A stretch of DNA of 64,000 bases, from NCBI RefSeq assembly GCF_900142825.1, contig NZ_FRCH01000001.1:620001-684000 (forward strand). Reading direction: 5' to 3'. This document shows, piece after piece, positions 1 through 64,000 of this stretch. This DNA is from Rhodanobacter sp. OK091. Its GTDB lineage: Bacteria > Pseudomonadota > Gammaproteobacteria > Xanthomonadales > Rhodanobacteraceae. Made by a program: the position numbers and the translations under genes. The notes under the pieces are model-generated. The model was not told the origin of the DNA. It searched no databases and saw only the letters and a program-made list of their open reading frames with translations. Positions within the stretch are counted from its first letter, which is position 1, and each line of letters starts with the position of its first letter.

Positions 1-619
1 TCTCACCCTTGTAGACCCACACCTTGATGCCGATGATGCCGTAGGTGGTATTCGCCTCGGCAAAGCCGTAGTCGATGTCGGCGCGCAGCGTATGCAGCGG
101 CACCCGACCTTCACGGCTCCACTCGGAACGAGCGATCTCGGCACCGTTCAGACGACCGGACACGTTGATCTTGATGCCCAGCGCTCCCAGACGCATCGCA
201 TTGCCGACCGAGCGCTTCATCGCACGACGGAACATGATGCGGCGCTCGAGCTGCTGCGCGATGGACTCGGCCACCAGCTGCGCATCGAGTTCGGGCTTGC
301 GCACTTCATTGACGTTGATGTGCGTCGGAACGCCCATCATGTCGCTGACTTCCTTGCGCAGCTTCTCGATATCCTCACCCTTCTTGCCGATCACCACGCC
401 CGGGCGGGCCGTGTGGATCGTCACGCGTGCGGTCTTGGCCGGACGCTCGATCTGGATTTTCGAGATGCCGGCAGCAGCCAGCTTCTTCTTCAGCATGTCG
501 CGGACCTTGATGTCGGCCACGAGATACTTTGCGTAATCACGCTTGTTGGCGAACCACTTCGAGTTCCAGTCCTTGGCAATGCCGAGGCGGATACCGGTGG
601 GATGAACTTTATGACCCAT
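1..619 (-). CDS. rpsC: 30S ribosomal protein S3 (partial, 3' end outside window)
   Basis: S3 forms part of the mRNA entry channel on the 30S head. The first 206 codons are visible, beginning [18 protein letters not shown], with the KH-type stretch [17 protein letters not shown] in the N-terminal half. The gene runs off the left edge, so the C-terminus is missing only because of the window boundary. It lies 15 bp after rplV, in the usual S10 operon order, and should be cotranscribed with it. Confidence 0.97.
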
Positions 620-634
620 CGTCTATATCCTCGG

Positions 635-973
635 TCAGTTACCAACAACCACAGTGATGTGGCTGGTGCGCTTGAGAATGCGCGAACCGCGGCCTTTGGC
701 GCGGGCGTGCATGCGTTTCATCGCCGGACCTTCATCAACGAAGATGCTGGCCACTTTCAGCTCGTCGACGTCGGCGCCGAGATTGTTCTCAGCGTTGGCG
801 ACGGCCGACAGCAGCACCTTGCGGACAAGGAGCGCGGCTTTCTTGTTGGTAAAGGTGAGCACGTCGCTGGCCCGGCCGACGGGAAGCCCGCGGACGAGGT
901 CAGCCACCAGGCGTGCCTTTTGCGCCGAAATGCGGGCGCCACGCAGGATCGCTTTGGCTTCAGTGCTCATCAC
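635..973 (-). CDS. rplV: 50S ribosomal protein L22
   Basis: L22 is a 112-residue protein of usual length that binds 23S rRNA and lines the peptide exit tunnel. The conserved start [27 protein letters not shown] and the C-terminal beta-hairpin region ending [23 protein letters not shown] are visible as separate blocks. Its ATG overlaps the rpsS stop codon (ATGA), which implies translational coupling within the S10 operon. Confidence 0.98.
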
Positions 974-1242
974 TTGCCCTTCTTGTCGCCGACATGGCCC
1001 TTGAACGTACGGGTCACCGCGAACTCGCCGAGCTTGTGCCCGACCATGTTCTCGTTGATCAGTACGGGTACGTGCTGACGGCCATTGTGGATAGCGATGG
1101 TCAAGCCAACCATTTCCGGCAGGATCATCGAGCGGCGCGACCAGGTCTTGATCGGACGCTTGTTGTGGGCGGAAACCGCAGCTTCCACCTTCTTTACGAG
1201 GTGAAGGTCGACGAACGGACCTTTCTTCAAAGAGCGAGGCAT
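970..1242 (-). CDS. rpsS: 30S ribosomal protein S19
   Basis: S19 is a 90-residue 30S head protein that forms a complex with S13 near the A site. The N-terminus [15 protein letters not shown] and the later [20 protein letters not shown] block are typical. It sits between rplB (12 bp upstream) and rplV (4-bp overlap), the standard S10 operon order. Confidence 0.98.
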
Positions 1243-1254
1243 GTCGGCTTCCTG

Positions 1255-2079
1255 TTACTTGGTACGACGACGCACGATGAACTGCTGCGTGCGCTTGTTG
1301 TTACGGGTCTTGTAGCCCTTGGCCGGCGTGCCCCACGGGCTGACCGGATGACGACCACCTGAAGTCTTGCCTTCACCACCACCGTGCGGATGGTCGACCG
1401 GGTTCATCACCACACCGCGAACGGTCGGACGAATGCCCAGCCAGCGCTTCGCACCGGCCTTGCCCAGCTTCTTGAGGCTGTGCTCGCCGTTGCCGACTTC
1501 GCCGATGGTGGCGCGACAGTCGACCGAAACGCGGCGCATCTCGCCGGAGCGCAGACGCAGCGTGGCGTAACCGGACTCGCGTGCCACCAGCTGCACCGAA
1601 GCGCCGGCGCTGCGTGCGATCTGGGCACCCTTGCCCGGACGCAGCTCGATGCAATGGATCGTGCTGCCCATCGGGATGTTGCGCAGCTGCAGGCAGTTGC
1701 CGGCCTTGATCGGCGCATCACGGCCGGACACCAGGCGATCGTCCACCTGCACGCCCTTCGGCGCGATGATGTAACGACGCTCGCCATCGGCGTAACACAG
1801 CAACGCGATATGTGCGGTGCGGTTCGGATCGTACTCGATGCGCTCGACGCGGGCGGCGATGCCTTCCTTGTCACGCTTGAAGTCGATGATGCGGTAATGC
1901 TGCTTGTGACCGCCGCCGCGATGACGCACGGTGATGCGGCCATGATGATTGCGACCACCGGTGCGGGACTGCGACTCGGTCAACGCCGCGTACGGCGCGC
2001 CCTTGTACAGACCTTCCGTCTTGACGCTGACTGCGTCACGACGGCCCGGCGAGGTCGGCTTGTGGTTGATTAGTGCCAT
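1255..2079 (-). CDS. rplB: 50S ribosomal protein L2
   Basis: L2 is a primary 23S rRNA binding protein needed for subunit association and peptidyl transferase assembly. The 274-residue length is normal. It contains the [18 protein letters not shown] block near the N-terminus and the conserved [20 protein letters not shown] region near the C-terminus. That region includes the histidine associated with peptidyl transferase activity in E. coli L2. It follows rplW by 17 bp. Confidence 0.99.
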
Positions 2080-2096
2080 CTCACAGAACTCCTGGC

Positions 2097-2390
2097 TCAG
2101 GCCTTGGCGGACACGTCGATGGTCTGGCCATCGGCAAGACGCACGTAGGCCTTACGCTTGCCCTGGCGGCTGCCAGCACGAAAACGGAAGGACTTGACCT
2201 TGCCCTTGGTGTTGACGAGGTTCACCTGCTCGACCTTGACGTCGAACAGCTTTTCCACGGCAGCGCGGACATCGGCCTTGGTTGCCGCAGGGGCGACCAC
2301 GAATACGTACTGATTGTGCTCGGCCAGACGCGCCGATTTCTCGGAAATATGCGGCGCGCGCAGCGTATCGAGAATGCGTTCGTTGTTCAT
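2097..2390 (-). CDS. rplW: 50S ribosomal protein L23
   Basis: L23 sits at the exit tunnel and docks trigger factor and SRP. I chose the ATG at 2390 (97 residues, [19 protein letters not shown]) over an upstream in-frame GTG at 2399. The ATG overlaps the rplD stop codon as ATGA and has a GGAG motif eight bases upstream. The C-terminal [21 protein letters not shown] region is typical of the family. Confidence 0.96.
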
Positions 2391-2989
2391 GCCAGCCACT
2401 CCTCGATCTTCTTCACCGCGTCAACCGTGACCACCACGTGGTCGGAACCGACCAGGCTGACCGGATTCAGGCCCATCACATCCAGCACGTGGATATAAGG
2501 AATGTTGCGTGCGGCCAGGAATACCGACTCGGAAGCATCCTCCGACACCAGCAGCACGCGACCGGACACTTCCAACTCGGCCAGCTTGGCCACCATCGCG
2601 GAGGTCTTCGGCGTCTCGACGCCAAAGCTCTCGACGACTTTCAGACGACCCTGACGAACCAGCTCGGAGAAAATCGAGCGGATCGCGACACGGTAGGCTT
2701 TGCGGTTGACCTTCTGCTCGTAACTGCGCGGCTTGGCTGCAAAGGTGCGACCACCACCGACAAAGATCGGCGCACGGTAATCACCGTGACGGGCGCCGCC
2801 GCCCTTCTGCTTCTTGAATTTCTTGGTGGTGCCGGACATCTCGCCGCGCGACAGCTGCGACTGGGTGCCTGCACGGCCGGCCGCCTGATAGGCGATCACG
2901 ACCTGGTGAACCAGGGCCTTCTTGTACTCACCGCCGAACACTTCGTCCGACACATTGAGTGACTTGGCGCCAATAACATTGAGTTCCAT
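2387..2989 (-). CDS. rplD: 50S ribosomal protein L4
   Basis: L4 is a 200-residue protein that reaches into the exit tunnel. In E. coli it also represses its own S10 operon through the leader RNA. Conserved tunnel-loop residues appear as [19 protein letters not shown] at about residues 53-71. It lies 11 bp after rplC and overlaps rplW by 4 bp. Whether L4 regulation applies here is inference; a leader hairpin suited to attenuation lies upstream of rpsJ. Confidence 0.98.
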
Positions 2990-3000
2990 GGCGTCTCTCC

Positions 3001-3642
3001 TCAGCTCTTCGTCGTCGGGCGGATGATGACGTCGCCACCGGTTGCACCCGGTACCGCACCCTTCACCGCGATCAGATGACGCTCGGCGTCCACCTTGACC
3101 ACTTCCAGACCCTGCTGCGTGCGATTCACTGCACCCATGTGACCGGACATCTTCTTGCCCGGAAACACGCGGCCCGGGGTCTGGCGCTGACCGATGGAAC
3201 CCGGCGCGCGATGCGACAGCGAGTTACCGTGGGTAGCGTCACCCATCTTGAAGTGCCAGCGCTTGATCGTGCCCTGGAAACCCTTGCCCTTCGACACGCC
3301 AGCAACATCGACCATCTGGCCGACGGTGAACACGTCGTCAGCCTTGATCTCGCCGCCCACGGTGTACTTGCCGAGATCTTCGGCAGACACACGGAATTCC
3401 CATAAGCCACGACCCGGCTCAACCTTGGCTTTTGCGTAATGACCCTTCAGCGGCTGCGTCAGCAGGTTCGCGCGTTTGCTGCCCGCCGAAACCTGGACGG
3501 CGCTGTAGCCATCGTTATCGTCCGTCTTCAACTGGGTCACGCGGTTCGGCGTCGCTTCAATCAGCGTCACCGGAATCGAGCGGCCATCTTCAGTGAAGAG
3601 TCGGCTCATGCCGCATTTGCGGCCAACCAATCCGATACTCAT
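3001..3642 (-). CDS. rplC: 50S ribosomal protein L3
   Basis: L3 binds 23S rRNA near the peptidyl transferase centre. The start at 3642 gives 213 residues beginning [20 protein letters not shown] and has AGGA seven bases upstream. A longer reading from upstream would overlap rpsJ and adds residues not typical of L3. The loop region with [17 protein letters not shown]-like sequence (here [17 protein letters not shown]) holds the glutamine site methylated by PrmB in other bacteria ([15 protein letters not shown]). Confidence 0.97.
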
Positions 3643-3662
3643 CTTCGTATCCTGTCTGTCGC

Positions 3663-3974
3663 TCAACCGAGCTTGATCTGAACATCGACGCCAGCGGCGA
3701 GATCAAGCTTCATGAGCGCGTCCACGGTTTTGTCGTTCGGGTCGACGATGTCGAGCACACGCTTGTGCGTACGGGTCTCGTACTGGTCGCGTGCATCCTT
3801 GTCGACGTGCGGCGACGTCAGAATGGTGTAACGCTCGATCTTGGTCGGGAGCGGAATCGGGCCGAGTACCGTGGCACCCGTGCGCTTAGCCGTCTCGACG
3901 ATCTCGCTGGCTGAACGATCGATCAGACGATGATCGTACGCTTTCAGCCGAATCCGAATCTTCTGGTTCGCCAT
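3663..3974 (-). CDS. rpsJ: 30S ribosomal protein S10 (NusE)
   Basis: S10 is a 30S head protein and also the NusE subunit of antitermination complexes. The 103-residue length and the [20 protein letters not shown] start are canonical. It is the first gene of the S10 operon, about 300 bp downstream of a promoter-like site at 4281-4309. A 440-bp noncoding stretch separates it from tufA. Confidence 0.98.
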
Positions 3975-4087
3975 AACCGTGTCCTGTTGTCGAAAGAACG
4001 TAATGTGAAACGAAACGGCTTCTCACCGCTTCGCACAACCCTTTAGCACCACATCGGCAGCCGCGTAAAAACCGCACAGCCCCAATT

Positions 4088-4120
4088 CGAAAAGACCAAG
4101 CGAGCACATGGCTCGCTTGG
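4088..4120 (-). terminator. attenuator-like hairpin in the S10 operon leader
   Basis: On the minus strand a 10-bp perfect stem (arms 4111-4120 and 4096-4105, loop of five) is followed at once by TCTTTTCG. It lies about 155 nt after the predicted S10 promoter and about 115 nt before rpsJ. In E. coli the S10 leader has an L4-responsive attenuator in this place. The structure here is seen directly; the L4 link is inference. Confidence 0.65.
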
Positions 4121-4280
4121 ACAGAAACTGCATCGCGCAAGCAACATGATCAACAGGGCGGACCCCGCGACGACATTGACTTGCGATGGCCATCCTGGCC
4201 GGCGAACTCGAAGCACTTCCAATGCCTCATTTCGCGGTAGATCGAGCGAGAACAAGCCTCGGTCGATAAGCAAGCTGCCA

Positions 4281-4309
4281 AGTATACCTGCAAAAATCTG
4301 CTTAGTGAA
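4281..4309 (-). promoter_or_regulatory. sigma-70-type promoter for the S10 operon
   Basis: The minus strand reads TTCACT, 17 bases, TATACT. The -10 matches consensus at five of six positions and the -35 at four of six. It is the best site in the 440-bp tufA-rpsJ gap and would give a leader of about 300 nt before rpsJ. The rest of the gap (3975-4414) holds only this promoter and two hairpins; I see no gene in it. Confidence 0.65.
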
Positions 4310-4373
4310 GCGATCCGGCGAAAAATTCATGCAACGGATGGCTTACCCGGCATCGCAGGCCTGAAACCTGGCA

Positions 4374-4402
4374 GCGCAGGGTCGCCATCGGCGACCCTGC
4401 GC
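4374..4402 (-). terminator. stem-loop just after tufA
   Basis: A perfect 13-bp inverted repeat with a three-base loop begins 12 bp after the tufA stop codon. It has no clear U tract, only GGTTTC further on, so it may act as a 3'-end stabiliser or a weak terminator at the end of the str operon rather than as a strong intrinsic terminator. Confidence 0.55.
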
Positions 4403-4414
4403 AAGTACAGCGTC

Positions 4415-5605
4415 TTACTTGATGACCTTGGCCACCACACCGGCGCCGACGGTACGGCCGCCTTCGCGAATCGCGAAGCGCAGGCCTTCGTCCATCGCGA
4501 TCGGGTGGATCAGGCTCACCACCATCTTCACGTTGTCGCCCGGCATCACCATCTCCACGCCGTCCGGCAACTGGCAAGCGCCCGTCACGTCGGTCGTGCG
4601 GAAGTAGAACTGCGGACGGTAACCCTTGAAGAACGGCGTATGACGGCCACCCTCGTCCTTCGACAATACATACACCTCAGCCTCGAAGTCCGTATGCGGG
4701 GTGATCGTGCCCGGCTTGGCCAGCACCTGGCCACGCTCCACGTCGTCGCGCTTCAGGCCGCGCAGCAGCAGACCGGCGTTGTCGCCCGCCTGACCCTGAT
4801 CCAGCAGCTTGCGGAACATTTCCACGCCGGTGACCGTGGTCTTCTGCGTGTCGCGGATGCCGACCACTTCGATTTCGTCGCCCACCTTGATGATGCCGCG
4901 CTCGATACGACCGGTCACCACTGTGCCACGGCCCGAGATCGAGAACACGTCTTCCACCGGCATCAGGAACGGCTTGTCGATCGTGCGCACCGGCTCCGGA
5001 ATGTAGCTGTCCAGCGCGTCCACCAGCTTGATGATCGCCGGCACGCCGATTTCGCTCTGATCACCTTCCAGCGCCTTCAGCGCCGAACCGTGGATGATCG
5101 GCGTGTCGTCGCCCGGGAAGTCGTACTTCGACAGCAGCTCGCGCACTTCCATCTCGACCAGCTCGAGCAGCTCCGCGTCGTCCACCATGTCCGCCTTGTT
5201 CAGGAACACGATGATGTACGGCACGCCGACCTGACGGCTCAGCAGGATGTGTTCACGCGTCTGCGGCATCGGGCCGTCCGCCGCCGAGCACACCAGGATC
5301 GCGCCGTCCATCTGCGCCGCACCCGTGATCATGTTCTTCACATAATCCGCATGCCCCGGGCAGTCCACGTGCGCGTAATGGCGCAGCGGCGACTCGTATT
5401 CCACGTGGGCGGTCGAGATCGTGATGCCGCGCGCCTTCTCTTCCGGCGCTGCGTCGATCGCGCTGTAATCCTTGAACTCGCCACCAAAACGTTCCGCACC
5501 GACCTTCGTCAGCGCTGCCGTCAGCGTCGTCTTGCCGTGATCCACGTGACCAATCGTGCCGACGTTGACGTGCGGCTTGGTGCGTTCGAATTTACCCTTT
5601 GCCAT
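4415..5605 (-). CDS. tufA: elongation factor Tu, copy A
   Basis: EF-Tu delivers aminoacyl-tRNA to the ribosome as a GTP complex. The 396 residues include the P-loop GHVDHGKTT, the DCPGH switch II motif and the NKAD guanine-specificity motif. It is the last gene of the str operon after fusA. The protein is identical to tufB at 21476-22666, and by eye the two genes differ at only three bases. Identity stops almost exactly at the coding boundaries, as expected from gene conversion. Confidence 0.99.
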
Positions 5606-5654
5606 GACTCTGAACCTCTAGAAAAGAACGGTATATGTTGGAAAGTCGGCCTTA

Positions 5655-7772
<2,118 letters not shown>

Positions 7773-7842
7773 GATATATACCTGTGTCGGGCTACCTGCC
7801 CTGCTTCAAAACAGCCGTCCGGGCCGCGCTTCTAATGAAAAG

Positions 7843-7860
7843 TCCGGCATGAGTGCCGGA
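7843..7860 (-). terminator. terminator-like hairpin in the rpsG-fusA gap
   Basis: The minus strand has TCCGGCA, a four-base loop, TGCCGGA, then CTTTTC. The stem is seven perfect pairs. It lies about 70 bp before fusA and is the last of three hairpins in this gap, so it could lower fusA/tufA transcription relative to rpsL/rpsG or mark an RNA processing point. Confidence 0.45.
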
Positions 7861-7900
7861 TCGTTCTTGCCGCCAGGGACAACGGCTTGAACCTCAAGAA

Positions 7901-7946
7901 CCCGCCTTGGACGGCGGGCTTGTCCTTTGCCGTCCCGGAGGACGGC
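7901..7946 (-). other. two adjacent stem-loops after rpsG
   Basis: The first hairpin read on the minus strand has a perfect 7-bp stem at 7929-7946 with a TCCG tetraloop, just 7 bp after the rpsG stop codon. The second has a 6-bp CCCGCC/GGCGGG stem at 7901-7918. Neither has a U tract. They are RNA structures of unknown role within the str operon. Confidence 0.45.
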
Positions 7947-7953
7947 AACACCA

Positions 7954-8421
7954 TTACCAGCGGTAGTGCGAGAAGGCCTTGTTGGCTTCCGCCATGCGAT
8001 GCGTCTCTTCACGCTTCTTGGCCGCGCCGCCGCGGCTTTCCGAAGCTTCAAGCAGTTCGGCTGCGAGCTTGCGCGGCATCGACGTCTCGCCACGCTTGCG
8101 CGCAGCATCGATGACCCAGCGCATGGCCAGCGCCATGCGGCGACCCGGACGAACTTCGACCGGTACCTGGTAGGTGGCGCCGCCGACTCGGCGGGACTTC
8201 ACTTCGACCGCCGGAGCGATGTTGTTGAGCGCCTTCTCGACCAGAGCCACCGGCTCGGCATTCTTTTCACCGATGTGCTGCAGCGCACCATAGACGATGC
8301 TCTCGGCCACGGACTTCTTGCCGCTCTTCATCACCATGTTGATGAAGCGGGCAATCAGCTGACTGCCATGCTTGGGATCCGGCAGAATCAGACGGGCGGG
8401 ATGTGAACCTTTACGCGACAT
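7954..8421 (-). CDS. rpsG: 30S ribosomal protein S7
   Basis: S7 starts assembly of the 30S head and contacts mRNA at the exit. The 155-residue length and the [23 protein letters not shown] block are characteristic. It lies 12 bp after rpsL in the str operon. In E. coli S7 represses its own translation by binding the rpsL-rpsG junction; the junction here is much shorter, so that control may not apply. Confidence 0.98.
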
Positions 8422-8433
8422 GTTTCGAGTCCT

Positions 8434-8808
<375 letters not shown>

Positions 8809-8822
8809 GCGAAGCTGTTCCT

Positions 8823-8859
8823 GAAAACATAAAGGCAGCCCGATCAAGTTCGGTCTGCC
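8823..8859 (-). terminator. attenuator-like hairpin in the rpsL leader
   Basis: The minus strand has a 10-bp stem with one internal mismatch (arms 8850-8859 and 8834-8843) followed by TTTATGTTTT. It lies between the predicted rpsL promoter and the rpsL start, 15 bases before the ATG. Its shape and U-rich tail fit an intrinsic attenuator for the str operon. Confidence 0.5.
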
Positions 8860-8870
8860 AAGAAGCGGGA

Positions 8871-8899
8871 ATTTAACATGAGCAACCTGCCAGAGGCAA
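8871..8899 (-). promoter_or_regulatory. sigma-70-type promoter for the str operon
   Basis: The minus strand reads TTGCCT, 17 bases, TTAAAT, about 60 bp before rpsL. Spacing is ideal, and each hexamer matches consensus at four of six positions. It would let rpsL-rpsG-fusA-tufA be transcribed separately from rpoBC, as in most proteobacteria. Confidence 0.6.
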
Positions 8900-8930
8900 G
8901 CCAGCGCTCTGCCGTCCTTGACCCGAACAC

Positions 8931-8950
8931 GAGGTGCATCCATGCACCTC
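8931..8950. repeat. short palindrome between rpoC and rpsL
   Basis: GAGGTGCAT, two bases, then its exact reverse complement (9-bp arms). It lies about 35 bp after the rpoC stop codon and upstream of the rpsL promoter. It has no U tract on either strand, so it could be an RNA-processing or protein-binding site rather than a terminator. Confidence 0.45.
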
Positions 8951-8985
8951 ATTTCGTATGTCAGCGAGTGGAACCCTGAACGGGT

Positions 8986-13200
<4,215 letters not shown>

Positions 13201-13225
13201 TCGAAATCTCCGGTGACTGCGCGGA

Positions 13226-16200
13226 TCACTTGATCTCTTCCAGATCGATGTCGATGGCAAGCGAGCGGATTTCCTTCACCAGCACGTTGAAGGATTCCGG
13301 CATGCCTGCGGTCATCTCGTGGTTACCGTCGACAATGTTCTTGTACATCTGGTTACGGCCCTGCACGTCGTCGGACTTCACCGTCAGCATTTCCTGCAAG
13401 GTGTAGGCCGCGCCGTAGGCTTCCAGAGCCCACACTTCCATCTCGCCGAAGCGCTGACCACCGAACTGCGCCTTGCCGCCCAGCGGTTGCTGAGTGACCA
13501 GCGAGTACGGGCCGGTGGAACGCGCGTGCATCTTGTCGTCGACCAGATGGTTGAGCTTGAGGTAATGCATGTAGCCGACGGTGACCGGGCGGTCGAACGA
13601 CTCGCCGGTGCGACCGTCGAACAACATGGTCTGACCGGACTCCGGCAGGTCGGCAAGCTTCAGCATCGCCTTGATTTCGGTCTCTTCCGCACCGTCGAAC
13701 ACCGGCGTCGCCATCGGCACGCCTTCCTGCAGGTTGGTGGCGAGCGCGAAGATCTCCTTGTCGGTGAGCGACTTCAGGTCGACGTGCTGCACGGCTCCGG
13801 CTACATGGGTGTTGTAGATCTGGTCGAGGAACTCGCGGATCTTGCCGACCTTCTCCTGCGCTTCGAGCATCTTCTGGATCTTCTTGCCCAGGCCCTTGGC
13901 GGCCCAGCCCAGATGAACTTCCAGAATCTGGCCGATGTTCATGCGCGACGGCACGCCCAGCGGGTTCAGCACGATGTCGACCGGCACGCCGTCAGCGGAG
14001 TACGGCATGTCCTCGACCGGCACCACGTTGGAGACCACGCCCTTGTTGCCGTGACGGCCAGCCATCTTGTCGCCCGGCTGGATGCGGCGCTTCACGGCGA
14101 GGAACACCTTGACCATCTTCAGCACGCCCGGCGCGAGATCGTCGCCCTGGGTGATCTTGCCCTGCTTCTCCTTGAAGCGCTTGTCGAACTCCTCCTTGTG
14201 GCGCTTGACCTGATCGGCCGCACGCTCGAGGAACTCGGTGACTTCCTCGTCCTTGACGTTGATCTTGAACCAGTCGTCCTTCTTCAGGCCGTCCAGATAG
14301 GCGTCGGTGATTTCGGCGCCGCGCTTCAGGCCGCCCGGACCGCTCATCGCGGACTTGCCGACGAGCTGGGTACGCATGCGGCTGTAGATCGCGCCTTCGA
14401 GGATGCGGAACTGATCGTCCAGATCCTTGCGGATCCGCTTGACCTCGGTTTCCTCGATCTGCTTGGCGCGCTTGTCCTTCTCGATACCGTCGCGAGTGAA
14501 CACCTGCACGTCGATGACGGTGCCGTCCATGCCTGGCGGCACGCGCAGCGAGCTGTCCTTCACATCGGACGCCTTCTCGCCGAAGATCGCGCGAAGCAGC
14601 TTCTCTTCCGGCGTGAGCTGGCTCTCGCCCTTCGGCGTGACCTTGCCGACCATGATGTCGCCGGCCTTCACCTCGGCACCGATGTAGACGATGCCTGACT
14701 CGTCCAGACGCGCCAGCGCCTGTTCGCCCACGTTCGGGATGTCGGCGGTGATTTCCTCGGCACCCAGCTTGGTATCACGGGCGATACAGGACAGCTCCTC
14801 GATGTGGATCGAGGTGTAGCGGTCTTCCTGCACGACGCGCTCGGACAGCAGGATCGAGTCTTCGAAGTTGTAGCCGTTCCACGGCATGAACGCGATCAGC
14901 ATGTTCTGGCCGAGCGCGAGCTCGCCCAGATCGGTCGACGAACCGTCGGCCAGCGTGTCGCCCTTCGCCACCACGTCACCCACGTTGACCAGCGGACGCT
15001 GGTTGAGGTTGGTGTTCTGGTTGGAACGGGTGTACTTGGTCAGCGTATAGATATCGACGCCGGCATCGTTGTCGCCGACTTCGACTTCATTGACGCGCAC
15101 CACGATACGGGCCGCGTCGACCTGGTCGATCACACCGCCGCGCTTGGCGGAGACGATGACACCGGAGTCGCGCGCCACGGCACGCTCGATGCCGGTACCC
15201 ACCAGCGGAGTCTGCGAACGCAGGGTCGGCACGGCCTGACGCTGCATGTTCGCGCCCATCAGAGCGCGGTTCGCGTCGTCGTGCTCGAGGAACGGCACCA
15301 ACGCCGCCGCCACCGACACGGTCTGCATCGGCGAGACGTCCATATAGTCGACTTCAGCGGCCGGACGCAGCTCGGACTCGCCACGGAAACGGCAGGACAC
15401 GAAGTCCTCGACGAAACCGCCGTGCTTGTCCAGCGGCGAGTTCGCCTGCGCGATCACGTGGTCGCCTTCCTCGATCGCGGACAGGTAATCGACCTTGTCG
15501 GTCACCTTGCTGTTCGCCACCTTGCGGTACGGCGTTTCAAGGAAGCCATACGAGTTGGTGCGGGCGTACACGGCCAGCGAGTTGATCAGGCCGATGTTCG
15601 GGCCTTCCGGCGTTTCGATGGTGCAGACGCGGCCGTAATGGGTCGGATGCACGTCACGCACTTCGAAGCCGGCGCGTTCACGGGTCAGGCCGCCCGGCCC
15701 GAGCGCGGAGACGCGGCGCTTGTGCGTTACTTCGGACAGCGGATTGTTCTGATCCATGAACTGCGACAGCTGCGACGAGCCGAAGAACTCCTTCACCGCC
15801 GCCGCAACCGGCTTGGCGTTGATCAGGTCCTGCGGGGTCAGGCCATCGGCCTCGGCCAGCGACAGGCGCTCGCGCACCGCACGCTCGACGCGCACCAGAC
15901 CGATGCGGAAGGTGTTCTCGGCCATCTCGCCGACCGAACGCACGCGACGGTTGCCCAGGTGATCGATGTCATCGACGGTACCGTGACCGTTCTTGATGTC
16001 GATCAGCACCTTCAGCACGTCAAGAATGTCGGACGTCTCGCCCTGCTCCTTGACCAGCCGCTGCGATTCGTCTTCCTTGCGCTCGCTGAAATACTTGTGG
16101 TCATACAGCACGCCCGGACCGAGGATTTCCTTGCGGCCCACGCGACGGTTGAACTTCATCCGGCCCACGCCCGACAGGTCGTAGCGGTCGAAGGTGAAGA

Positions 16201-17386
16201 ACAGATTGAAGAACAGGTTCTGCGCGGCATCCTTGGTCGGCGGCTCGCCCGGACGCATCATGCGATAGATTTCCACCAGCGCCTCCAGCGGCGTCTTGGT
16301 GTTGTCGATGCGCAAAGTGTGCGAAATGTAGGCGCCGCGGTCGAGATCGTTGACGTACAGCGTCGGCACGACTTCGATACCCGCCTTGCGGAAGTTCTCC
16401 AGCTGCTCGGCAGTAATCTCGTCATTCGCCGAGGCCAGCAGCTCGCCGGTCTTGCTGTCGACGATATCGGTGGCCACGATGCGGCCGACCGGGTAATCGT
16501 CCGGCACTTCCAGCGCGGTGATGTTCTCGGCCGCCAACTGGCGCACGTGACGCGCGGTGATGCGCTTGCCGGCTTCCACCAGCACCTTGCCGCCAATCGC
16601 GAGGTCGAAGCTCAGCGTTTCGCCGCGCAGACGCTCGGCGACCAGCTCCAGCGTGGTGCCGCCCTTCTTGCCGAGGTGGAACACGTTGTGCTCGAAGAAG
16701 ATGCCCAGCATCTCCTCGTTGTTGTAGCCGAGCGCGCGCAGCAGCACGGTCACCGGCAACTTGCGGCGACGGTCGATGCGGGTGAACAGCGCATCCTTCG
16801 GGTCGAACTCGAAGTCCAGCCAGGAGCCGCGGTAGGGGATCACGCGAGCCGAGAACAGCAGCTTGCCCGAGCTATGCGTCTTGCCGCGGTCGTGATCGAA
16901 GAACACGCCCGGCGAACGGTGCAGCTGCGAGACGATAACGCGCTCGGTGCCGTTGATGATGAAGGTGCCGGTCTCGGTCATGAGCGGAATCTCGCCCATG
17001 TAGACCTCCTGCTCCTTGATGTACTTGACCACCTTCTTCGAGGCCGGGCTGTCCTTGTCATAGATGACCAGGCGCACGGTGGTGCGCAGCGGCGCACCGT
17101 AGGTCATGCCGCGGTTGCGGCATTCGCGCTCGTCGAACGCCGGCTCGCCGAGCCGGTAATCGACATATTCCAGTGCGGCATTGCCCGAATAACTGGTGAT
17201 CGGAAAGACCGATTTCAGTGCCGCATGCAAACCCTTCTCGCCGCGCTGTTTGGGCGCGACATGCTCCTGCAGAAACTCCCGGTAGGAATCAGTCTGGATG
17301 GTCAGCAGGTTCGGCACGCCCAGTACGGGCGGACGCTTGCCAAAATCCTTGCGGATGCGTTTCTTCTCGGTAAACGAGTAGGCCAT
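13226..17386 (-). CDS. rpoB: DNA-directed RNA polymerase subunit beta
   Basis: The beta subunit is 1386 residues from the ATG at 17386 ([18 protein letters not shown]). The rifampicin-binding cluster [19 protein letters not shown] and [12 protein letters not shown] is intact at the main resistance positions. The following [13 protein letters not shown] has Thr where E. coli has Pro564. The C-terminal [12 protein letters not shown] region is normal. It follows rplL across a structured 240-bp gap. Confidence 0.99.
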
Positions 17387-17473
17387 GATCGGTAGCGCCT
17401 CGGTTCGCAGTGACGCCGGTGGTGCACACACCGGCTGAATGAAAAATCAGATGTTCGACAAATCCGTGGATTT

Positions 17474-17522
17474 GGGAATCGAGAATCGAGATTCGTGTAA
17501 CGAATCCCGATTCTCCATTCCC
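17474..17522. repeat. 22-bp imperfect inverted repeat in the rplL-rpoB gap
   Basis: Left arm 17474-17495 and right arm 17501-17522 match at 20 of 22 positions around a five-base loop. The arms are built from GGGAATC/GAATCG-type units of the kind dispersed in Xanthomonadales genomes. It lies about 90 bp before rpoB, where E. coli has an attenuator and an RNase III site, so it may adjust rpoB expression or be an inserted REP-like element. Confidence 0.6.
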
Positions 17523-17556
17523 CTCCTCGTTCAACACTTTCGCGCCTAAGCAGGCA

Positions 17557-17584
17557 AAGCCCGGGGGCTCGCGCCCCCAGGCTT
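17557..17584 (-). terminator. rplL-rpoB attenuator-like hairpin with GCGA tetraloop
   Basis: On the minus strand a 12-bp stem (one G-U pair) closes a GCGA tetraloop and is followed by only a short TT. It lies about 40 bp after rplL. Its place matches the partial terminator that sets the L7/L12 to RNA polymerase ratio in E. coli; that role is inferred here. Confidence 0.55.
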
Positions 17585-17625
17585 GCTTGACGCTAGATCA
17601 AACTGACGGCGCGCAAGGGCGCCGA

Positions 17626-17994
17626 TTACTTCAGTTCGACCGTTGCGCCGGCAGCTTCGAGGTCCTTCTTGAACTTCTCGGCGTCTTCCTTCGAAACGGC
17701 TTCCTTCAGGACGCCGCCGGCCTCGGTGAGGTCCTTGGCTTCCTTCAGGCCCAGGCCGGTGATCGCGCGAACAGCCTTGATCACGTCGACCTTCTTGGCG
17801 CCGGCGTTCTTCAGGATGACGTCGAATTCGGTCTGCGCCTCGGCAACCGGGGCAGCAGCAGCCGGGCCAGCCGCAGCGACCGGAGCGGCAGCGGACACGC
17901 CAAACTTCTCTTCGATGGCCTTCACCAGGTCCATCACTTCCATCAGCGACTTGGCGGCTACGGCTTCAACGATTTGTTCGTTGGACAGGGACAT
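17626..17994 (-). CDS. rplL: 50S ribosomal protein L7/L12
   Basis: L7/L12 forms the flexible stalk that recruits translation GTPases. The 122 residues show the N-terminal dimerisation segment, an Ala/Pro-rich hinge ([17 protein letters not shown]) and the C-terminal domain with KIDVIKAVR-like [21 protein letters not shown]. It lies 45 bp after rplJ and is presumably cotranscribed with it. Confidence 0.98.
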
Positions 17995-18039
17995 TTGATT
18001 TACCTCTGGAAATGGATTCAGTTTAGATAGACGTCGAAC

Positions 18040-18573
18040 TTAGGCGGGCTCGGCTTCGGCCGGGGCTTCGGCGGCGACTTCGCCACCACCCTGCTTGTCG
18101 GCCACAGCCTTGACGGCGCGGGCAAACATCGAGGCCGGTTCGGCCAGCAAACGGGCCAGCATGGCCAGAGCCTGTTCGCGGGTCGGCAGCGAGGCCAGGA
18201 CGTCGACGTGCTCAGCCGGCAGCAACTTGCCTTCCACCGAGACGATTTTCGCCTTCAGCTTGTCGTTGCCCTTGGCGAATTCCTTGATCAGACGCCCGGC
18301 AGCGCCGGGTTCTTCCATCGAGAACGCGTACAGCAGCGGACCGACCAGGACGTCCTTGACGACCTCGAATTCGGTACCGACCACGGCGCGCGAAGCAAGC
18401 GTGTTCTTGACAACTTTCAAGAACACCTTGGATTCGCGAGCCTTCTTGCGCATCGCGGTCATCTGTTCGACCGTGGTGCCCGCGTACTCGACAGCAATCA
18501 AGGAGTGAGCCTTCGCGGCAACTTCTGCCAGTTCGGCGACTACTTCATGCTTCTGAGACAGATTTAGAGCCAT
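18040..18573 (-). CDS. rplJ: 50S ribosomal protein L10
   Basis: L10 anchors L7/L12 dimers to the ribosome and in E. coli represses its own mRNA. The 177 residues begin [30 protein letters not shown] and end in an acidic Ala/Glu tail. The gene has GGAGGAG just upstream of its ATG and a leader of about 300 nt, suited to L10-L7/L12 autoregulation. Confidence 0.98.
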
Positions 18574-18880
18574 TGCACTCCTCCAAATGAACTCCGCTTA
18601 CGGCTCCTGCCGCTTGCGGTCCTGGGCGACGCCATCCTTGACGTCGGGGACATGGGTTGTCCCGGGTGGTGGCCTTTCCAGAACACATCGAACAATTCCA
18701 GAAGGGGCAGCACCATCTGCGCAGGCCGGATTCGCGATAAACCCGATTAAGCGACCCCGCTGGTGACGACGGCGATTCCATGCCAATGCGAGCTCCCTGC
18801 CCGTCGTCATCACGCGCTGACCGCGCCTGCGGTCTTTGACAGCGGTCCCGACCTTCTTGCGAAGCATCAGGACTGCCCTC
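18574..18880 (-). promoter_or_regulatory. rplJL leader (probable L10 autoregulatory region)
   Basis: This 307-bp noncoding stretch separates the rplA terminator from rplJ. On the minus strand it has GGTGCTGCCCC, then two copies of TTCTGGAA 17 bp apart, then CCACCACCC, which can pair with the GGTG segment. Its position and structured content match L10-binding leaders. No convincing gene lies in it. I could not pick out a promoter with confidence, though one is expected. Confidence 0.45.
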
Positions 18881-18916
18881 AAAAACTGCCCACACCGGCG
18901 AGATCGCCGGCGTGGG
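18881..18916 (-). terminator. intrinsic terminator after rplA
   Basis: On the minus strand a 13-bp GC-rich stem with one G-U pair (arms 18904-18916 and 18889-18901) is followed by CAGTTTTTG. It begins 10 bp after the rplA stop codon and separates the L11-L1 unit from the L10-L7/L12-beta-beta' unit. Confidence 0.75.
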
Positions 18917-18925
18917 ACTTGATAT

Positions 18926-19633
18926 TTACTTGGTGGCGATCGTCAGCGACGAGGTATCGACGGCAACGCCGACGCCCATCGTGCTGGACAACGCCACTTT
19001 CTGCAGGAACTGACCCTTCGCGGTGGAAGGCTTGGCCTTCAGCAGGTCGGCGATCAGCGTGTTGAGGTTGTCCGCCAGCTGGGCAGCATCGAAGCTGGCC
19101 TTGCCGATGGTGGCATGGATGATGCCCGCCTTGTCGTTGCGGAACTTCACCTGGCCGGCCTTGGCATTCTTGACCGCGGTGGCGACGTCGGCGGTGACCG
19201 AGCCATCCTTCGGGTTCGGCATCAGGCCACGCGGGCCGAGCAGCTGACCGAGCTTACCGACGACGCGCATCGCGTCCGGCGTGGCGATCACGCGACCGAA
19301 GTCGAGATCGCCGGCCTGCATGCGCTCCGCCAGATCGTCCATGCCGACAGCGTCAGCACCGGCGGCCTTGGCGGCCTCGGCCTTCTCGCCCGGCGGGCAG
19401 AACACGGCAACCTTGACGGTCTTGCCGGTGCCGTGCGGCAGCAGCGACGAGCCACGCACGCCCTGGTCGGACTTCTTGGCGTCGATGCCCAGACGCACGG
19501 CCACATCCACCGACTCGGCGAACTTCGCCGTGGCGTTGTCCTTGACGATCTTCAGTGCTTCTTCCAGGCCGTAGAACTTGCCCGGCTGCACGGCGGCCGT
19601 AGCCGACTTCATACGCTTCGTGAGCTTTGCCAT
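18926..19633 (-). CDS. rplA: 50S ribosomal protein L1
   Basis: L1 forms the mobile stalk that helps release deacylated tRNA, and in E. coli it represses the L11 operon. The 235-residue length is typical. It begins [18 protein letters not shown] and contains the [10 protein letters not shown] block at about residues 137-146. It lies 3 bp after rplK and is closed by an intrinsic terminator. Confidence 0.98.
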
Positions 19634-19636
19634 GTC

Positions 19637-20065
19637 TTAACCCTCCACCACAAGGCCCATGCTGCGGGCGCTACCGGCAATGGTGCGCACCGCGGCGTCG
19701 AGATCGGCAGCCGTCAGATCCGGCTCCTTCTGCTTCGCAACGTCTTCCAGCTGCTTGCGGGTGACCTTGCCGACCTTGTCGGTATTCGGCTTGGGCGAAC
19801 CCTTGGCGACGCCGGTGATCTTCTTCAGAAGAATCGTGGCGGGCGGGGTCTTAGTGATGAAGGTGAAGCTGCGGTCGGAGTACGCGGTGATGATGCAAGG
19901 AATCGGCAGACCCGGCTCCAGCTTCTGCGTGGCGGCATTGAACGCCTTGCAGAACTCCATGATGTTCAGACCGCGCTGACCGAGGGCGGGGCCCACCGGC
20001 GGCGACGGGTTGGCCTGACCGGCCTTGACCTGCAACTTGATGTAACCGACAACTTTCTTTGCCAT
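19637..20065 (-). CDS. rplK: 50S ribosomal protein L11
   Basis: L11 binds the GTPase-associated centre and supports RelA activation. From the ATG at 20065 it has 142 residues beginning [29 protein letters not shown], with the Pro-rich N-terminal domain and the C-terminal [12 protein letters not shown]. An upstream in-frame extension is not L11-like and lies in the nusG-rplK gap. Confidence 0.98.
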
Positions 20066-20261
20066 GGGATTTTCCTCGCGAGTCCAGGCGCCTTGCGGCT
20101 CCTCGCTGTGCACCGATCCGTGGATGAAAGGAACGGATCCGCATCGTGCAGATCCTGAAACGCGGGCACGCCGGATCAAAAAGATCCAGCGTGAACCGCG
20201 CAGTATAGAGATTGGTCAGGCTTTCAGCAAGCCCCGTGCCAAGATGAAGCAACCAGCCGAA

Positions 20262-20822
20262 TCAGGCCTTCTCGACCTGACCGAATTCCAGCTCGACTGG
20301 GGTCGACCGACCGAAAATCAGCACCGCAACGCGCAGGCGACTCTTCTCGTAGTTGACTTCCTCGACCACGCCGTTGAAATCGTTGAACGGGCCTTCGGTG
20401 ACGCGAACCATCTCGCCCGGCTCAAACAACACCTTGGGCCGAGGCTTCTCGACACCCTCGCGCACGCGACTGAGGATGGCATCGGCTTCGCTGTCCTTGA
20501 TAGGCAGCGGGCGATCGGCGGTACCGCCGATGAAACCCATCACTTTCGGGGTTTCCTTGATCAGATGCCAGCACTCGTCGTCGATCCGCGGCGCCTTGCC
20601 TTCGGTATTCGTCTCGATCTGCACCAGCACGTAGCCGGGGAAGAACTTGCGCTCGCTGCGCCGTTTCTGGCCGCCGCGCATTTCGATCACTTCCTCGGTC
20701 GGCACCAGCACTTCGCCGAACTTCTCTTCCATCTCGGCACGCTTGATCCGTTCATCGAGAGAACGTTTCACCTGATTCTCGAAGCCCGAATAGGCGTGCA
20801 CCACATACCAGCGCTTGCTCAT
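20262..20822 (-). CDS. nusG: transcription termination/antitermination factor NusG
   Basis: NusG binds RNA polymerase, suppresses pausing and links Rho or ribosomes to transcription. I chose the ATG at 20822 (186 residues, [22 protein letters not shown]), which has GAGG seven bases upstream. A GTG 15 bp further up would overlap the end of secE. The NGN domain is followed by a KOW domain ([23 protein letters not shown]). Confidence 0.98.
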
Positions 20823-20829
20823 GCTCACC

Positions 20830-21225
20830 TCAGCCACCCAACTTCAGCAGCCAGTCGAGAATGACCGACTTCAGGATCAGATCGATCAGACCCAGCAGCA
20901 GCGACAACACAACCACCACCAACATAATGATGCCGGTCGTCTTGATCGTCTCGTCGCGAGTCGGCCAGACCACCTTGCGCATTTCGAACTGCGACTCGGC
21001 GATGAAATTCCGCATGCGCCGGCCCAGCGCGGTGAACGCGGCGATCGCCAGCGCAAGCACCAGCGCGGCCAGCACGCCCAGCAGGCGCACCGACGAGGAA
21101 ATGTTGCCGTCTCTGCCGAGCCAGGAATAGGCAAAGACACCGGCAGCCAGCACCAGCACCGCCAGTACCAGCTTGCCGATGTCGGCGGCGTTCGTGCCCT
21201 TGGGCTGTTCTGCCTTCGTATTCAT
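20830..21225 (-). CDS. secE: preprotein translocase subunit SecE
   Basis: SecE is the essential small subunit of the SecYEG channel. The 131 residues have three predicted membrane segments (about residues 17-37, 47-68 and 95-120), as in enterobacterial SecE, with the conserved [21 protein letters not shown] amphipathic stretch before the last one. It lies 7 bp before nusG, the usual secE-nusG pair. Confidence 0.97.
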
Positions 21226-21306
21226 GCACTAATGACAAGGTGCCAGCAGCATGCCGTGCCTTGCGGCCGACCTTGCCATCGTCACCCGTCTCGATCCTCG
21301 GGGAAG

Positions 21307-21382
<76 letters not shown>

Positions 21383-21475
21383 ACATGGCTTGAACTTGAA
21401 ACACGACAGCGAGCGGCTTGAATCCGCTCGCCTCCGTGAACTTTGAGCGGCGCACCGAAGCGCGCCACCCATATC

Positions 21476-22666
21476 TTACTTGATGACCTTGGCCACCACA
21501 CCGGCGCCGACGGTACGACCGCCTTCGCGAATCGCGAAGCGCAGGCCTTCGTCCATCGCGATCGGGTGGATCAGGCTCACCACCATCTTCACGTTGTCGC
21601 CCGGCATCACCATCTCCACGCCGTCCGGCAACTGGCAAGCGCCCGTCACGTCGGTCGTGCGGAAGTAGAACTGCGGACGGTAACCCTTGAAGAACGGCGT
21701 ATGACGGCCACCCTCGTCCTTCGACAACACATACACCTCAGCCTCGAAGTCCGTATGCGGGGTGATCGTGCCCGGCTTGGCCAGCACCTGGCCACGCTCC
21801 ACGTCGTCGCGCTTCAGGCCGCGCAGGAGCAGACCGGCGTTGTCGCCCGCCTGACCCTGATCCAGCAGCTTGCGGAACATTTCCACGCCGGTGACCGTGG
21901 TCTTCTGCGTGTCGCGGATGCCGACCACTTCGATTTCGTCGCCCACCTTGATGATGCCGCGCTCGATACGACCGGTCACCACTGTGCCACGGCCCGAGAT
22001 CGAGAACACGTCTTCCACCGGCATCAGGAACGGCTTGTCGATCGTGCGCACCGGCTCCGGAATGTAGCTGTCCAGCGCGTCCACCAGCTTGATGATCGCC
22101 GGCACGCCGATTTCGCTCTGATCACCTTCCAGCGCCTTCAGCGCCGAACCGTGGATGATCGGCGTGTCGTCGCCCGGGAAGTCGTACTTCGACAGCAGCT
22201 CGCGCACTTCCATCTCGACCAGCTCGAGCAGCTCCGCGTCGTCCACCATGTCCGCCTTGTTCAGGAACACGATGATGTACGGCACGCCGACCTGACGGCT
22301 CAGCAGGATGTGTTCACGCGTCTGCGGCATCGGGCCGTCCGCCGCCGAGCACACCAGGATCGCGCCGTCCATCTGCGCCGCACCCGTGATCATGTTCTTC
22401 ACATAATCCGCATGCCCCGGGCAGTCCACGTGCGCGTAATGGCGCAGCGGCGACTCGTATTCCACGTGGGCGGTCGAGATCGTGATGCCGCGCGCCTTCT
22501 CTTCCGGCGCTGCGTCGATCGCGCTGTAATCCTTGAACTCGCCACCAAAACGTTCCGCACCGACCTTCGTCAGCGCTGCCGTCAGCGTCGTCTTGCCGTG
22601 ATCCACGTGACCAATCGTGCCGACGTTGACGTGCGGCTTGGTGCGTTCGAATTTACCCTTTGCCAT
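21476..22666 (-). CDS. tufB: elongation factor Tu, copy B
   Basis: This second EF-Tu gene encodes the same 396 residues as tufA (4415-5605). By eye I find three base differences in 1191 bp, all silent. It follows tRNA-Tyr, tRNA-Gly and tRNA-Thr, the classical tufB arrangement, and is followed by tRNA-Trp. Flanking sequences differ right up to the start and stop codons. Confidence 0.99.
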
Positions 22667-22745
22667 GCGCGCTAAACCCCGATGGAGTCAATGAGTTGGA
22701 AGGAACTAGCCCTTGCGGGGCGATAACCGTAACGGTCGAAAAAGA

Positions 22746-22821
<76 letters not shown>

Positions 22822-22905
22822 ATGTATTGGTGTACTTCAACCGTCCTCCATGACAGCGAAATCAAGACCAGCATCCTGCTGGACTTTTCAATTAAAGCAG
22901 AGCAA

Positions 22906-22979
22906 TGGAGCGGAAGGCGGGAATCGAACCCGCGTAATCAGTTTGGAAAACTGATGTTCTACCATTGAACTACTCCCGC
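22906..22979 (-). tRNA. trnG: tRNA-Gly (TCC)
   Basis: The 74-nt minus-strand gene has acceptor arms GCGGGAG and CTTCCGC (one G-U pair), anticodon TCC in TTTCCAA, discriminator T and an encoded CCA. It lies between tRNA-Tyr and tRNA-Thr in the tufB operon. Confidence 0.97.
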
Positions 22980-22997
22980 CCTGCGCGGAACTCTTGC

Positions 22998-23083
22998 TGG
23001 TGGAGGGAGGTGGATTCGAACCACCGAAGGCGTAAGCCAGCAGATTTACAGTCTGCCCCCGTTGGCCGCTTGGGTATCCCTCC
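22998..23083 (-). tRNA. trnY: tRNA-Tyr (GTA)
   Basis: The 86-nt minus-strand gene has a long variable arm, acceptor arms GGAGGGA/TCCCTCC, anticodon GTA in CTGTAAA and an encoded CCA. It is the first tRNA of the tRNA-tufB operon, directly after a strong promoter-like site. Confidence 0.97.
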
Positions 23084-23097
23084 AACAAAGAACGCGT

Positions 23098-23126
23098 ATT
23101 GTGTGGATCGGGCCCCAAACTGTCAA
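23098..23126 (-). promoter_or_regulatory. sigma-70-type promoter of the tRNA-tufB operon
   Basis: The minus strand has a perfect TTGACA -35, 17 bases, then CACAAT. It ends 14 bp before tRNA-Tyr. A GC-rich stretch lies between the hexamers. The consensus -35 and close spacing to a stable RNA gene make this one of the clearest promoters in the window. Confidence 0.75.
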
Positions 23127-23186
23127 CACCTTGCGGCGCCAGATTCGAATGCGGGACTGAATTTCCGGCGAGATTCGATACGCGCC

Positions 23187-23675
23187 TCAGTCCAGTGAAG
23201 CGGCCCGCAGGTCGACCAGCTTCTCCATCCCCTTGGACAGCTCCAGCAACTGTTTCGCCTGCGCCTGCAGGCGCCGCTCGTTGTCGTCACGCGGTTCCCA
23301 GTGCGGCACCGGCGTGGGCTTGCCGTCGGGGCGATCCAGCGCCACGAACACCATCACGCAGCTGGTCGCCAGCCGGTGCTCATCCGTGCGCAGGTCACGT
23401 GCCAGGACGTCCACGGCCAAATGCATGCTGGAGGTGCCGGTATGAATCAGGCGTGCCCGCACCGTGACCATGTCGCCGATCAGGATCGGCGCGACAAACT
23501 GGATCCCGCTGACCGAGGCGGTGACGCAATACGCTCCGCTCCAAGCCACCGCACAGGCGTAACCGGCCTGATCGATCCATTTCATCGCCATGCCGCCATG
23601 CACCTTGCCGCCGAAATTGACATCGGTGGGCTCGGCGAGAAAACGGAACGTGACCTCGTGCTGTTGTCCTGACAT
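23187..23675 (-). CDS. acyl-CoA thioesterase, hotdog fold (YciA-like)
   Basis: The 162-residue protein resembles YciA/acyl-CoA hydrolase family hotdog thioesterases, which hydrolyse acyl-CoA to free fatty acid and CoA. The motif TDVNFGGKVHGGMAMKWIDQAGYACA holds the conserved Asn and helix of the hotdog domain. GTSSMHLAVDVLARDL follows in the central strand. It stands alone, divergent from the phosphatase gene at 23810. Chain-length preference cannot be read from sequence. Confidence 0.85.
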   Translation of the reverse strand: MSGQQHEVTFRFLAEPTDVNFGGKVHGGMAMKWIDQAGYACAVAWSGAYCVTASVSGIQFVAPILIGDMVTVRARLIHTGTSSMHLAVDVLARDLRTDEHRLATSCVMVFVALDRPDGKPTPVPHWEPRDDNERRLQAQAKQLLELSKGMEKLVDLRAASLD

Positions 23676-23809
23676 GGGTTTGTTGCTGCCTGCGTGAAAG
23701 GTCCGGGAGCGCGATTATGCCTTGACTGCCGACCACGTCGCAGTCGCCGCACCTGCCGCCTTGCAGACGGCATGGCTTCATGGCTAGATGCGGAACAGGG
23801 GAGGACTGT

Positions 23810-26122
23810 ATGACCTTGCACAGCATTTCATCGCGAATGGCGCTGTGGGTTCTGGCCGGTTCTACCCTTGTGCTCGCTACCGTCGGCGCCCTGTTATTCA
23901 GCTTCACTCGCGCCCAGATACTGCAGCACAGCCATCATGAAGCCGCTGCCCTCGCCGCCAGCGCAGGCAGCCAGATCCAGGCCCGGATCGACCGCGTCGC
24001 GGTCTCCGCGCAGATGCTCGCGACGATCATCGCCACGCGCCAGGACAGCGCCGAGCCGCTGTTGCGCGACACATTGCAGGCCAATCACGACATGGACGGG
24101 CTGGCTGCCGTCTTCAAGCCTTCGTCAGAGCCAGGCGACATCCACCCCTACTCGCCATTCATCCGCCGGCTGGACGACGGCACATTGATCACTCGCGACC
24201 TGTCATACGATGCCAATCCCTACGGGGACAGCAACTGGTTCCTGGGCGGACTGAGCTGTTCGGCTGGCTGCTGGCAGCGGCCGTTCGTTTCGCTGTCGCG
24301 GCGGCGCCAGCTGATCAACTATTCGGTGGCCATCAGCCGCGAGGGGCATCCTGTTGGCATCATCAATGCCGACGTGACGCTCGACTGGCTGCATCAGATC
24401 CTCGGGCATCTGAACAAACCGGAAGGCGCCTATGCCTTCGTGCTCGACAGCGATGGCAACTACCTGGCGCACGACAATCCCGCCCTGGTGGGCAAGCGTG
24501 GCACGCCGACGCTGCTCGAGGTTCTGGCCGGCGACCGGGCTGAATCGGTGCGCCTGCCGGTCGCGCAGAACCCGCGGGTGCGGGGTGCGGTGTGGATCTA
24601 TTCCGTGCCGATCGAAGGCACTCATTGGCGGCTCGGCCTGGTAGTGCCGGAGATTCAGATCTATGCCGGCGTGCGTCGCATCTTCTTGTGGAGTCTGGCG
24701 CTGGGCATGCTGGCACTGCTGGCGGTTGCCCTGATCACGTTGCTGACCATCCGCCGCACGATGGCGCCGCTGGGCGTGCTGGCCGACCGCGCCGAGCATG
24801 TCGCCCGCGGCGAACTGGATTTCGAATTGCCGCCGACCACTCGCCATGACGAAGTGGGGCGTCTTACTCAATCCTTCGACCAGATGCGCCATGAACTCGC
24901 GTTGCATATGGAGGATCTGGCACGAGTCGCGCGGGAAAAGCAGCGGCTGGCCAGTGAACTGGAAATCGCCCACCAGATCCAGATCGGCCTCCTGCCCAGC
25001 GAACACTACCTCGACGCCGTCTGCGCCCACTTCGAACTGCATGCGGCGCTGCGTCCCGCCCGCGCGGTCGGTGGCGACCTCTACAGCTATTTCATGCTCG
25101 ACCCGGGACGTTTCTTCGTCATGGTCGGCGACGTCTCCGACAAGGGTATCCCGGCCGCGCTGTTCATGGCGCAAACCATCACCCTGGCCAAAGCGCTGGC
25201 GCCGCGCGGGCAGACCCCACAGAGCCTGCTTCGGCTGCTCAACCTGGAGCTTTGCCGCGGCAACGACAGCTGTATGTTCGTCACTTTGTTATGCGGCCTG
25301 CTCGACACCGGCAATGGCAATCTGGTGCTCGCCAGCGCCGGGCACGAACCGCCGATCCTGTGCAGCCGCGATGCCCCGCAACTGCTGGACTTCCCTACCG
25401 GCGCGGTACTCGGGCTGTACGAGGACTCCGACTATCCGGAACACCGCCTGCGTCTGCGCCGGGGCGAGACGCTGCTGATGTATACCGACGGCATCACCGA
25501 GGCCAGCGACCATCATAAGCAGATGTACGGCATCGAACGCACCATGGAAAGCCTCGGGCAGGTTTCGTCGATGGCCCCTACGGCGGGCTATATCGAACGA
25601 TTGCTGGGAGACGTGGATCTCTTCGTGGCGGACGCTGCACAGGCCGATGACATCACTTTGCTGGCGCTGACCTGGCACGGCTCCACGCCGCCGAGTACCG
25701 AAATAGGCATCGGCAACCAACTGCCGGAGGTATTCGACGCACTCGATCGCTGCGAGCACTTGCTGCGGGAAGCCGACGTTCCGCTCTCGCTGCACAGCGA
25801 TATGCGTCTCGTGCTGGAAGAACTCATGGTCAACACGGTCGAGTATGGCTATCCCGAGGGGCGCCCTGGCCAGATCCGCATCCTGCTGCACCCCAGTCCA
25901 GACGCGGTCACGGTCGAGTTGATCGATGACGGCATTGCATTCGACCCGTTGCAATCCGTCCTCCCGGACCTTCCGGGCGACCTCGCTGACCGCGAAGACA
26001 TCGGCGGTCTCGGCATTCACCTCGCACGCACCATGACCAGCGAGATGCGCTACACACGGGACGCGCATCGCAACCATCTGCTGCTTCGCTTCATCTACCC
26101 GAACCAGGACTCCTCATCATGA
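23810..26122 (+). CDS. membrane sensor with HAMP, SpoIIE/PP2C phosphatase and HATPase (RsbU-RsbW-like fusion)
   Basis: The 770 residues hold, in order: a membrane segment (about 11-32), a Cache-like extracytoplasmic sensor (about 35-285), a second membrane segment (about 291-314), HAMP (about 315-370), a SpoIIE-type PP2C phosphatase (about 385-622) and an anti-sigma-type HATPase (about 635-762). Metal-site aspartates are seen in GGDLYS (D423), VGDVSDKG (D441), MYTDG (D560) and QADD (D613-614). The kinase has the N box EELMVNTVEYGY and glycine boxes DDGIAFD and GGLGIHL. The ATG at 23810 has GGGGAGG upstream. It overlaps the STAS gene by 4 bp. Phosphatase and kinase on one chain should set the phosphorylation state of that STAS protein; no sigma factor lies nearby, so the output is unknown. 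Confidence 0.88.
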   Translation: MTLHSISSRMALWVLAGSTLVLATVGALLFSFTRAQILQHSHHEAAALAASAGSQIQARIDRVAVSAQMLATIIATRQDSAEPLLRDTLQANHDMDGLAAVFKPSSEPGDIHPYSPFIRRLDDGTLITRDLSYDANPYGDSNWFLGGLSCSAGCWQRPFVSLSRRRQLINYSVAISREGHPVGIINADVTLDWLHQILGHLNKPEGAYAFVLDSDGNYLAHDNPALVGKRGTPTLLEVLAGDRAESVRLPVAQNPRVRGAVWIYSVPIEGTHWRLGLVVPEIQIYAGVRRIFLWSLALGMLALLAVALITLLTIRRTMAPLGVLADRAEHVARGELDFELPPTTRHDEVGRLTQSFDQMRHELALHMEDLARVAREKQRLASELEIAHQIQIGLLPSEHYLDAVCAHFELHAALRPARAVGGDLYSYFMLDPGRFFVMVGDVSDKGIPAALFMAQTITLAKALAPRGQTPQSLLRLLNLELCRGNDSCMFVTLLCGLLDTGNGNLVLASAGHEPPILCSRDAPQLLDFPTGAVLGLYEDSDYPEHRLRLRRGETLLMYTDGITEASDHHKQMYGIERTMESLGQVSSMAPTAGYIERLLGDVDLFVADAAQADDITLLALTWHGSTPPSTEIGIGNQLPEVFDALDRCEHLLREADVPLSLHSDMRLVLEELMVNTVEYGYPEGRPGQIRILLHPSPDAVTVELIDDGIAFDPLQSVLPDLPGDLADREDIGGLGIHLARTMTSEMRYTRDAHRNHLLLRFIYPNQDSSS

Positions 26123-26508
26123 CACTCCGTCTGCATAGTGAATTCCCGGCGCCCAACCGTGTCATCTTGCAAGTCGGCGGCCGTCTCGATGCGATGACCT
26201 TCGGCGAACTCGACGAAGCCGCGCTGGCCCTGCTCCGGCGACTCGACGATGGCGGCACCGTGGTGATCGACCTGGCCGGCCTCGAATATGTCAGCAGCGC
26301 CGGGCTGCGCAGTTTCGCCAAGATCCGCAAGAGCATGCGTGCCCGCGGCGGGCACACTTTGCTGCTGAATCCGCAGCCGCAGGTGCGCAAGGTATTCGAC
26401 ATCGTCAAGGCGGTGCCGGTGAGCGAAGTTTTCACCAGCACGCAGGAGCTCGACGCATATCTCGATCGCATGCAGCGCCAGATCACCGAAGGCGACAACG
26501 ACGAGTGA
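26119..26508 (+). CDS. STAS-domain anti-sigma factor antagonist
   Basis: The 129-residue protein is a single STAS domain of the RsbV/SpoIIAA type. The LEYVSSAGLRSFAKI motif carries the usual phosphorylatable serine (S59 or S60). Its ATG overlaps the stop codon of the preceding phosphatase/kinase gene, so the two are almost certainly coupled and are likely enzyme and substrate. The downstream partner released by the unphosphorylated form is unknown. Confidence 0.9.
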   Translation: MTLRLHSEFPAPNRVILQVGGRLDAMTFGELDEAALALLRRLDDGGTVVIDLAGLEYVSSAGLRSFAKIRKSMRARGGHTLLLNPQPQVRKVFDIVKAVPVSEVFTSTQELDAYLDRMQRQITEGDNDE

Positions 26509-26532
26509 TCAGCTCAGCACGCTGCCAGTGTT

Positions 26533-27621
26533 TCAGACGTTGAACAAGAAGTGCAGCACGTCACCGTCCTTGACGATGTAGTCCTTGCCTTCCTTGCGCA
26601 GTCGGCCAGCCGCACCGGCACCGGCTTCGCCCTTGTACTGGATGAAATCGTCATAGCTGATCGTCTCCGCGCGGATGAAGCCGCGTTCGAAGTCGGTGTG
26701 GATCACCCCCGCCGCCTGCGGTGCGGTGGCGCCGCGCTTCACCTGCCACGCGCGCACTTCTTTCACGCCGGCGGTGAAGTAGGTCTGCAGGTCGAGCAGT
26801 TTGTAACCGGCGCGTATCACCCGGTTCAGACCCGGCTCGTCCAGGCCCATGTCCTTCAGAAACTCGTCGCGATCGGCGTCTTCCAACTGCGCCATCTCCT
26901 CCTCGATCGCCGCACACACCGGCACCACCTCGGCGCCTTCGGTGACGGCACGTGCACGCACGGCATCGAGCAGCGGATTGTTCTCGAAACCGTCGTCGGC
27001 GACGTTGGCGATGTACATCAGCGGCTTCAAGGTGAGCAGGAACAGGTCGCGCACCAGCGCCTTCTCTTCCTCGTCCAAGCCCAGGCTGCGCGCGGACTTG
27101 CCTTCATTGAGGCCGGCCGACAGCTTCTGCAGCACCGGCTTCTTCGCCAGAGCTTCCTTGTCGTTCGCCTTGGCCGCGCGCTCGGCACGGTTCAACGCCT
27201 TGTCGACCGATTCCAGGTCGGCCAGCGCCAGCTCGGTGTCGATGGTCTCGATGTCGGAAATCGGATCGACCTTGCCGGCGACATGGATCACGTCACCCTC
27301 GAAACAGCGCACCACGTGGGCAATCGCATCCACTTCGCGGATATGCGCGAGGAACTTGTTGCCGAGACCTTCGCCCTTCGACGCACCCGCAACCAGGCCA
27401 GCGATATCGACGAACTCCACCGCGGTCGGAATTACCTTCTGTGGATTGACGACGGCGGACAGCGCGTTGAGTCGTGGATCCGGCACCGGCACCACGCCCA
27501 CGTTCGGCTCGATCGTGCAGAACGGAAAGTTCGCCGCGGCGATACCGGCTTTGGTCAGCGCGTTGAACAGGGTGGACTTGCCGACGTTAGGCAGACCGAC
27601 GATGCCGCATTTGATACCCAT
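26533..27621 (-). CDS. ychF: redox-regulated ATPase YchF (OLA1/Obg-like)
   Basis: YchF is a ribosome-associated P-loop ATPase of the Obg family. The 362 residues show [30 protein letters not shown] and a C-terminal TGS domain ending [13 protein letters not shown]. Its nucleotide-specificity motif would be atypical for a GTPase, as in the family. It is the last gene of the pth operon, 81 bp after pth, and converges on the STAS gene. Confidence 0.97.
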
Positions 27622-27702
27622 GATGATTCCGGTGGGGAAACGCGCCTGGCAACCGTTCGAACGACCGGCCTGCCACGCGCGTCTGCCGCATGAATTGTGG
27701 TG

Positions 27703-28296
27703 TTACTTGGTTTTGCCGTCTTCTGTCGTATGCAACTGTTGCATCGCCTTGTCGAACTGGCCGTCGACTGCCAGCGGCAGCACGTCCAGCGCGCGGGCGA
27801 TGCCTCCGAGGATCGCCTCCTCGTCCTGCGCCGATGGCCGGCCCAGCACCCACGGCGTGACCTGATCGCGATGGCCGGGATGACCGATGCCCACGCGCAG
27901 GCGATGAAACTTGCCATGACCCAGATGCGCCATGAGGTCGCGCAGACCATTCTGGCCGCCGTGGCCGCCGTCGAATTTCATCCGCACGATACCGGCAGGC
28001 AGGTCCAGATCATCGTGCGCAATCAGGCACTGTTCCGGCTCGATCTTGTAATAGCGCAACGCCGAAACCACAGCGATGCCGCTCTTGTTCATGAAGGTGG
28101 CGGGCTTGAGCAGCCATACCTGCTGTCCACCGATGCGCACTCGGCAGGTTTCGCCGTGCAGCTTGCCTTCGAAACCGAAACGCTCGCCCTGCCCGGCAGC
28201 CAGAGCATCAACAAACCAGAACCCGGCGTTGTGCCGGGTTCGGAGATATTCGGCACCGGGATTGCCCAGTCCGACGATGAGTTGCAGTCCAGCCAT
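27703..28296 (-). CDS. pth: peptidyl-tRNA hydrolase
   Basis: Pth recycles peptidyl-tRNA that falls off ribosomes. The ATG at 28296 gives 197 residues beginning MAGLQLIVGLGNPGAEYLRTRHNAG, with the catalytic His in TRHNAG and KPATFMNKSG further on. An in-frame TTG six codons upstream is possible but less like the family. It lies between rplY and ychF in the conserved gammaproteobacterial order. Confidence 0.97.
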   Translation of the reverse strand: MAGLQLIVGLGNPGAEYLRTRHNAGFWFVDALAAGQGERFGFEGKLHGETCRVRIGGQQVWLLKPATFMNKSGIAVVSALRYYKIEPEQCLIAHDDLDLPAGIVRMKFDGGHGGQNGLRDLMAHLGHGKFHRLRVGIGHPGHRDQVTPWVLGRPSAQDEEAILGGIARALDVLPLAVDGQFDKAMQQLHTTEDGKTK

Positions 28297-28315
28297 GGGC
28301 AGCCAGCCATGCAAG

Positions 28316-28340
28316 TCCCGCGCTCGATGCGAGCGCGGGA
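28316..28340. repeat. hairpin between rplY and pth
   Basis: An 11-bp perfect inverted repeat with a three-base loop lies about 20 bp before the pth start and 10 bp after the rplY stop. It lacks a U tract on the minus strand. It may limit readthrough or affect pth translation. Confidence 0.45.
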
Positions 28341-28349
28341 CAGCATGAC

Positions 28350-29045
28350 TTACTTCTTGTCGGCAGGCTTGGCAGCGGCCTTGGCTGCCGGCTTGGCAGC
28401 TGCGGCCTTGGCGGCCTCGGCCTCGGCTTCGGCGGCCGCGTCTTCGGCCGCGTCTTCGGCACTTTCCTTGACCACGTTCACCGTGACCACCGGGATGTCA
28501 TGCGCCTCACCGAGCTGCAGCGCGGGCAACTCGACATTGGGCGGCAACTTCAGCTGCGACAGGTGAATGATGTCGCCCGCTTCGAGCTTGCCCAGATCCA
28601 GCTCGATGAACTCGGGCAAGTGCTTGGGCAGGCAGCTGATTTCCACTTCGGTCAGGTTGTGCGAGATCACCACACCGGAAGTCTTGCCGGCGGTCGACGA
28701 TTCCTGGTTGAGGAAGTGCAGCGGCACGTTCACGCGCACTTTCGCGTTCTCGTCGATGCGCAGGAAATCCATGTGCATCATCAGCTGCTTGAACGGATGC
28801 TTCTGCCAGTCGCGCACCAGCACCTTCTCTACCTTGCCGTCGACGTTGAGGTCGAGCACCGAGGAGAAGAACCACTCGTGCTTGGCGGCGAGCAGGATGG
28901 TGTTGTGCTCGATCTGGATGCTCTGCGGATCCTGTCCGGTGCCGTATACGACAGCAGGCACGAAGCCGGCATGACGCAGGCGGCGGCTCGCACCTTTCCC
29001 CTCGTCCTTGCGGCTCTGCGCCTTGATTTCATGAGTCTTGGCCAT
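28350..29045 (-). CDS. rplY: 50S ribosomal protein L25/general stress protein Ctc
   Basis: L25 binds 5S rRNA. The 231-residue long (Ctc) form begins MAKTHEIKAQSRKDEGKGASRRLRHAG, has the 5S-binding N-terminal domain, a C-terminal beta domain (DLGKLEAGDIIHLSQLKLP) and a low-complexity Ala/Lys/Pro tail. I took the ATG at 29045; the longer in-frame reading crosses the prs terminator. It lies between prs and pth. Confidence 0.96.
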   Translation of the reverse strand: MAKTHEIKAQSRKDEGKGASRRLRHAGFVPAVVYGTGQDPQSIQIEHNTILLAAKHEWFFSSVLDLNVDGKVEKVLVRDWQKHPFKQLMMHMDFLRIDENAKVRVNVPLHFLNQESSTAGKTSGVVISHNLTEVEISCLPKHLPEFIELDLGKLEAGDIIHLSQLKLPPNVELPALQLGEAHDIPVVTVNVVKESAEDAAEDAAAEAEAEAAKAAAAKPAAKAAAKPADKK

Positions 29046-29070
29046 TTCAGTATTACCTTGGGTTTTGAAG

Positions 29071-29088
29071 AACCGCCTCGCGGCGGTT
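29071..29088 (-). other. small hairpin in the rplY leader
   Basis: AACCGCC, a four-base GCGA loop on the minus strand, then GGCGGTT, about 25 bp before rplY. On the opposite strand it is followed by a T-rich stretch. It may belong to the rplY 5' UTR; no function is evident. Confidence 0.35.
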
Positions 29089-29159
29089 TTGTGACTTTTC
29101 CGCGACCAGAAAAGCCGGTTACTTCCACGCGGCATCCGTGCCGCGAAAAGCTGAACATC

Positions 29160-29180
29160 AAAACCGCCCATCCTGGGCGG
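29160..29180 (-). terminator. intrinsic terminator after prs
   Basis: On the minus strand CCGCCCA, a three-base loop, TGGGCGG and then TTTTGATG, starting about 11 bp after the prs stop codon. The stem is seven perfect GC-rich pairs with a short U tract, so it is probably a partial terminator between prs and rplY. Confidence 0.6.
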
Positions 29181-29191
29181 ACTTTCAACTA

Positions 29192-30151
29192 TCAATCCAC
29201 GTACAGCGAACTCACCGACTCGCCAAAGGCGATGCGGCGAATGGTTTCCGCCAGCAGCTCGGCGACCGAGAGCTGACGGATCTTGGCGCAGGCCTGCACT
29301 TCCGGGCGCAGCGGCAAGGTGTTGGTGACGACCAGCTGGTCGAGCTGGGAGCCTTCGATATTGCTGATCGCCGCGCCCGACAGCACCGGGTGCACGCAGT
29401 AGGCGACCACCTTGCGGGCGCCGCGCTCCTTGAGAGCTGCAGCTGCCGCACACAGTGTGCCGGCGGTGTCGACGATGTCGTCGACCATCACGCAGGTCTT
29501 GCCGTCCACGTCACCGATGATATTCATCACGGTGGACACGTTCGCCCGCGGCCGACGCTTGTCGATGATGGCCAGATCGGCGTCATCCAGCCGTTTGGCG
29601 ATGGCACGGGCACGCACCACGCCACCGACGTCCGGACTGACCACGATCAGGTCGTCCATGCTGTGGTTGCGCCAGATGTCTGCCAGCAGCACCGGCGAGG
29701 CATACACGTTGTCGACCGGGATGTCGAAGAATCCCTGGATCTGGTCGGCGTGCAGATCCACCGTCAGGACCCGATCGACACCGGCGGCGCCGATCATCCT
29801 GGCGGCCAGCTTGGCGGTGATCGGCACCCGCGCCGAACGGGGCCGGCGATCCTGCCGGGCGTAACCGAAATACGGGATCACCGCGGTGACGCTGGCCGCC
29901 GAGGCGCGCTTGAGCGCATCGGTGAGGGCCAGCAGCTCGAACAGGTTGACCGCGCTCGGCGCGCCGGTGGGCTGCAGCACGAACACTTCCTGCTTGCGGA
30001 CGTTTTCCTCGATCTCGATCTGCACTTCGCCGTCGCTGAACGTGCCGACCTGCGCCTTGCCCAGCGGCACGCCCAGACGATGGGCGACATCCTCGGCCAG
30101 GGCACGATGCGCGTTACCGGTAAACAACATCATCGGGGTGGACGTGTCCAC
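29192..30151 (-). CDS. prs: ribose-phosphate pyrophosphokinase
   Basis: Prs makes PRPP from ribose 5-phosphate and ATP for nucleotide, His and Trp synthesis. I chose the GTG at 30151 (319 residues) because GAGG lies eight bases upstream; ATGs at about codons 7-8 are alternatives. The PRPP loop is [17 protein letters not shown], and the ATP/flexible-loop region [20 protein letters not shown] is clear. It lies just after tRNA-Gln. Confidence 0.96.
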
Positions 30152-30183
30152 TGTGTTACCTCGAAACAAAAGCCATCATGAAA

Positions 30184-30260
30184 TGGCTGGGGCGGCAGGA
30201 TTCGAACCTGCGTATGCGGGAATCAAAATCCCGTGCCTTAACCAGCTTGGCGACGCCCCA
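30184..30260 (-). tRNA. trnQ: tRNA-Gln (TTG)
   Basis: The 77-nt minus-strand gene has acceptor arms TGGGGCG/CGCCCCA, T loop TTCGAAT, anticodon TTG in TTTTGAT, discriminator G and an encoded CCA. It lies between ispE and prs, a conserved place in Pseudomonas and Xanthomonas relatives. Confidence 0.97.
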
Positions 30261-30306
30261 GTAATATTTGTGTTCGTTTGTATCTGTCGCTGTTCTTGCC
30301 TGACCG

Positions 30307-31782
30307 TCAGCGGCCGTCCGTTGTCCGTGTCGCCCGCTCCGCGCCCTGATGGCGCGCCAATGCATCGCGCAGGGGTGAAACGTCGACACCCATGGCCACC
30401 TGCGCCGTGAATGCCGCCGGACATCGCGCGGCAATCGCCGTCGCCCGATCGAATGACTTCGCTTCCAGAAACACGCAGCCACCGCTGCCGGAAAGCCGCG
30501 CCTGACCGAAACCGCCCAGCCAGTCCAGTGCTGCAGCGACCCGCGGGTGCCGCGCACGGACCACCGGCGCAAAGGCGTTTTCCGTCGTTTCACCGGAAAC
30601 AAAGGATGAAATTGTCGCCCGCGGCGCATTTCGTGTCAATTCAGACGCTTGAAAAAGCGCGGCGGTCGGCACCGGCTCATGCGGGTCGAGTACTACATAG
30701 TGGCGCGATGGCAGGCTCAGCGGCGTGAGCTGCTCGCCGATGCCTTCGGCCCAGGCCGAGCGGCCGCGCACGAACACCGGCACATCGGCGCCAAGCTGGC
30801 GACCCAGTTCGGCCAGCACGTCCTCGGCCAGGTCCAGCCCCCATAGCCGGTTCAGCGCCACCAGCACTGTCGCCGCGTCGGAACTGCCGCCACCCAGCCC
30901 GCCACCCATCGGAATGCGCTTGCTCACCTCGATGTCCACGCCGATCGAGGCGTCGGCGTGCTCGATATCCACGCCGGTCGGGACGCCGGCGCGCTCGATA
31001 TCCGCGCCGGTCGCGATACCGGCATGCCGCTGCAGCAGTTGCGCCGCGCGCACCACCAGATCCGTGTGCGCGGGCACGCCGGGTATCTCCCCCAGCCGCC
31101 GAACCTCGCCATCGTCGCGCAAGCGCAGGCGTATCTCGTCGCCCCAGTCGAGCAGGCGGAACACAGTCTGCAGCTCGTGGTAGCCATCGGGCCGCCTGCC
31201 GATGATGCGCAGGAACAGGTTCAACTTGGCCGGCGCCGGCCACACTGTCCATTCGTCGTGATCCGGCGCCGACAGCGGCCGGCTCATGAATACGCGCAAG
31301 TGATCGGGAAACCCATTCTCGCGATCGCGCTCACGCGCATACGCAAACGCCGGATCGTCCTTATCGACCACCGCAAAACCGTGCTTCGCATAGAACGGCG
31401 CATTCCATGGCACATCGGCCAGCGTGCCCAGGTCGACCCGCCGGTAGCCGGCTGATCGTGCCCATGCACAGGCACGCTCCAGCAAGGCCGCGCCGATGCC
31501 GCGCCGACCGTAATCCGGCAACACGTCGATTTCGGCGATGCCGATGACGGCATCGCCCGCGTCCGTATCCAGCCACACAAAACCGACGGGTACTGCGGCC
31601 TCGTTCAATGCCACCCAGACCAGACCGCGACCGATCGCCTGCTGCAGCAGTTCCGGTGGGATCGACATGGCCGAGTAACTCGCCCACGCCGGATGACCAC
31701 GGAACAATTGCACGGCCTGGCGCTCGATCGCGCACAAGGCGTCGACCTGACCCGGATCTGCACGTTCGATCAGGAATGACAT
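30307..31782 (-). CDS. ispE: GNAT acetyltransferase fused to 4-diphosphocytidyl-2-C-methyl-D-erythritol kinase
   Basis: This 491-residue reading frame joins two complete domains without a stop. Residues about 1-168 are a GNAT acetyltransferase (acetyl-CoA loop YGRRGIGAALLERA, later NAPFYAKHGF). Residues about 175-491 are IspE, the MEP-pathway kinase, with PAPAKLNLFLRI, the ATP loop PMGGGLGGGSSDAAT and the C-terminal LSGSGGCVF. Met166 (FMSRPL) could be an internal IspE start but has no visible ribosome-binding site. Between the first two kinase motifs an 11-residue unit occurs three times (residues 253-285). It lies between lolB and tRNA-Gln. The IspE function is secure; the acetyl acceptor is unknown. 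Confidence 0.88.
   Translation of the reverse strand: MSFLIERADPGQVDALCAIERQAVQLFRGHPAWASYSAMSIPPELLQQAIGRGLVWVALNEAAVPVGFVWLDTDAGDAVIGIAEIDVLPDYGRRGIGAALLERACAWARSAGYRRVDLGTLADVPWNAPFYAKHGFAVVDKDDPAFAYARERDRENGFPDHLRVFMSRPLSAPDHDEWTVWPAPAKLNLFLRIIGRRPDGYHELQTVFRLLDWGDEIRLRLRDDGEVRRLGEIPGVPAHTDLVVRAAQLLQRHAGIATGADIERAGVPTGVDIEHADASIGVDIEVSKRIPMGGGLGGGSSDAATVLVALNRLWGLDLAEDVLAELGRQLGADVPVFVRGRSAWAEGIGEQLTPLSLPSRHYVVLDPHEPVPTAALFQASELTRNAPRATISSFVSGETTENAFAPVVRARHPRVAAALDWLGGFGQARLSGSGGCVFLEAKSFDRATAIAARCPAAFTAQVAMGVDVSPLRDALARHQGAERATRTTDGR
30928..31026 (-). repeat. 33-bp tandem repeat, three copies, inside ispE
   Basis: Units 30928-30960, 30961-30993 and 30994-31026 are aligned end to end and in frame. 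They encode HADASIGVDIE, RAGVPTGVDIE and HAGIATGADIE (unit order reversed in the protein). The copies have diverged at several bases. E. coli IspE has a single short linker here, so this is an expansion of about 22 residues. Confidence 0.9.
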
Positions 31783-31861
31783 CGTGGTTCCGCAATCCGC
31801 ACAACGGCCGTGTCGCCGCCAGAGGGCGCAAAGCCTAACCCAACCGGGATGACATCGGTGC

Positions 31862-32464
31862 TTACTGGAACTGCCACGACTCGATCGACAGTTTCACCTT
31901 GTACGGCAATTTCTCGGCGTACACCTTTTTCGGCAGCGGCGGCTGGCGCGTGGCGTCCCATTCCCGATAGTCGACCGCCCAGCCATCCTGCTGCAACAGC
32001 GCCGGCAACCGGTCCGTACCGAAGCTCAGTTCGGCCGGACCACTGTCGGCACGCAGACCCAGCACCCAGGCGCGCAGGTTGCGCAGCGGCACTTCCCAGC
32101 CCAGCGCCTTGCGCATCAGCGCCTCGGCATCCGGGCCGCGCAACGGGCCCGATCCGAGACCCTCCAGCAGGGCTTCATCCGGGCCACCGCTGAGGCGAAA
32201 ACTCTTGCCCGTGATCGGTGCGCGCAGCACGAATTCGTACTGGTCGCCGTTCTGCGTCCAGCTGAAACTGCCGCTGCCGCCGTCCTTTCCGTCGGAAACG
32301 CCGAGGCGTCCCTGCAGCACCCAGTGATCGGCATGCGCCAGCGCCTGCTCGCGTTGAACCTGGGCATTGAGCAGCCCGGTATCGCCCTTCATGCGCACCG
32401 CGGGCACGCAGGCGGCGAGCAGCAGCGGCAGCGCGACCGCGAGAAAACGGAGATTTCGCGTCAT
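31862..32464 (-). CDS. lolB: outer membrane lipoprotein insertion factor LolB
   Basis: LolB receives lipoproteins from LolA and inserts them in the outer membrane. From the ATG at 32464 it has 200 residues, a lipoprotein signal MTRNLRFLAVALPLLLAAC with lipobox LAAC, and a LolB beta-fold including HWVLQGRLGVSDGKDGGSGSFSW. The start overlaps the TPR gene stop (ATGA). It precedes ispE, as in Pseudomonas. Confidence 0.93.
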   Translation of the reverse strand: MTRNLRFLAVALPLLLAACVPAVRMKGDTGLLNAQVQREQALAHADHWVLQGRLGVSDGKDGGSGSFSWTQNGDQYEFVLRAPITGKSFRLSGGPDEALLEGLGSGPLRGPDAEALMRKALGWEVPLRNLRAWVLGLRADSGPAELSFGTDRLPALLQQDGWAVDYREWDATRQPPLPKKVYAEKLPYKVKLSIESWQFQ

Positions 32465-34218
32465 GGTTGCAACCGCTTCAGGGCTTCCTGCAGGCTGCTG
32501 CTGTGCGGATCGAGTTTGCGCACTTCGTCGAAGATCCGCTGCGCGTCCTGCGTATGGCCCAGCTTCCAAAGCACCTCGCCCAGGTGCACGCCGACGTCGG
32601 CATCCTTGCGCGCCAACCACGCGCCGCGCAGGGCCTGCGCGGCCTGATCCAGGTTGCCCATGCGGTATTGCAGCCAGCCCCACGAATCGGCAATGGCTGG
32701 ATCATCCGGTTTGGCTGCGCGGGCGGCACTGAGTAAGCGCTCGGCCTCGGGCAGGTCGCGGTTCGCATCGGCCAAGGTGTAGCCGAGCGCATTGCTGGCG
32801 TCGACATCGCCTGGCTTGATCTTCAGCAGATGCTGGAAATCCTGCACCGCCTGATCGATCTGGCCTGCCTGGGCATAGGTCAGGCCGCGGTCGTACAGCA
32901 GCGCCGGATCGTCAGGTGCCACCTGCAACGCGTGACTGAAGGCGGCCTCGGCCTTCGCATACTTCTGTTCGCGCAGGTACAACTCGGCATCGGCCTGCCA
33001 GACCTGCCGCAGTTGCGCCGGCTGATTGAGATAGCTCAGCTGCATCTGCTCCAGCATTTGATGCGCGTCGGCCTGCCGGCCTTGCGAATGCAGCAGCAGC
33101 GCACTGCGCAGGTCGGCGTCGAACGCGTGCGCATCGTCATCGCCCACCTGCTCGTACCAGGCCAGTGCCTCGGCCTCGCGATGCTGCATCTCGGCTAGTT
33201 GCCCCAACAGGTAGGCGTTGCTTGAACGTACGGCGGGTGTCGCCTTCTGCAGCTCCTGGTACAACGCCGCCAGCGCTTCTTCATTCTTTTCGTGCGCAGC
33301 CAGACCTGCACGCATCGAGTAGATGTCGGCGTTCTGTGGCCCCTGTTCGAGCAACCTGGCCGCGCCGGCATAGTCACCGGCCTGGCTGAGCAGGCCGGCA
33401 TAGGCCAACCGCAGCTGGGTATTCTTCGGCGCCTTCGCCAGCGCCTTCTGCAGCAACACGCGGGCACCCGCGCGATCACCGTCCTTGAACTTCATCTGCG
33501 CCGCCCAGGCGTAGGTTTCGGCACTCTTGAAACGCTGCACCGCCGCGTCGGCGATCTGCACGGCGTAGGCGTGCCGCCCGAACTTGTCGCCCAGTTCGCT
33601 CATCGCCAGCCACGCCTGTGCCTCGCCGGGCAGGCGCTGTGGCGTCGCCAGGGCTTCCAGCAGACGCGCCGCCTGGGCCTGATCGCGGGCACCCACCAGC
33701 ACCCGGCCGAACTGACGCCAGGCATCTTTGTCGCCGCTGCCGGTCAGCAGCTCCAACTGACGGCGCGCCTCATCGGCATCGCCACGATTCAGCGCAAGCT
33801 CGGCGCGCGCCTGGGCCATCTCGGCCGGCTTCGCGCCCAGCGCCTGCCAGCGGTCCAGTGCGCGCTGGGCAGCTGCATTGTCATTCACGGCAATTGCCAG
33901 GCCGGCAGCCCGTTCGGCCACCCCGGGATCGTTGCTCAGCGCCATCGCCTTCTCGTAATGGTCCGATGCCGCCTTCAGGTCGGTGCGGCTCAGCGCCATC
34001 TCGCCGGCCAGCAATTGCGCCATCACGTCATGATCAGCGTCCGGCGTGGCCACCACCAGATGGGCCAGCGGCTGCGCTGTGCCGGCCGTTTTCTGCGCAG
34101 ACCGCAGCGGCGTACCGGCGCAACCAGCCAGGCCCAGCGCCAGCAGCGCAAGTGCCGTAAAATGCCGCAGTTGCTTGAACTTGCTTGCCCCGCTCCGCAC
34201 ACTACTCTCCATCCACAT
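32461..34218 (-). CDS. tetratricopeptide repeat lipoprotein
   Basis: The predicted 585-residue protein has a short basic start, a hydrophobic segment and lipobox LAGC (ALLALGLAGCAG), so it should be a periplasm-facing lipoprotein. The rest is Ala-rich helical TPR repeats, for example around PDDPALLYDRGLTYAQAGQIDQAVQDFQ. An ATG two codons later is an equal alternative start. It corresponds to the uncharacterised TPR protein before lolB in Pseudomonas (PA4667 position). The 4-bp overlap with lolB hints at a role in lipoprotein handling, which is inference. Confidence 0.88.
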   Translation of the reverse strand: MWMESSVRSGASKFKQLRHFTALALLALGLAGCAGTPLRSAQKTAGTAQPLAHLVVATPDADHDVMAQLLAGEMALSRTDLKAASDHYEKAMALSNDPGVAERAAGLAIAVNDNAAAQRALDRWQALGAKPAEMAQARAELALNRGDADEARRQLELLTGSGDKDAWRQFGRVLVGARDQAQAARLLEALATPQRLPGEAQAWLAMSELGDKFGRHAYAVQIADAAVQRFKSAETYAWAAQMKFKDGDRAGARVLLQKALAKAPKNTQLRLAYAGLLSQAGDYAGAARLLEQGPQNADIYSMRAGLAAHEKNEEALAALYQELQKATPAVRSSNAYLLGQLAEMQHREAEALAWYEQVGDDDAHAFDADLRSALLLHSQGRQADAHQMLEQMQLSYLNQPAQLRQVWQADAELYLREQKYAKAEAAFSHALQVAPDDPALLYDRGLTYAQAGQIDQAVQDFQHLLKIKPGDVDASNALGYTLADANRDLPEAERLLSAARAAKPDDPAIADSWGWLQYRMGNLDQAAQALRGAWLARKDADVGVHLGEVLWKLGHTQDAQRIFDEVRKLDPHSSSLQEALKRLQP

Positions 34219-34311
34219 GCCTGTTCCGATCGCACTGCTCGTCGCAGGGCGACATTGCACCAAGCTTAGCCTACGCCGCCGGATTCCTGCCGCCGAGATG
34301 CTCTCCTCACC

Positions 34312-35583
34312 ATGCCGCTGATCGCCCTCGGGCTCAATCACCTCACCGCGCCGGTCAGCCTGCGCGAGCAGGTGGCGTTCGATACGGACGCCGCGGGTGA
34401 GGCTTTGCTCGAGCTGACCCGCGAACCGGGCGTGGAAGAGGCGATGATTCTGTCCACTTGCAACCGCACCGAGCTGTATGTCGGCGTGGCGGCCGGTGCC
34501 GAGGACATTCCACTGGCATGGCTGAGTCGTCATCATCGTCTGACTCCCGGCAAGCTGGATGAGTTCCTGTATCGGCACGATGAAGACGACGCCGTGCGCC
34601 ACATGTTCCGCGTCGCCACAGGGCTCGACTCGATGGTGCTGGGCGAACCGCAGATCCTCGGCCAGGTGAAGGATGCCTACCAGCAGGCGCGCGGTGCGCA
34701 GACACTGAAAGCACCGCTGGACCGGCTGATGCAGCAAACCTTCGCCGTAGCCAAGCGTGTGCGCACCGACACCCGTATCGGCGCGCACACGGTCTCGGTC
34801 GCGTTCACGGCGGTGCGGCTGGCCGAGCAGGTATTCGCCGATCTCCAACAGGCCTGCGTATTGCTGATCGGTGCCGGCGATACGATCGAGCTGGCCACGC
34901 GGCATCTCGCCGAGAAGCAGGCGCGCCGGATCATCGTCGCCAACCGCACGCTGGAAGCCGCGCAGGAACTGGCCGGCCGCTACGGCGGTTACGCGATCGC
35001 GCTGGCCGACCTGCCGCAGCATCTGGCCGAGGTCGACATCGTGATTTCCTCCACCGCCGCACGGCAACCGATCGTGACCCGCGCGATGGTCGAGCAGGCG
35101 ATGGCGACACGCCGGCGCAAACCCATGTTCATGGTCGACATCGCGGTACCGCGCGACATCGAGGCCAGTGTGGGCGAGCTGCCTGACGTCTATCTGTACG
35201 GCATCGACGATCTGCGTCAGGTGATCGATGAGAACCTTCGCTCGCGCGCCGCCGCCGCGCACGATGCCGAAGCGATCATCGATCTGCAGGTAGGCCGCTA
35301 CATGGCCTGGCGCCGCGCGCTGACCTTGAAGAATCCCGCAGTGGATATGCGCCAGCACGCGGAAATCTACCGTGATGAAGTGCTGGGCAAGGCCCGCGCG
35401 ATGCTGGCCAACGGCAAACCGGCCGACGAGGTGCTGGCGTTTCTTGCCAACACGCTGACCAACAAGCTGCTGCACCACCCCAGCGCGCGTCTGCGCGAGG
35501 CGGCGCTGAGCGGCGATCTGGATCTGTTGCATGCGGCGGGCCGTTTGTACGGACTGGACCAAGAAGTGAGTGAAGAGGAGTGA
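34312..35583 (+). CDS. hemA: glutamyl-tRNA reductase
   Basis: HemA reduces glutamyl-tRNA to glutamate-1-semialdehyde, the first step of C5 tetrapyrrole synthesis. The 423 residues contain the catalytic Cys in [11 protein letters not shown] (about residue 50), [17 protein letters not shown] and a Rossmann motif ([12 protein letters not shown]). The last codons and stop are part of a long inverted repeat running towards prfA. It diverges from the TPR/lolB operon. Confidence 0.97.
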
Positions 35584-35640
35584 GGAGTTAGAGAAAGCAC
35601 CACCCCGCCTTTACTCTTTTCTCACTCCTCTCCACTCACT
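35565..35640. repeat. 20-bp inverted repeat spanning the hemA stop codon
   Basis: Arms 35565-35584 and 35621-35640 match at 19 of 20 positions, separated by 36 bp. They are purine-rich (AGTGAG, AGAGGAGTGAG units) on one side and pyrimidine-rich on the other. The left arm encodes the last hemA residues (VSEEE) and the stop; the right arm ends 8 bp before prfA. Confidence 0.65.
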
Positions 35641-35648
35641 CCTCAACC

Positions 35649-36728
<1,080 letters not shown>

Positions 36729-36787
36729 CAACGCCGTCACGGCGTACCGGGTTAACCTGCGGCGAAGCCACATCCAGCGAGATAGCC

Positions 36788-37552
36788 ATGGACAAGCACT
36801 ATCGCAAGGCGATGAAGGAACTGCAGCTCGAATTGATACGGCTGCAACACGGCCTGAGCAGCAGCGGCAAGCGGTTGCTGGTGATCTTCGAAGGCCGCGA
36901 TGCCGCCGGCAAGGGCGGCACCATCAAAGCCATCACCGAGAGCCTGGACACTCGCGACTATCGCATCGCCGCGTTGCCCAAACCGAACGGGCGGGAGGCC
37001 ACGCAATGGTATTTCCAGCGCTACGTCGCTCACCTGCCCAGTGCCGGCGAGTTCGTCCTGTTCGACCGCAGCTGGTACAACCGCGCCGTAGTGGAACCGG
37101 CGATGGGCTTCTGCAGCCCGAAGGAATATGAGGCCTTCCTCGACGCGGTGCCCGCGTTCGAGAAACTGCTCGTCGATGACGGCATCATCCTGCTCAAGTA
37201 CTGGCTGGCGGTGGATCAGGCCGAGCAGGAAAAGCGCTTCGCCGAGCGCGCCGACAATCCGCTGAAGCGCTGGAAGCTCTCGCCGGTGGACCTGACTGCG
37301 CGGCAGAAATACGTCGAGATGGGCAAGCTGCGCGACGTGATGATCGAGCGCACGCACGCGGTCAACGCGCCATGGTTCGTCGTCGATTTCAACGACCAGA
37401 AGCGCGGCCGCGTCAACCTGATCCGGCATCTGCTGCAGCAGGTGCCATTCGAAGACAAACCGATCGCCGACGTGAAGCTGCCCAGGCTCAAGGGCAAACC
37501 GAAGACCGAGCACATCACCGACAAGGCCGTGCTGGTGCCGGACACGTTCTGA
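36788..37552 (+). CDS. ppk2: polyphosphate kinase 2 family protein
   Basis: PPK2 enzymes phosphorylate nucleotides with polyphosphate. The 254 residues have the P-loop IFEGRDAAGKGGTIKAI, the lid-region ALPKPNGREATQWYFQRY and the Walker B-like FDRSWYNRAVVEP. The length fits a one-domain class I (ADP/GDP) or class III enzyme; the class cannot be fixed by eye. It lies 59 bp after prfA on the same strand. Confidence 0.92.
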   Translation: MDKHYRKAMKELQLELIRLQHGLSSSGKRLLVIFEGRDAAGKGGTIKAITESLDTRDYRIAALPKPNGREATQWYFQRYVAHLPSAGEFVLFDRSWYNRAVVEPAMGFCSPKEYEAFLDAVPAFEKLLVDDGIILLKYWLAVDQAEQEKRFAERADNPLKRWKLSPVDLTARQKYVEMGKLRDVMIERTHAVNAPWFVVDFNDQKRGRVNLIRHLLQQVPFEDKPIADVKLPRLKGKPKTEHITDKAVLVPDTF

Positions 37553-37555
37553 TCC

Positions 37556-37837
37556 TCAGCCGGTATGGAAACCGCGCAGATCATGCCCAGACAGATCATG
37601 CTCGGTGAGATCCGCGCGATCGACCGTCTCGACGCGTGCCGCCGGCGGCCCCTGCAGCAACCAGCGCTCCAACGCATCGAGCGCTTCCGCTTCGCCGCTG
37701 GCCAGCACTTCCACGCTTCCATCGAACCGGTTCTTCGCATGCCCGGCCAGGCCGAGGCGCAACGCCTGCTCGCGGGTGCTGGCGCGGAAGAACACGCCCT
37801 GCACCTTGCCGCAGACGATGAACCTCGCGCTCGGCAT
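37556..37837 (-). CDS. acyP: acylphosphatase
   Basis: Acylphosphatase hydrolyses the carboxyl-phosphate bond of small acylphosphates. The ATG at 37837 gives 93 residues beginning MPSARFIVCGKVQGVFFRAST, which includes the catalytic Arg of the VQGVFFR phosphate loop. The family Asn is in GHAKNRFDGSVEV. It converges on ppk2 with only 3 bp between them. Confidence 0.93.
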   Translation of the reverse strand: MPSARFIVCGKVQGVFFRASTREQALRLGLAGHAKNRFDGSVEVLASGEAEALDALERWLLQGPPAARVETVDRADLTEHDLSGHDLRGFHTG

Positions 37838-37850
37838 CACGGCATCTCCA

Positions 37851-38336
37851 TCACGGCTGGCCGATAGCCGCCTCGAGTGAGGCGGCGGTGACCGGGCCAA
37901 TGAACGGTTTGGCCACCGTGCCGTCCGGGCGAATCAGATAAGTGGTGGGCAAACCGCGCGGTTCGTCGAAATCCTTCAGCGGCTTGTCCAGCGTGACCTG
38001 GGCGATCGGGTAGACCACCGGATGCTTGGCGATAAATGCCTTGATGTCGGCCGGTTCGCTGTCGTCGTAGGCCAGGCCGATTGCCGCGACGTTCTTGTGC
38101 GTGGCGACGAAATGCGAGATGTCCGGCATCTCCTTGATGCATGGCACACACCAGGTCGCCCAGTAGTTGACGATTACCCACTTGCCGCGCTGCGCGGCCA
38201 GGTCGAACGTCTTGCCGTCCAGCGTGGTGACATGCAGTGCCGGCTGCGCGGGCATGGCGGCCTGCGCGGGCGCCGCGAACGCCAATGCCACGGCCAATGC
38301 GGCCACCGGAGTGGAAATGGATGAGAACAAGGTCAT
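37851..38336 (-). CDS. TlpA-like periplasmic thiol-disulfide reductase
   Basis: The 161-residue protein has a Sec signal peptide (MTLFSSISTPVAALAVALAF, cleavage after APAQA) and a thioredoxin fold with active site WATWCVPC. It resembles TlpA/ResA family reductases, which pass electrons to apo-cytochromes or copper-site proteins in the periplasm. Its ATG overlaps the stop of the YihY gene, so they are cotranscribed. The substrate is unknown. Confidence 0.88.
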   Translation of the reverse strand: MTLFSSISTPVAALAVALAFAAPAQAAMPAQPALHVTTLDGKTFDLAAQRGKWVIVNYWATWCVPCIKEMPDISHFVATHKNVAAIGLAYDDSEPADIKAFIAKHPVVYPIAQVTLDKPLKDFDEPRGLPTTYLIRPDGTVAKPFIGPVTAASLEAAIGQP

Positions 38337-39610
38337 GCGGGTAGTTCCTCGGTATCGGCGGCGGGGCCGGTGCTCACGGGATAGATCTGGTCGAGCCGTA
38401 CGCCCAGCTTCGCTTCCAGCACTTCGGCCAGTTCGGCCAGCATAGTCAGCAATTCCGGCGGCAGTTCGATGCCCAATGCCTTGGCCTCCTGCACCGGCTG
38501 CAACGGCAGGGGATAGTCGATATGCCGGTATATGCGCAGCAGATCGGTGCAATCGAGGCTGCGGCAGAGCAGCCAGCCGCCGGCCTCGCCGCGCTGGATC
38601 AGGTCGGCCTCGCGCAAGTCCTCGAAATAGGCCGCGATCAGCGCGCTGCGCAGGTACGGTTCCTTGGCGCGCACGCCGGCCGGATCCACGCAGCCACCGG
38701 CCCGCTGGGCTTCCACGAAATGTCTCAGCACCACCAGCAGTCCGAGGAACTCGGAACCTTCCGGCAACGTTTCCATCGGCGCGTGATATTCGAACGCCGA
38801 CGCTGAAGCGGCAATCGACGCAGCCAGGATCACGATCACCCACGACAGATAAATCCACAGCAGGAAGATCGGGATAGCCGCCAGCACGCCGTAAATTTGC
38901 TGGTAGGTCTGCGCATGCTGCACGAACATGGTAAAGCCCCAGCGCGCGATCTCGAACAGCACCGCGCCGAGCAGTGCGCCGATCGCCGCGTCACGGCGCG
39001 ACACCTTGCAGTTCGGGATCACCGAATACATCAGCCACAGCGTGAAAAACGTCACCAGGAACGGCAGCGTGCCCAGCAGGCTGCGGGCGATGCCGCCCAG
39101 CTGGTTCGCGGCGCTGTGCAGCAACGGCACGGCGGTGACGTAGGAGGTCACCGCGATGCCGCCGACCACCAGGATCGGCCCCAGCGTCAACGCCGCCCAG
39201 TACAGCAGCAGGCGCGACCCCCAGTTGCGCGGCTGATGCACGCGCCAGATCCGGTTCAACCGATCCTCGATGCTGATCATCATCGACACCGCGCTGAACA
39301 GCATCACCAGGATGCTGATGCCGGTGAGCTTGCTGGCATTGGCCGCGAAGCCAAGCATGGTGTTCTGCACCGCCTCGCCCGCCGACGGCACGAAATTGTC
39401 GAACACGAAGTCGATCAGCGTATCGCGCGCCGGCTGGAAAACCGGAAACGCCGAGAACATCGCCAACACCGCCACTGTCAGCGGTACCAGCGACACCAGC
39501 GTGGTGTACGACAGGGCGCCCGCCGTCTCGAAACACTTGTCGTCGACAAAGCGTTGCCAGATGAAGCGGCTGAAACTCGCCGTACGATCGCGATTGAAAC
39601 GCCGGACCAT
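38333..39610 (-). CDS. YihY/virulence factor BrkB family membrane protein
   Basis: The 425-residue protein from the ATG at 39610 has about six membrane segments in its first 300 residues, with family motifs TAGALSYTTLVSLVPL and IEDRLNRIWRV and the later GFTMFVQHAQTYQQIYG. A soluble C-terminal domain of about 130 residues, with a winged-helix-like LRSALIAAYFEDLREADLI region, follows. The name RNase BN once attached to this family is not correct. Function is unknown. Confidence 0.88.
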   Translation of the reverse strand: MVRRFNRDRTASFSRFIWQRFVDDKCFETAGALSYTTLVSLVPLTVAVLAMFSAFPVFQPARDTLIDFVFDNFVPSAGEAVQNTMLGFAANASKLTGISILVMLFSAVSMMISIEDRLNRIWRVHQPRNWGSRLLLYWAALTLGPILVVGGIAVTSYVTAVPLLHSAANQLGGIARSLLGTLPFLVTFFTLWLMYSVIPNCKVSRRDAAIGALLGAVLFEIARWGFTMFVQHAQTYQQIYGVLAAIPIFLLWIYLSWVIVILAASIAASASAFEYHAPMETLPEGSEFLGLLVVLRHFVEAQRAGGCVDPAGVRAKEPYLRSALIAAYFEDLREADLIQRGEAGGWLLCRSLDCTDLLRIYRHIDYPLPLQPVQEAKALGIELPPELLTMLAELAEVLEAKLGVRLDQIYPVSTGPAADTEELPA

Positions 39611-39690
39611 CGGTATCCTTGCGTAGGGCGGCACAGTGCCGCGGCCAACCATCGTGGGTATCGGTCGTTACACTAGCGTATTGCCGATGA

Positions 39691-40700
<1,010 letters not shown>

Positions 40701-40758
40701 CCAACTCTATATAGCCTGGTTGCCTATACTCGGGGGATTGCAGCGAGGAGAGCTTCTC

Positions 40759-42399
40759 ATGGGATTCCTGCAGGACGCGCCGCAACTGCCGCATCCTTAT
40801 CGCAGCGACCGCTCGCTGCTGGCCTTGCTCGATCGCGCGCTACCGGCCGGTCGACGAGCCGCGCTGGACGCCGATCTCGATGCGTTGGGCGATTACGCGC
40901 AGATGGCATGGCGTCGCGCATACGCGACGACACGCCGCAAGCCGGTACTGACGCAGTGGGATGCGTGGGGGCAGCGGGTCGATCGGATTGAGCTGACCAC
41001 GGCATGGCAGGAAGGCCCGCAACTCACCACGCGACATGCGGTGCTCGCCGCCGGCCACGCGGACAGCGAACATGCGCGACTGGAGGAGTTCGCCCGTGTC
41101 TATCTGTATCACCTCGCCAGCGAGTTCTATACCTGTCCGCTGGCAATGACCGACGGTGCAGCGACGGCGATCAAAGCGTCCGGCAATCGCGAATTGATCG
41201 AACGCGCGCTGCCGCATTTCCTCAGCCGCGACGCTTCGACCCTCTGGCTCAGCGGCCAATGGATGACCGAGAACAGCGGCGGCTCCGATGTGGGCAACAC
41301 CGAAACCGTTGCACGAAAAGACACCAGCGGCCAATGGCGACTGTACGGACGCAAGTGGTTCAGCTCGGCAGTCGTCGGCGAGGCGGCGCTGGCGCTGGCG
41401 CGGCCCGAAGGTGCAGGAGCCGGCACTGCTGCGCTGGCGCTGTTCTATGTCGAAACGATGGACGGTGAACGGCGCAAGCCGGAACTCGTGGTCGATCGCC
41501 TGAAGGACAAGCTCGGCACACACGAACTGCCCACCGCGGAAATCCATCTGGACGGCCTGCCCGCCTGGCCGCTGGGCGAGCTTGCCCACGGTGTCCGTCA
41601 GGTGGCGCCGATGCTCAATGTCACCCGAACCTGGAACGCAATCTGCGCGATCGCGAGCATGGCGCGCGCGATCAGCCTGGCGCGCGATTACGCGACGCGC
41701 CGACAGGCGTTTGGCCGTCCATTGATCGAGCAGCCGCTGCATGCGCAGACACTGGCTAACATGCAAGCCGAATTCGAGGCTGCGTTCGCGCTGGCGTTCG
41801 AGGTCGCTCACCTGCTCGGCCGCGTCGAGCATGGTGCCGCCGCACCGCAGGAAGCCGCGCTGCTGCGCCTGCTCACGCCGCTGGCCAAGCTGTGGACCGG
41901 CAAGCTGGCGGTGAAGCTGTGTTCCGAGGCGCTGGAGTGTTTCGGCGGCGCCGGCTACATCGAGGACACCGGCCTGCCGCAGCTGCTGCGCGACGCGCAG
42001 GTGTATGCCATCTGGGAAGGCACCACCAATGTGCTGTCGCTGGATAGTCTGCGCGCGCTGGCTGGCGACAGTTTCGAAGCTCTGCGCGCGTCCAGCGCCA
42101 TTTGGCTGGCCGGCAACGACGACATGCACGCGGCCAGCGCGATCCGGCAGACGCTGGACGCCGCCGCACGCTGGCTCGACCAGCACGCGACCGCGCGCGA
42201 CACGCTGGAGGCCGGCGCACGCGGCCTCGCCTTCACGCTGGCCCGCTGTGCGAGTGCCGCATTGCTGGCACGCCAGGCCACCTGGTCGCGCCAGCACGGC
42301 GAGCAACGTTCGGCGGCAGCGCTGCGGCGCTTCGTCGGCCGCGGCCTCGATCGGCTGGTGACACCGGATGCCGGCGACACCGCGCTATTGCTGGGATGA
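40759..42399 (+). CDS. acyl-CoA dehydrogenase, AidB-like
   Basis: The 546-residue flavoprotein follows the AidB subfamily of acyl-CoA dehydrogenases: SGQWMTENSGGSDVGNTET for flavin binding, ATRRQAFGRPLIEQPLH, and the catalytic Glu region VYAIWEGTTNVLSLD. I chose the ATG at 40759 for its GAGGAGAG ribosome-binding site. E. coli AidB is linked to the alkylation response, but no Ada-type gene is near here, so the substrate and role are open. Confidence 0.9.
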   Translation: MGFLQDAPQLPHPYRSDRSLLALLDRALPAGRRAALDADLDALGDYAQMAWRRAYATTRRKPVLTQWDAWGQRVDRIELTTAWQEGPQLTTRHAVLAAGHADSEHARLEEFARVYLYHLASEFYTCPLAMTDGAATAIKASGNRELIERALPHFLSRDASTLWLSGQWMTENSGGSDVGNTETVARKDTSGQWRLYGRKWFSSAVVGEAALALARPEGAGAGTAALALFYVETMDGERRKPELVVDRLKDKLGTHELPTAEIHLDGLPAWPLGELAHGVRQVAPMLNVTRTWNAICAIASMARAISLARDYATRRQAFGRPLIEQPLHAQTLANMQAEFEAAFALAFEVAHLLGRVEHGAAAPQEAALLRLLTPLAKLWTGKLAVKLCSEALECFGGAGYIEDTGLPQLLRDAQVYAIWEGTTNVLSLDSLRALAGDSFEALRASSAIWLAGNDDMHAASAIRQTLDAAARWLDQHATARDTLEAGARGLAFTLARCASAALLARQATWSRQHGEQRSAAALRRFVGRGLDRLVTPDAGDTALLLG

Positions 42400-42423
42400 C
42401 CTTTCGCTGGTTGTTGTTGTAGG

Positions 42424-42513
42424 TGTAGGAGCCCGCTCGCGGGCGATGCTGTTGTTCTGATTTTCCCCACCCGACATCAAAGCAACAGCATCGCCCGCGA
42501 GCGGGCTCCTACA
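42424..42513. repeat. REP/BIME-like element: 31-bp perfect inverted repeats
   Basis: Arms 42424-42454 and 42483-42513 are exact reverse complements around a 28-bp spacer. Each arm begins TGTAGGAGCCCGCTCGCGGG, a form close to the TGTAGGAGC-type REPs of pseudomonads and Xanthomonadales. It lies between the acyl-CoA dehydrogenase and asparaginase genes and could stabilise mRNA ends or serve as a RAYT transposase target. Confidence 0.85.
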
Positions 42514-42595
42514 ACGACACGATAAACCAGGGCGGCGAGCGCTTCAGGTGAGCACAGGCTAAAATGGCCCGTCCCTCTCCTCTTCGGCCACCCGC

Positions 42596-43087
42596 ATGCA
42601 GCATCTGACCATCGTCACCACCGGCGGCACGATCGACAAGATCTATTTCGACGACAAGTCGGACTACAAGATCGGCGCGCCGCAGATCGGCGAGATCCTC
42701 GGCCAGCTCGGCGTGGCGTTCCAGTTCGACGTGATTCCGATCCTGCGCAAGGACAGCTTGCACATGGGTGCCGAGGACCGCGCGCTGGTGCGCTCGACGA
42801 TCGAGGCCCAGCCGCATCGCCATGTGCTGGTCACCCACGGCACCGACACCATGGTGGAGACAGCGAAGGAACTGGCGACGATCAAGGGCAAGGTGATCGT
42901 GTTGACCGGTGCGTTGAACCCTGCGCGTTTCCAGGGCTCCGATGCGGTGTTCAACATCGGCTGCGCGGTGGCCGCGGTGCAAACCCTGCCCGACGGCGTC
43001 TACATCACCATGAACGGCCGCGTGTGGGACCCGTCGAAGGTGCGCAAGAACCGCGACGCCAACCGTTTCGAGGAAGTGGGCGGCTGA
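42596..43087 (+). CDS. short asparaginase-domain protein
   Basis: The 163-residue protein matches only the N-terminal domain of L-asparaginase. Both catalytic threonine motifs are present: TTGGTIDKIYF (near residue 9-12) and VTHGTDTMVETA, followed by KVIVLTGALNPARF. The C-terminal domain of full asparaginases (about 330 residues) is absent and no remnant follows, so this is a real short family and not a truncation. The substrate is uncertain. Confidence 0.85.
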   Translation: MQHLTIVTTGGTIDKIYFDDKSDYKIGAPQIGEILGQLGVAFQFDVIPILRKDSLHMGAEDRALVRSTIEAQPHRHVLVTHGTDTMVETAKELATIKGKVIVLTGALNPARFQGSDAVFNIGCAVAAVQTLPDGVYITMNGRVWDPSKVRKNRDANRFEEVGG

Positions 43088-43092
43088 GCGCA

Positions 43093-43124
43093 TCGACTTC
43101 CTCTCCCCCGTGAGAGGGAGTCGA
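43093..43124. terminator. bidirectional terminator-like hairpin between asparaginase and sufT
   Basis: A 13-bp stem with one G-U pair on the plus strand (arms 43093-43105 and 43112-43124) lies between two convergent genes, 5 bp after the asparaginase stop and 2 bp before the sufT stop. It lacks a long U tract but is well placed to block readthrough both ways. Confidence 0.55.
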
Positions 43125-43126
43125 GC

Positions 43127-43684
43127 TCACAGCATGCCGGTCTCGAGTTTGGCGGCGTCGGACATCATCGAATGGGACCATGGCGGATCGAACACCAGAT
43201 CCACGTCCGCCTCGGCCACGGTGGGAATCATTTCCAGTTTGGTGCGGGCGTCGTCCACCAGAATGTCCCCCATGCCGCAGCCCGGCGCGGTCAAGGTGAG
43301 CTTCACATAGACCTTGCGCTCGCCCGATGCGGTCTGTTCCAGGCTCAGGTCATAGACCAGCCCCAGCTCCACTACGTTGACCGGGATCTCCGGATCGAAC
43401 ACGGTGCGCAGCTGATCCCAAGCCAGTTTTTCCACATCCGCGTTGGTGGCATCGGCGGGCACCTCGATCGGAGCAGGCGGCTCCTTGCCCAGCGCGTCGG
43501 CGTCGTTGCCGGCGATGCGGAACAGGTTGCCTTCCACGTACACGGTGAAACTGCCGCCCAACGCCTGGGTGATGTAGCCGATCTGGCCGGCAGGAAGGCT
43601 CACCACGTCGCCTTGCGGCACCATGACGGCGCTGCAGTCACGCAACAAGGTGAAGGGTTCGCTGCTTAGACTGAAACCACTCAT
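43127..43684 (-). CDS. sufT: Fe-S cluster assembly protein SufT (MIP18 family)
   Basis: The 185-residue protein has an N-terminal extension with VMVPQGDVVSLPAG and GSFTVYVEGNLFRIAG, then a DUF59/MIP18 domain: VFDPEIPVNVVELGLVYDL and LTLTAPGCGMGDILVDD with the conserved Cys. SufT proteins help Fe-S maturation. No other suf gene is near. The ATG at 43684 fits the family better than an upstream start. Confidence 0.92.
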   Translation of the reverse strand: MSGFSLSSEPFTLLRDCSAVMVPQGDVVSLPAGQIGYITQALGGSFTVYVEGNLFRIAGNDADALGKEPPAPIEVPADATNADVEKLAWDQLRTVFDPEIPVNVVELGLVYDLSLEQTASGERKVYVKLTLTAPGCGMGDILVDDARTKLEMIPTVAEADVDLVFDPPWSHSMMSDAAKLETGML

Positions 43685-43848
43685 GCCACTTGCCAATCCC
43701 GTATCTGCGAGTACGACCACGCGTCGAACCCAGGTTGTCTATTATGCCGTTCGCCGCGCGGACCCGCTTGTCTCAGATCAGGCCGGAATCGTGGAACTCA
43801 AGGGAATGCCGCCATGCACTCGTCGGCGACGCCTGCCGGCATGACGTT

Positions 43849-44364
43849 ATGATGAGCACTTTGCCTGATGGACAAACGCATGTTCCAAGCCACCCCGCCG
43901 TGCCGTCATCGATGAGCGTGCGCAACGTATTGATGTTTGCTTTCGCGCTGTTCAGCGCCGCGATGCTGGGGCTGGCCGCCGGTGCGGTATGGATGGTTGC
44001 TGCCCTGTATCTGCGTCAGCCGCTGCCGTGGCTGGTAGTGCCGATCGGCGCGCTGCTGGCTTGGGCCATCCGCAGCTACGTGCGTTCGGCGGGTGTCGGT
44101 GCCGCGCTGTTGGCGGTATGGGCCACGATGCTGGCGGCGATCTACGTGAACATGCTGATCGCCGGCGTGCTGATCTCCGGCAACATGGGCATGGATCTGA
44201 TCGAGACCTTGCGTACGGCCGGTGCCGGCATGCTATGGCAACTGGCGCGCATGGCATGGTCGCCGGCGGATATCGGCTGGACCACGCTGGCCATGCTGCT
44301 GGCCGCGTGGCTGGCCTGGCGCACGCCACGCAAGCATGCGCGCACCGTGGCGACCGGCAAGTAG
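43849..44364 (+). CDS. small integral membrane protein of unknown function
   Basis: The protein is about 171 residues from the tandem ATGs at 43849/43852; an ATG at 43912 is also possible and no clear ribosome-binding site decides. After a hydrophilic N-terminus it has about four to five membrane segments (for example FALFSAAMLGLAAGAVWMVA and LLAVWATMLAAIYVNMLIAG) and a basic tail. I do not recognise the family. It ends 1 bp before the convergent pntB stop. Confidence 0.6.
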   Translation: MMSTLPDGQTHVPSHPAVPSSMSVRNVLMFAFALFSAAMLGLAAGAVWMVAALYLRQPLPWLVVPIGALLAWAIRSYVRSAGVGAALLAVWATMLAAIYVNMLIAGVLISGNMGMDLIETLRTAGAGMLWQLARMAWSPADIGWTTLAMLLAAWLAWRTPRKHARTVATGK

Positions 44365-44365
44365 C

Positions 44366-45844
44366 TCAGGCGTCGATCGCCTTCAGCTCCGTCACCAGTT
44401 CGCCCATCGCCGCCTGGCCGTCGCCGTACAGCATGCGTGTGTTGTCGGCGTAGAACAGCGCATTCTCGATGCCTGCAAAGCCAGTGCCCTTGCCGCGCTT
44501 GATCACGATCACGTGCTTGGCCGCACTGACATCGAGAATCGGCATGCCGTAGATCGGTGAAGCCGGGTCGGTCTTGGCCAGCGGATTCACCACGTCGTTC
44601 GCGCCGATCACCAGCGCCACGTCGGTGGCCGGAAATTCCGGATTGATGTCATCCATGTCGGCGATCAGGTCGTACGGCACCCCGGCCTCGGCCAGCAGCA
44701 CGTTCATGTGGCCGGGCATGCGGCCGGCCACGGGATGGATCGCGAATTTCACCTTCACCCCGCGCTTCAGCAACAGCTGGGCGAACTCCCACACCTTGTG
44801 CTGCGCCTGCGCCACGGCAAGACCGTAGCCGGGCACGATCACTACGCGCTCGGCGTACGCCATCATCACCGCCGCATCGGCCGCGTCGATCGGCTTCTGG
44901 GCGCCCTCGATCGCCTGCGCCTCGCCGCCGGCCGCGCCGAAGCTGCCGAACAGCACGTTGCCGATCGAACGGTTCATCGCCTTGGCCATCAACTGGGTCA
45001 GCAGCGTGCCGGCGGCGCCGACCACCATGCCGGCGATGATCATCGCCTCGTTGCCCAGCACGAAACCCTCGAACGCCACCGCCAGCCCGGTGAATGCGTT
45101 GTACAGCGAGATCACCACCGGCATGTCCGCGCCACCGATCGGCAAGGTCATCATCAGCCCGAACAGCAGCGCCAGCACGAAGAACACCGCGATCAGCGGC
45201 AGGCTGGCATGGCCGCAAGCCAGCAGGATGCCGATCAGCACCGCCGCGGCAAGCAGCAGCAGATTGACCGCTCGCTGGCCCGGAAACACGAAACGCTTGT
45301 CCAGCCAGCCCTGCAGCTTGGCGAACGCGATCAGCGAACCGGAAAAGCTCACCGCGCCGATCAGCGCGCCAAGCACGCCCAGCGCCAGCTCGACCGGGGA
45401 CAATGCGACCATCGCCGGCATCGGCGTCAGCGCATTGATCGCCCAGCTCTCCGGGCGCAACGGCGAGGTATCCGGGATGCCAGGCGGATGCAGGATCGCC
45501 AGCGTGCGCACGTAACCGATCAGCTCGACCGCGCCGATCGCCGCCGCCGCGCCGCCGCCCATGCCGTTGTACAGCGCCACCATCTGCGGCATCGCGGTCA
45601 TCGCCACGCGCTTGCCGCTCCACCAGGCGGCGCTGACGCCGATCAGCACGGCGGCGATGATCAGCCCACGGTTCTGCATGTCCGGCAGGAAGAACGTGGC
45701 CAGCACCGCCAGCAACATGCCGTAACCGGCCCAGACGATGCCGCCGCGCGCCGTGCGCGGCGAACTCATGCGTTTCAGACCCAGGATGAACAGCAATGCG
45801 GCGAGGAAGTAACAAGCCTTGATCACGATCGGCAGCCAGCTCAT
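44366..45844 (-). CDS. pntB: NAD(P) transhydrogenase subunit beta
   Basis: PntB carries the NADP(H)-binding domain III and most of the proton channel of the energy-linked transhydrogenase. The 492 residues have about nine membrane segments, then the domain III motif VPGYGLAVAQAQHKVWE and the GANDVVNP and KRGKGTGFAGIENALFY motifs. It directly follows pntAB, sharing the ATG/stop region. pntAA is more than 1.7 kb upstream. Confidence 0.97.
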   Translation of the reverse strand: MSWLPIVIKACYFLAALLFILGLKRMSSPRTARGGIVWAGYGMLLAVLATFFLPDMQNRGLIIAAVLIGVSAAWWSGKRVAMTAMPQMVALYNGMGGGAAAAIGAVELIGYVRTLAILHPPGIPDTSPLRPESWAINALTPMPAMVALSPVELALGVLGALIGAVSFSGSLIAFAKLQGWLDKRFVFPGQRAVNLLLLAAAVLIGILLACGHASLPLIAVFFVLALLFGLMMTLPIGGADMPVVISLYNAFTGLAVAFEGFVLGNEAMIIAGMVVGAAGTLLTQLMAKAMNRSIGNVLFGSFGAAGGEAQAIEGAQKPIDAADAAVMMAYAERVVIVPGYGLAVAQAQHKVWEFAQLLLKRGVKVKFAIHPVAGRMPGHMNVLLAEAGVPYDLIADMDDINPEFPATDVALVIGANDVVNPLAKTDPASPIYGMPILDVSAAKHVIVIKRGKGTGFAGIENALFYADNTRMLYGDGQAAMGELVTELKAIDA

Positions 45845-46149
45845 CAGTGAGCTCCCTTGCCGGCATCCGGCTTGCTGGGCTTGAACATCTCCAGCATCCG
45901 CTCGGTCACCACGTAGCCGCCGGCGGCGTTGCCGGCGCCCAGCAGGACGCCGATGAAGCCGATCACGATCTCGAACCGCGTCTGCGCATGGCCTAGCGCA
46001 ATCATCGCCCCAACCAGCACAATGCCGTGCACGAAGTTGGAACCGGACATCAGCGGCGTGTGCAGGATCACCGGCACCCGCGCGATGATTTCGTAGCCGG
46101 TAAACGCAGCCAGCATGAAGATATACAGCGCCAGGAAACCGTCGATCAT
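45844..46149 (-). CDS. pntAB: NAD(P) transhydrogenase subunit alpha part 2 (membrane)
   Basis: The 101-residue protein holds three membrane segments (FLALYIFMLAAFTGYEII at the start) and corresponds to the membrane part of E. coli PntA, which is a separate gene in three-subunit enzymes. It overlaps pntB at its stop. Its partner pntAA lies upstream beyond an inserted plus-strand operon, so it needs its own promoter in the 105-bp divergent gap 46150-46254. Confidence 0.94.
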   Translation of the reverse strand: MIDGFLALYIFMLAAFTGYEIIARVPVILHTPLMSGSNFVHGIVLVGAMIALGHAQTRFEIVIGFIGVLLGAGNAAGGYVVTERMLEMFKPSKPDAGKGAH

Positions 46150-46254
46150 GACCCCACCCCCTATGAGAGCCGCCCGCCAGGACGTAGTGCTCGCATCATA
46201 CGGGTGCGGGTCAACCCGTGCGAGCCTGCTGCGTTGATTACGGGAACCGAACCG

Positions 46255-46884
46255 ATGGAGCCCGAGGATGCGTCATCCGACGATGCGGACGAGGCGGCCA
46301 TGAGCAGCGTGGCCGGTACGCTCGACGCTGAACTGCTGAGCGACACCCGCGAGACTCCCGCCACGCTGGACGCGTTTCTGGCGCAGGTCGAGCGGCGCGC
46401 GTTCCGCATGGCCGAGCTGCAGCTGCGCCAGCGCGAGGACGCCATGGACGCGGTGCAGGACGCCATGCTGCGGCTGGTCAAGCATTACCGCGACAAACCC
46501 GCCGTGGAATGGTCGCCGCTGTTCTGGGGCATTTTGCGCCGGCGCATCGTCGATCTGCAGCGCCGCCGCAAGGTACGCTCGATCGTAGTGGGCTGGCTCG
46601 GCGGCGGGCGCGACGACGATGGCGACGAACTGCCTTCGTGGGAACCCGCCGACCATGGCCCCGGACCGCTCGACCGGTTGCACGATGCGCAGTCGTACGC
46701 CGACATGGCCGCCGCGGTCAGCCAGCTGCCGCAGCGCCAGCGCGAGGCTTTCATGCTGCGCATGCTGGAAGGGCTGGACGTGGCGGAGACCGCACGCGCC
46801 ATGGGCTGCTCCGAAGGCAGTGTAAAAACACATCTCTCACGCGCGATGCATCATCTGCGCGATCAACTGGAGGACTGGCGATGA
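46255..46884 (+). CDS. RNA polymerase sigma factor, ECF type
   Basis: The 209-residue protein has region 2 (QVERRAFRMAELQLRQREDAMDAVQDAMLRLVKHY) and region 4 (SQLPQRQREAFMLRML and GLDVAETARAMGCSEGSVKTHLSRA). The start is not certain; ATG at 46255 is used and 46300 is possible. It begins a three-gene operon with a one-membrane-segment protein and a DUF3106 protein, an arrangement also known from beta- and gammaproteobacteria. Confidence 0.88.
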   Translation: MEPEDASSDDADEAAMSSVAGTLDAELLSDTRETPATLDAFLAQVERRAFRMAELQLRQREDAMDAVQDAMLRLVKHYRDKPAVEWSPLFWGILRRRIVDLQRRRKVRSIVVGWLGGGRDDDGDELPSWEPADHGPGPLDRLHDAQSYADMAAAVSQLPQRQREAFMLRMLEGLDVAETARAMGCSEGSVKTHLSRAMHHLRDQLEDWR

Positions 46885-47288
46885 CCTCGTCCGATAAGAA
46901 CCGGCCCGACAAACATTTCGAACAGCGTGCCCGCAAGCTCTGGCACGAAGCAGCCCAGCGCATCGATCCGGCCACCGCCGGGCGCCTGCGCGCGGCACGG
47001 CGGCGGGCGCTGGAAACGAAACAGGCACCGGTACACCACACCGTCCGCTGGCTGATCCCGACCGGCGCCTTCGCAGTGATCGCACTGGCCGCGATGATGG
47101 TGTGGCAGCCATTGCCGCGGCATCATGCGGCAACATCCACGCCAGCCGTCTACGGCACCGCCAGCGCAACGGCCGATGTCGACAACGATCTGCCGCCAGA
47201 TGCCGACAAGACCGATCCGAACCTCTATCAGAACCTCGACTTCTATGGCTGGCTGGCTACCGCCGACAGCCATCCGGCAACCCGCTGA
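46881..47288 (+). CDS. single-pass membrane protein, DUF3619-like (possible anti-sigma factor)
   Basis: The 135-residue protein overlaps the sigma gene by 4 bp. It has a basic cytoplasmic N-terminal part (about 1-57), one membrane segment (LIPTGAFAVIALAAMMVW) and a periplasmic tail ending NLDFYGWLATADS. Position, size and topology fit the DUF3619 proteins that follow such sigma factors. An anti-sigma role is inference; no zinc-binding anti-sigma motif (HxxxCxxC) is present. Confidence 0.7.
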   Translation: MTSSDKNRPDKHFEQRARKLWHEAAQRIDPATAGRLRAARRRALETKQAPVHHTVRWLIPTGAFAVIALAAMMVWQPLPRHHAATSTPAVYGTASATADVDNDLPPDADKTDPNLYQNLDFYGWLATADSHPATR

Positions 47289-47291
47289 GCC

Positions 47292-47786
47292 ATGACCAGA
47301 CTCCTACGCCCGCTCCTCCTCCCGCTGCTGGCCGCGCTGCTTGGCAGCGTGATGGCCATGCCGCTGCATGCGCAGAATGCGCCGGCGCACCCGTGGAGCA
47401 GCCTCGATCCGGCCCAGCGCGAAGTGCTGGCGCCGTTGCGGCAGGAGTGGGACAGCATGCCGCCAGGCAAGCAGGCGCACATGCTGAAGCGGTCCGAGCA
47501 CTGGATCACCTTGCCGCCGCAAAAACGCGAGGAAGTTCGCCAGCGCATTGCCCGCTGGCAGCAGATGACGCCGGAAGAACGTCAGCAGGCACGCGAAAAC
47601 ATCCGCAAGTTCAATCAGCTGCCGCCTGAGCAGCGCCAACAGTTGCACAACACCTTCGAGCGCTTTCAGCAACTGCCGCCGGCACAGCGCGAAAAACTGA
47701 TACGCGAATGGCACGCCCTGCCTCCTGCGCAACGCCTGCAATGGGGCCGCCCCGGCCACGGCCACCCGCCTCCCGGCAAGCCATGA
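47292..47786 (+). CDS. exported DUF3106 protein
   Basis: The 164-residue protein has a signal peptide (LLLPLLAALLGSVMAMPLHA) and then several repeats of a WxxLPPxQRExxxxRxxxWQQM type, typical of DUF3106. These charged, Pro-rich helices recall periplasmic CpxP/heavy-metal resistance-like sensors. It is the last gene of the sigma operon and is followed by an intrinsic terminator. Its role is unknown. Confidence 0.85.
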   Translation: MTRLLRPLLLPLLAALLGSVMAMPLHAQNAPAHPWSSLDPAQREVLAPLRQEWDSMPPGKQAHMLKRSEHWITLPPQKREEVRQRIARWQQMTPEERQQARENIRKFNQLPPEQRQQLHNTFERFQQLPPAQREKLIREWHALPPAQRLQWGRPGHGHPPPGKP

Positions 47787-47795
47787 CCCAGCCCC

Positions 47796-47825
47796 GCCCC
47801 GCCTTGCGCGGGGCAGTTTGTTTTT
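47796..47825 (+). terminator. intrinsic terminator of the sigma/DUF3106 operon
   Basis: GCCCCGC, five-base loop, GCGGGGC, then AGTTTGTTTTT on the plus strand, 10 bp after the DUF3106 stop codon. The perfect 7-bp stem and T-rich tail make a clear intrinsic terminator facing the convergent pntAA gene. Confidence 0.8.
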
Positions 47826-47828
47826 GGA

Positions 47829-47858
47829 CCGTCATCCCAGCGAAAGCTGGGATGACGG
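47829..47858. repeat. palindromic repeat with GAAA loop
   Basis: A perfect 13-bp inverted repeat, CCGTCATCCCAGC and its complement, around GAAA. This GTCAT-palindrome type is dispersed in many bacterial genomes. It lies between the sigma operon terminator and the pntAA stop and would also form a strong hairpin at the pntAA 3' end. Confidence 0.75.
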
Positions 47859-47902
47859 GCTAATGGCGAGTTTTTTGAAGCCCGCCAGGGTGACCCGGCC
47901 GC

Positions 47903-49003
47903 TTACGCATTGAACCGGGTTTCGCCGGCGTGGCTGAGACAGCTCTTGGCGACCAGTTCGTCATTGAAATCCGGCTGCAGCGCGCCGTCGTGCACCAGCA
48001 GTTCGATGAAGTTGACGACGTTGCGTGCATACATCTCCGATGCATGCAGCGGCGCGCCAGCCGGCAGGTTCAGCGGCCCCAGGATCACCACGCCGCCATG
48101 CTCGACCCGCTCGCCCGGCCGGGTCAGTTCGCAGTTGCCGCCACCCTCGGCGGCCAGATCGACGATCAGCGCACCCGGCTTCATGCCGTCGACCATCGCT
48201 GCCGTGAGGATCTTCGGTGCCGGCCGTCCCGGCACGGCCGCGGTGGTGACGATCACGTCGATCGATTTCAGATGTTCGGCCAGCGCCTGTTGCTGCGCGG
48301 CGCGCTCCTCCGCCGACAATTCGCGCGCGTAGCCGCCGCTGCCGGCCGCACTGACGCCGAGTTCGAGAAACTTCGCACCCAGCGATTCGACCTGTTCGCG
48401 GGTTTCCGGGCGCACGTCATAGCCTTCGATCTGCGCACCCAGCCGGCGCGCGGTGGCGATCGCCTGCAGTCCGGCCACGCCCGCGCCGATCACCAGCACT
48501 TTGGACGGCCGGATCGTGCCGGCGGCGGTGGTCAGCATGGGGAAGAACTTCGGCGAGGCCTCGGCGGCGATCAGCATGGCGCGATAACCGGCCACCGCTG
48601 CCTGCGAACTCAATACATCCATCGCTTGCGCCCGCGTGGTGCGCGGCAGCAGCTCCAGCGAAAACGCGGTCAGCTTGTGCGCGGTCAGCGCGGCTACCCG
48701 ATCGGCCGCGCCGTAGGGACGCAGTTGGCCCACCACCACACTGCCCTCGCGCAAACCGGCGAATACCGCGTAGTCCGGCGGCAGCACGCAGGCCAGCAGA
48801 TCGGCTTGTGCCAGCACGCCGGCGGCGTCGGCGAACTCGGCTTCGGCATAGGAACTGTCGGGAAAGCCGGCGGCACGTCCCGCATCGCGTTCCAGCAGGA
48901 CGCGCAGGCCTTTGCCGTGCAGCTTCTTCGCCATCTCGGGCGTGATCGCCACGCGACGCTCCCCGGCGGCGGTCTCACGCAAAGCGGCTACGGTGATCGG
49001 CAT
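47903..49003 (-). CDS. pntAA: NAD(P) transhydrogenase subunit alpha part 1 (NAD-binding)
   Basis: This 366-residue soluble domain I binds NAD(H). It begins MPITVAALRETAAGERRVAITPE and has the Rossmann motif VLVIGAGVAGLQAIATARRLGA and the AAVPGRPAPKILTAAMVDGMKPG segment. pntAB and pntB follow on the same strand only after the 1.5-kb plus-strand sigma operon, so the three subunits cannot form one simple operon here. Confidence 0.96.
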   Translation of the reverse strand: MPITVAALRETAAGERRVAITPEMAKKLHGKGLRVLLERDAGRAAGFPDSSYAEAEFADAAGVLAQADLLACVLPPDYAVFAGLREGSVVVGQLRPYGAADRVAALTAHKLTAFSLELLPRTTRAQAMDVLSSQAAVAGYRAMLIAAEASPKFFPMLTTAAGTIRPSKVLVIGAGVAGLQAIATARRLGAQIEGYDVRPETREQVESLGAKFLELGVSAAGSGGYARELSAEERAAQQQALAEHLKSIDVIVTTAAVPGRPAPKILTAAMVDGMKPGALIVDLAAEGGGNCELTRPGERVEHGGVVILGPLNLPAGAPLHASEMYARNVVNFIELLVHDGALQPDFNDELVAKSCLSHAGETRFNA

Positions 49004-49141
49004 GGTGCAGTCCCCTCGACAGTGGTCGGAACATCTTAGCGGCTTGCGACGCCGGTTTTGATCTCGGATCAAGCGAAAAGAGTAAGCTGACCCGCCGACA
49101 CATGCGGCCCGCGCCGACCGGGGTCCTTGCCGGAGATCCCG

Positions 49142-49558
49142 ATGCCCGTATCCACCACCACGCTTACCGATTTGCTGGCACTGGCGCGCAGCGCGCGCGA
49201 GCAGGCTTACGCGCCGTATTCGCACTTCCGGGTCGGTGCCGCGCTGCTGACCCGCGACGGCCGCCGATTCAGCGGTTGCAACGTGGAGAACGCGTCCTAC
49301 GGTCTGTGCAATTGCGCCGAACGAACCGCGCTGTTCAGCGCGGTCGCCGCTGGGTGCCGACCCGGCGATTTCGTGGCTGTGGCCGTGATCGCCGATACCG
49401 ACGGTCCAGTCAGCCCCTGCGGCGCCTGCCGCCAGGTGATGGCCGAACTGTGCGACGGCGCCATGCCGGTTTTGATGGCCAATCTGAGCGGCGACACACA
49501 GCAAACCACCGTGGCCGCGCTGCTGCCCGGCTCGTTCAAGCTGCCGCTGCCGGCGTGA
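49142..49558 (+). CDS. cdd: cytidine deaminase
   Basis: This is the zinc enzyme that deaminates cytidine and deoxycytidine in pyrimidine salvage. The 138 residues include GCNVENASYGLCNCAERTA, with the proton-shuttle Glu, and PCGACRQVM, with the zinc cysteines. The size fits the small homotetrameric class. The ATG at 49142 is preceded by GGAGAT. Confidence 0.95.
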   Translation: MPVSTTTLTDLLALARSAREQAYAPYSHFRVGAALLTRDGRRFSGCNVENASYGLCNCAERTALFSAVAAGCRPGDFVAVAVIADTDGPVSPCGACRQVMAELCDGAMPVLMANLSGDTQQTTVAALLPGSFKLPLPA

Positions 49559-49620
49559 CCGTTCGCGCGCGGTCGGCCCGCCAGTTAGCATGGGCGTCTT
49601 CGCGTCCAAAGAACTAATCC

Positions 49621-50190
49621 ATGCCCCCTGCCCTGTCCCTGCTCCAGCAACGCCATTCCATCCCATCGCGACAGCTGGGTGAGCCGGCGCCGGATGAGGC
49701 GACGCTGCAGGCGCTTCTCGAAGCGGCGATCCGCGTGCCCGATCACGGCAAACTGGTGCCGTTCCGGCTGATCCGTATGCAAGGCGACGCGAAGCTGCGC
49801 TTCGGCGAACGGCTGGCCGCGATCGCGATACGCAACAATCCCGACATGTCTGAAGCCAAGCAGGAGAAGGAGCGCCTCCGCTACACCTTCGCACCACTGG
49901 TCGTGGTGGTTGTCGCCTGCCTGCATGCCGACAGCAAGGTGCCTGAGATCGAGCAGAAGCTGTGCGCCGGCAACGTCGCCTACAACATCCTGCTCGGTGC
50001 ACATGCGCTGGGCTTCGGCGCGCAATGGCTGACCGGCTGGGCTGCATATGACCGCGACGCGGCGGCGATACTCGGACTGGCGGAGCACGAACACGTGGTC
50101 GGTTTCGTGCACCTGGGTACACCGCAGGTCGAGGTACCCGATCGCGATCGCCCGGCGCTGGCCGATCTGCTCAGCGCATGGACGCCGTGA
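49621..50190 (+). CDS. nitroreductase family protein (YdjA-like)
   Basis: The 189-residue FMN-binding protein resembles the small YdjA subgroup of nitroreductases: RHSIPSRQLGEPAPD at the start, RVPDHGKLVPFRL in the FMN-binding region and NILLGAHALGFGAQWLTGW further on. It probably uses NAD(P)H to reduce an unknown substrate. It overlaps the following exonuclease gene by 13 bp. Confidence 0.88.
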   Translation: MPPALSLLQQRHSIPSRQLGEPAPDEATLQALLEAAIRVPDHGKLVPFRLIRMQGDAKLRFGERLAAIAIRNNPDMSEAKQEKERLRYTFAPLVVVVVACLHADSKVPEIEQKLCAGNVAYNILLGAHALGFGAQWLTGWAAYDRDAAAILGLAEHEHVVGFVHLGTPQVEVPDRDRPALADLLSAWTP

Positions 50191-51092
50191 ACACGCCGGC
50201 GAACGGACTTCCAGCCGTCCATCTGGTCGACGGCAGCTTGTATGTATTTCGCGCCTGGCATTCGATGCCGAACGAGTTTTTCGACGCGGACGGCCATCCG
50301 GTCAACGCCGTGCACGGCTACGCCCGCTTCCTGTGCGAGCTGCTGGAGCGCGCGCAGCCCGAGCACATCGCGGTGGCGTTCGACGCTTCGCTGACCAGCT
50401 CGTTCCGCAACGCGATCTATCCGCCGTACAAGGCCAACCGTGAGCTGCCGCCACCGGATCTGGAGCGCCAGTTCGTGCAGTGCCGCGCGATCACCGAGGC
50501 GCTCGGCATCCATCTGATGATCGACCACAGCTTCGAGGCCGACGACCTGATCGGCAGCACCGTATGGAGCCTGCGGGCGCACGGCTGGCGCAGCGTGATC
50601 GTGTCCGCCGACAAGGACTTCGGCCAGTTGCTGGGTACGCACGACGAACAGTGGGACTATGCGCGCGGCCTGCGCTGGGGTCCGGCTGGCGTACATGAAA
50701 AACTCGGCGTGCATCCGCACCAGGTGGCCGACTATCTCGCGCTGTGCGGCGATGCGGTGGACAACATCCCCGGCGTGCCCGGCATCGGCGCGAAAACCGC
50801 CGCAGCCTTGCTGAGCCATTTCGGCAGTCTCGACATCCTGCTCGATCGCATCGACGAGGTCGCGTTCCTGCGGCTGCGCGGTGCGGCGGCGTGCGCCGCG
50901 AAACTGCGCGAGCACGCCGAGCAGGCGCGACTGTACCGCCGGCTCACCCGCATCGCGCTGGATGCCCCCGGCGCCAGCACTCTCGAAGTCATGCTGCGCG
51001 CGCCCCGGCAACCCGCCCAGCTCGACAGCCTGTGCGAACAGCTGCGCTTCGGGGCTTTCACCCGCAGCCGGCTCCGCGCCTTGCTGCGCTGA
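50178..51092 (+). CDS. 5'-3' exonuclease (PolA N-terminal domain/Xni type)
   Basis: The 304-residue protein has the FEN-type nuclease layout: VHLVDGSLYVFRAWHSMP, VAFDASLTSSFRN, FEADDLIGS, SADKDFGQLL and DAVDNIPGVPGIGAKTAAALL, with the acidic metal ligands and the helix-hairpin-helix. No polymerase domain follows. It may remove RNA primers or flaps. It probably shares an operon with the nitroreductase before it. Confidence 0.92.
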   Translation: MDAVNTPANGLPAVHLVDGSLYVFRAWHSMPNEFFDADGHPVNAVHGYARFLCELLERAQPEHIAVAFDASLTSSFRNAIYPPYKANRELPPPDLERQFVQCRAITEALGIHLMIDHSFEADDLIGSTVWSLRAHGWRSVIVSADKDFGQLLGTHDEQWDYARGLRWGPAGVHEKLGVHPHQVADYLALCGDAVDNIPGVPGIGAKTAAALLSHFGSLDILLDRIDEVAFLRLRGAAACAAKLREHAEQARLYRRLTRIALDAPGASTLEVMLRAPRQPAQLDSLCEQLRFGAFTRSRLRALLR

Positions 51093-51173
51093 ACCCATCT
51101 CCTCGCTGCCGGTTGTCGCTGCCAGTCGGACAGTTCAACATGTCCGCCGGATTTCCCGGACCCTCGAGCACCC

Positions 51174-51752
51174 ATGAACGATTCCGCCAGCCGCATTCCC
51201 GCCGACGCCAGCGCACCGGTGGAAACCCTGTACGAAGGCCGCTGGCTCAGCCTGCGCAAGCGCGGCCGCTGGGAGTATGCCGAGCGCAACAATCCCGGCG
51301 GCGCGGTCATCATCCTGGCGGTGACGCCTGACGACCATGTGCTGTTCGTCGAGCAATACCGCGTATCGATCCTGCAGAACACGATCGAGATGCCGGCCGG
51401 GCTGGTCGGCGACGAAATCGGCATGACCGACGAGAGCGCACTGCTCGCCGCACAGCGCGAGCTGGAGGAAGAAACCGGCTATCGCTGCGAGCGGGTGGAA
51501 TTCGTGCATTGCGGCCCGTCGTCATCCGGCATGAGTACCGAGATGATCACCTTCGTGCGGGCATGGGGGCTCACCAAGGTCGGTCCGGGCGGCGGCGACG
51601 AAACCGAAAACATCGTGGTGCACGAAGTACCGCGCCGGGAAGCCGGTGCCTGGCTGTTCGCCCGTTCCGCCGAGGGTTATTCGATCGATCCCAAGCTGTT
51701 TGCGGGGCTGTGGTTCATCGAACATTTCCGTTCGGCCACCTCGGGGCCCTAA
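51174..51752 (+). CDS. NUDIX hydrolase (ADP-ribose pyrophosphatase-like)
   Basis: The 192-residue protein has a Nudix box with ESALLAAQRELEEETGY as the REx2EEx2G core, preceded by an EMPAGLVGDE segment as in NudF-type ADP-sugar hydrolases. The spacing before the box is about two residues longer than the textbook pattern. The stop codon forms the first bases of the FliA promoter of the next gene. Confidence 0.9.
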   Translation: MNDSASRIPADASAPVETLYEGRWLSLRKRGRWEYAERNNPGGAVIILAVTPDDHVLFVEQYRVSILQNTIEMPAGLVGDEIGMTDESALLAAQRELEEETGYRCERVEFVHCGPSSSGMSTEMITFVRAWGLTKVGPGGGDETENIVVHEVPRREAGAWLFARSAEGYSIDPKLFAGLWFIEHFRSATSGP

Positions 51753-51776
51753 AGATTTCTCCGGTGCGGCCGATCT
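51750..51776 (+). promoter_or_regulatory. FliA (sigma-28) promoter of the first exported paralogue
   Basis: TAAAGATT, 11 bases, GCCGATCT, compared with the consensus TAAAGTTT-N11-GCCGATAA: seven of eight and six of eight matches with exact spacing. It ends 36 bp before the ATG at 51813. The -35 overlaps the NUDIX stop codon. Confidence 0.8.
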
Positions 51777-51812
51777 CAGGATCAATGGTCCCTTGATCCT
51801 GGAACGCCCACC

Positions 51813-52178
51813 ATGAAATCCCGTCTGCTTGTTTCCGCCCTGTGCCTGTTCGCTCCGATGGCAGCAAACGCAGCCTGCGCCGCCACGGATTTCGTCATCA
51901 AGAATTTCGCTGTCAGCGCCGGCTCTGGCGGCTTGAGCAGCAAGATGATCATGAAAGGTCAACTGGTCAACAACTGCGCCGAGGCTGCCGCCGCCCAGAT
52001 CGAAGTCCAGGCCAAGGACAGCAGCGGCAACGTGCTGCAGTCCAAGAAAGGCTGGCCGGCCGGCACCACCAACATCGCGCCCGGTCAATCGGTGCAGTTC
52101 GACGTCGGCCGTCAATTCCACTACGACCCCAGCATGCAGACCTATGCCGCCGGCATCGTGAGCGTGCGCAGCTGGTAA
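51813..52178 (+). CDS. small exported protein, FxLYD-like, paralogue 1
   Basis: The 121-residue protein has a clear signal peptide (LLVSALCLFAPMAANA), leaving about 100 residues with an Ig-like beta pattern. The motifs LSSKMIMKGQLVNNCAEAAAAQIEVQAKD, GWPAGTTNIAPGQSVQF and HYDPSMQTYAAGIVSVR recall FxLYD domains, in which secreted strands carry small side-chain patterns. Two Cys remain (C22, C55) and could form a disulfide. It is about 79 percent identical to the next gene and has its own sigma-28-type promoter. Function is unknown. Confidence 0.85.
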   Translation: MKSRLLVSALCLFAPMAANAACAATDFVIKNFAVSAGSGGLSSKMIMKGQLVNNCAEAAAAQIEVQAKDSSGNVLQSKKGWPAGTTNIAPGQSVQFDVGRQFHYDPSMQTYAAGIVSVRSW

Positions 52179-52268
52179 GCCGGCGACGGCAACCATCCGC
52201 GGCCAGTGATAGCCGATCATGGGATGTCGCGCCGACGCGCGCTCTCCCGGCCGGCTGCGCGACTGCTC

Positions 52269-52295
52269 TAAAGTTTTCCGGGTCGCTGCCGCTTA
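52269..52295 (+). promoter_or_regulatory. FliA (sigma-28) promoter of the second exported paralogue
   Basis: TAAAGTTT (a perfect -35), 11 bases, GCCGCTTA, 37 bp before the ATG at 52332. The distance from promoter to start is almost the same as for the first paralogue, although the intergenic sequences otherwise differ. Confidence 0.75.
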
Positions 52296-52331
52296 ACAGG
52301 TATCCCCCACCCGATGATGAGATAACCCGAG

Positions 52332-52697
52332 ATGAAGAACATCCTGCTCGCCTCTGCCCTGCTCCTTGCCGCCCCCATGGCGGCACACGCAGCTTGCTCG
52401 GCCACCGATTTCACGATCCAGGATTTCAAGGTCGCCGCCGGTTCCAGCGGCCTGAGCTCGAAGATGACCATGAAAGGCCAGCTGGTGAACCATTGCGCCG
52501 AAGCGGCTGCCGCACAGGTCGAGATCCAGGCCAAGGACGCCAGCGGCAACGTGATCGCGAGCAAGAAGGGCTGGCCGGCAGGCACCACCAATATCGGGCC
52601 GGGGCAGTCGGTGGAATTCGACCTCGGCCGCCAGTTCCATTACGACCCCAACATGCAGACCTACGCCGCCGGCATCGCCAGCGTTCGCGCCTGGTAA
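52332..52697 (+). CDS. small exported protein, FxLYD-like, paralogue 2
   Basis: The 121-residue protein aligns without gaps to the gene at 51813, with about 26 differences. The signal peptide (LLASALLLAAPMAAHA), both cysteines and the GWPAGTTNI and GRQFHYDP blocks are kept. Most changes are in the signal peptide and the first mature strand. Its promoter and the nearby chemotaxis operon suggest expression with flagellar class III genes. The function is unknown. Confidence 0.85.
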   Translation: MKNILLASALLLAAPMAAHAACSATDFTIQDFKVAAGSSGLSSKMTMKGQLVNHCAEAAAAQVEIQAKDASGNVIASKKGWPAGTTNIGPGQSVEFDLGRQFHYDPNMQTYAAGIASVRAW

Positions 52698-52760
52698 GCA
52701 GACACGACGATCCACGCAGGCCTGACCAGGTTTCCTGATCGTCGCCAGCAAGCAGCAAAC

Positions 52761-52793
52761 GAATACGGGTCGCCATCATGGCGGCCCGTATTC
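52761..52793. terminator. hairpin terminator after the exported pair
   Basis: GAATACGGGTCGCC, five-base loop, then a 14-base arm pairing at all positions with one G-U pair, followed by ATTTGCTT. It lies 63 bp after the second paralogue. With the terminator at 52886-52910 it separates two convergent units. The rest of this 286-bp gap shows no gene. Confidence 0.7.
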
Positions 52794-52885
52794 ATTTGCT
52801 TGCACGCGTTGAATCGCTGATTCATCGAAGCCCCGCAGGGGACTGGCCCCTTCCTGCCGGTGGCCTAGTCCACTTCGCAGATACG

Positions 52886-52910
52886 AAAAGGCTCCGGAGT
52901 CCGGAGCCTT
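52886..52910 (-). terminator. intrinsic terminator of the chemotaxis operon
   Basis: On the minus strand a perfect 10-bp stem AAGGCTCCGG with a three-base loop is followed by TTTTCG. It lies about 70 bp after the last gene of the che operon. Confidence 0.75.
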
Positions 52911-52983
52911 GAGGCACAACGCGCGCGCCAAAGGGATGTATCGCAGTCCGGGAAGGCAAACGGCCCACCGGTCGCTGCAAGAA

Positions 52984-53283
52984 TCAGTGCAGCACGAACA
53001 ACTTGTCGAAACCGGCCACACGCAAAGTGCTGCGCAACTCGGTGCCCGCGTTGACGATACGGATCTCGGCGCGGTCGGCGCCGGCGTGTTCGCGCAGCAG
53101 CAGCAGCATGCCCAGCGCCGAGCTGTCCATGCTGGTGACTTCGCCCAGGTCGATGACGTAGCTGCGCGCGGCGCCACCAGTGCCGAGGCAGGCCTCGTGA
53201 AAATCGCGATGGATGCTGAAATCGAAACGCTCGCCCAACTGCAGGGTCAGGCAATCGTGTTCGCTGTCGTGGTGGACGATCAT
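52984..53283 (-). CDS. STAS-domain protein at the end of the che operon
   Basis: The 99-residue single STAS domain has the motif VTSMDSSALGMLLLL with candidate phosphoserine S54 or S55, like anti-sigma factor antagonists. It lies 10 bp after the MCP-like gene and is last in the chemotaxis operon. No HATPase or PP2C partner is in this operon; the nearest is at 23810. Regulation by that module, or a structural role with the MCP-like protein, is speculation. Confidence 0.88.
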   Translation of the reverse strand: MIVHHDSEHDCLTLQLGERFDFSIHRDFHEACLGTGGAARSYVIDLGEVTSMDSSALGMLLLLREHAGADRAEIRIVNAGTELRSTLRVAGFDKLFVLH

Positions 53284-53293
53284 GCTGTACTCC

Positions 53294-54481
53294 TCAAAAC
53301 AATTCGATTTCGCCGGCATCCATCGAGCTCTGCAATGCCGGACCGCGGGAACGCAGACGCGCCTTTTCGCGCTGAATGGCCAGCCGGCTGCGCACCCGCT
53401 GCGCATGCTCGGCCAGGTTGTCGGCGTTGACCGGTGCGCAAGCCAGCTCCTCGATGTCACGCGTGCATTCGCCGACCACTTCCTGCAGCTCGACCAGCCG
53501 GGTGCGCGTCTGCCGCAGCAGCTGGCTGAGGATGTCCTCGAACTGCAGCGATCTGATCGTGGTGGAAACATCGCTGCCCAGGCCCCGATTGATCTCCACC
53601 ACCTGGTCGGCGACCGCACTGGTGCGCGCGTCGCTCTCGGTGACGTGCGCCATCATGGCGTCGATGCCGCCCTTGGCCGACAGCGCCACGTTCAGGTCCT
53701 GCGAGGCCATCGTGCCGACCAGCCCACGCAATTGTTCCATCGCGGTACGTGCACGCTCGACGTGGCTGCCGATCTGCTCGTTGAACTGGTTGGAATTGCT
53801 GGCCAGGTTGCGGATCTCGCCGGCCACCACGGCGAAGCCGCGGCCGGACTCGCCCGCGCGCGCCGCCTCGATCGCGGCATTGAGCGCCAGCAAGTTGGTT
53901 TCCTCGGCGATCGTGTTGACGTTCTTCAGCAGTCCGAACACGGCATCCATCTCCTTCGCCATGCCGTCGATGCGGTAGACGATGCGCAGGCTTTCGCGCG
54001 ACATCTGCACGATCATGCCGACGAAGTGCTGCAGCAAGTCACCGGTGCGGGCTGCGAAATCCTGCACCGAGACGCCACCATTCTGGGCGTCGATGATCTG
54101 CTTCAGCAGTGACTGCTGCAGCCCGGTCTTGTGCGACAGACCGTCGAACCCGCCGCCCAGTTCGGACACCGCGTCACGCAGCAGGTCGAGTCCCTGATGC
54201 AGCTCGCGGGTGGCGTGGCCGAGCTCGTCCACCAGCGCACCACGTACGTCCTCCAGCGCCTCGCGCACCGGGGTGCTGTTGCCGGCTTCAGCCATCGGCG
54301 CGGCCAGCAGCGGCCTGCGCCGGCTCTCGACAATCCATACCGCGGTGAGTACGACGATCAGCAGCGGCGCCAGCCATGCGGGATGCCACAGCAGCGCCAG
54401 CAACAGCGCGAGCGTGCTGGCGATCCAGCCGTAGAGCGGGCGGTCAGCGAAGATCCGGGCAATGTGAGATAGGACAACCAT
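53294..54481 (-). CDS. MCP-like signalling protein without a sensor domain
   Basis: The 395-residue protein has two adjacent membrane segments (about 19-32 and 36-51) with no room for a periplasmic sensor and no HAMP. The MCP hairpin tip [23 protein letters not shown] is well preserved. The C-terminus (about 340-395) is charged and ends [11 protein letters not shown], with no CheR-binding pentapeptide. It lies 16 bp after cheB. It may read an internal signal or assist array formation. Confidence 0.88.
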
Positions 54482-54497
54482 GAGCCGATATCCGATG

Positions 54498-55595
54498 TCA
54501 GGTGCGTGAAACACCGTCGTGGGGTTGGCGCGCCAGTGCGAGCAGGCGCGCGGCAATGTGATCAAGCGGCTGCATTTCCGCAGCCGCACCGAGTTTCCAT
54601 GCGGCACCGGGCATGCCCCATACCACCGAGCTGGCCTCGTCCTGCACCAGCGTCGCCGCGCCGGCCTGTTTCAGTTCGAGCAGGCCGCGGGCACCGTCGT
54701 CGCCCATGCCGGTGAGCAGTACGGCAATGGTGCCCACGCCGGCGCTGGCCGCCATCGAACGGAACAACACGTCCACGCTGGGCTTGTGCCGGTTGACCGG
54801 CGGGCCATCGTGCAGCCGGCATACGTATTTGGCGCCGTCCCACATCACCAGCAGATGGTGGCTGCCCGGAGCAATGTAGGCATGGCCGGACTGGATCGGC
54901 TGGCCATCCTCGGCCTCGCACACGCGCATCGCCGAACACCGGTCCATGCGCGCGGCAAACGGGCCGCTGAAAGCCGCCGGAATGTGCTGGGTCACCAGGA
55001 TAGGCGGCGCATCGGGCGGCATCGATTCCAACACCACGCGCACTGCTTCAGTGCCGCCGGTCGAGGCGCCGATCACGATGATCGGGCTGCCACCGCGGGT
55101 ACCCGAGGTCTGTACGCGCGGCAGCACCGCATCCGCCGACAAACGCGGGGGCACATCCAGCCTGCGCACCGCCGTGCGTGCGCGCGGTTTGGCCCTGGCC
55201 GCCAGCTTCACTTTGGCGCAGATTTCCTGCGCGCTCTGACCGAAGCTGTTGGCCAGGTCACTGCTGGGCTTGGCCAGAAAATCCACCGCGCCCAGCTCCA
55301 GCGCGCGCAAGGTCACTTCGGCGCCTTGCACCGTCAGCGACGACACCATCACCACCGGCATCGGCCGCAACCGCATCAGGTTTTCCAGAAACGTGAGACC
55401 GTCCATGTGCGGCATCTCGACGTCCAGCGTCAACACGTCCGGATTGAGCTGCTTGATTTTCTCGCGGGCAATCAGCGGATCGGCAGCCGTGCCCACGACC
55501 TCGATCTCCGGATCGCAGGCAAGCATGGTCGTCATCAGCTTGCGGACCAATGCCGAATCGTCGACCACCAGGACACGTACTCTTTCCATTGCCAT
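54498..55595 (-). CDS. cheB: chemotaxis protein-glutamate methylesterase/deamidase
   Basis: CheB removes receptor methyl groups after phosphorylation by CheA. The 365 residues have a receiver domain (VVDDS, phosphoacceptor D58 in [12 protein letters not shown]109) and a methylesterase domain with the catalytic triad S178 (IGASTGG), H204 (TQHIP) and D300 (LTGMGDDG). It lies between cheD and the MCP-like gene. Confidence 0.97.
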
Positions 55596-55672
55596 TCAAC
55601 TCACCTGCCATGAAGCTCGAGCCGCGTCGCGATCGACGGCGGCCTCGCCGGTTTTCCGCGATGAAGCCGTCG

Positions 55673-56323
55673 CTAGAAAAGCTCGACCTCACCCTTTATC
55701 GGGTCATTTGCCAAACGCTTGAGGTAGCCGGGCTCATCGGCCACCAGCTGCACATCGTCGTGGCGACGCAGCAGCCGCACGCGCGCCCGGCCACTGCTGG
55801 GAAAGAACTGCACCTGCCGCGGATACACGTCGCCGAGATCCGATGCACACAGGTTCAGCTTTTCGGTGGCGATGTAGTGCTGCACGAAATCGATGTTGCG
55901 CTGACCGATGTCGGTCAGCTGCGCCAGCACGCGGCCACCGCCGAATATCTTGACCTGCAGATGGGCGCGCTGGCCGCCGGCGACGAGAATGGCGTTGATC
56001 AGCTGTTCCATCGCATCGCTGCCGTAACGCGCTGCGCGGCCCACCGTGGAAGTCCAGCTGTCGCGCTCGCCGCGCGGCTCCGGCAGCATGAAATGGTTCA
56101 TGCCGCCGATGCCGCGGTGCGGATCGTGGATGCACGCCGACACGCAGGATCCGAGCACGGTCGTGACCAACTCGTTCTGCGCGCTGACATAGAACTCGCC
56201 GGGCAGCACTTTCACCGTCATGCATGCCTGCGCCGGATCCCAGTACCGGCGCAGATGCTCGAAGCCGGGCAGCACCGAAGCGTGGTTGGCGGTATCGGCG
56301 CGGCGATCGGCCAGTAGTGTCAT
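55673..56323 (-). CDS. cheD: chemoreceptor glutamine deamidase CheD
   Basis: CheD deamidates receptor glutamines and can bind CheC where present; no cheC is seen here. The 216-residue protein has the catalytic Cys and His in VLGSCVSACIHDPHRGIGGMNHF and the later VKIFGGGRVL and IGQRNIDFV blocks. Its ATG overlaps the cheR stop (ATGA). Confidence 0.96.
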   Translation of the reverse strand: MTLLADRRADTANHASVLPGFEHLRRYWDPAQACMTVKVLPGEFYVSAQNELVTTVLGSCVSACIHDPHRGIGGMNHFMLPEPRGERDSWTSTVGRAARYGSDAMEQLINAILVAGGQRAHLQVKIFGGGRVLAQLTDIGQRNIDFVQHYIATEKLNLCASDLGDVYPRQVQFFPSSGRARVRLLRRHDDVQLVADEPGYLKRLANDPIKGEVELF

Positions 56324-57204
56324 CCGCCGATCTTCCGGTGGACGGTGCGGCCGATGAGCTCGAACTGGTCGTTGACGCCGTGCAGCGATTCGGAGTGGCC
56401 GAGAAACAGGTAGCCGCCCGCGGGCAGCAGCTCGGCGTAGCGGCGGAACAGCCGCTGCTTGGTCGGCTGGTCGAAATAGATCACCACATTGCGGCAGAAA
56501 ATCGCATCGAACGGACCGCTCATCGGCCACGAATGCAGCAGGTTGAGCGGCTCGATGGTGACCAGTTCGCGCAGGCGCGGATGCACACAGGCCAGCCCGT
56601 CGTACTCGCCCTCGCCACGCAGCATCCAGCGCCGGCAGCGCTCGGCGCTGATGCCGGCCAGACGCTCCAGCGGATACACGCCTTTGCGCGCGGTTTCCAG
56701 CGCCTGCGGCGACAGGTCGGTGGCCAGGATCTTGGCGTCCACCTTGCTGCCGCTCTGCTCGATCGCCTCGGCCAGCACCATCGCCAGCGCGTAGGGCTCT
56801 TCGCCGGTGGAACAGCCCGCCGACCAGATCCGCAGGCGATCGCCTTCGCGACGCTTTTCGTGCAGCCAGCGCGGCAACAGCTCGTTGACCAGAAGGTCAT
56901 AGTGGTGCACTTCGCGGAAGAACGCCGTCACGTTGGTACTGATGGCGCTGGCCAGTTCGCCGAGCTCGCTGTGCGGATCGCGCCGCAGCAACTCGCAATA
57001 GCCGCTGAAGCTCGACAGCCCCAGCGCGCGCAGCCGCCGCAGCAGACGCCCCTGCACCAGCTGGTGCTTGTGCTCGCCCAGCGCGATGCCGCAGTGCTCC
57101 AGCACGAAGGCGCGCAGGTACTGGAAATCGATGTCCCCCAGCAGCGGACCCGCGTGGCCCGTCGCAACGGCTTTGTCGTCGAGGGCAGCGGTCACCGCAT
57201 TCAC
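56320..57204 (-). CDS. cheR: chemotaxis protein methyltransferase
   Basis: CheR methylates receptor glutamates with S-adenosylmethionine. I chose the GTG at 57204 (294 residues): AAGGA lies eight bases upstream and the start follows directly after the mcp stop codon. Motifs are TNVTAFFREVHHYD, SAGCSTGEEPYALAM for SAM binding and FCRNVVIYFD. Confidence 0.95.
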   Translation of the reverse strand: MNAVTAALDDKAVATGHAGPLLGDIDFQYLRAFVLEHCGIALGEHKHQLVQGRLLRRLRALGLSSFSGYCELLRRDPHSELGELASAISTNVTAFFREVHHYDLLVNELLPRWLHEKRREGDRLRIWSAGCSTGEEPYALAMVLAEAIEQSGSKVDAKILATDLSPQALETARKGVYPLERLAGISAERCRRWMLRGEGEYDGLACVHPRLRELVTIEPLNLLHSWPMSGPFDAIFCRNVVIYFDQPTKQRLFRRYAELLPAGGYLFLGHSESLHGVNDQFELIGRTVHRKIGG

Positions 57205-57205
57205 G

Positions 57206-58948
57206 TCAGAATTCCTTCCACACACCGGTTGCGCTGGCGGGTTCAACCGTCGCGCGCGCCGGGCGGACAGCTGCCGGCGCCGTGTTGCGCACGGCGGCGA
57301 ATACCGCCTCGGCCTCCGCCGCTACCGTCTTCGCCCGCGTCGACGCCGCTGACGCCGCGGATGCCGCGCCGTCGTCGCTCAAATGGAAGAAGCCGACTTG
57401 GCGGGTCAGTTCGCCGGCCTGCTCATGCATGGCGCGAGCGGCGGCCGCGGCCTCTTCGACCAGCGCGGCATTCTGCTGGGTCATCTCGTCCATCTGCATC
57501 ACGGCGTTGTTGACCTGGTCGATGCCGGCGGACTGTTCCTGGCTGGCGGCGGCGATCTCGGCCACGATGTCGGTGACCTTCTTCACGCTCTCGACGATCT
57601 CGGCCAGCGCCTTGCCCGATTGATTCACCAGCTCCGAACCGCTGCGCACTTTCTCCGCGCTGTCGTTGATCAGCCCTTTGATCTCCTTCGCCGCACCGGC
57701 GCTGCGCTGGGCCAGGCTGCGTACTTCGGTGGCCACCACGGCGAAGCCGCGGCCCTGCTCGCCGGCACGGGCCGCCTCCACCGCGGCATTCAGCGCCAGC
57801 AGGTTGGTCTGGAACGCGATCTCCTGGATCAGCCCCACGATGTCGGCGATCTTGCCGCTGGACGCGTTGATTTCGCTCATCGCGAGGATGGCTTTGCCGG
57901 CAACCTCACCGCCGCGCTCGGCCTGTTCGCGGGCGCCGCGGGCGAGCTGGTTGGCGTGGCTGGCGTTCTCGGCATTCTGCTTGACGGTGGAGGTCATCTG
58001 CTCCATCGACGAGGCGGTCTCTTCCAGGCTGGAAGCTTGTTCCTGCGTGCGCTGGCTGAGGTCGTCGTTGCCGTGCGCAATCTGCTGCGCCGCCGTGCTG
58101 ACCGCATCGGAGCCGCGGCGAACTTCGCCGACCGTGAGGGTGAGCCGGTCGTCCATCGTGCGGAACGCTTCCAGCAGACGCCCCAGTTCGTCTTTGCGCT
58201 GGGTGGTGATGTGATGGCCCAGCTGACCTTGCGAAATGGCGTTGGCCAGATGCACCGCCCGGTTGAGCGTGCCGACGATGGAACGGATCAGGAAGAACGC
58301 CATCAGCACGGCCAGCAGCATGCCGGCGCCGAGTGCGGCGAAGGTCATCAGGCGGATGCGCTGGTAGCTGCTCACGGCCGACTCGTACTGCAGGCGGCTT
58401 TCATCGACCTGCAGGGCGATCAGCTTGTTCATCTCCGAATCCATGATCGTCATATTCGGCAGCACGTCGGAGTAGAGCAGGCTGCTGGCGCCGTCATCGG
58501 CCTTGTTCAGAGCGTCGGTGATCTCGGTCATCGACGAGGCCACGTCGCCGCGGGCGCTCTCGAACGCGCCCCATTGCTTCTTGACCGCCGGGGACATCAC
58601 GGTCCCCCCCAGCTTTTTCAGCAGCGCCGCATCACCCGCCTGGGTCTTGGCGACTTCGTCGAGCTTCTGTTTGACGATCGCCTTGTCGTCCTTGTGGAAG
58701 GCCGCCTCGCTCAGCGAAATGAAGCTGTCCAGCGAGCCGCGCGCGACCTGGTTGATGTTGGTCAGCGGAATCAGTTCTTCCTGGTAGATCTGGCGCGCAC
58801 TCTCGTTTGCCCTGGCCATGCCGCCAAGCCCGATCCAGGCGCCTACCAGCAACATGGCGCACAGCAGTCCAAGCACGCCGATAAGGCGAGCCTTGACGGT
58901 CAATGTGGTCAGGCGGGACAGGCGCGCCGTCAAATTCTTCATCTTCAT
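57206..58948 (-). CDS. methyl-accepting chemotaxis protein
   Basis: The 580-residue transducer has membrane segment 1 (about 21-44), a periplasmic four-helix-bundle-like sensor (about 45-195), membrane segment 2 (about 200-225), HAMP and a signalling domain with the tip [28 protein letters not shown]. The C-terminus is Ala-rich and ends TGVWKEF, resembling the W-x-x-F pentapeptide that tethers CheR (NWETF in E. coli). The ligand is unknown. It overlaps no gene and lies between cheW and cheR. Confidence 0.94.
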
Positions 58949-58961
58949 CTCGATTCCCGGG

Positions 58962-59483
58962 TCAGGCGGCAACTTCAACTTCCTGGATGGCCGGCAGCGC
59001 CGCCTCCAGCGTTTCCACGTCCTCCGGACGCATCAGCTTTTCCACGTCCAGCAGCATCACCATGCGTTCGGCATAAGTGGCAAGCCCCTTCAGGTAACGC
59101 GTGTCCACCACCGCGCCCATGTCCGGCACCGGCTTGATCGCCGACGGTTCGATGTCGACCACGTCGGAAACAGCGTCCACCACGATGCCGAACAGGCGCT
59201 CGGTGATCGCCACGATGATCACTACGGTGTCGTCGCCGTAGCTTTCGCGCTGCAGGCCGAAGCGCAGGCGCAGATCCATGATCGGCACGATCGCGCCGCG
59301 CAGGTTCAGCACGCCCAGCACGTAATCCGGCGTCTGCGGAATGCGGGTGACGCGCGACCAGCTGCGGATCTCGCGTACGGCCAGGATGTCCACGCCGTAC
59401 TCTTCGTCGGCCAGGCTGAAGGTGAGTTGCTGCAGCGGCGGTGCCGCGGACCGTCTGTCTTCGTGCATGGGGTCTTCGTACAT
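58962..59483 (-). CDS. cheW: chemotaxis adaptor protein CheW
   Basis: CheW couples receptors to CheA. The 173 residues form one CheW domain with [19 protein letters not shown] and [17 protein letters not shown]. The start has GAGG nine bases upstream; an ATG five codons later is possible. A FliA-type promoter lies about 50 bp upstream, so cheW onward can be transcribed apart from cheA. Confidence 0.96.
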
Positions 59484-59530
59484 GGGGCGTAACCTCGTGG
59501 CGGACGTCTGCGCGTCCTGCTTCCTTGACT

Positions 59531-59557
59531 GTGTCGGCGCAAGCGCCGGGAACTTGA
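59531..59557 (-). promoter_or_regulatory. FliA-like (sigma-28) promoter before cheW
   Basis: The minus strand reads TCAAGTTC, 11 bases, GCCGACAC: six of eight matches in each half and exact spacing. It is in the only sizeable gap (123 bp) inside the che operon. The spacer includes a GGCGC/GCGCC hairpin. Confidence 0.55.
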
Positions 59558-59606
59558 GTGCAGTGCACGTTCGATCAAGACTTATCGAGCGTTCGATCGA
59601 TCGTGA

Positions 59607-61595
59607 TCAGGCCGCCCTGCTGCGCTGTCCCAGCCGCACCACGCCGCCCACGTCGACGATCAGCGCTACCGAGCCGTCGCTGAGGATGGTCGCGCCGGAA
59701 ATGCCCTGCACGCGCCGGTAATGCGCCTCCAGCGATTTGACGACCGCCTGTTGCTGGCCGAGCAGGTCGTCGACCAGCAAGCCCACGCGCCGGCCGTCCT
59801 CCTCGATCACCACCACGATGCCGCGTTCGACCTCGGTGACCGCATCGGTGCAGGCGAAGGCGCGATGCAACCGCATGATCGGCAGGTATTCGTCGCGGAA
59901 GTGGAACACCTCACCGCCACCGGCGATCCGGCGCACCGCGTCGGCACGCAGCCGCAGCGATTCGACGATCGAGGTCAGCGGCACGATGTAGCGCTCGCTG
60001 CCTACCGCCGTGACCAGGCCATCGATGATCGCCAAGGTCAGCGGCAACGTGATCGTGAACGTGCTGCCCTTGCCGGATACGCTGCGTACGCCCACGCTGC
60101 CGCCCAGATCGCGCACGTTGCGGCGCACGACGTCCATGCCGACGCCACGCCCGGAAAGGTCGGTGGCCTGGGCCGCGGTGGAAAAGCCCGGCTGGAAGAT
60201 CAGCTCGGCCACCTCGGCATCGTTGAGCTCCTGGCCCGCGGCGATCAGGCCGCGCTGCTGCGCCTTGGCCACGATCGCGGCATGGTTGAGCCCGGCGCCG
60301 TCGTCGCTGATCTGCACCACGATGTTGCCGCTCTCGTGGTACGCATTGAGTTTGAGCGTGCCGGTTTCGGACTTGCCGGCGGCCTTGCGTTGCGCGGGCG
60401 ACTCCAGGCCGTGGTCGATCGCGTTGCGAACCAGGTGCACCAGCGGATCGCCGATTTTCTCCAGTACGGTCTTGTCCAGCTCGGTGTGTTCGCCTTGCAG
60501 CTCCAGCCTGACCCGCTTGTCGAGCTTGCGCTCCAGGTCATGCACCAGACGCGGAAAGCGATTGAACACGGAGCCGATCGGTAGCATGCGGATGCGCATG
60601 ACGCTGTCCTGCAGCTCGCGCGTGGCGCGCTCGAGCTGGACCAGCCCGTCGCGCAAGCGGGGCAGCTGCGACAATTCGAATTTCTCGCCGATGTCGCTGA
60701 GCATCGACTGGGTGATCACCAGCTCGCCCATCATGTTGATCAGCGCGTCGACCTTGTCGATGCCCACGCGGATCGAGCTGCCCTCGCTGGAAGCGGCGGC
60801 TGTTTCGCGTACCGGCCGCGGCCCGGCCACCGGCTTCGGTACTGCCGTATCCGGTGCCGGCATCGCGACGGCCGCGACGGCCTCGACCAGCGGCGCGATG
60901 GTCAGCTCGCAATCGCCGTCCAGCCAGTCGAACACCGCATCGATGTCGCCGCGGGCGACGGCGCCATGCAGACGCAATTCCCAACCCAGATGGCACTGGC
61001 TGGGATCGAGCTCGCTCAGCTGCGCCGGCGCGCTGTCGGTGACGAATGCACGCACGACCTCCAAGCGGCCCAGCTGCTGCAGTTCGCGGAACAAACGCAG
61101 CGGATCGTTGCCGGTCTGCAGCAGATGCGGCAACGCGGTGAACGCGATGTTCCACCCGCTCACCGGTGCAGTCGCCGCCGCGGCTGCGGCCGGTTCGGCC
61201 ACCTCGCCGCTGACCAGCCGCACCAGCTCGACGCGCAGTGCCTCGCTCTCGGCATCGGCTACCGGCTGGCCTTGGCTGGATCGCTCCAGCATCGCACGCA
61301 TGCAGTCGACCGAGCGCAGCAACAGTTCGATCAGCCCGGAGTCCACCGCACGGCGCTCGCTGCGCACCTCTTCCAGCAGCGACTCGGCGACATGGGTGAA
61401 CGCGGCCACGTCGACGAATCCGAATGTCGCGGCGCCACCTTTGATGGAGTGCGCGGCGCGAAAGATGGTGTGCACCAGCTCGTGGTCGGTCGAGCCCGAA
61501 TCCAGCGCCAGCAGCGCCGCCTCCATGGCATCGAGGCCTTCCCGACTTTCCTCGAAGAAGGTCTTGTGGAATTGAGTCAGGTCGACCGCACTCAT
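59607..61595 (-). CDS. cheA: chemotaxis histidine kinase CheA
   Basis: CheA passes phosphate to CheY and CheB. The 662 residues show the Hpt domain with phospho-His H49 (FRAAHSIKGGAATFG), a divergent P2-like region (about 145-245), the P3 dimerisation domain, a HATPase with HLVRNAIDHGLE, DDGAGLN and GRGVGMDVV, and a C-terminal CheW-like domain. It follows cheY by 8 bp. Confidence 0.97.
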   Translation of the reverse strand: MSAVDLTQFHKTFFEESREGLDAMEAALLALDSGSTDHELVHTIFRAAHSIKGGAATFGFVDVAAFTHVAESLLEEVRSERRAVDSGLIELLLRSVDCMRAMLERSSQGQPVADAESEALRVELVRLVSGEVAEPAAAAAATAPVSGWNIAFTALPHLLQTGNDPLRLFRELQQLGRLEVVRAFVTDSAPAQLSELDPSQCHLGWELRLHGAVARGDIDAVFDWLDGDCELTIAPLVEAVAAVAMPAPDTAVPKPVAGPRPVRETAAASSEGSSIRVGIDKVDALINMMGELVITQSMLSDIGEKFELSQLPRLRDGLVQLERATRELQDSVMRIRMLPIGSVFNRFPRLVHDLERKLDKRVRLELQGEHTELDKTVLEKIGDPLVHLVRNAIDHGLESPAQRKAAGKSETGTLKLNAYHESGNIVVQISDDGAGLNHAAIVAKAQQRGLIAAGQELNDAEVAELIFQPGFSTAAQATDLSGRGVGMDVVRRNVRDLGGSVGVRSVSGKGSTFTITLPLTLAIIDGLVTAVGSERYIVPLTSIVESLRLRADAVRRIAGGGEVFHFRDEYLPIMRLHRAFACTDAVTEVERGIVVVIEEDGRRVGLLVDDLLGQQQAVVKSLEAHYRRVQGISGATILSDGSVALIVDVGGVVRLGQRSRAA

Positions 61596-61603
61596 GGCAT
61601 TCC

Positions 61604-61966
61604 TTAACCCAGTACGCGCTTGACGGTGGCCAGCAGCTGCTCCGGATCGAACGGCTTGACCAGCCAGCCGGTGGCACCGGCCGCCTTGCCTTCCATCTTT
61701 TTCTCGGTGTGCGACTCGGTGGTCAGCATCAGGATAGGCACGCCCTTGTAGCCGTCCATCGCACGCAGCTCGCGCACCATCGCGATGCCGTCCATCACCG
61801 GCATGTTGACGTCGGCCAGCACCAGCTCGAATGAACTGCCGCGCGCAACGTCCAATGCCAGCTGTCCGTTTTCCGCCTCGGTCACTTCATGGCCGGCGCC
61901 GCGCAAGGTGAAGGCCACCATGCCGCGCATCGAAGCCGAATCGTCTACCGCAAGAATCTTTGCCAT
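61604..61966 (-). CDS. cheY: chemotaxis response regulator CheY
   Basis: The 120-residue single receiver domain has the acidic pair D8-D9, phosphoacceptor D52 (LADVNMPVMDG), Thr82/83 and Lys104 (WLVKPFD). It is the type of CheY that acts as the partner of an adjacent CheA. It follows the first STAS gene by 13 bp and precedes cheA. Confidence 0.93.
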   Translation of the reverse strand: MAKILAVDDSASMRGMVAFTLRGAGHEVTEAENGQLALDVARGSSFELVLADVNMPVMDGIAMVRELRAMDGYKGVPILMLTTESHTEKKMEGKAAGATGWLVKPFDPEQLLATVKRVLG

Positions 61967-61979
61967 GCTGCCACCTCGT

Positions 61980-62345
61980 TCAGGCCAGCGCTTCCGCTGG
62001 CAGGTTCAATAACTGCGCCAACCCGAGCAGGCCGGCTGCTTCGTTCAGAGCATCACTCGTGCCATGCCAGCGCAACGTGCCGCCTTGCGCGTCCAACTCG
62101 CGCCGGAACAGCACCAGCAACTGCAGCGCGGCGGTGTCGACGCGCTCTACCTGGGTGCCATCGAGCACGATGGCGCCGGCCTTCAGCACGCCCAACAATT
62201 CCGCCTTCAGAGCCGCTTGCGCGGCCATGCGGCAATCTGCCGGAAGCAGCACCGGTGCCGCTGCAGCGGTATCCGCCGACGATGCGGAAGACACTTCCGC
62301 GTCAGCTTCGCCGGTACCTTGTTGCCTCGCCCGTTTGCCGGCCAT
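61980..62345 (-). CDS. STAS-domain protein at the head of the che operon
   Basis: The 121-residue protein has a low-complexity N-terminus (about 1-30, Ala/Ser-rich) and then a STAS domain. The usual phosphoserine is Thr71 in VERVDTAALQLLVLF, so it resembles MlaB/ChpS-type STAS proteins more than RsbV. It is the first gene of the che operon, about 40 bp after a FliA promoter. Its role in chemotaxis is unknown. Confidence 0.85.
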   Translation of the reverse strand: MAGKRARQQGTGEADAEVSSASSADTAAAAPVLLPADCRMAAQAALKAELLGVLKAGAIVLDGTQVERVDTAALQLLVLFRRELDAQGGTLRWHGTSDALNEAAGLLGLAQLLNLPAEALA

Positions 62346-62384
62346 GCCTCGACTCCGCTCGCACTGTATGCACTGACGTAATGG

Positions 62385-62411
62385 CTATCGGCCAATCGGC
62401 GGATCGCTTTA
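62385..62411 (-). promoter_or_regulatory. FliA (sigma-28) promoter of the che operon
   Basis: The minus strand reads TAAAGCGA, 11 bases, GCCGATAG: five of eight in the -35 and seven of eight in the -10, with exact spacing. It ends 40 bp before the STAS start at 62345, so it should drive STAS-cheY-cheA and beyond. Confidence 0.7.
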
Positions 62412-62513
62412 GCGGCCGCTGGATCGACATGTCGATCGAGCATGTTGGTCGAGGAGTGCCGGGCATTTGGCGCCGGCGCTACGGCGCGGTGACGGTTTCT
62501 CGCTGCAAGAGCC

Positions 62514-62540
62514 TAAAGTTCGCGTGGGCCCGGCCGATGA
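62514..62540 (+). promoter_or_regulatory. FliA (sigma-28) promoter of the fliK-like gene
   Basis: TAAAGTTC, 11 bases, GCCGATGA: seven of eight matches in each half with exact spacing. It lies 48 bp before the TTG start of the fliK-like gene and is divergent from the che operon promoter about 100 bp away. Confidence 0.8.
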
Positions 62541-62588
62541 CCTCAGGGACGACCCCCTACCAGCGCCGCGTCCGGCGCAGGAATCGAC

Positions 62589-63731
62589 TTGAATATCCAA
62601 CCGATCAGCCTTGCTGCGCTCACCTGGGCCGGTGCCGCCTCCGGCACCACCGCCCAGAGCTGGCGTATTGGCACTGTGCTGTCGGCGCGGCCGCTGGGGG
62701 TGAACCCGCAGGGGCTGCTGATATTGCAGATCGGCGCCCTGACCGTCGAGGCTGACGTGCCCAACGCCCAGTTGCCGGCGCAGTTCCAGGTACGCGTGTT
62801 GACCCTGGGCGCGCAACCGCAACTGGAAGTGCTTTCCCATCCCGCCGACCCGACTTTCCAGCGCGTCCTGCGCGAACGCCTGCCGCAGCAGAACGGCTAC
62901 GCGCCCCTGCTGGCCACTCTGGGTGCACTGGCCCAGCGGCCGGCCTTGCGCCAGCTGCCGCCGGAACTGCGCACTGCGCTGGCACTGCTTGAACAATCCC
63001 TGCGCACACCGGCGGAAATCACTCGTGGCGAGGGACTGCGCGAGGCGATCAGCCGCAGCGGCATGTTCTTCGAATCCAAACTGCTCAGCCCGCAGGGCAG
63101 CACACCGGCATTGGCCGGTGACGACTGGAAGGGCGCGCTGCTGCGTCTGGCCGCGCTGCTCGACCGGCGCTCATCAGCACCCCCGCCGCCAAGCCGCAGC
63201 GACACCGAACCACCGCTGTTGCAGCGTGGCCTGCAGGCGCAACCGCGGCTGCCGTTGCCGACGATGCTCGCCGAGGAGAGCGTGGATCCTCTGCTGGATC
63301 AGTTGCATGGCGATGTGAAGGCTGCGCTGGCACGGGTGGAAGTAGCCCAGCTGGACGCCAGCGCCAGCCAGTTGTCGGCCTGGATCATCGAGATCCCGCT
63401 GCAAGGTGATGGTGGCCGCGACGTGTTGCAGGTCCAACTGGAATACGTCAACGACGCGGCCGAAGGTGGCCATGGCTGGACGCTGGGTTTCGCGCTCGAC
63501 CTGCCGGCGCTTGGACCGGTGCAAGGCGAATTGCAGCTGCGCGAACCGCGGCTGTCGGTACGCTTGTGGGCGGAACACGCGGATACCGCGCAGCGGCTGG
63601 AACGCCAGTTCATTCCGATGCGTCAGCGACTGGCTGCGTGCGGCGTGCTGCTCGATCAACTGACCTGTCAGGTCGGTCTGCCGCAAGCGCCGGGCCGGCA
63701 CAGCGCCGTGCTGCTGCAGGCCACTGCATGA
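62589..63731 (+). CDS. flagellar hook-length control protein FliK-like
   Basis: The 380-residue protein has a Gln/Pro-rich, poorly conserved N-terminal two thirds and a FliK-type C-terminal domain (about 270-375): WIIEIPLQGDGGRDVLQVQLEY, WTLGFALDLPALGPVQGELQL and LSVRLWAEHADTAQRLERQF. No ATG suits the start; I used the TTG at 62589, with AGGA about eight bases upstream. It is shorter than many FliK and could be a second copy alongside the main flagellar cluster. It overlaps the FlhB-like gene by 4 bp. Confidence 0.82.
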   Translation: MNIQPISLAALTWAGAASGTTAQSWRIGTVLSARPLGVNPQGLLILQIGALTVEADVPNAQLPAQFQVRVLTLGAQPQLEVLSHPADPTFQRVLRERLPQQNGYAPLLATLGALAQRPALRQLPPELRTALALLEQSLRTPAEITRGEGLREAISRSGMFFESKLLSPQGSTPALAGDDWKGALLRLAALLDRRSSAPPPPSRSDTEPPLLQRGLQAQPRLPLPTMLAEESVDPLLDQLHGDVKAALARVEVAQLDASASQLSAWIIEIPLQGDGGRDVLQVQLEYVNDAAEGGHGWTLGFALDLPALGPVQGELQLREPRLSVRLWAEHADTAQRLERQFIPMRQRLAACGVLLDQLTCQVGLPQAPGRHSAVLLQATA

Positions 63732-63982
63732 ACACGCCACTGCCCGCTCAGCGCCGGGTCAGCCTGCGGCTGGCCAGCGGCGGCGCCGAAGTCGGCGCGA
63801 TGCCGCCCGAATCGCTGGAGATCTTGCTGGCCCGCGCGCAGGCACTCGGCGTGCCTTTGCATCACGATCCCCAGATTGCCGCGCTGCTGGCCGCGCTGCG
63901 GCTACGCGATGACGTACCGGTATTGCTCTACGCGGCGGCAGCCTCGGTGCTGGCCGCGGTCTATGACGCGGCCGAAGAATAG
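63728..63982 (+). CDS. stand-alone FlhB C-terminal-domain protein (FhlB-like)
   Basis: The 84-residue protein matches the cytoplasmic C-terminal domain of FlhB/YscU after the NPTH cleavage site: ARAQALGVPLHHDPQIAALLAALRLRDDVPVLLYAAAASVLAAVYD. The membrane part and the NPTH motif are absent. Its ATG overlaps the fliK-like stop (ATGA). FlhB and FliK together set export specificity, so this pair may form a parallel switch; that is inference. Confidence 0.85.
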   Translation: MNTPLPAQRRVSLRLASGGAEVGAMPPESLEILLARAQALGVPLHHDPQIAALLAALRLRDDVPVLLYAAAASVLAAVYDAAEE

Positions 63983-64000
63983 CCGGCGCGCTACGTGCTC

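Follow-up and report, generated by a model that had tools for sequence, protein, structure and literature searches.

Tandem exported paralogues beside the che cluster of Rhodanobacter sp. OK091 are very probably late flagellar genes under sigma-28 control

Two small adjacent genes at the edge of a chemotaxis cluster encode predicted exported proteins and are each preceded by a sequence resembling a promoter of the flagellar sigma factor sigma-28 (FliA). Do they belong to the late flagellar regulon and, if so, what could their products contribute to a flagellated cell? The locus lies in a window of 64,000 nucleotides (the whole stretch of DNA that was analysed) of the genome of Rhodanobacter sp. 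OK091. The tandem genes described in the original prediction are indeed present: they encode two proteins (P0001 and P0002) of 121 residues each, with N-termini resembling signal peptides and 79% identity to each other, and they differ by a dN of 0.17 and a dS of 0.74, values that point to purifying selection on the pair. A gene for a 5'-3' exonuclease and the NUDIX gene are located on their 5' side, while on their 3' side the che cluster is convergent and has a STAS protein at its near end (Table 1). The terminator-like hairpin of the table comes from a scan of positions 51500-53200, which returned two such hairpins against a mean of 1.2 (sd 1.1) in shuffled sequences, and found no sigma-70-type promoter in that interval.

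Table 1. Coordinates, in the window, of the gene pair, its putative signals and its flanking genes
Feature	Position	Strand	Basis
NUDIX gene, the flank usually found upstream in Dyella and Rhodanobacter	51174..51752	+	neighbourhood comparison
Sigma-28 (FliA) site of gene 1, TAAAGATT-N11-GCCGATCT	51750..51776	+	21.0 bits, E. coli FliA matrix
Gene 1, 121-residue exported protein P0001 (predicted export)	51813..52178	+	ORF and comparison
Likely 20-residue signal peptide of gene 1, cut after A-N-A	51813..51872	+	by eye
Sigma-28 site of gene 2, TAAAGTTT-N11-GCCGCTTA	52269..52295	+	18.7 bits, E. coli FliA matrix
Gene 2, 121-residue exported paralogue P0002 (predicted export)	52332..52697	+	ORF, comparison, structure model
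Likely 20-residue signal peptide of gene 2, cut after A-H-A	52332..52391	+	by eye
Terminator-like hairpin, 15 pairs, 3' of gene 2	52761..52793	+	hairpin scan
STAS-domain gene, near end of the che cluster	52984..53310	-	neighbourhood comparison

Each gene had been credited with its own promoter of the form TAAAG-N11-GCCG, at 36 and 37 bp from the ATG. Both sites exist and their distances are as similar as claimed, but the distance is 36 bp in both cases and the gap between TAAAG and GCCG is 14 bases, N11 being the gap between the two octamers. The TAA at 51750-51752 both terminates the NUDIX gene and opens the -35 box of gene 1. The same box spacing is found in E. coli FliA sites, such as those of flgMN (TAAAGATT-N11-GCCGATAA) and flxA (TAAAGATT-N11-GCCGATAG), and the class III genes flgMN, tar, flxA and ynjH share both the octamers and the spacing seen here (PMC4183435). 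In the Rhodanobacter genome itself, which encodes FliA (277.5 bits, C2:689700-690359), a flgM-like ORF recognized by eye 3' of flgA has its own sigma-28 site, of the same kind as those of the window genes, and fliC has a weaker one (TCAAGTTT-N11-GTCGAAAC); FlgM was confirmed by Pfam in two relatives (L175 and L176).

By itself, the pattern TAAAGNNTN11GCCG shows no genome-wide enrichment, with 4 matches against 10 and 11 for the reversed control pattern, so that the case for the promoters rests on position and conservation. Two of these matches belong to the window genes, one precedes flgM and one lies at C6:110530. As regards position, 12 FliA-type sites of at least 12.3 bits were found in the 123.7 kb made up of the window and the adjoining flagellar region, against 3, 2 and 1 in three shuffles. 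Seven of them reach at least 12.9 bits and correspond to both window genes, flgM, a FliK-domain gene, the head of a STAS-CheY-CheA operon, a CheW gene and a cheV-like gene (flgM and cheV being identified by eye), and the remaining five (12.3-12.7 bits) look like chance occurrences. Between the STAS-CheY-CheA operon and the FliK-domain gene, sigma-28-like sites stand divergently at 62385-62411 (-) and 62514-62540 (+). Strong ones, of 21.1 bits each, were noticed in G000 at C4:51728-51752 (L062), on another contig and before an MCP-like gene, and at C2:1698205 (L061), before an unclear ORF; besides the site of the MCP-like gene, two in all precede genes of uncertain or non-flagellar kind.

Conservation was assessed on homologues from 45 loci of named genomes and from further genome samples. 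After duplicate removal 141 distinct sequences match the family profile, and 138 were counted, namely those above 100 bits, with locus L045 left out. The 160 bp upstream were scored with a matrix built from 15 published E. coli FliA sites, using a threshold of 13 bits. A site of at least 13 bits precedes 131 of the 138 homologues, against 14 of the 467 other genes in L001-L044. The predicted place of the genes in the sigma-28 (class III) regulon is thereby upheld at the level of sequence, as is the conservation of the promoter at related che-linked loci that had been proposed as a check, and the two window genes are very probably members of the FliA regulon. In the 120 sites with a spacing of 11, the information content is 1.5-2.0 bits at each position of TAAAG and GCCGAT and no more than about 0.7 in the spacer; picking sites by score biases the box values upward, a bias from which the control genes are free, and so is the C preceding TAAAG, which lies outside the scoring and is kept in 111 of these 120 sites. 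The seven homologues without a good site are both copies of G137 (L159), both of G679 (L118) and one each of G001, G027 and G157: those of G001 and G027 (L170, L171) are first copies with weak TCAAG-type sites, and that of G157 (L168) is its copy.

The six best control hits have similar starts and resemble one gene adjoining the homologue in Dyella, whose L017 copy is a GGDEF protein; they may be real sigma-28 genes. This diguanylate cyclase gene (L017:6594-7790; Pfam, for L017 only), 3' of the homologue, has a strong sigma-28-like site of the type TCAAGTTT-N-GCCGATA, and similar genes occur in L020, L022, L026, L031 and L032 (and L015).

The distribution of the gene leads in the same direction. 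Across the family sample of 197 genomes, homologues were found in 103 and FliA above the cut-off in 107: both are present in 103, the homologue alone in none, FliA alone in 4 and neither in 90 (Fisher p 5.6e-52, kinship ignored). The anticipated dependence on the flagellum is thus borne out in the family sample, since the homologue occurs in 103 of 107 genomes with FliA and in 0 of 90 without it; homologues in non-motile relatives lacking the motif, named beforehand as evidence to the contrary, appear in none of these 90. A distant homologue in L045, a fragmentary MAG, has neither the motif nor flagellar neighbours. Genera of mixed composition (g1, with 9 genomes having both genes and 8 having neither, and likewise g13, g22, g24 and g25) show what would be joint gain or loss, repeatedly. 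It seems likely that the gene is useful only to flagellated cells.

The four genomes with FliA only are G167 and G190 (81% and 73% complete, respectively), G017 and G091. In G017 the flagellar system is diverged, FliA and FliC being 39% and 43% identical to those of the Rhodanobacter genome in the stretches fetched. G091 is a real exception, with a native-like flagellar system (FliA 61%, FliG 57%) and no homologue, which means that the protein is not indispensable. A second, diverged type of FliA, sharing 35-39% identity with the native protein, is encoded in G017 (C1 around 2151662; L179) and in G019 (C1:1769876; L189); the latter has the native FliA as well, while G017, where the homologue is absent, has the diverged one only. 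Outside the family the gene is rare: 39 of 250 genomes match in a sample of the order, 37 of them belonging to the family, one being G248 and one matching weakly, and 3 of 369 match in a sample of the class, namely the Rhodanobacter genome itself, G679, which has two copies, and one with a weakly matching fragment. Both G248 and G679 encode FliA. From these samples, the gene would be almost specific to a single family, which the named relatives suggest to be Rhodanobacteraceae.

Comparing the neighbourhoods of relatives confirmed the position beside the che cluster: in Dyella and Rhodanobacter the homologue usually lies between the NUDIX gene and the che STAS gene, parts of this arrangement being missing in many loci. 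It is on the fliA contig in 72 genomes, and within 36 kb of fliA in 50 of these. This linkage of most copies to che and flagellar genes may inflate the co-occurrence, which is the chief weak point of the interpretation, and could even suggest that the latter is mostly physical, the gene being lost in deletions of a linked che/flagellar block. Such an account is very improbable; linkage does not explain a promoter that is kept box by box, also in copies that have moved away. In the 14 genomes of genus g11 for which the distance was taken, 79-157 kb separate the homologue from fliA; in L152, for example, its neighbours look, by eye, like rnhB and moeA. The sigma-28 site is nonetheless present in every one of the 18 g11 genomes that have a homologue. 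This relocation supports selection on the promoter; as no genome without FliA was seen among g11, it is no test of losses. An extra copy in G112 (L167), about 0.8 Mb from fliA, also has the site.

Outside the family, in G679, two copies follow the series flgA-flgM-flgN-ycgR-EAL/HDOD on the same strand, and in G248 a single convergent copy stands at the end of the same cluster, a place next to flgA, flgM and flgN that resembles the neighbourhood of flgOPT in Vibrio. In a tree of the 138 proteins, based on 120 columns and with many forks poorly resolved, the paired copies found in the window clade, in three Dyella species, in G679 and in G137 fall into separate groups; such duplicates would have arisen more than once. 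Head-to-head copies were observed in L101, L108, L143, L144 and L159; in all but L159 each copy has a sigma-28-like site of its own. The contig of L027 is labelled Candidatus Eremiobacteraeota, and both its homologue and its che neighbourhood fall among Dyella-like sequences; it is probably misassigned.

Given the promoter, the co-occurrence with FliA and, outside the family, the association with the flgAMN cluster, this is very probably a conserved late flagellar gene. Membership of the regulon could also mean that the protein is a passenger, which helps motile cells and is no part of the flagellum. There are precedents in E. coli, where modABC, flxA, ynjH and ves have FliA promoters but no obvious flagellar role (PMC4183435). 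The near-perfect tracking of FliA and the place in the flgAMN cluster are nonetheless more than a passenger would show, and this possibility is given a small chance.

The proteins themselves indicate where the action might take place. Export, predicted for the window pair, extends to the homologues: an A-x-A/G motif is found at residues 15-26 in 131 of 138, and a lipobox-like motif in 5. In a diverse set of 20 members the invariant columns are C22, L51, N53, C55, G72, W81, P82, A83, N87, P90, G91 and F96. C22 and C55 are invariant in both alignments made, and 126 of the 138 homologues have exactly two cysteines; the members of G679, G248 and L045 have two extra ones, in a C-x4-C hairpin. An AlphaFold2 model of P0002 (pLDDT 85.7, pTM 0.73) has six strands, and the predicted fold resembles common Ig-like beta-sandwiches.

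No Pfam family fits P0001 or P0002. The suggested likeness to FxLYD domains (NCBIfam NF038353) stood as a marginal similarity: at E <= 1 the model matches 17 of 20 members, the lowest E being 4.8e-5, but the window proteins score 17.9 and 16.9 bits against a cut-off of 23, and of ten further members one scores 23.2 and the others lie below 23 or are unlisted, so that one of the twelve scored singly reaches the cut-off, by 0.2 bits. Both families share the layout G-x-L-x-N-C ... D-x-x-G ... P-G-x-x-x-x-F, to which the window family, unlike the FxLYD domain, adds the invariant cysteines and a W-P-A-x-T/S-x-N loop. For DUF3426 (PF11906), which at E <= 1 has matches in 5 of 20 members (lowest E 0.00035), the gathering cut-off of 27.7 bits was not reached, P0001 scoring 14.3 bits and P0002 not being listed.

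The signal peptide and the cysteines say that the product would reside in the envelope or the exterior. It could accordingly be a secreted or surface-bound protein on the filament or on surfaces (for adhesion, coating or surface sensing), with flagellar control providing timing to the motile phase. The near-general lack of a lipobox beside the signal peptide, the Ig-like sandwich, found in many surface proteins, and the repeated duplication agree with this idea. Nevertheless, the copies of G679 sit amid flagellar assembly and brake genes, and an unsystematic look noticed no surface-anchoring or secretion motif; we regard it as rather unlikely.

The motors of polar flagella vary between lineages in their envelope accessories, by which stators are recruited and the flagellum is anchored, and the H-ring and T-ring proteins FlgO, FlgP, FlgT, MotX and MotY of Vibrio are lineage-specific accessories of this kind (PMC7990780); the present family is lineage-specific as well. 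Unlike them, the window proteins would consist of one sandwich of about 100 residues; MotY_N and FlgT_N had no match in the Rhodanobacter genome, in searches whose controls were also silent. With respect to the E. coli class III genes, the difference lies in a product with predicted Sec export, without a named family and found almost only in one bacterial family.

Of the roles first suggested, a motor role is possible, and none of the results speaks for or against a sheath, mucin or surface-sensing component. A periplasmic accessory is favoured because the gene tracks FliA as a part of the flagellum would, and because of the company kept by the G679 copies. When FlgM leaves the cell, FliA would transcribe both genes; the product would pass through Sec, be cut after A-x-A, have C22 and C55 joined by a disulfide and fold as a single Ig/FxLYD-like beta-sandwich. 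Its place of action would be the periplasm, where it would assist the completed flagellum, most likely at the rings of the basal body or the stators. We place a motor or ring accessory of the periplasm at slightly below an even chance, and consider the whole explanation, that is, paralogues of a nearly family-specific class III gene whose product is a periplasmic flagellar accessory, evenly balanced between right and wrong. More tentatively, the protein may be an unrecognized component of the periplasmic motor, a small Ig-like subunit with a disulfide bond that joins in the final step of assembly, has an origin separate from that of the known H-ring and T-ring proteins, was duplicated repeatedly and perhaps tunes the motor.

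With its presence in 103 of 107 genomes with FliA, against 0 of 90 without it, and its own conserved late promoter, the gene is a strong candidate for a motor accessory or another late flagellar function. The combination of promoter and co-occurrence provides a simple recipe for finding further flagellar genes, and these small exported proteins are likely to be an overlooked accessory of the swimming machinery.
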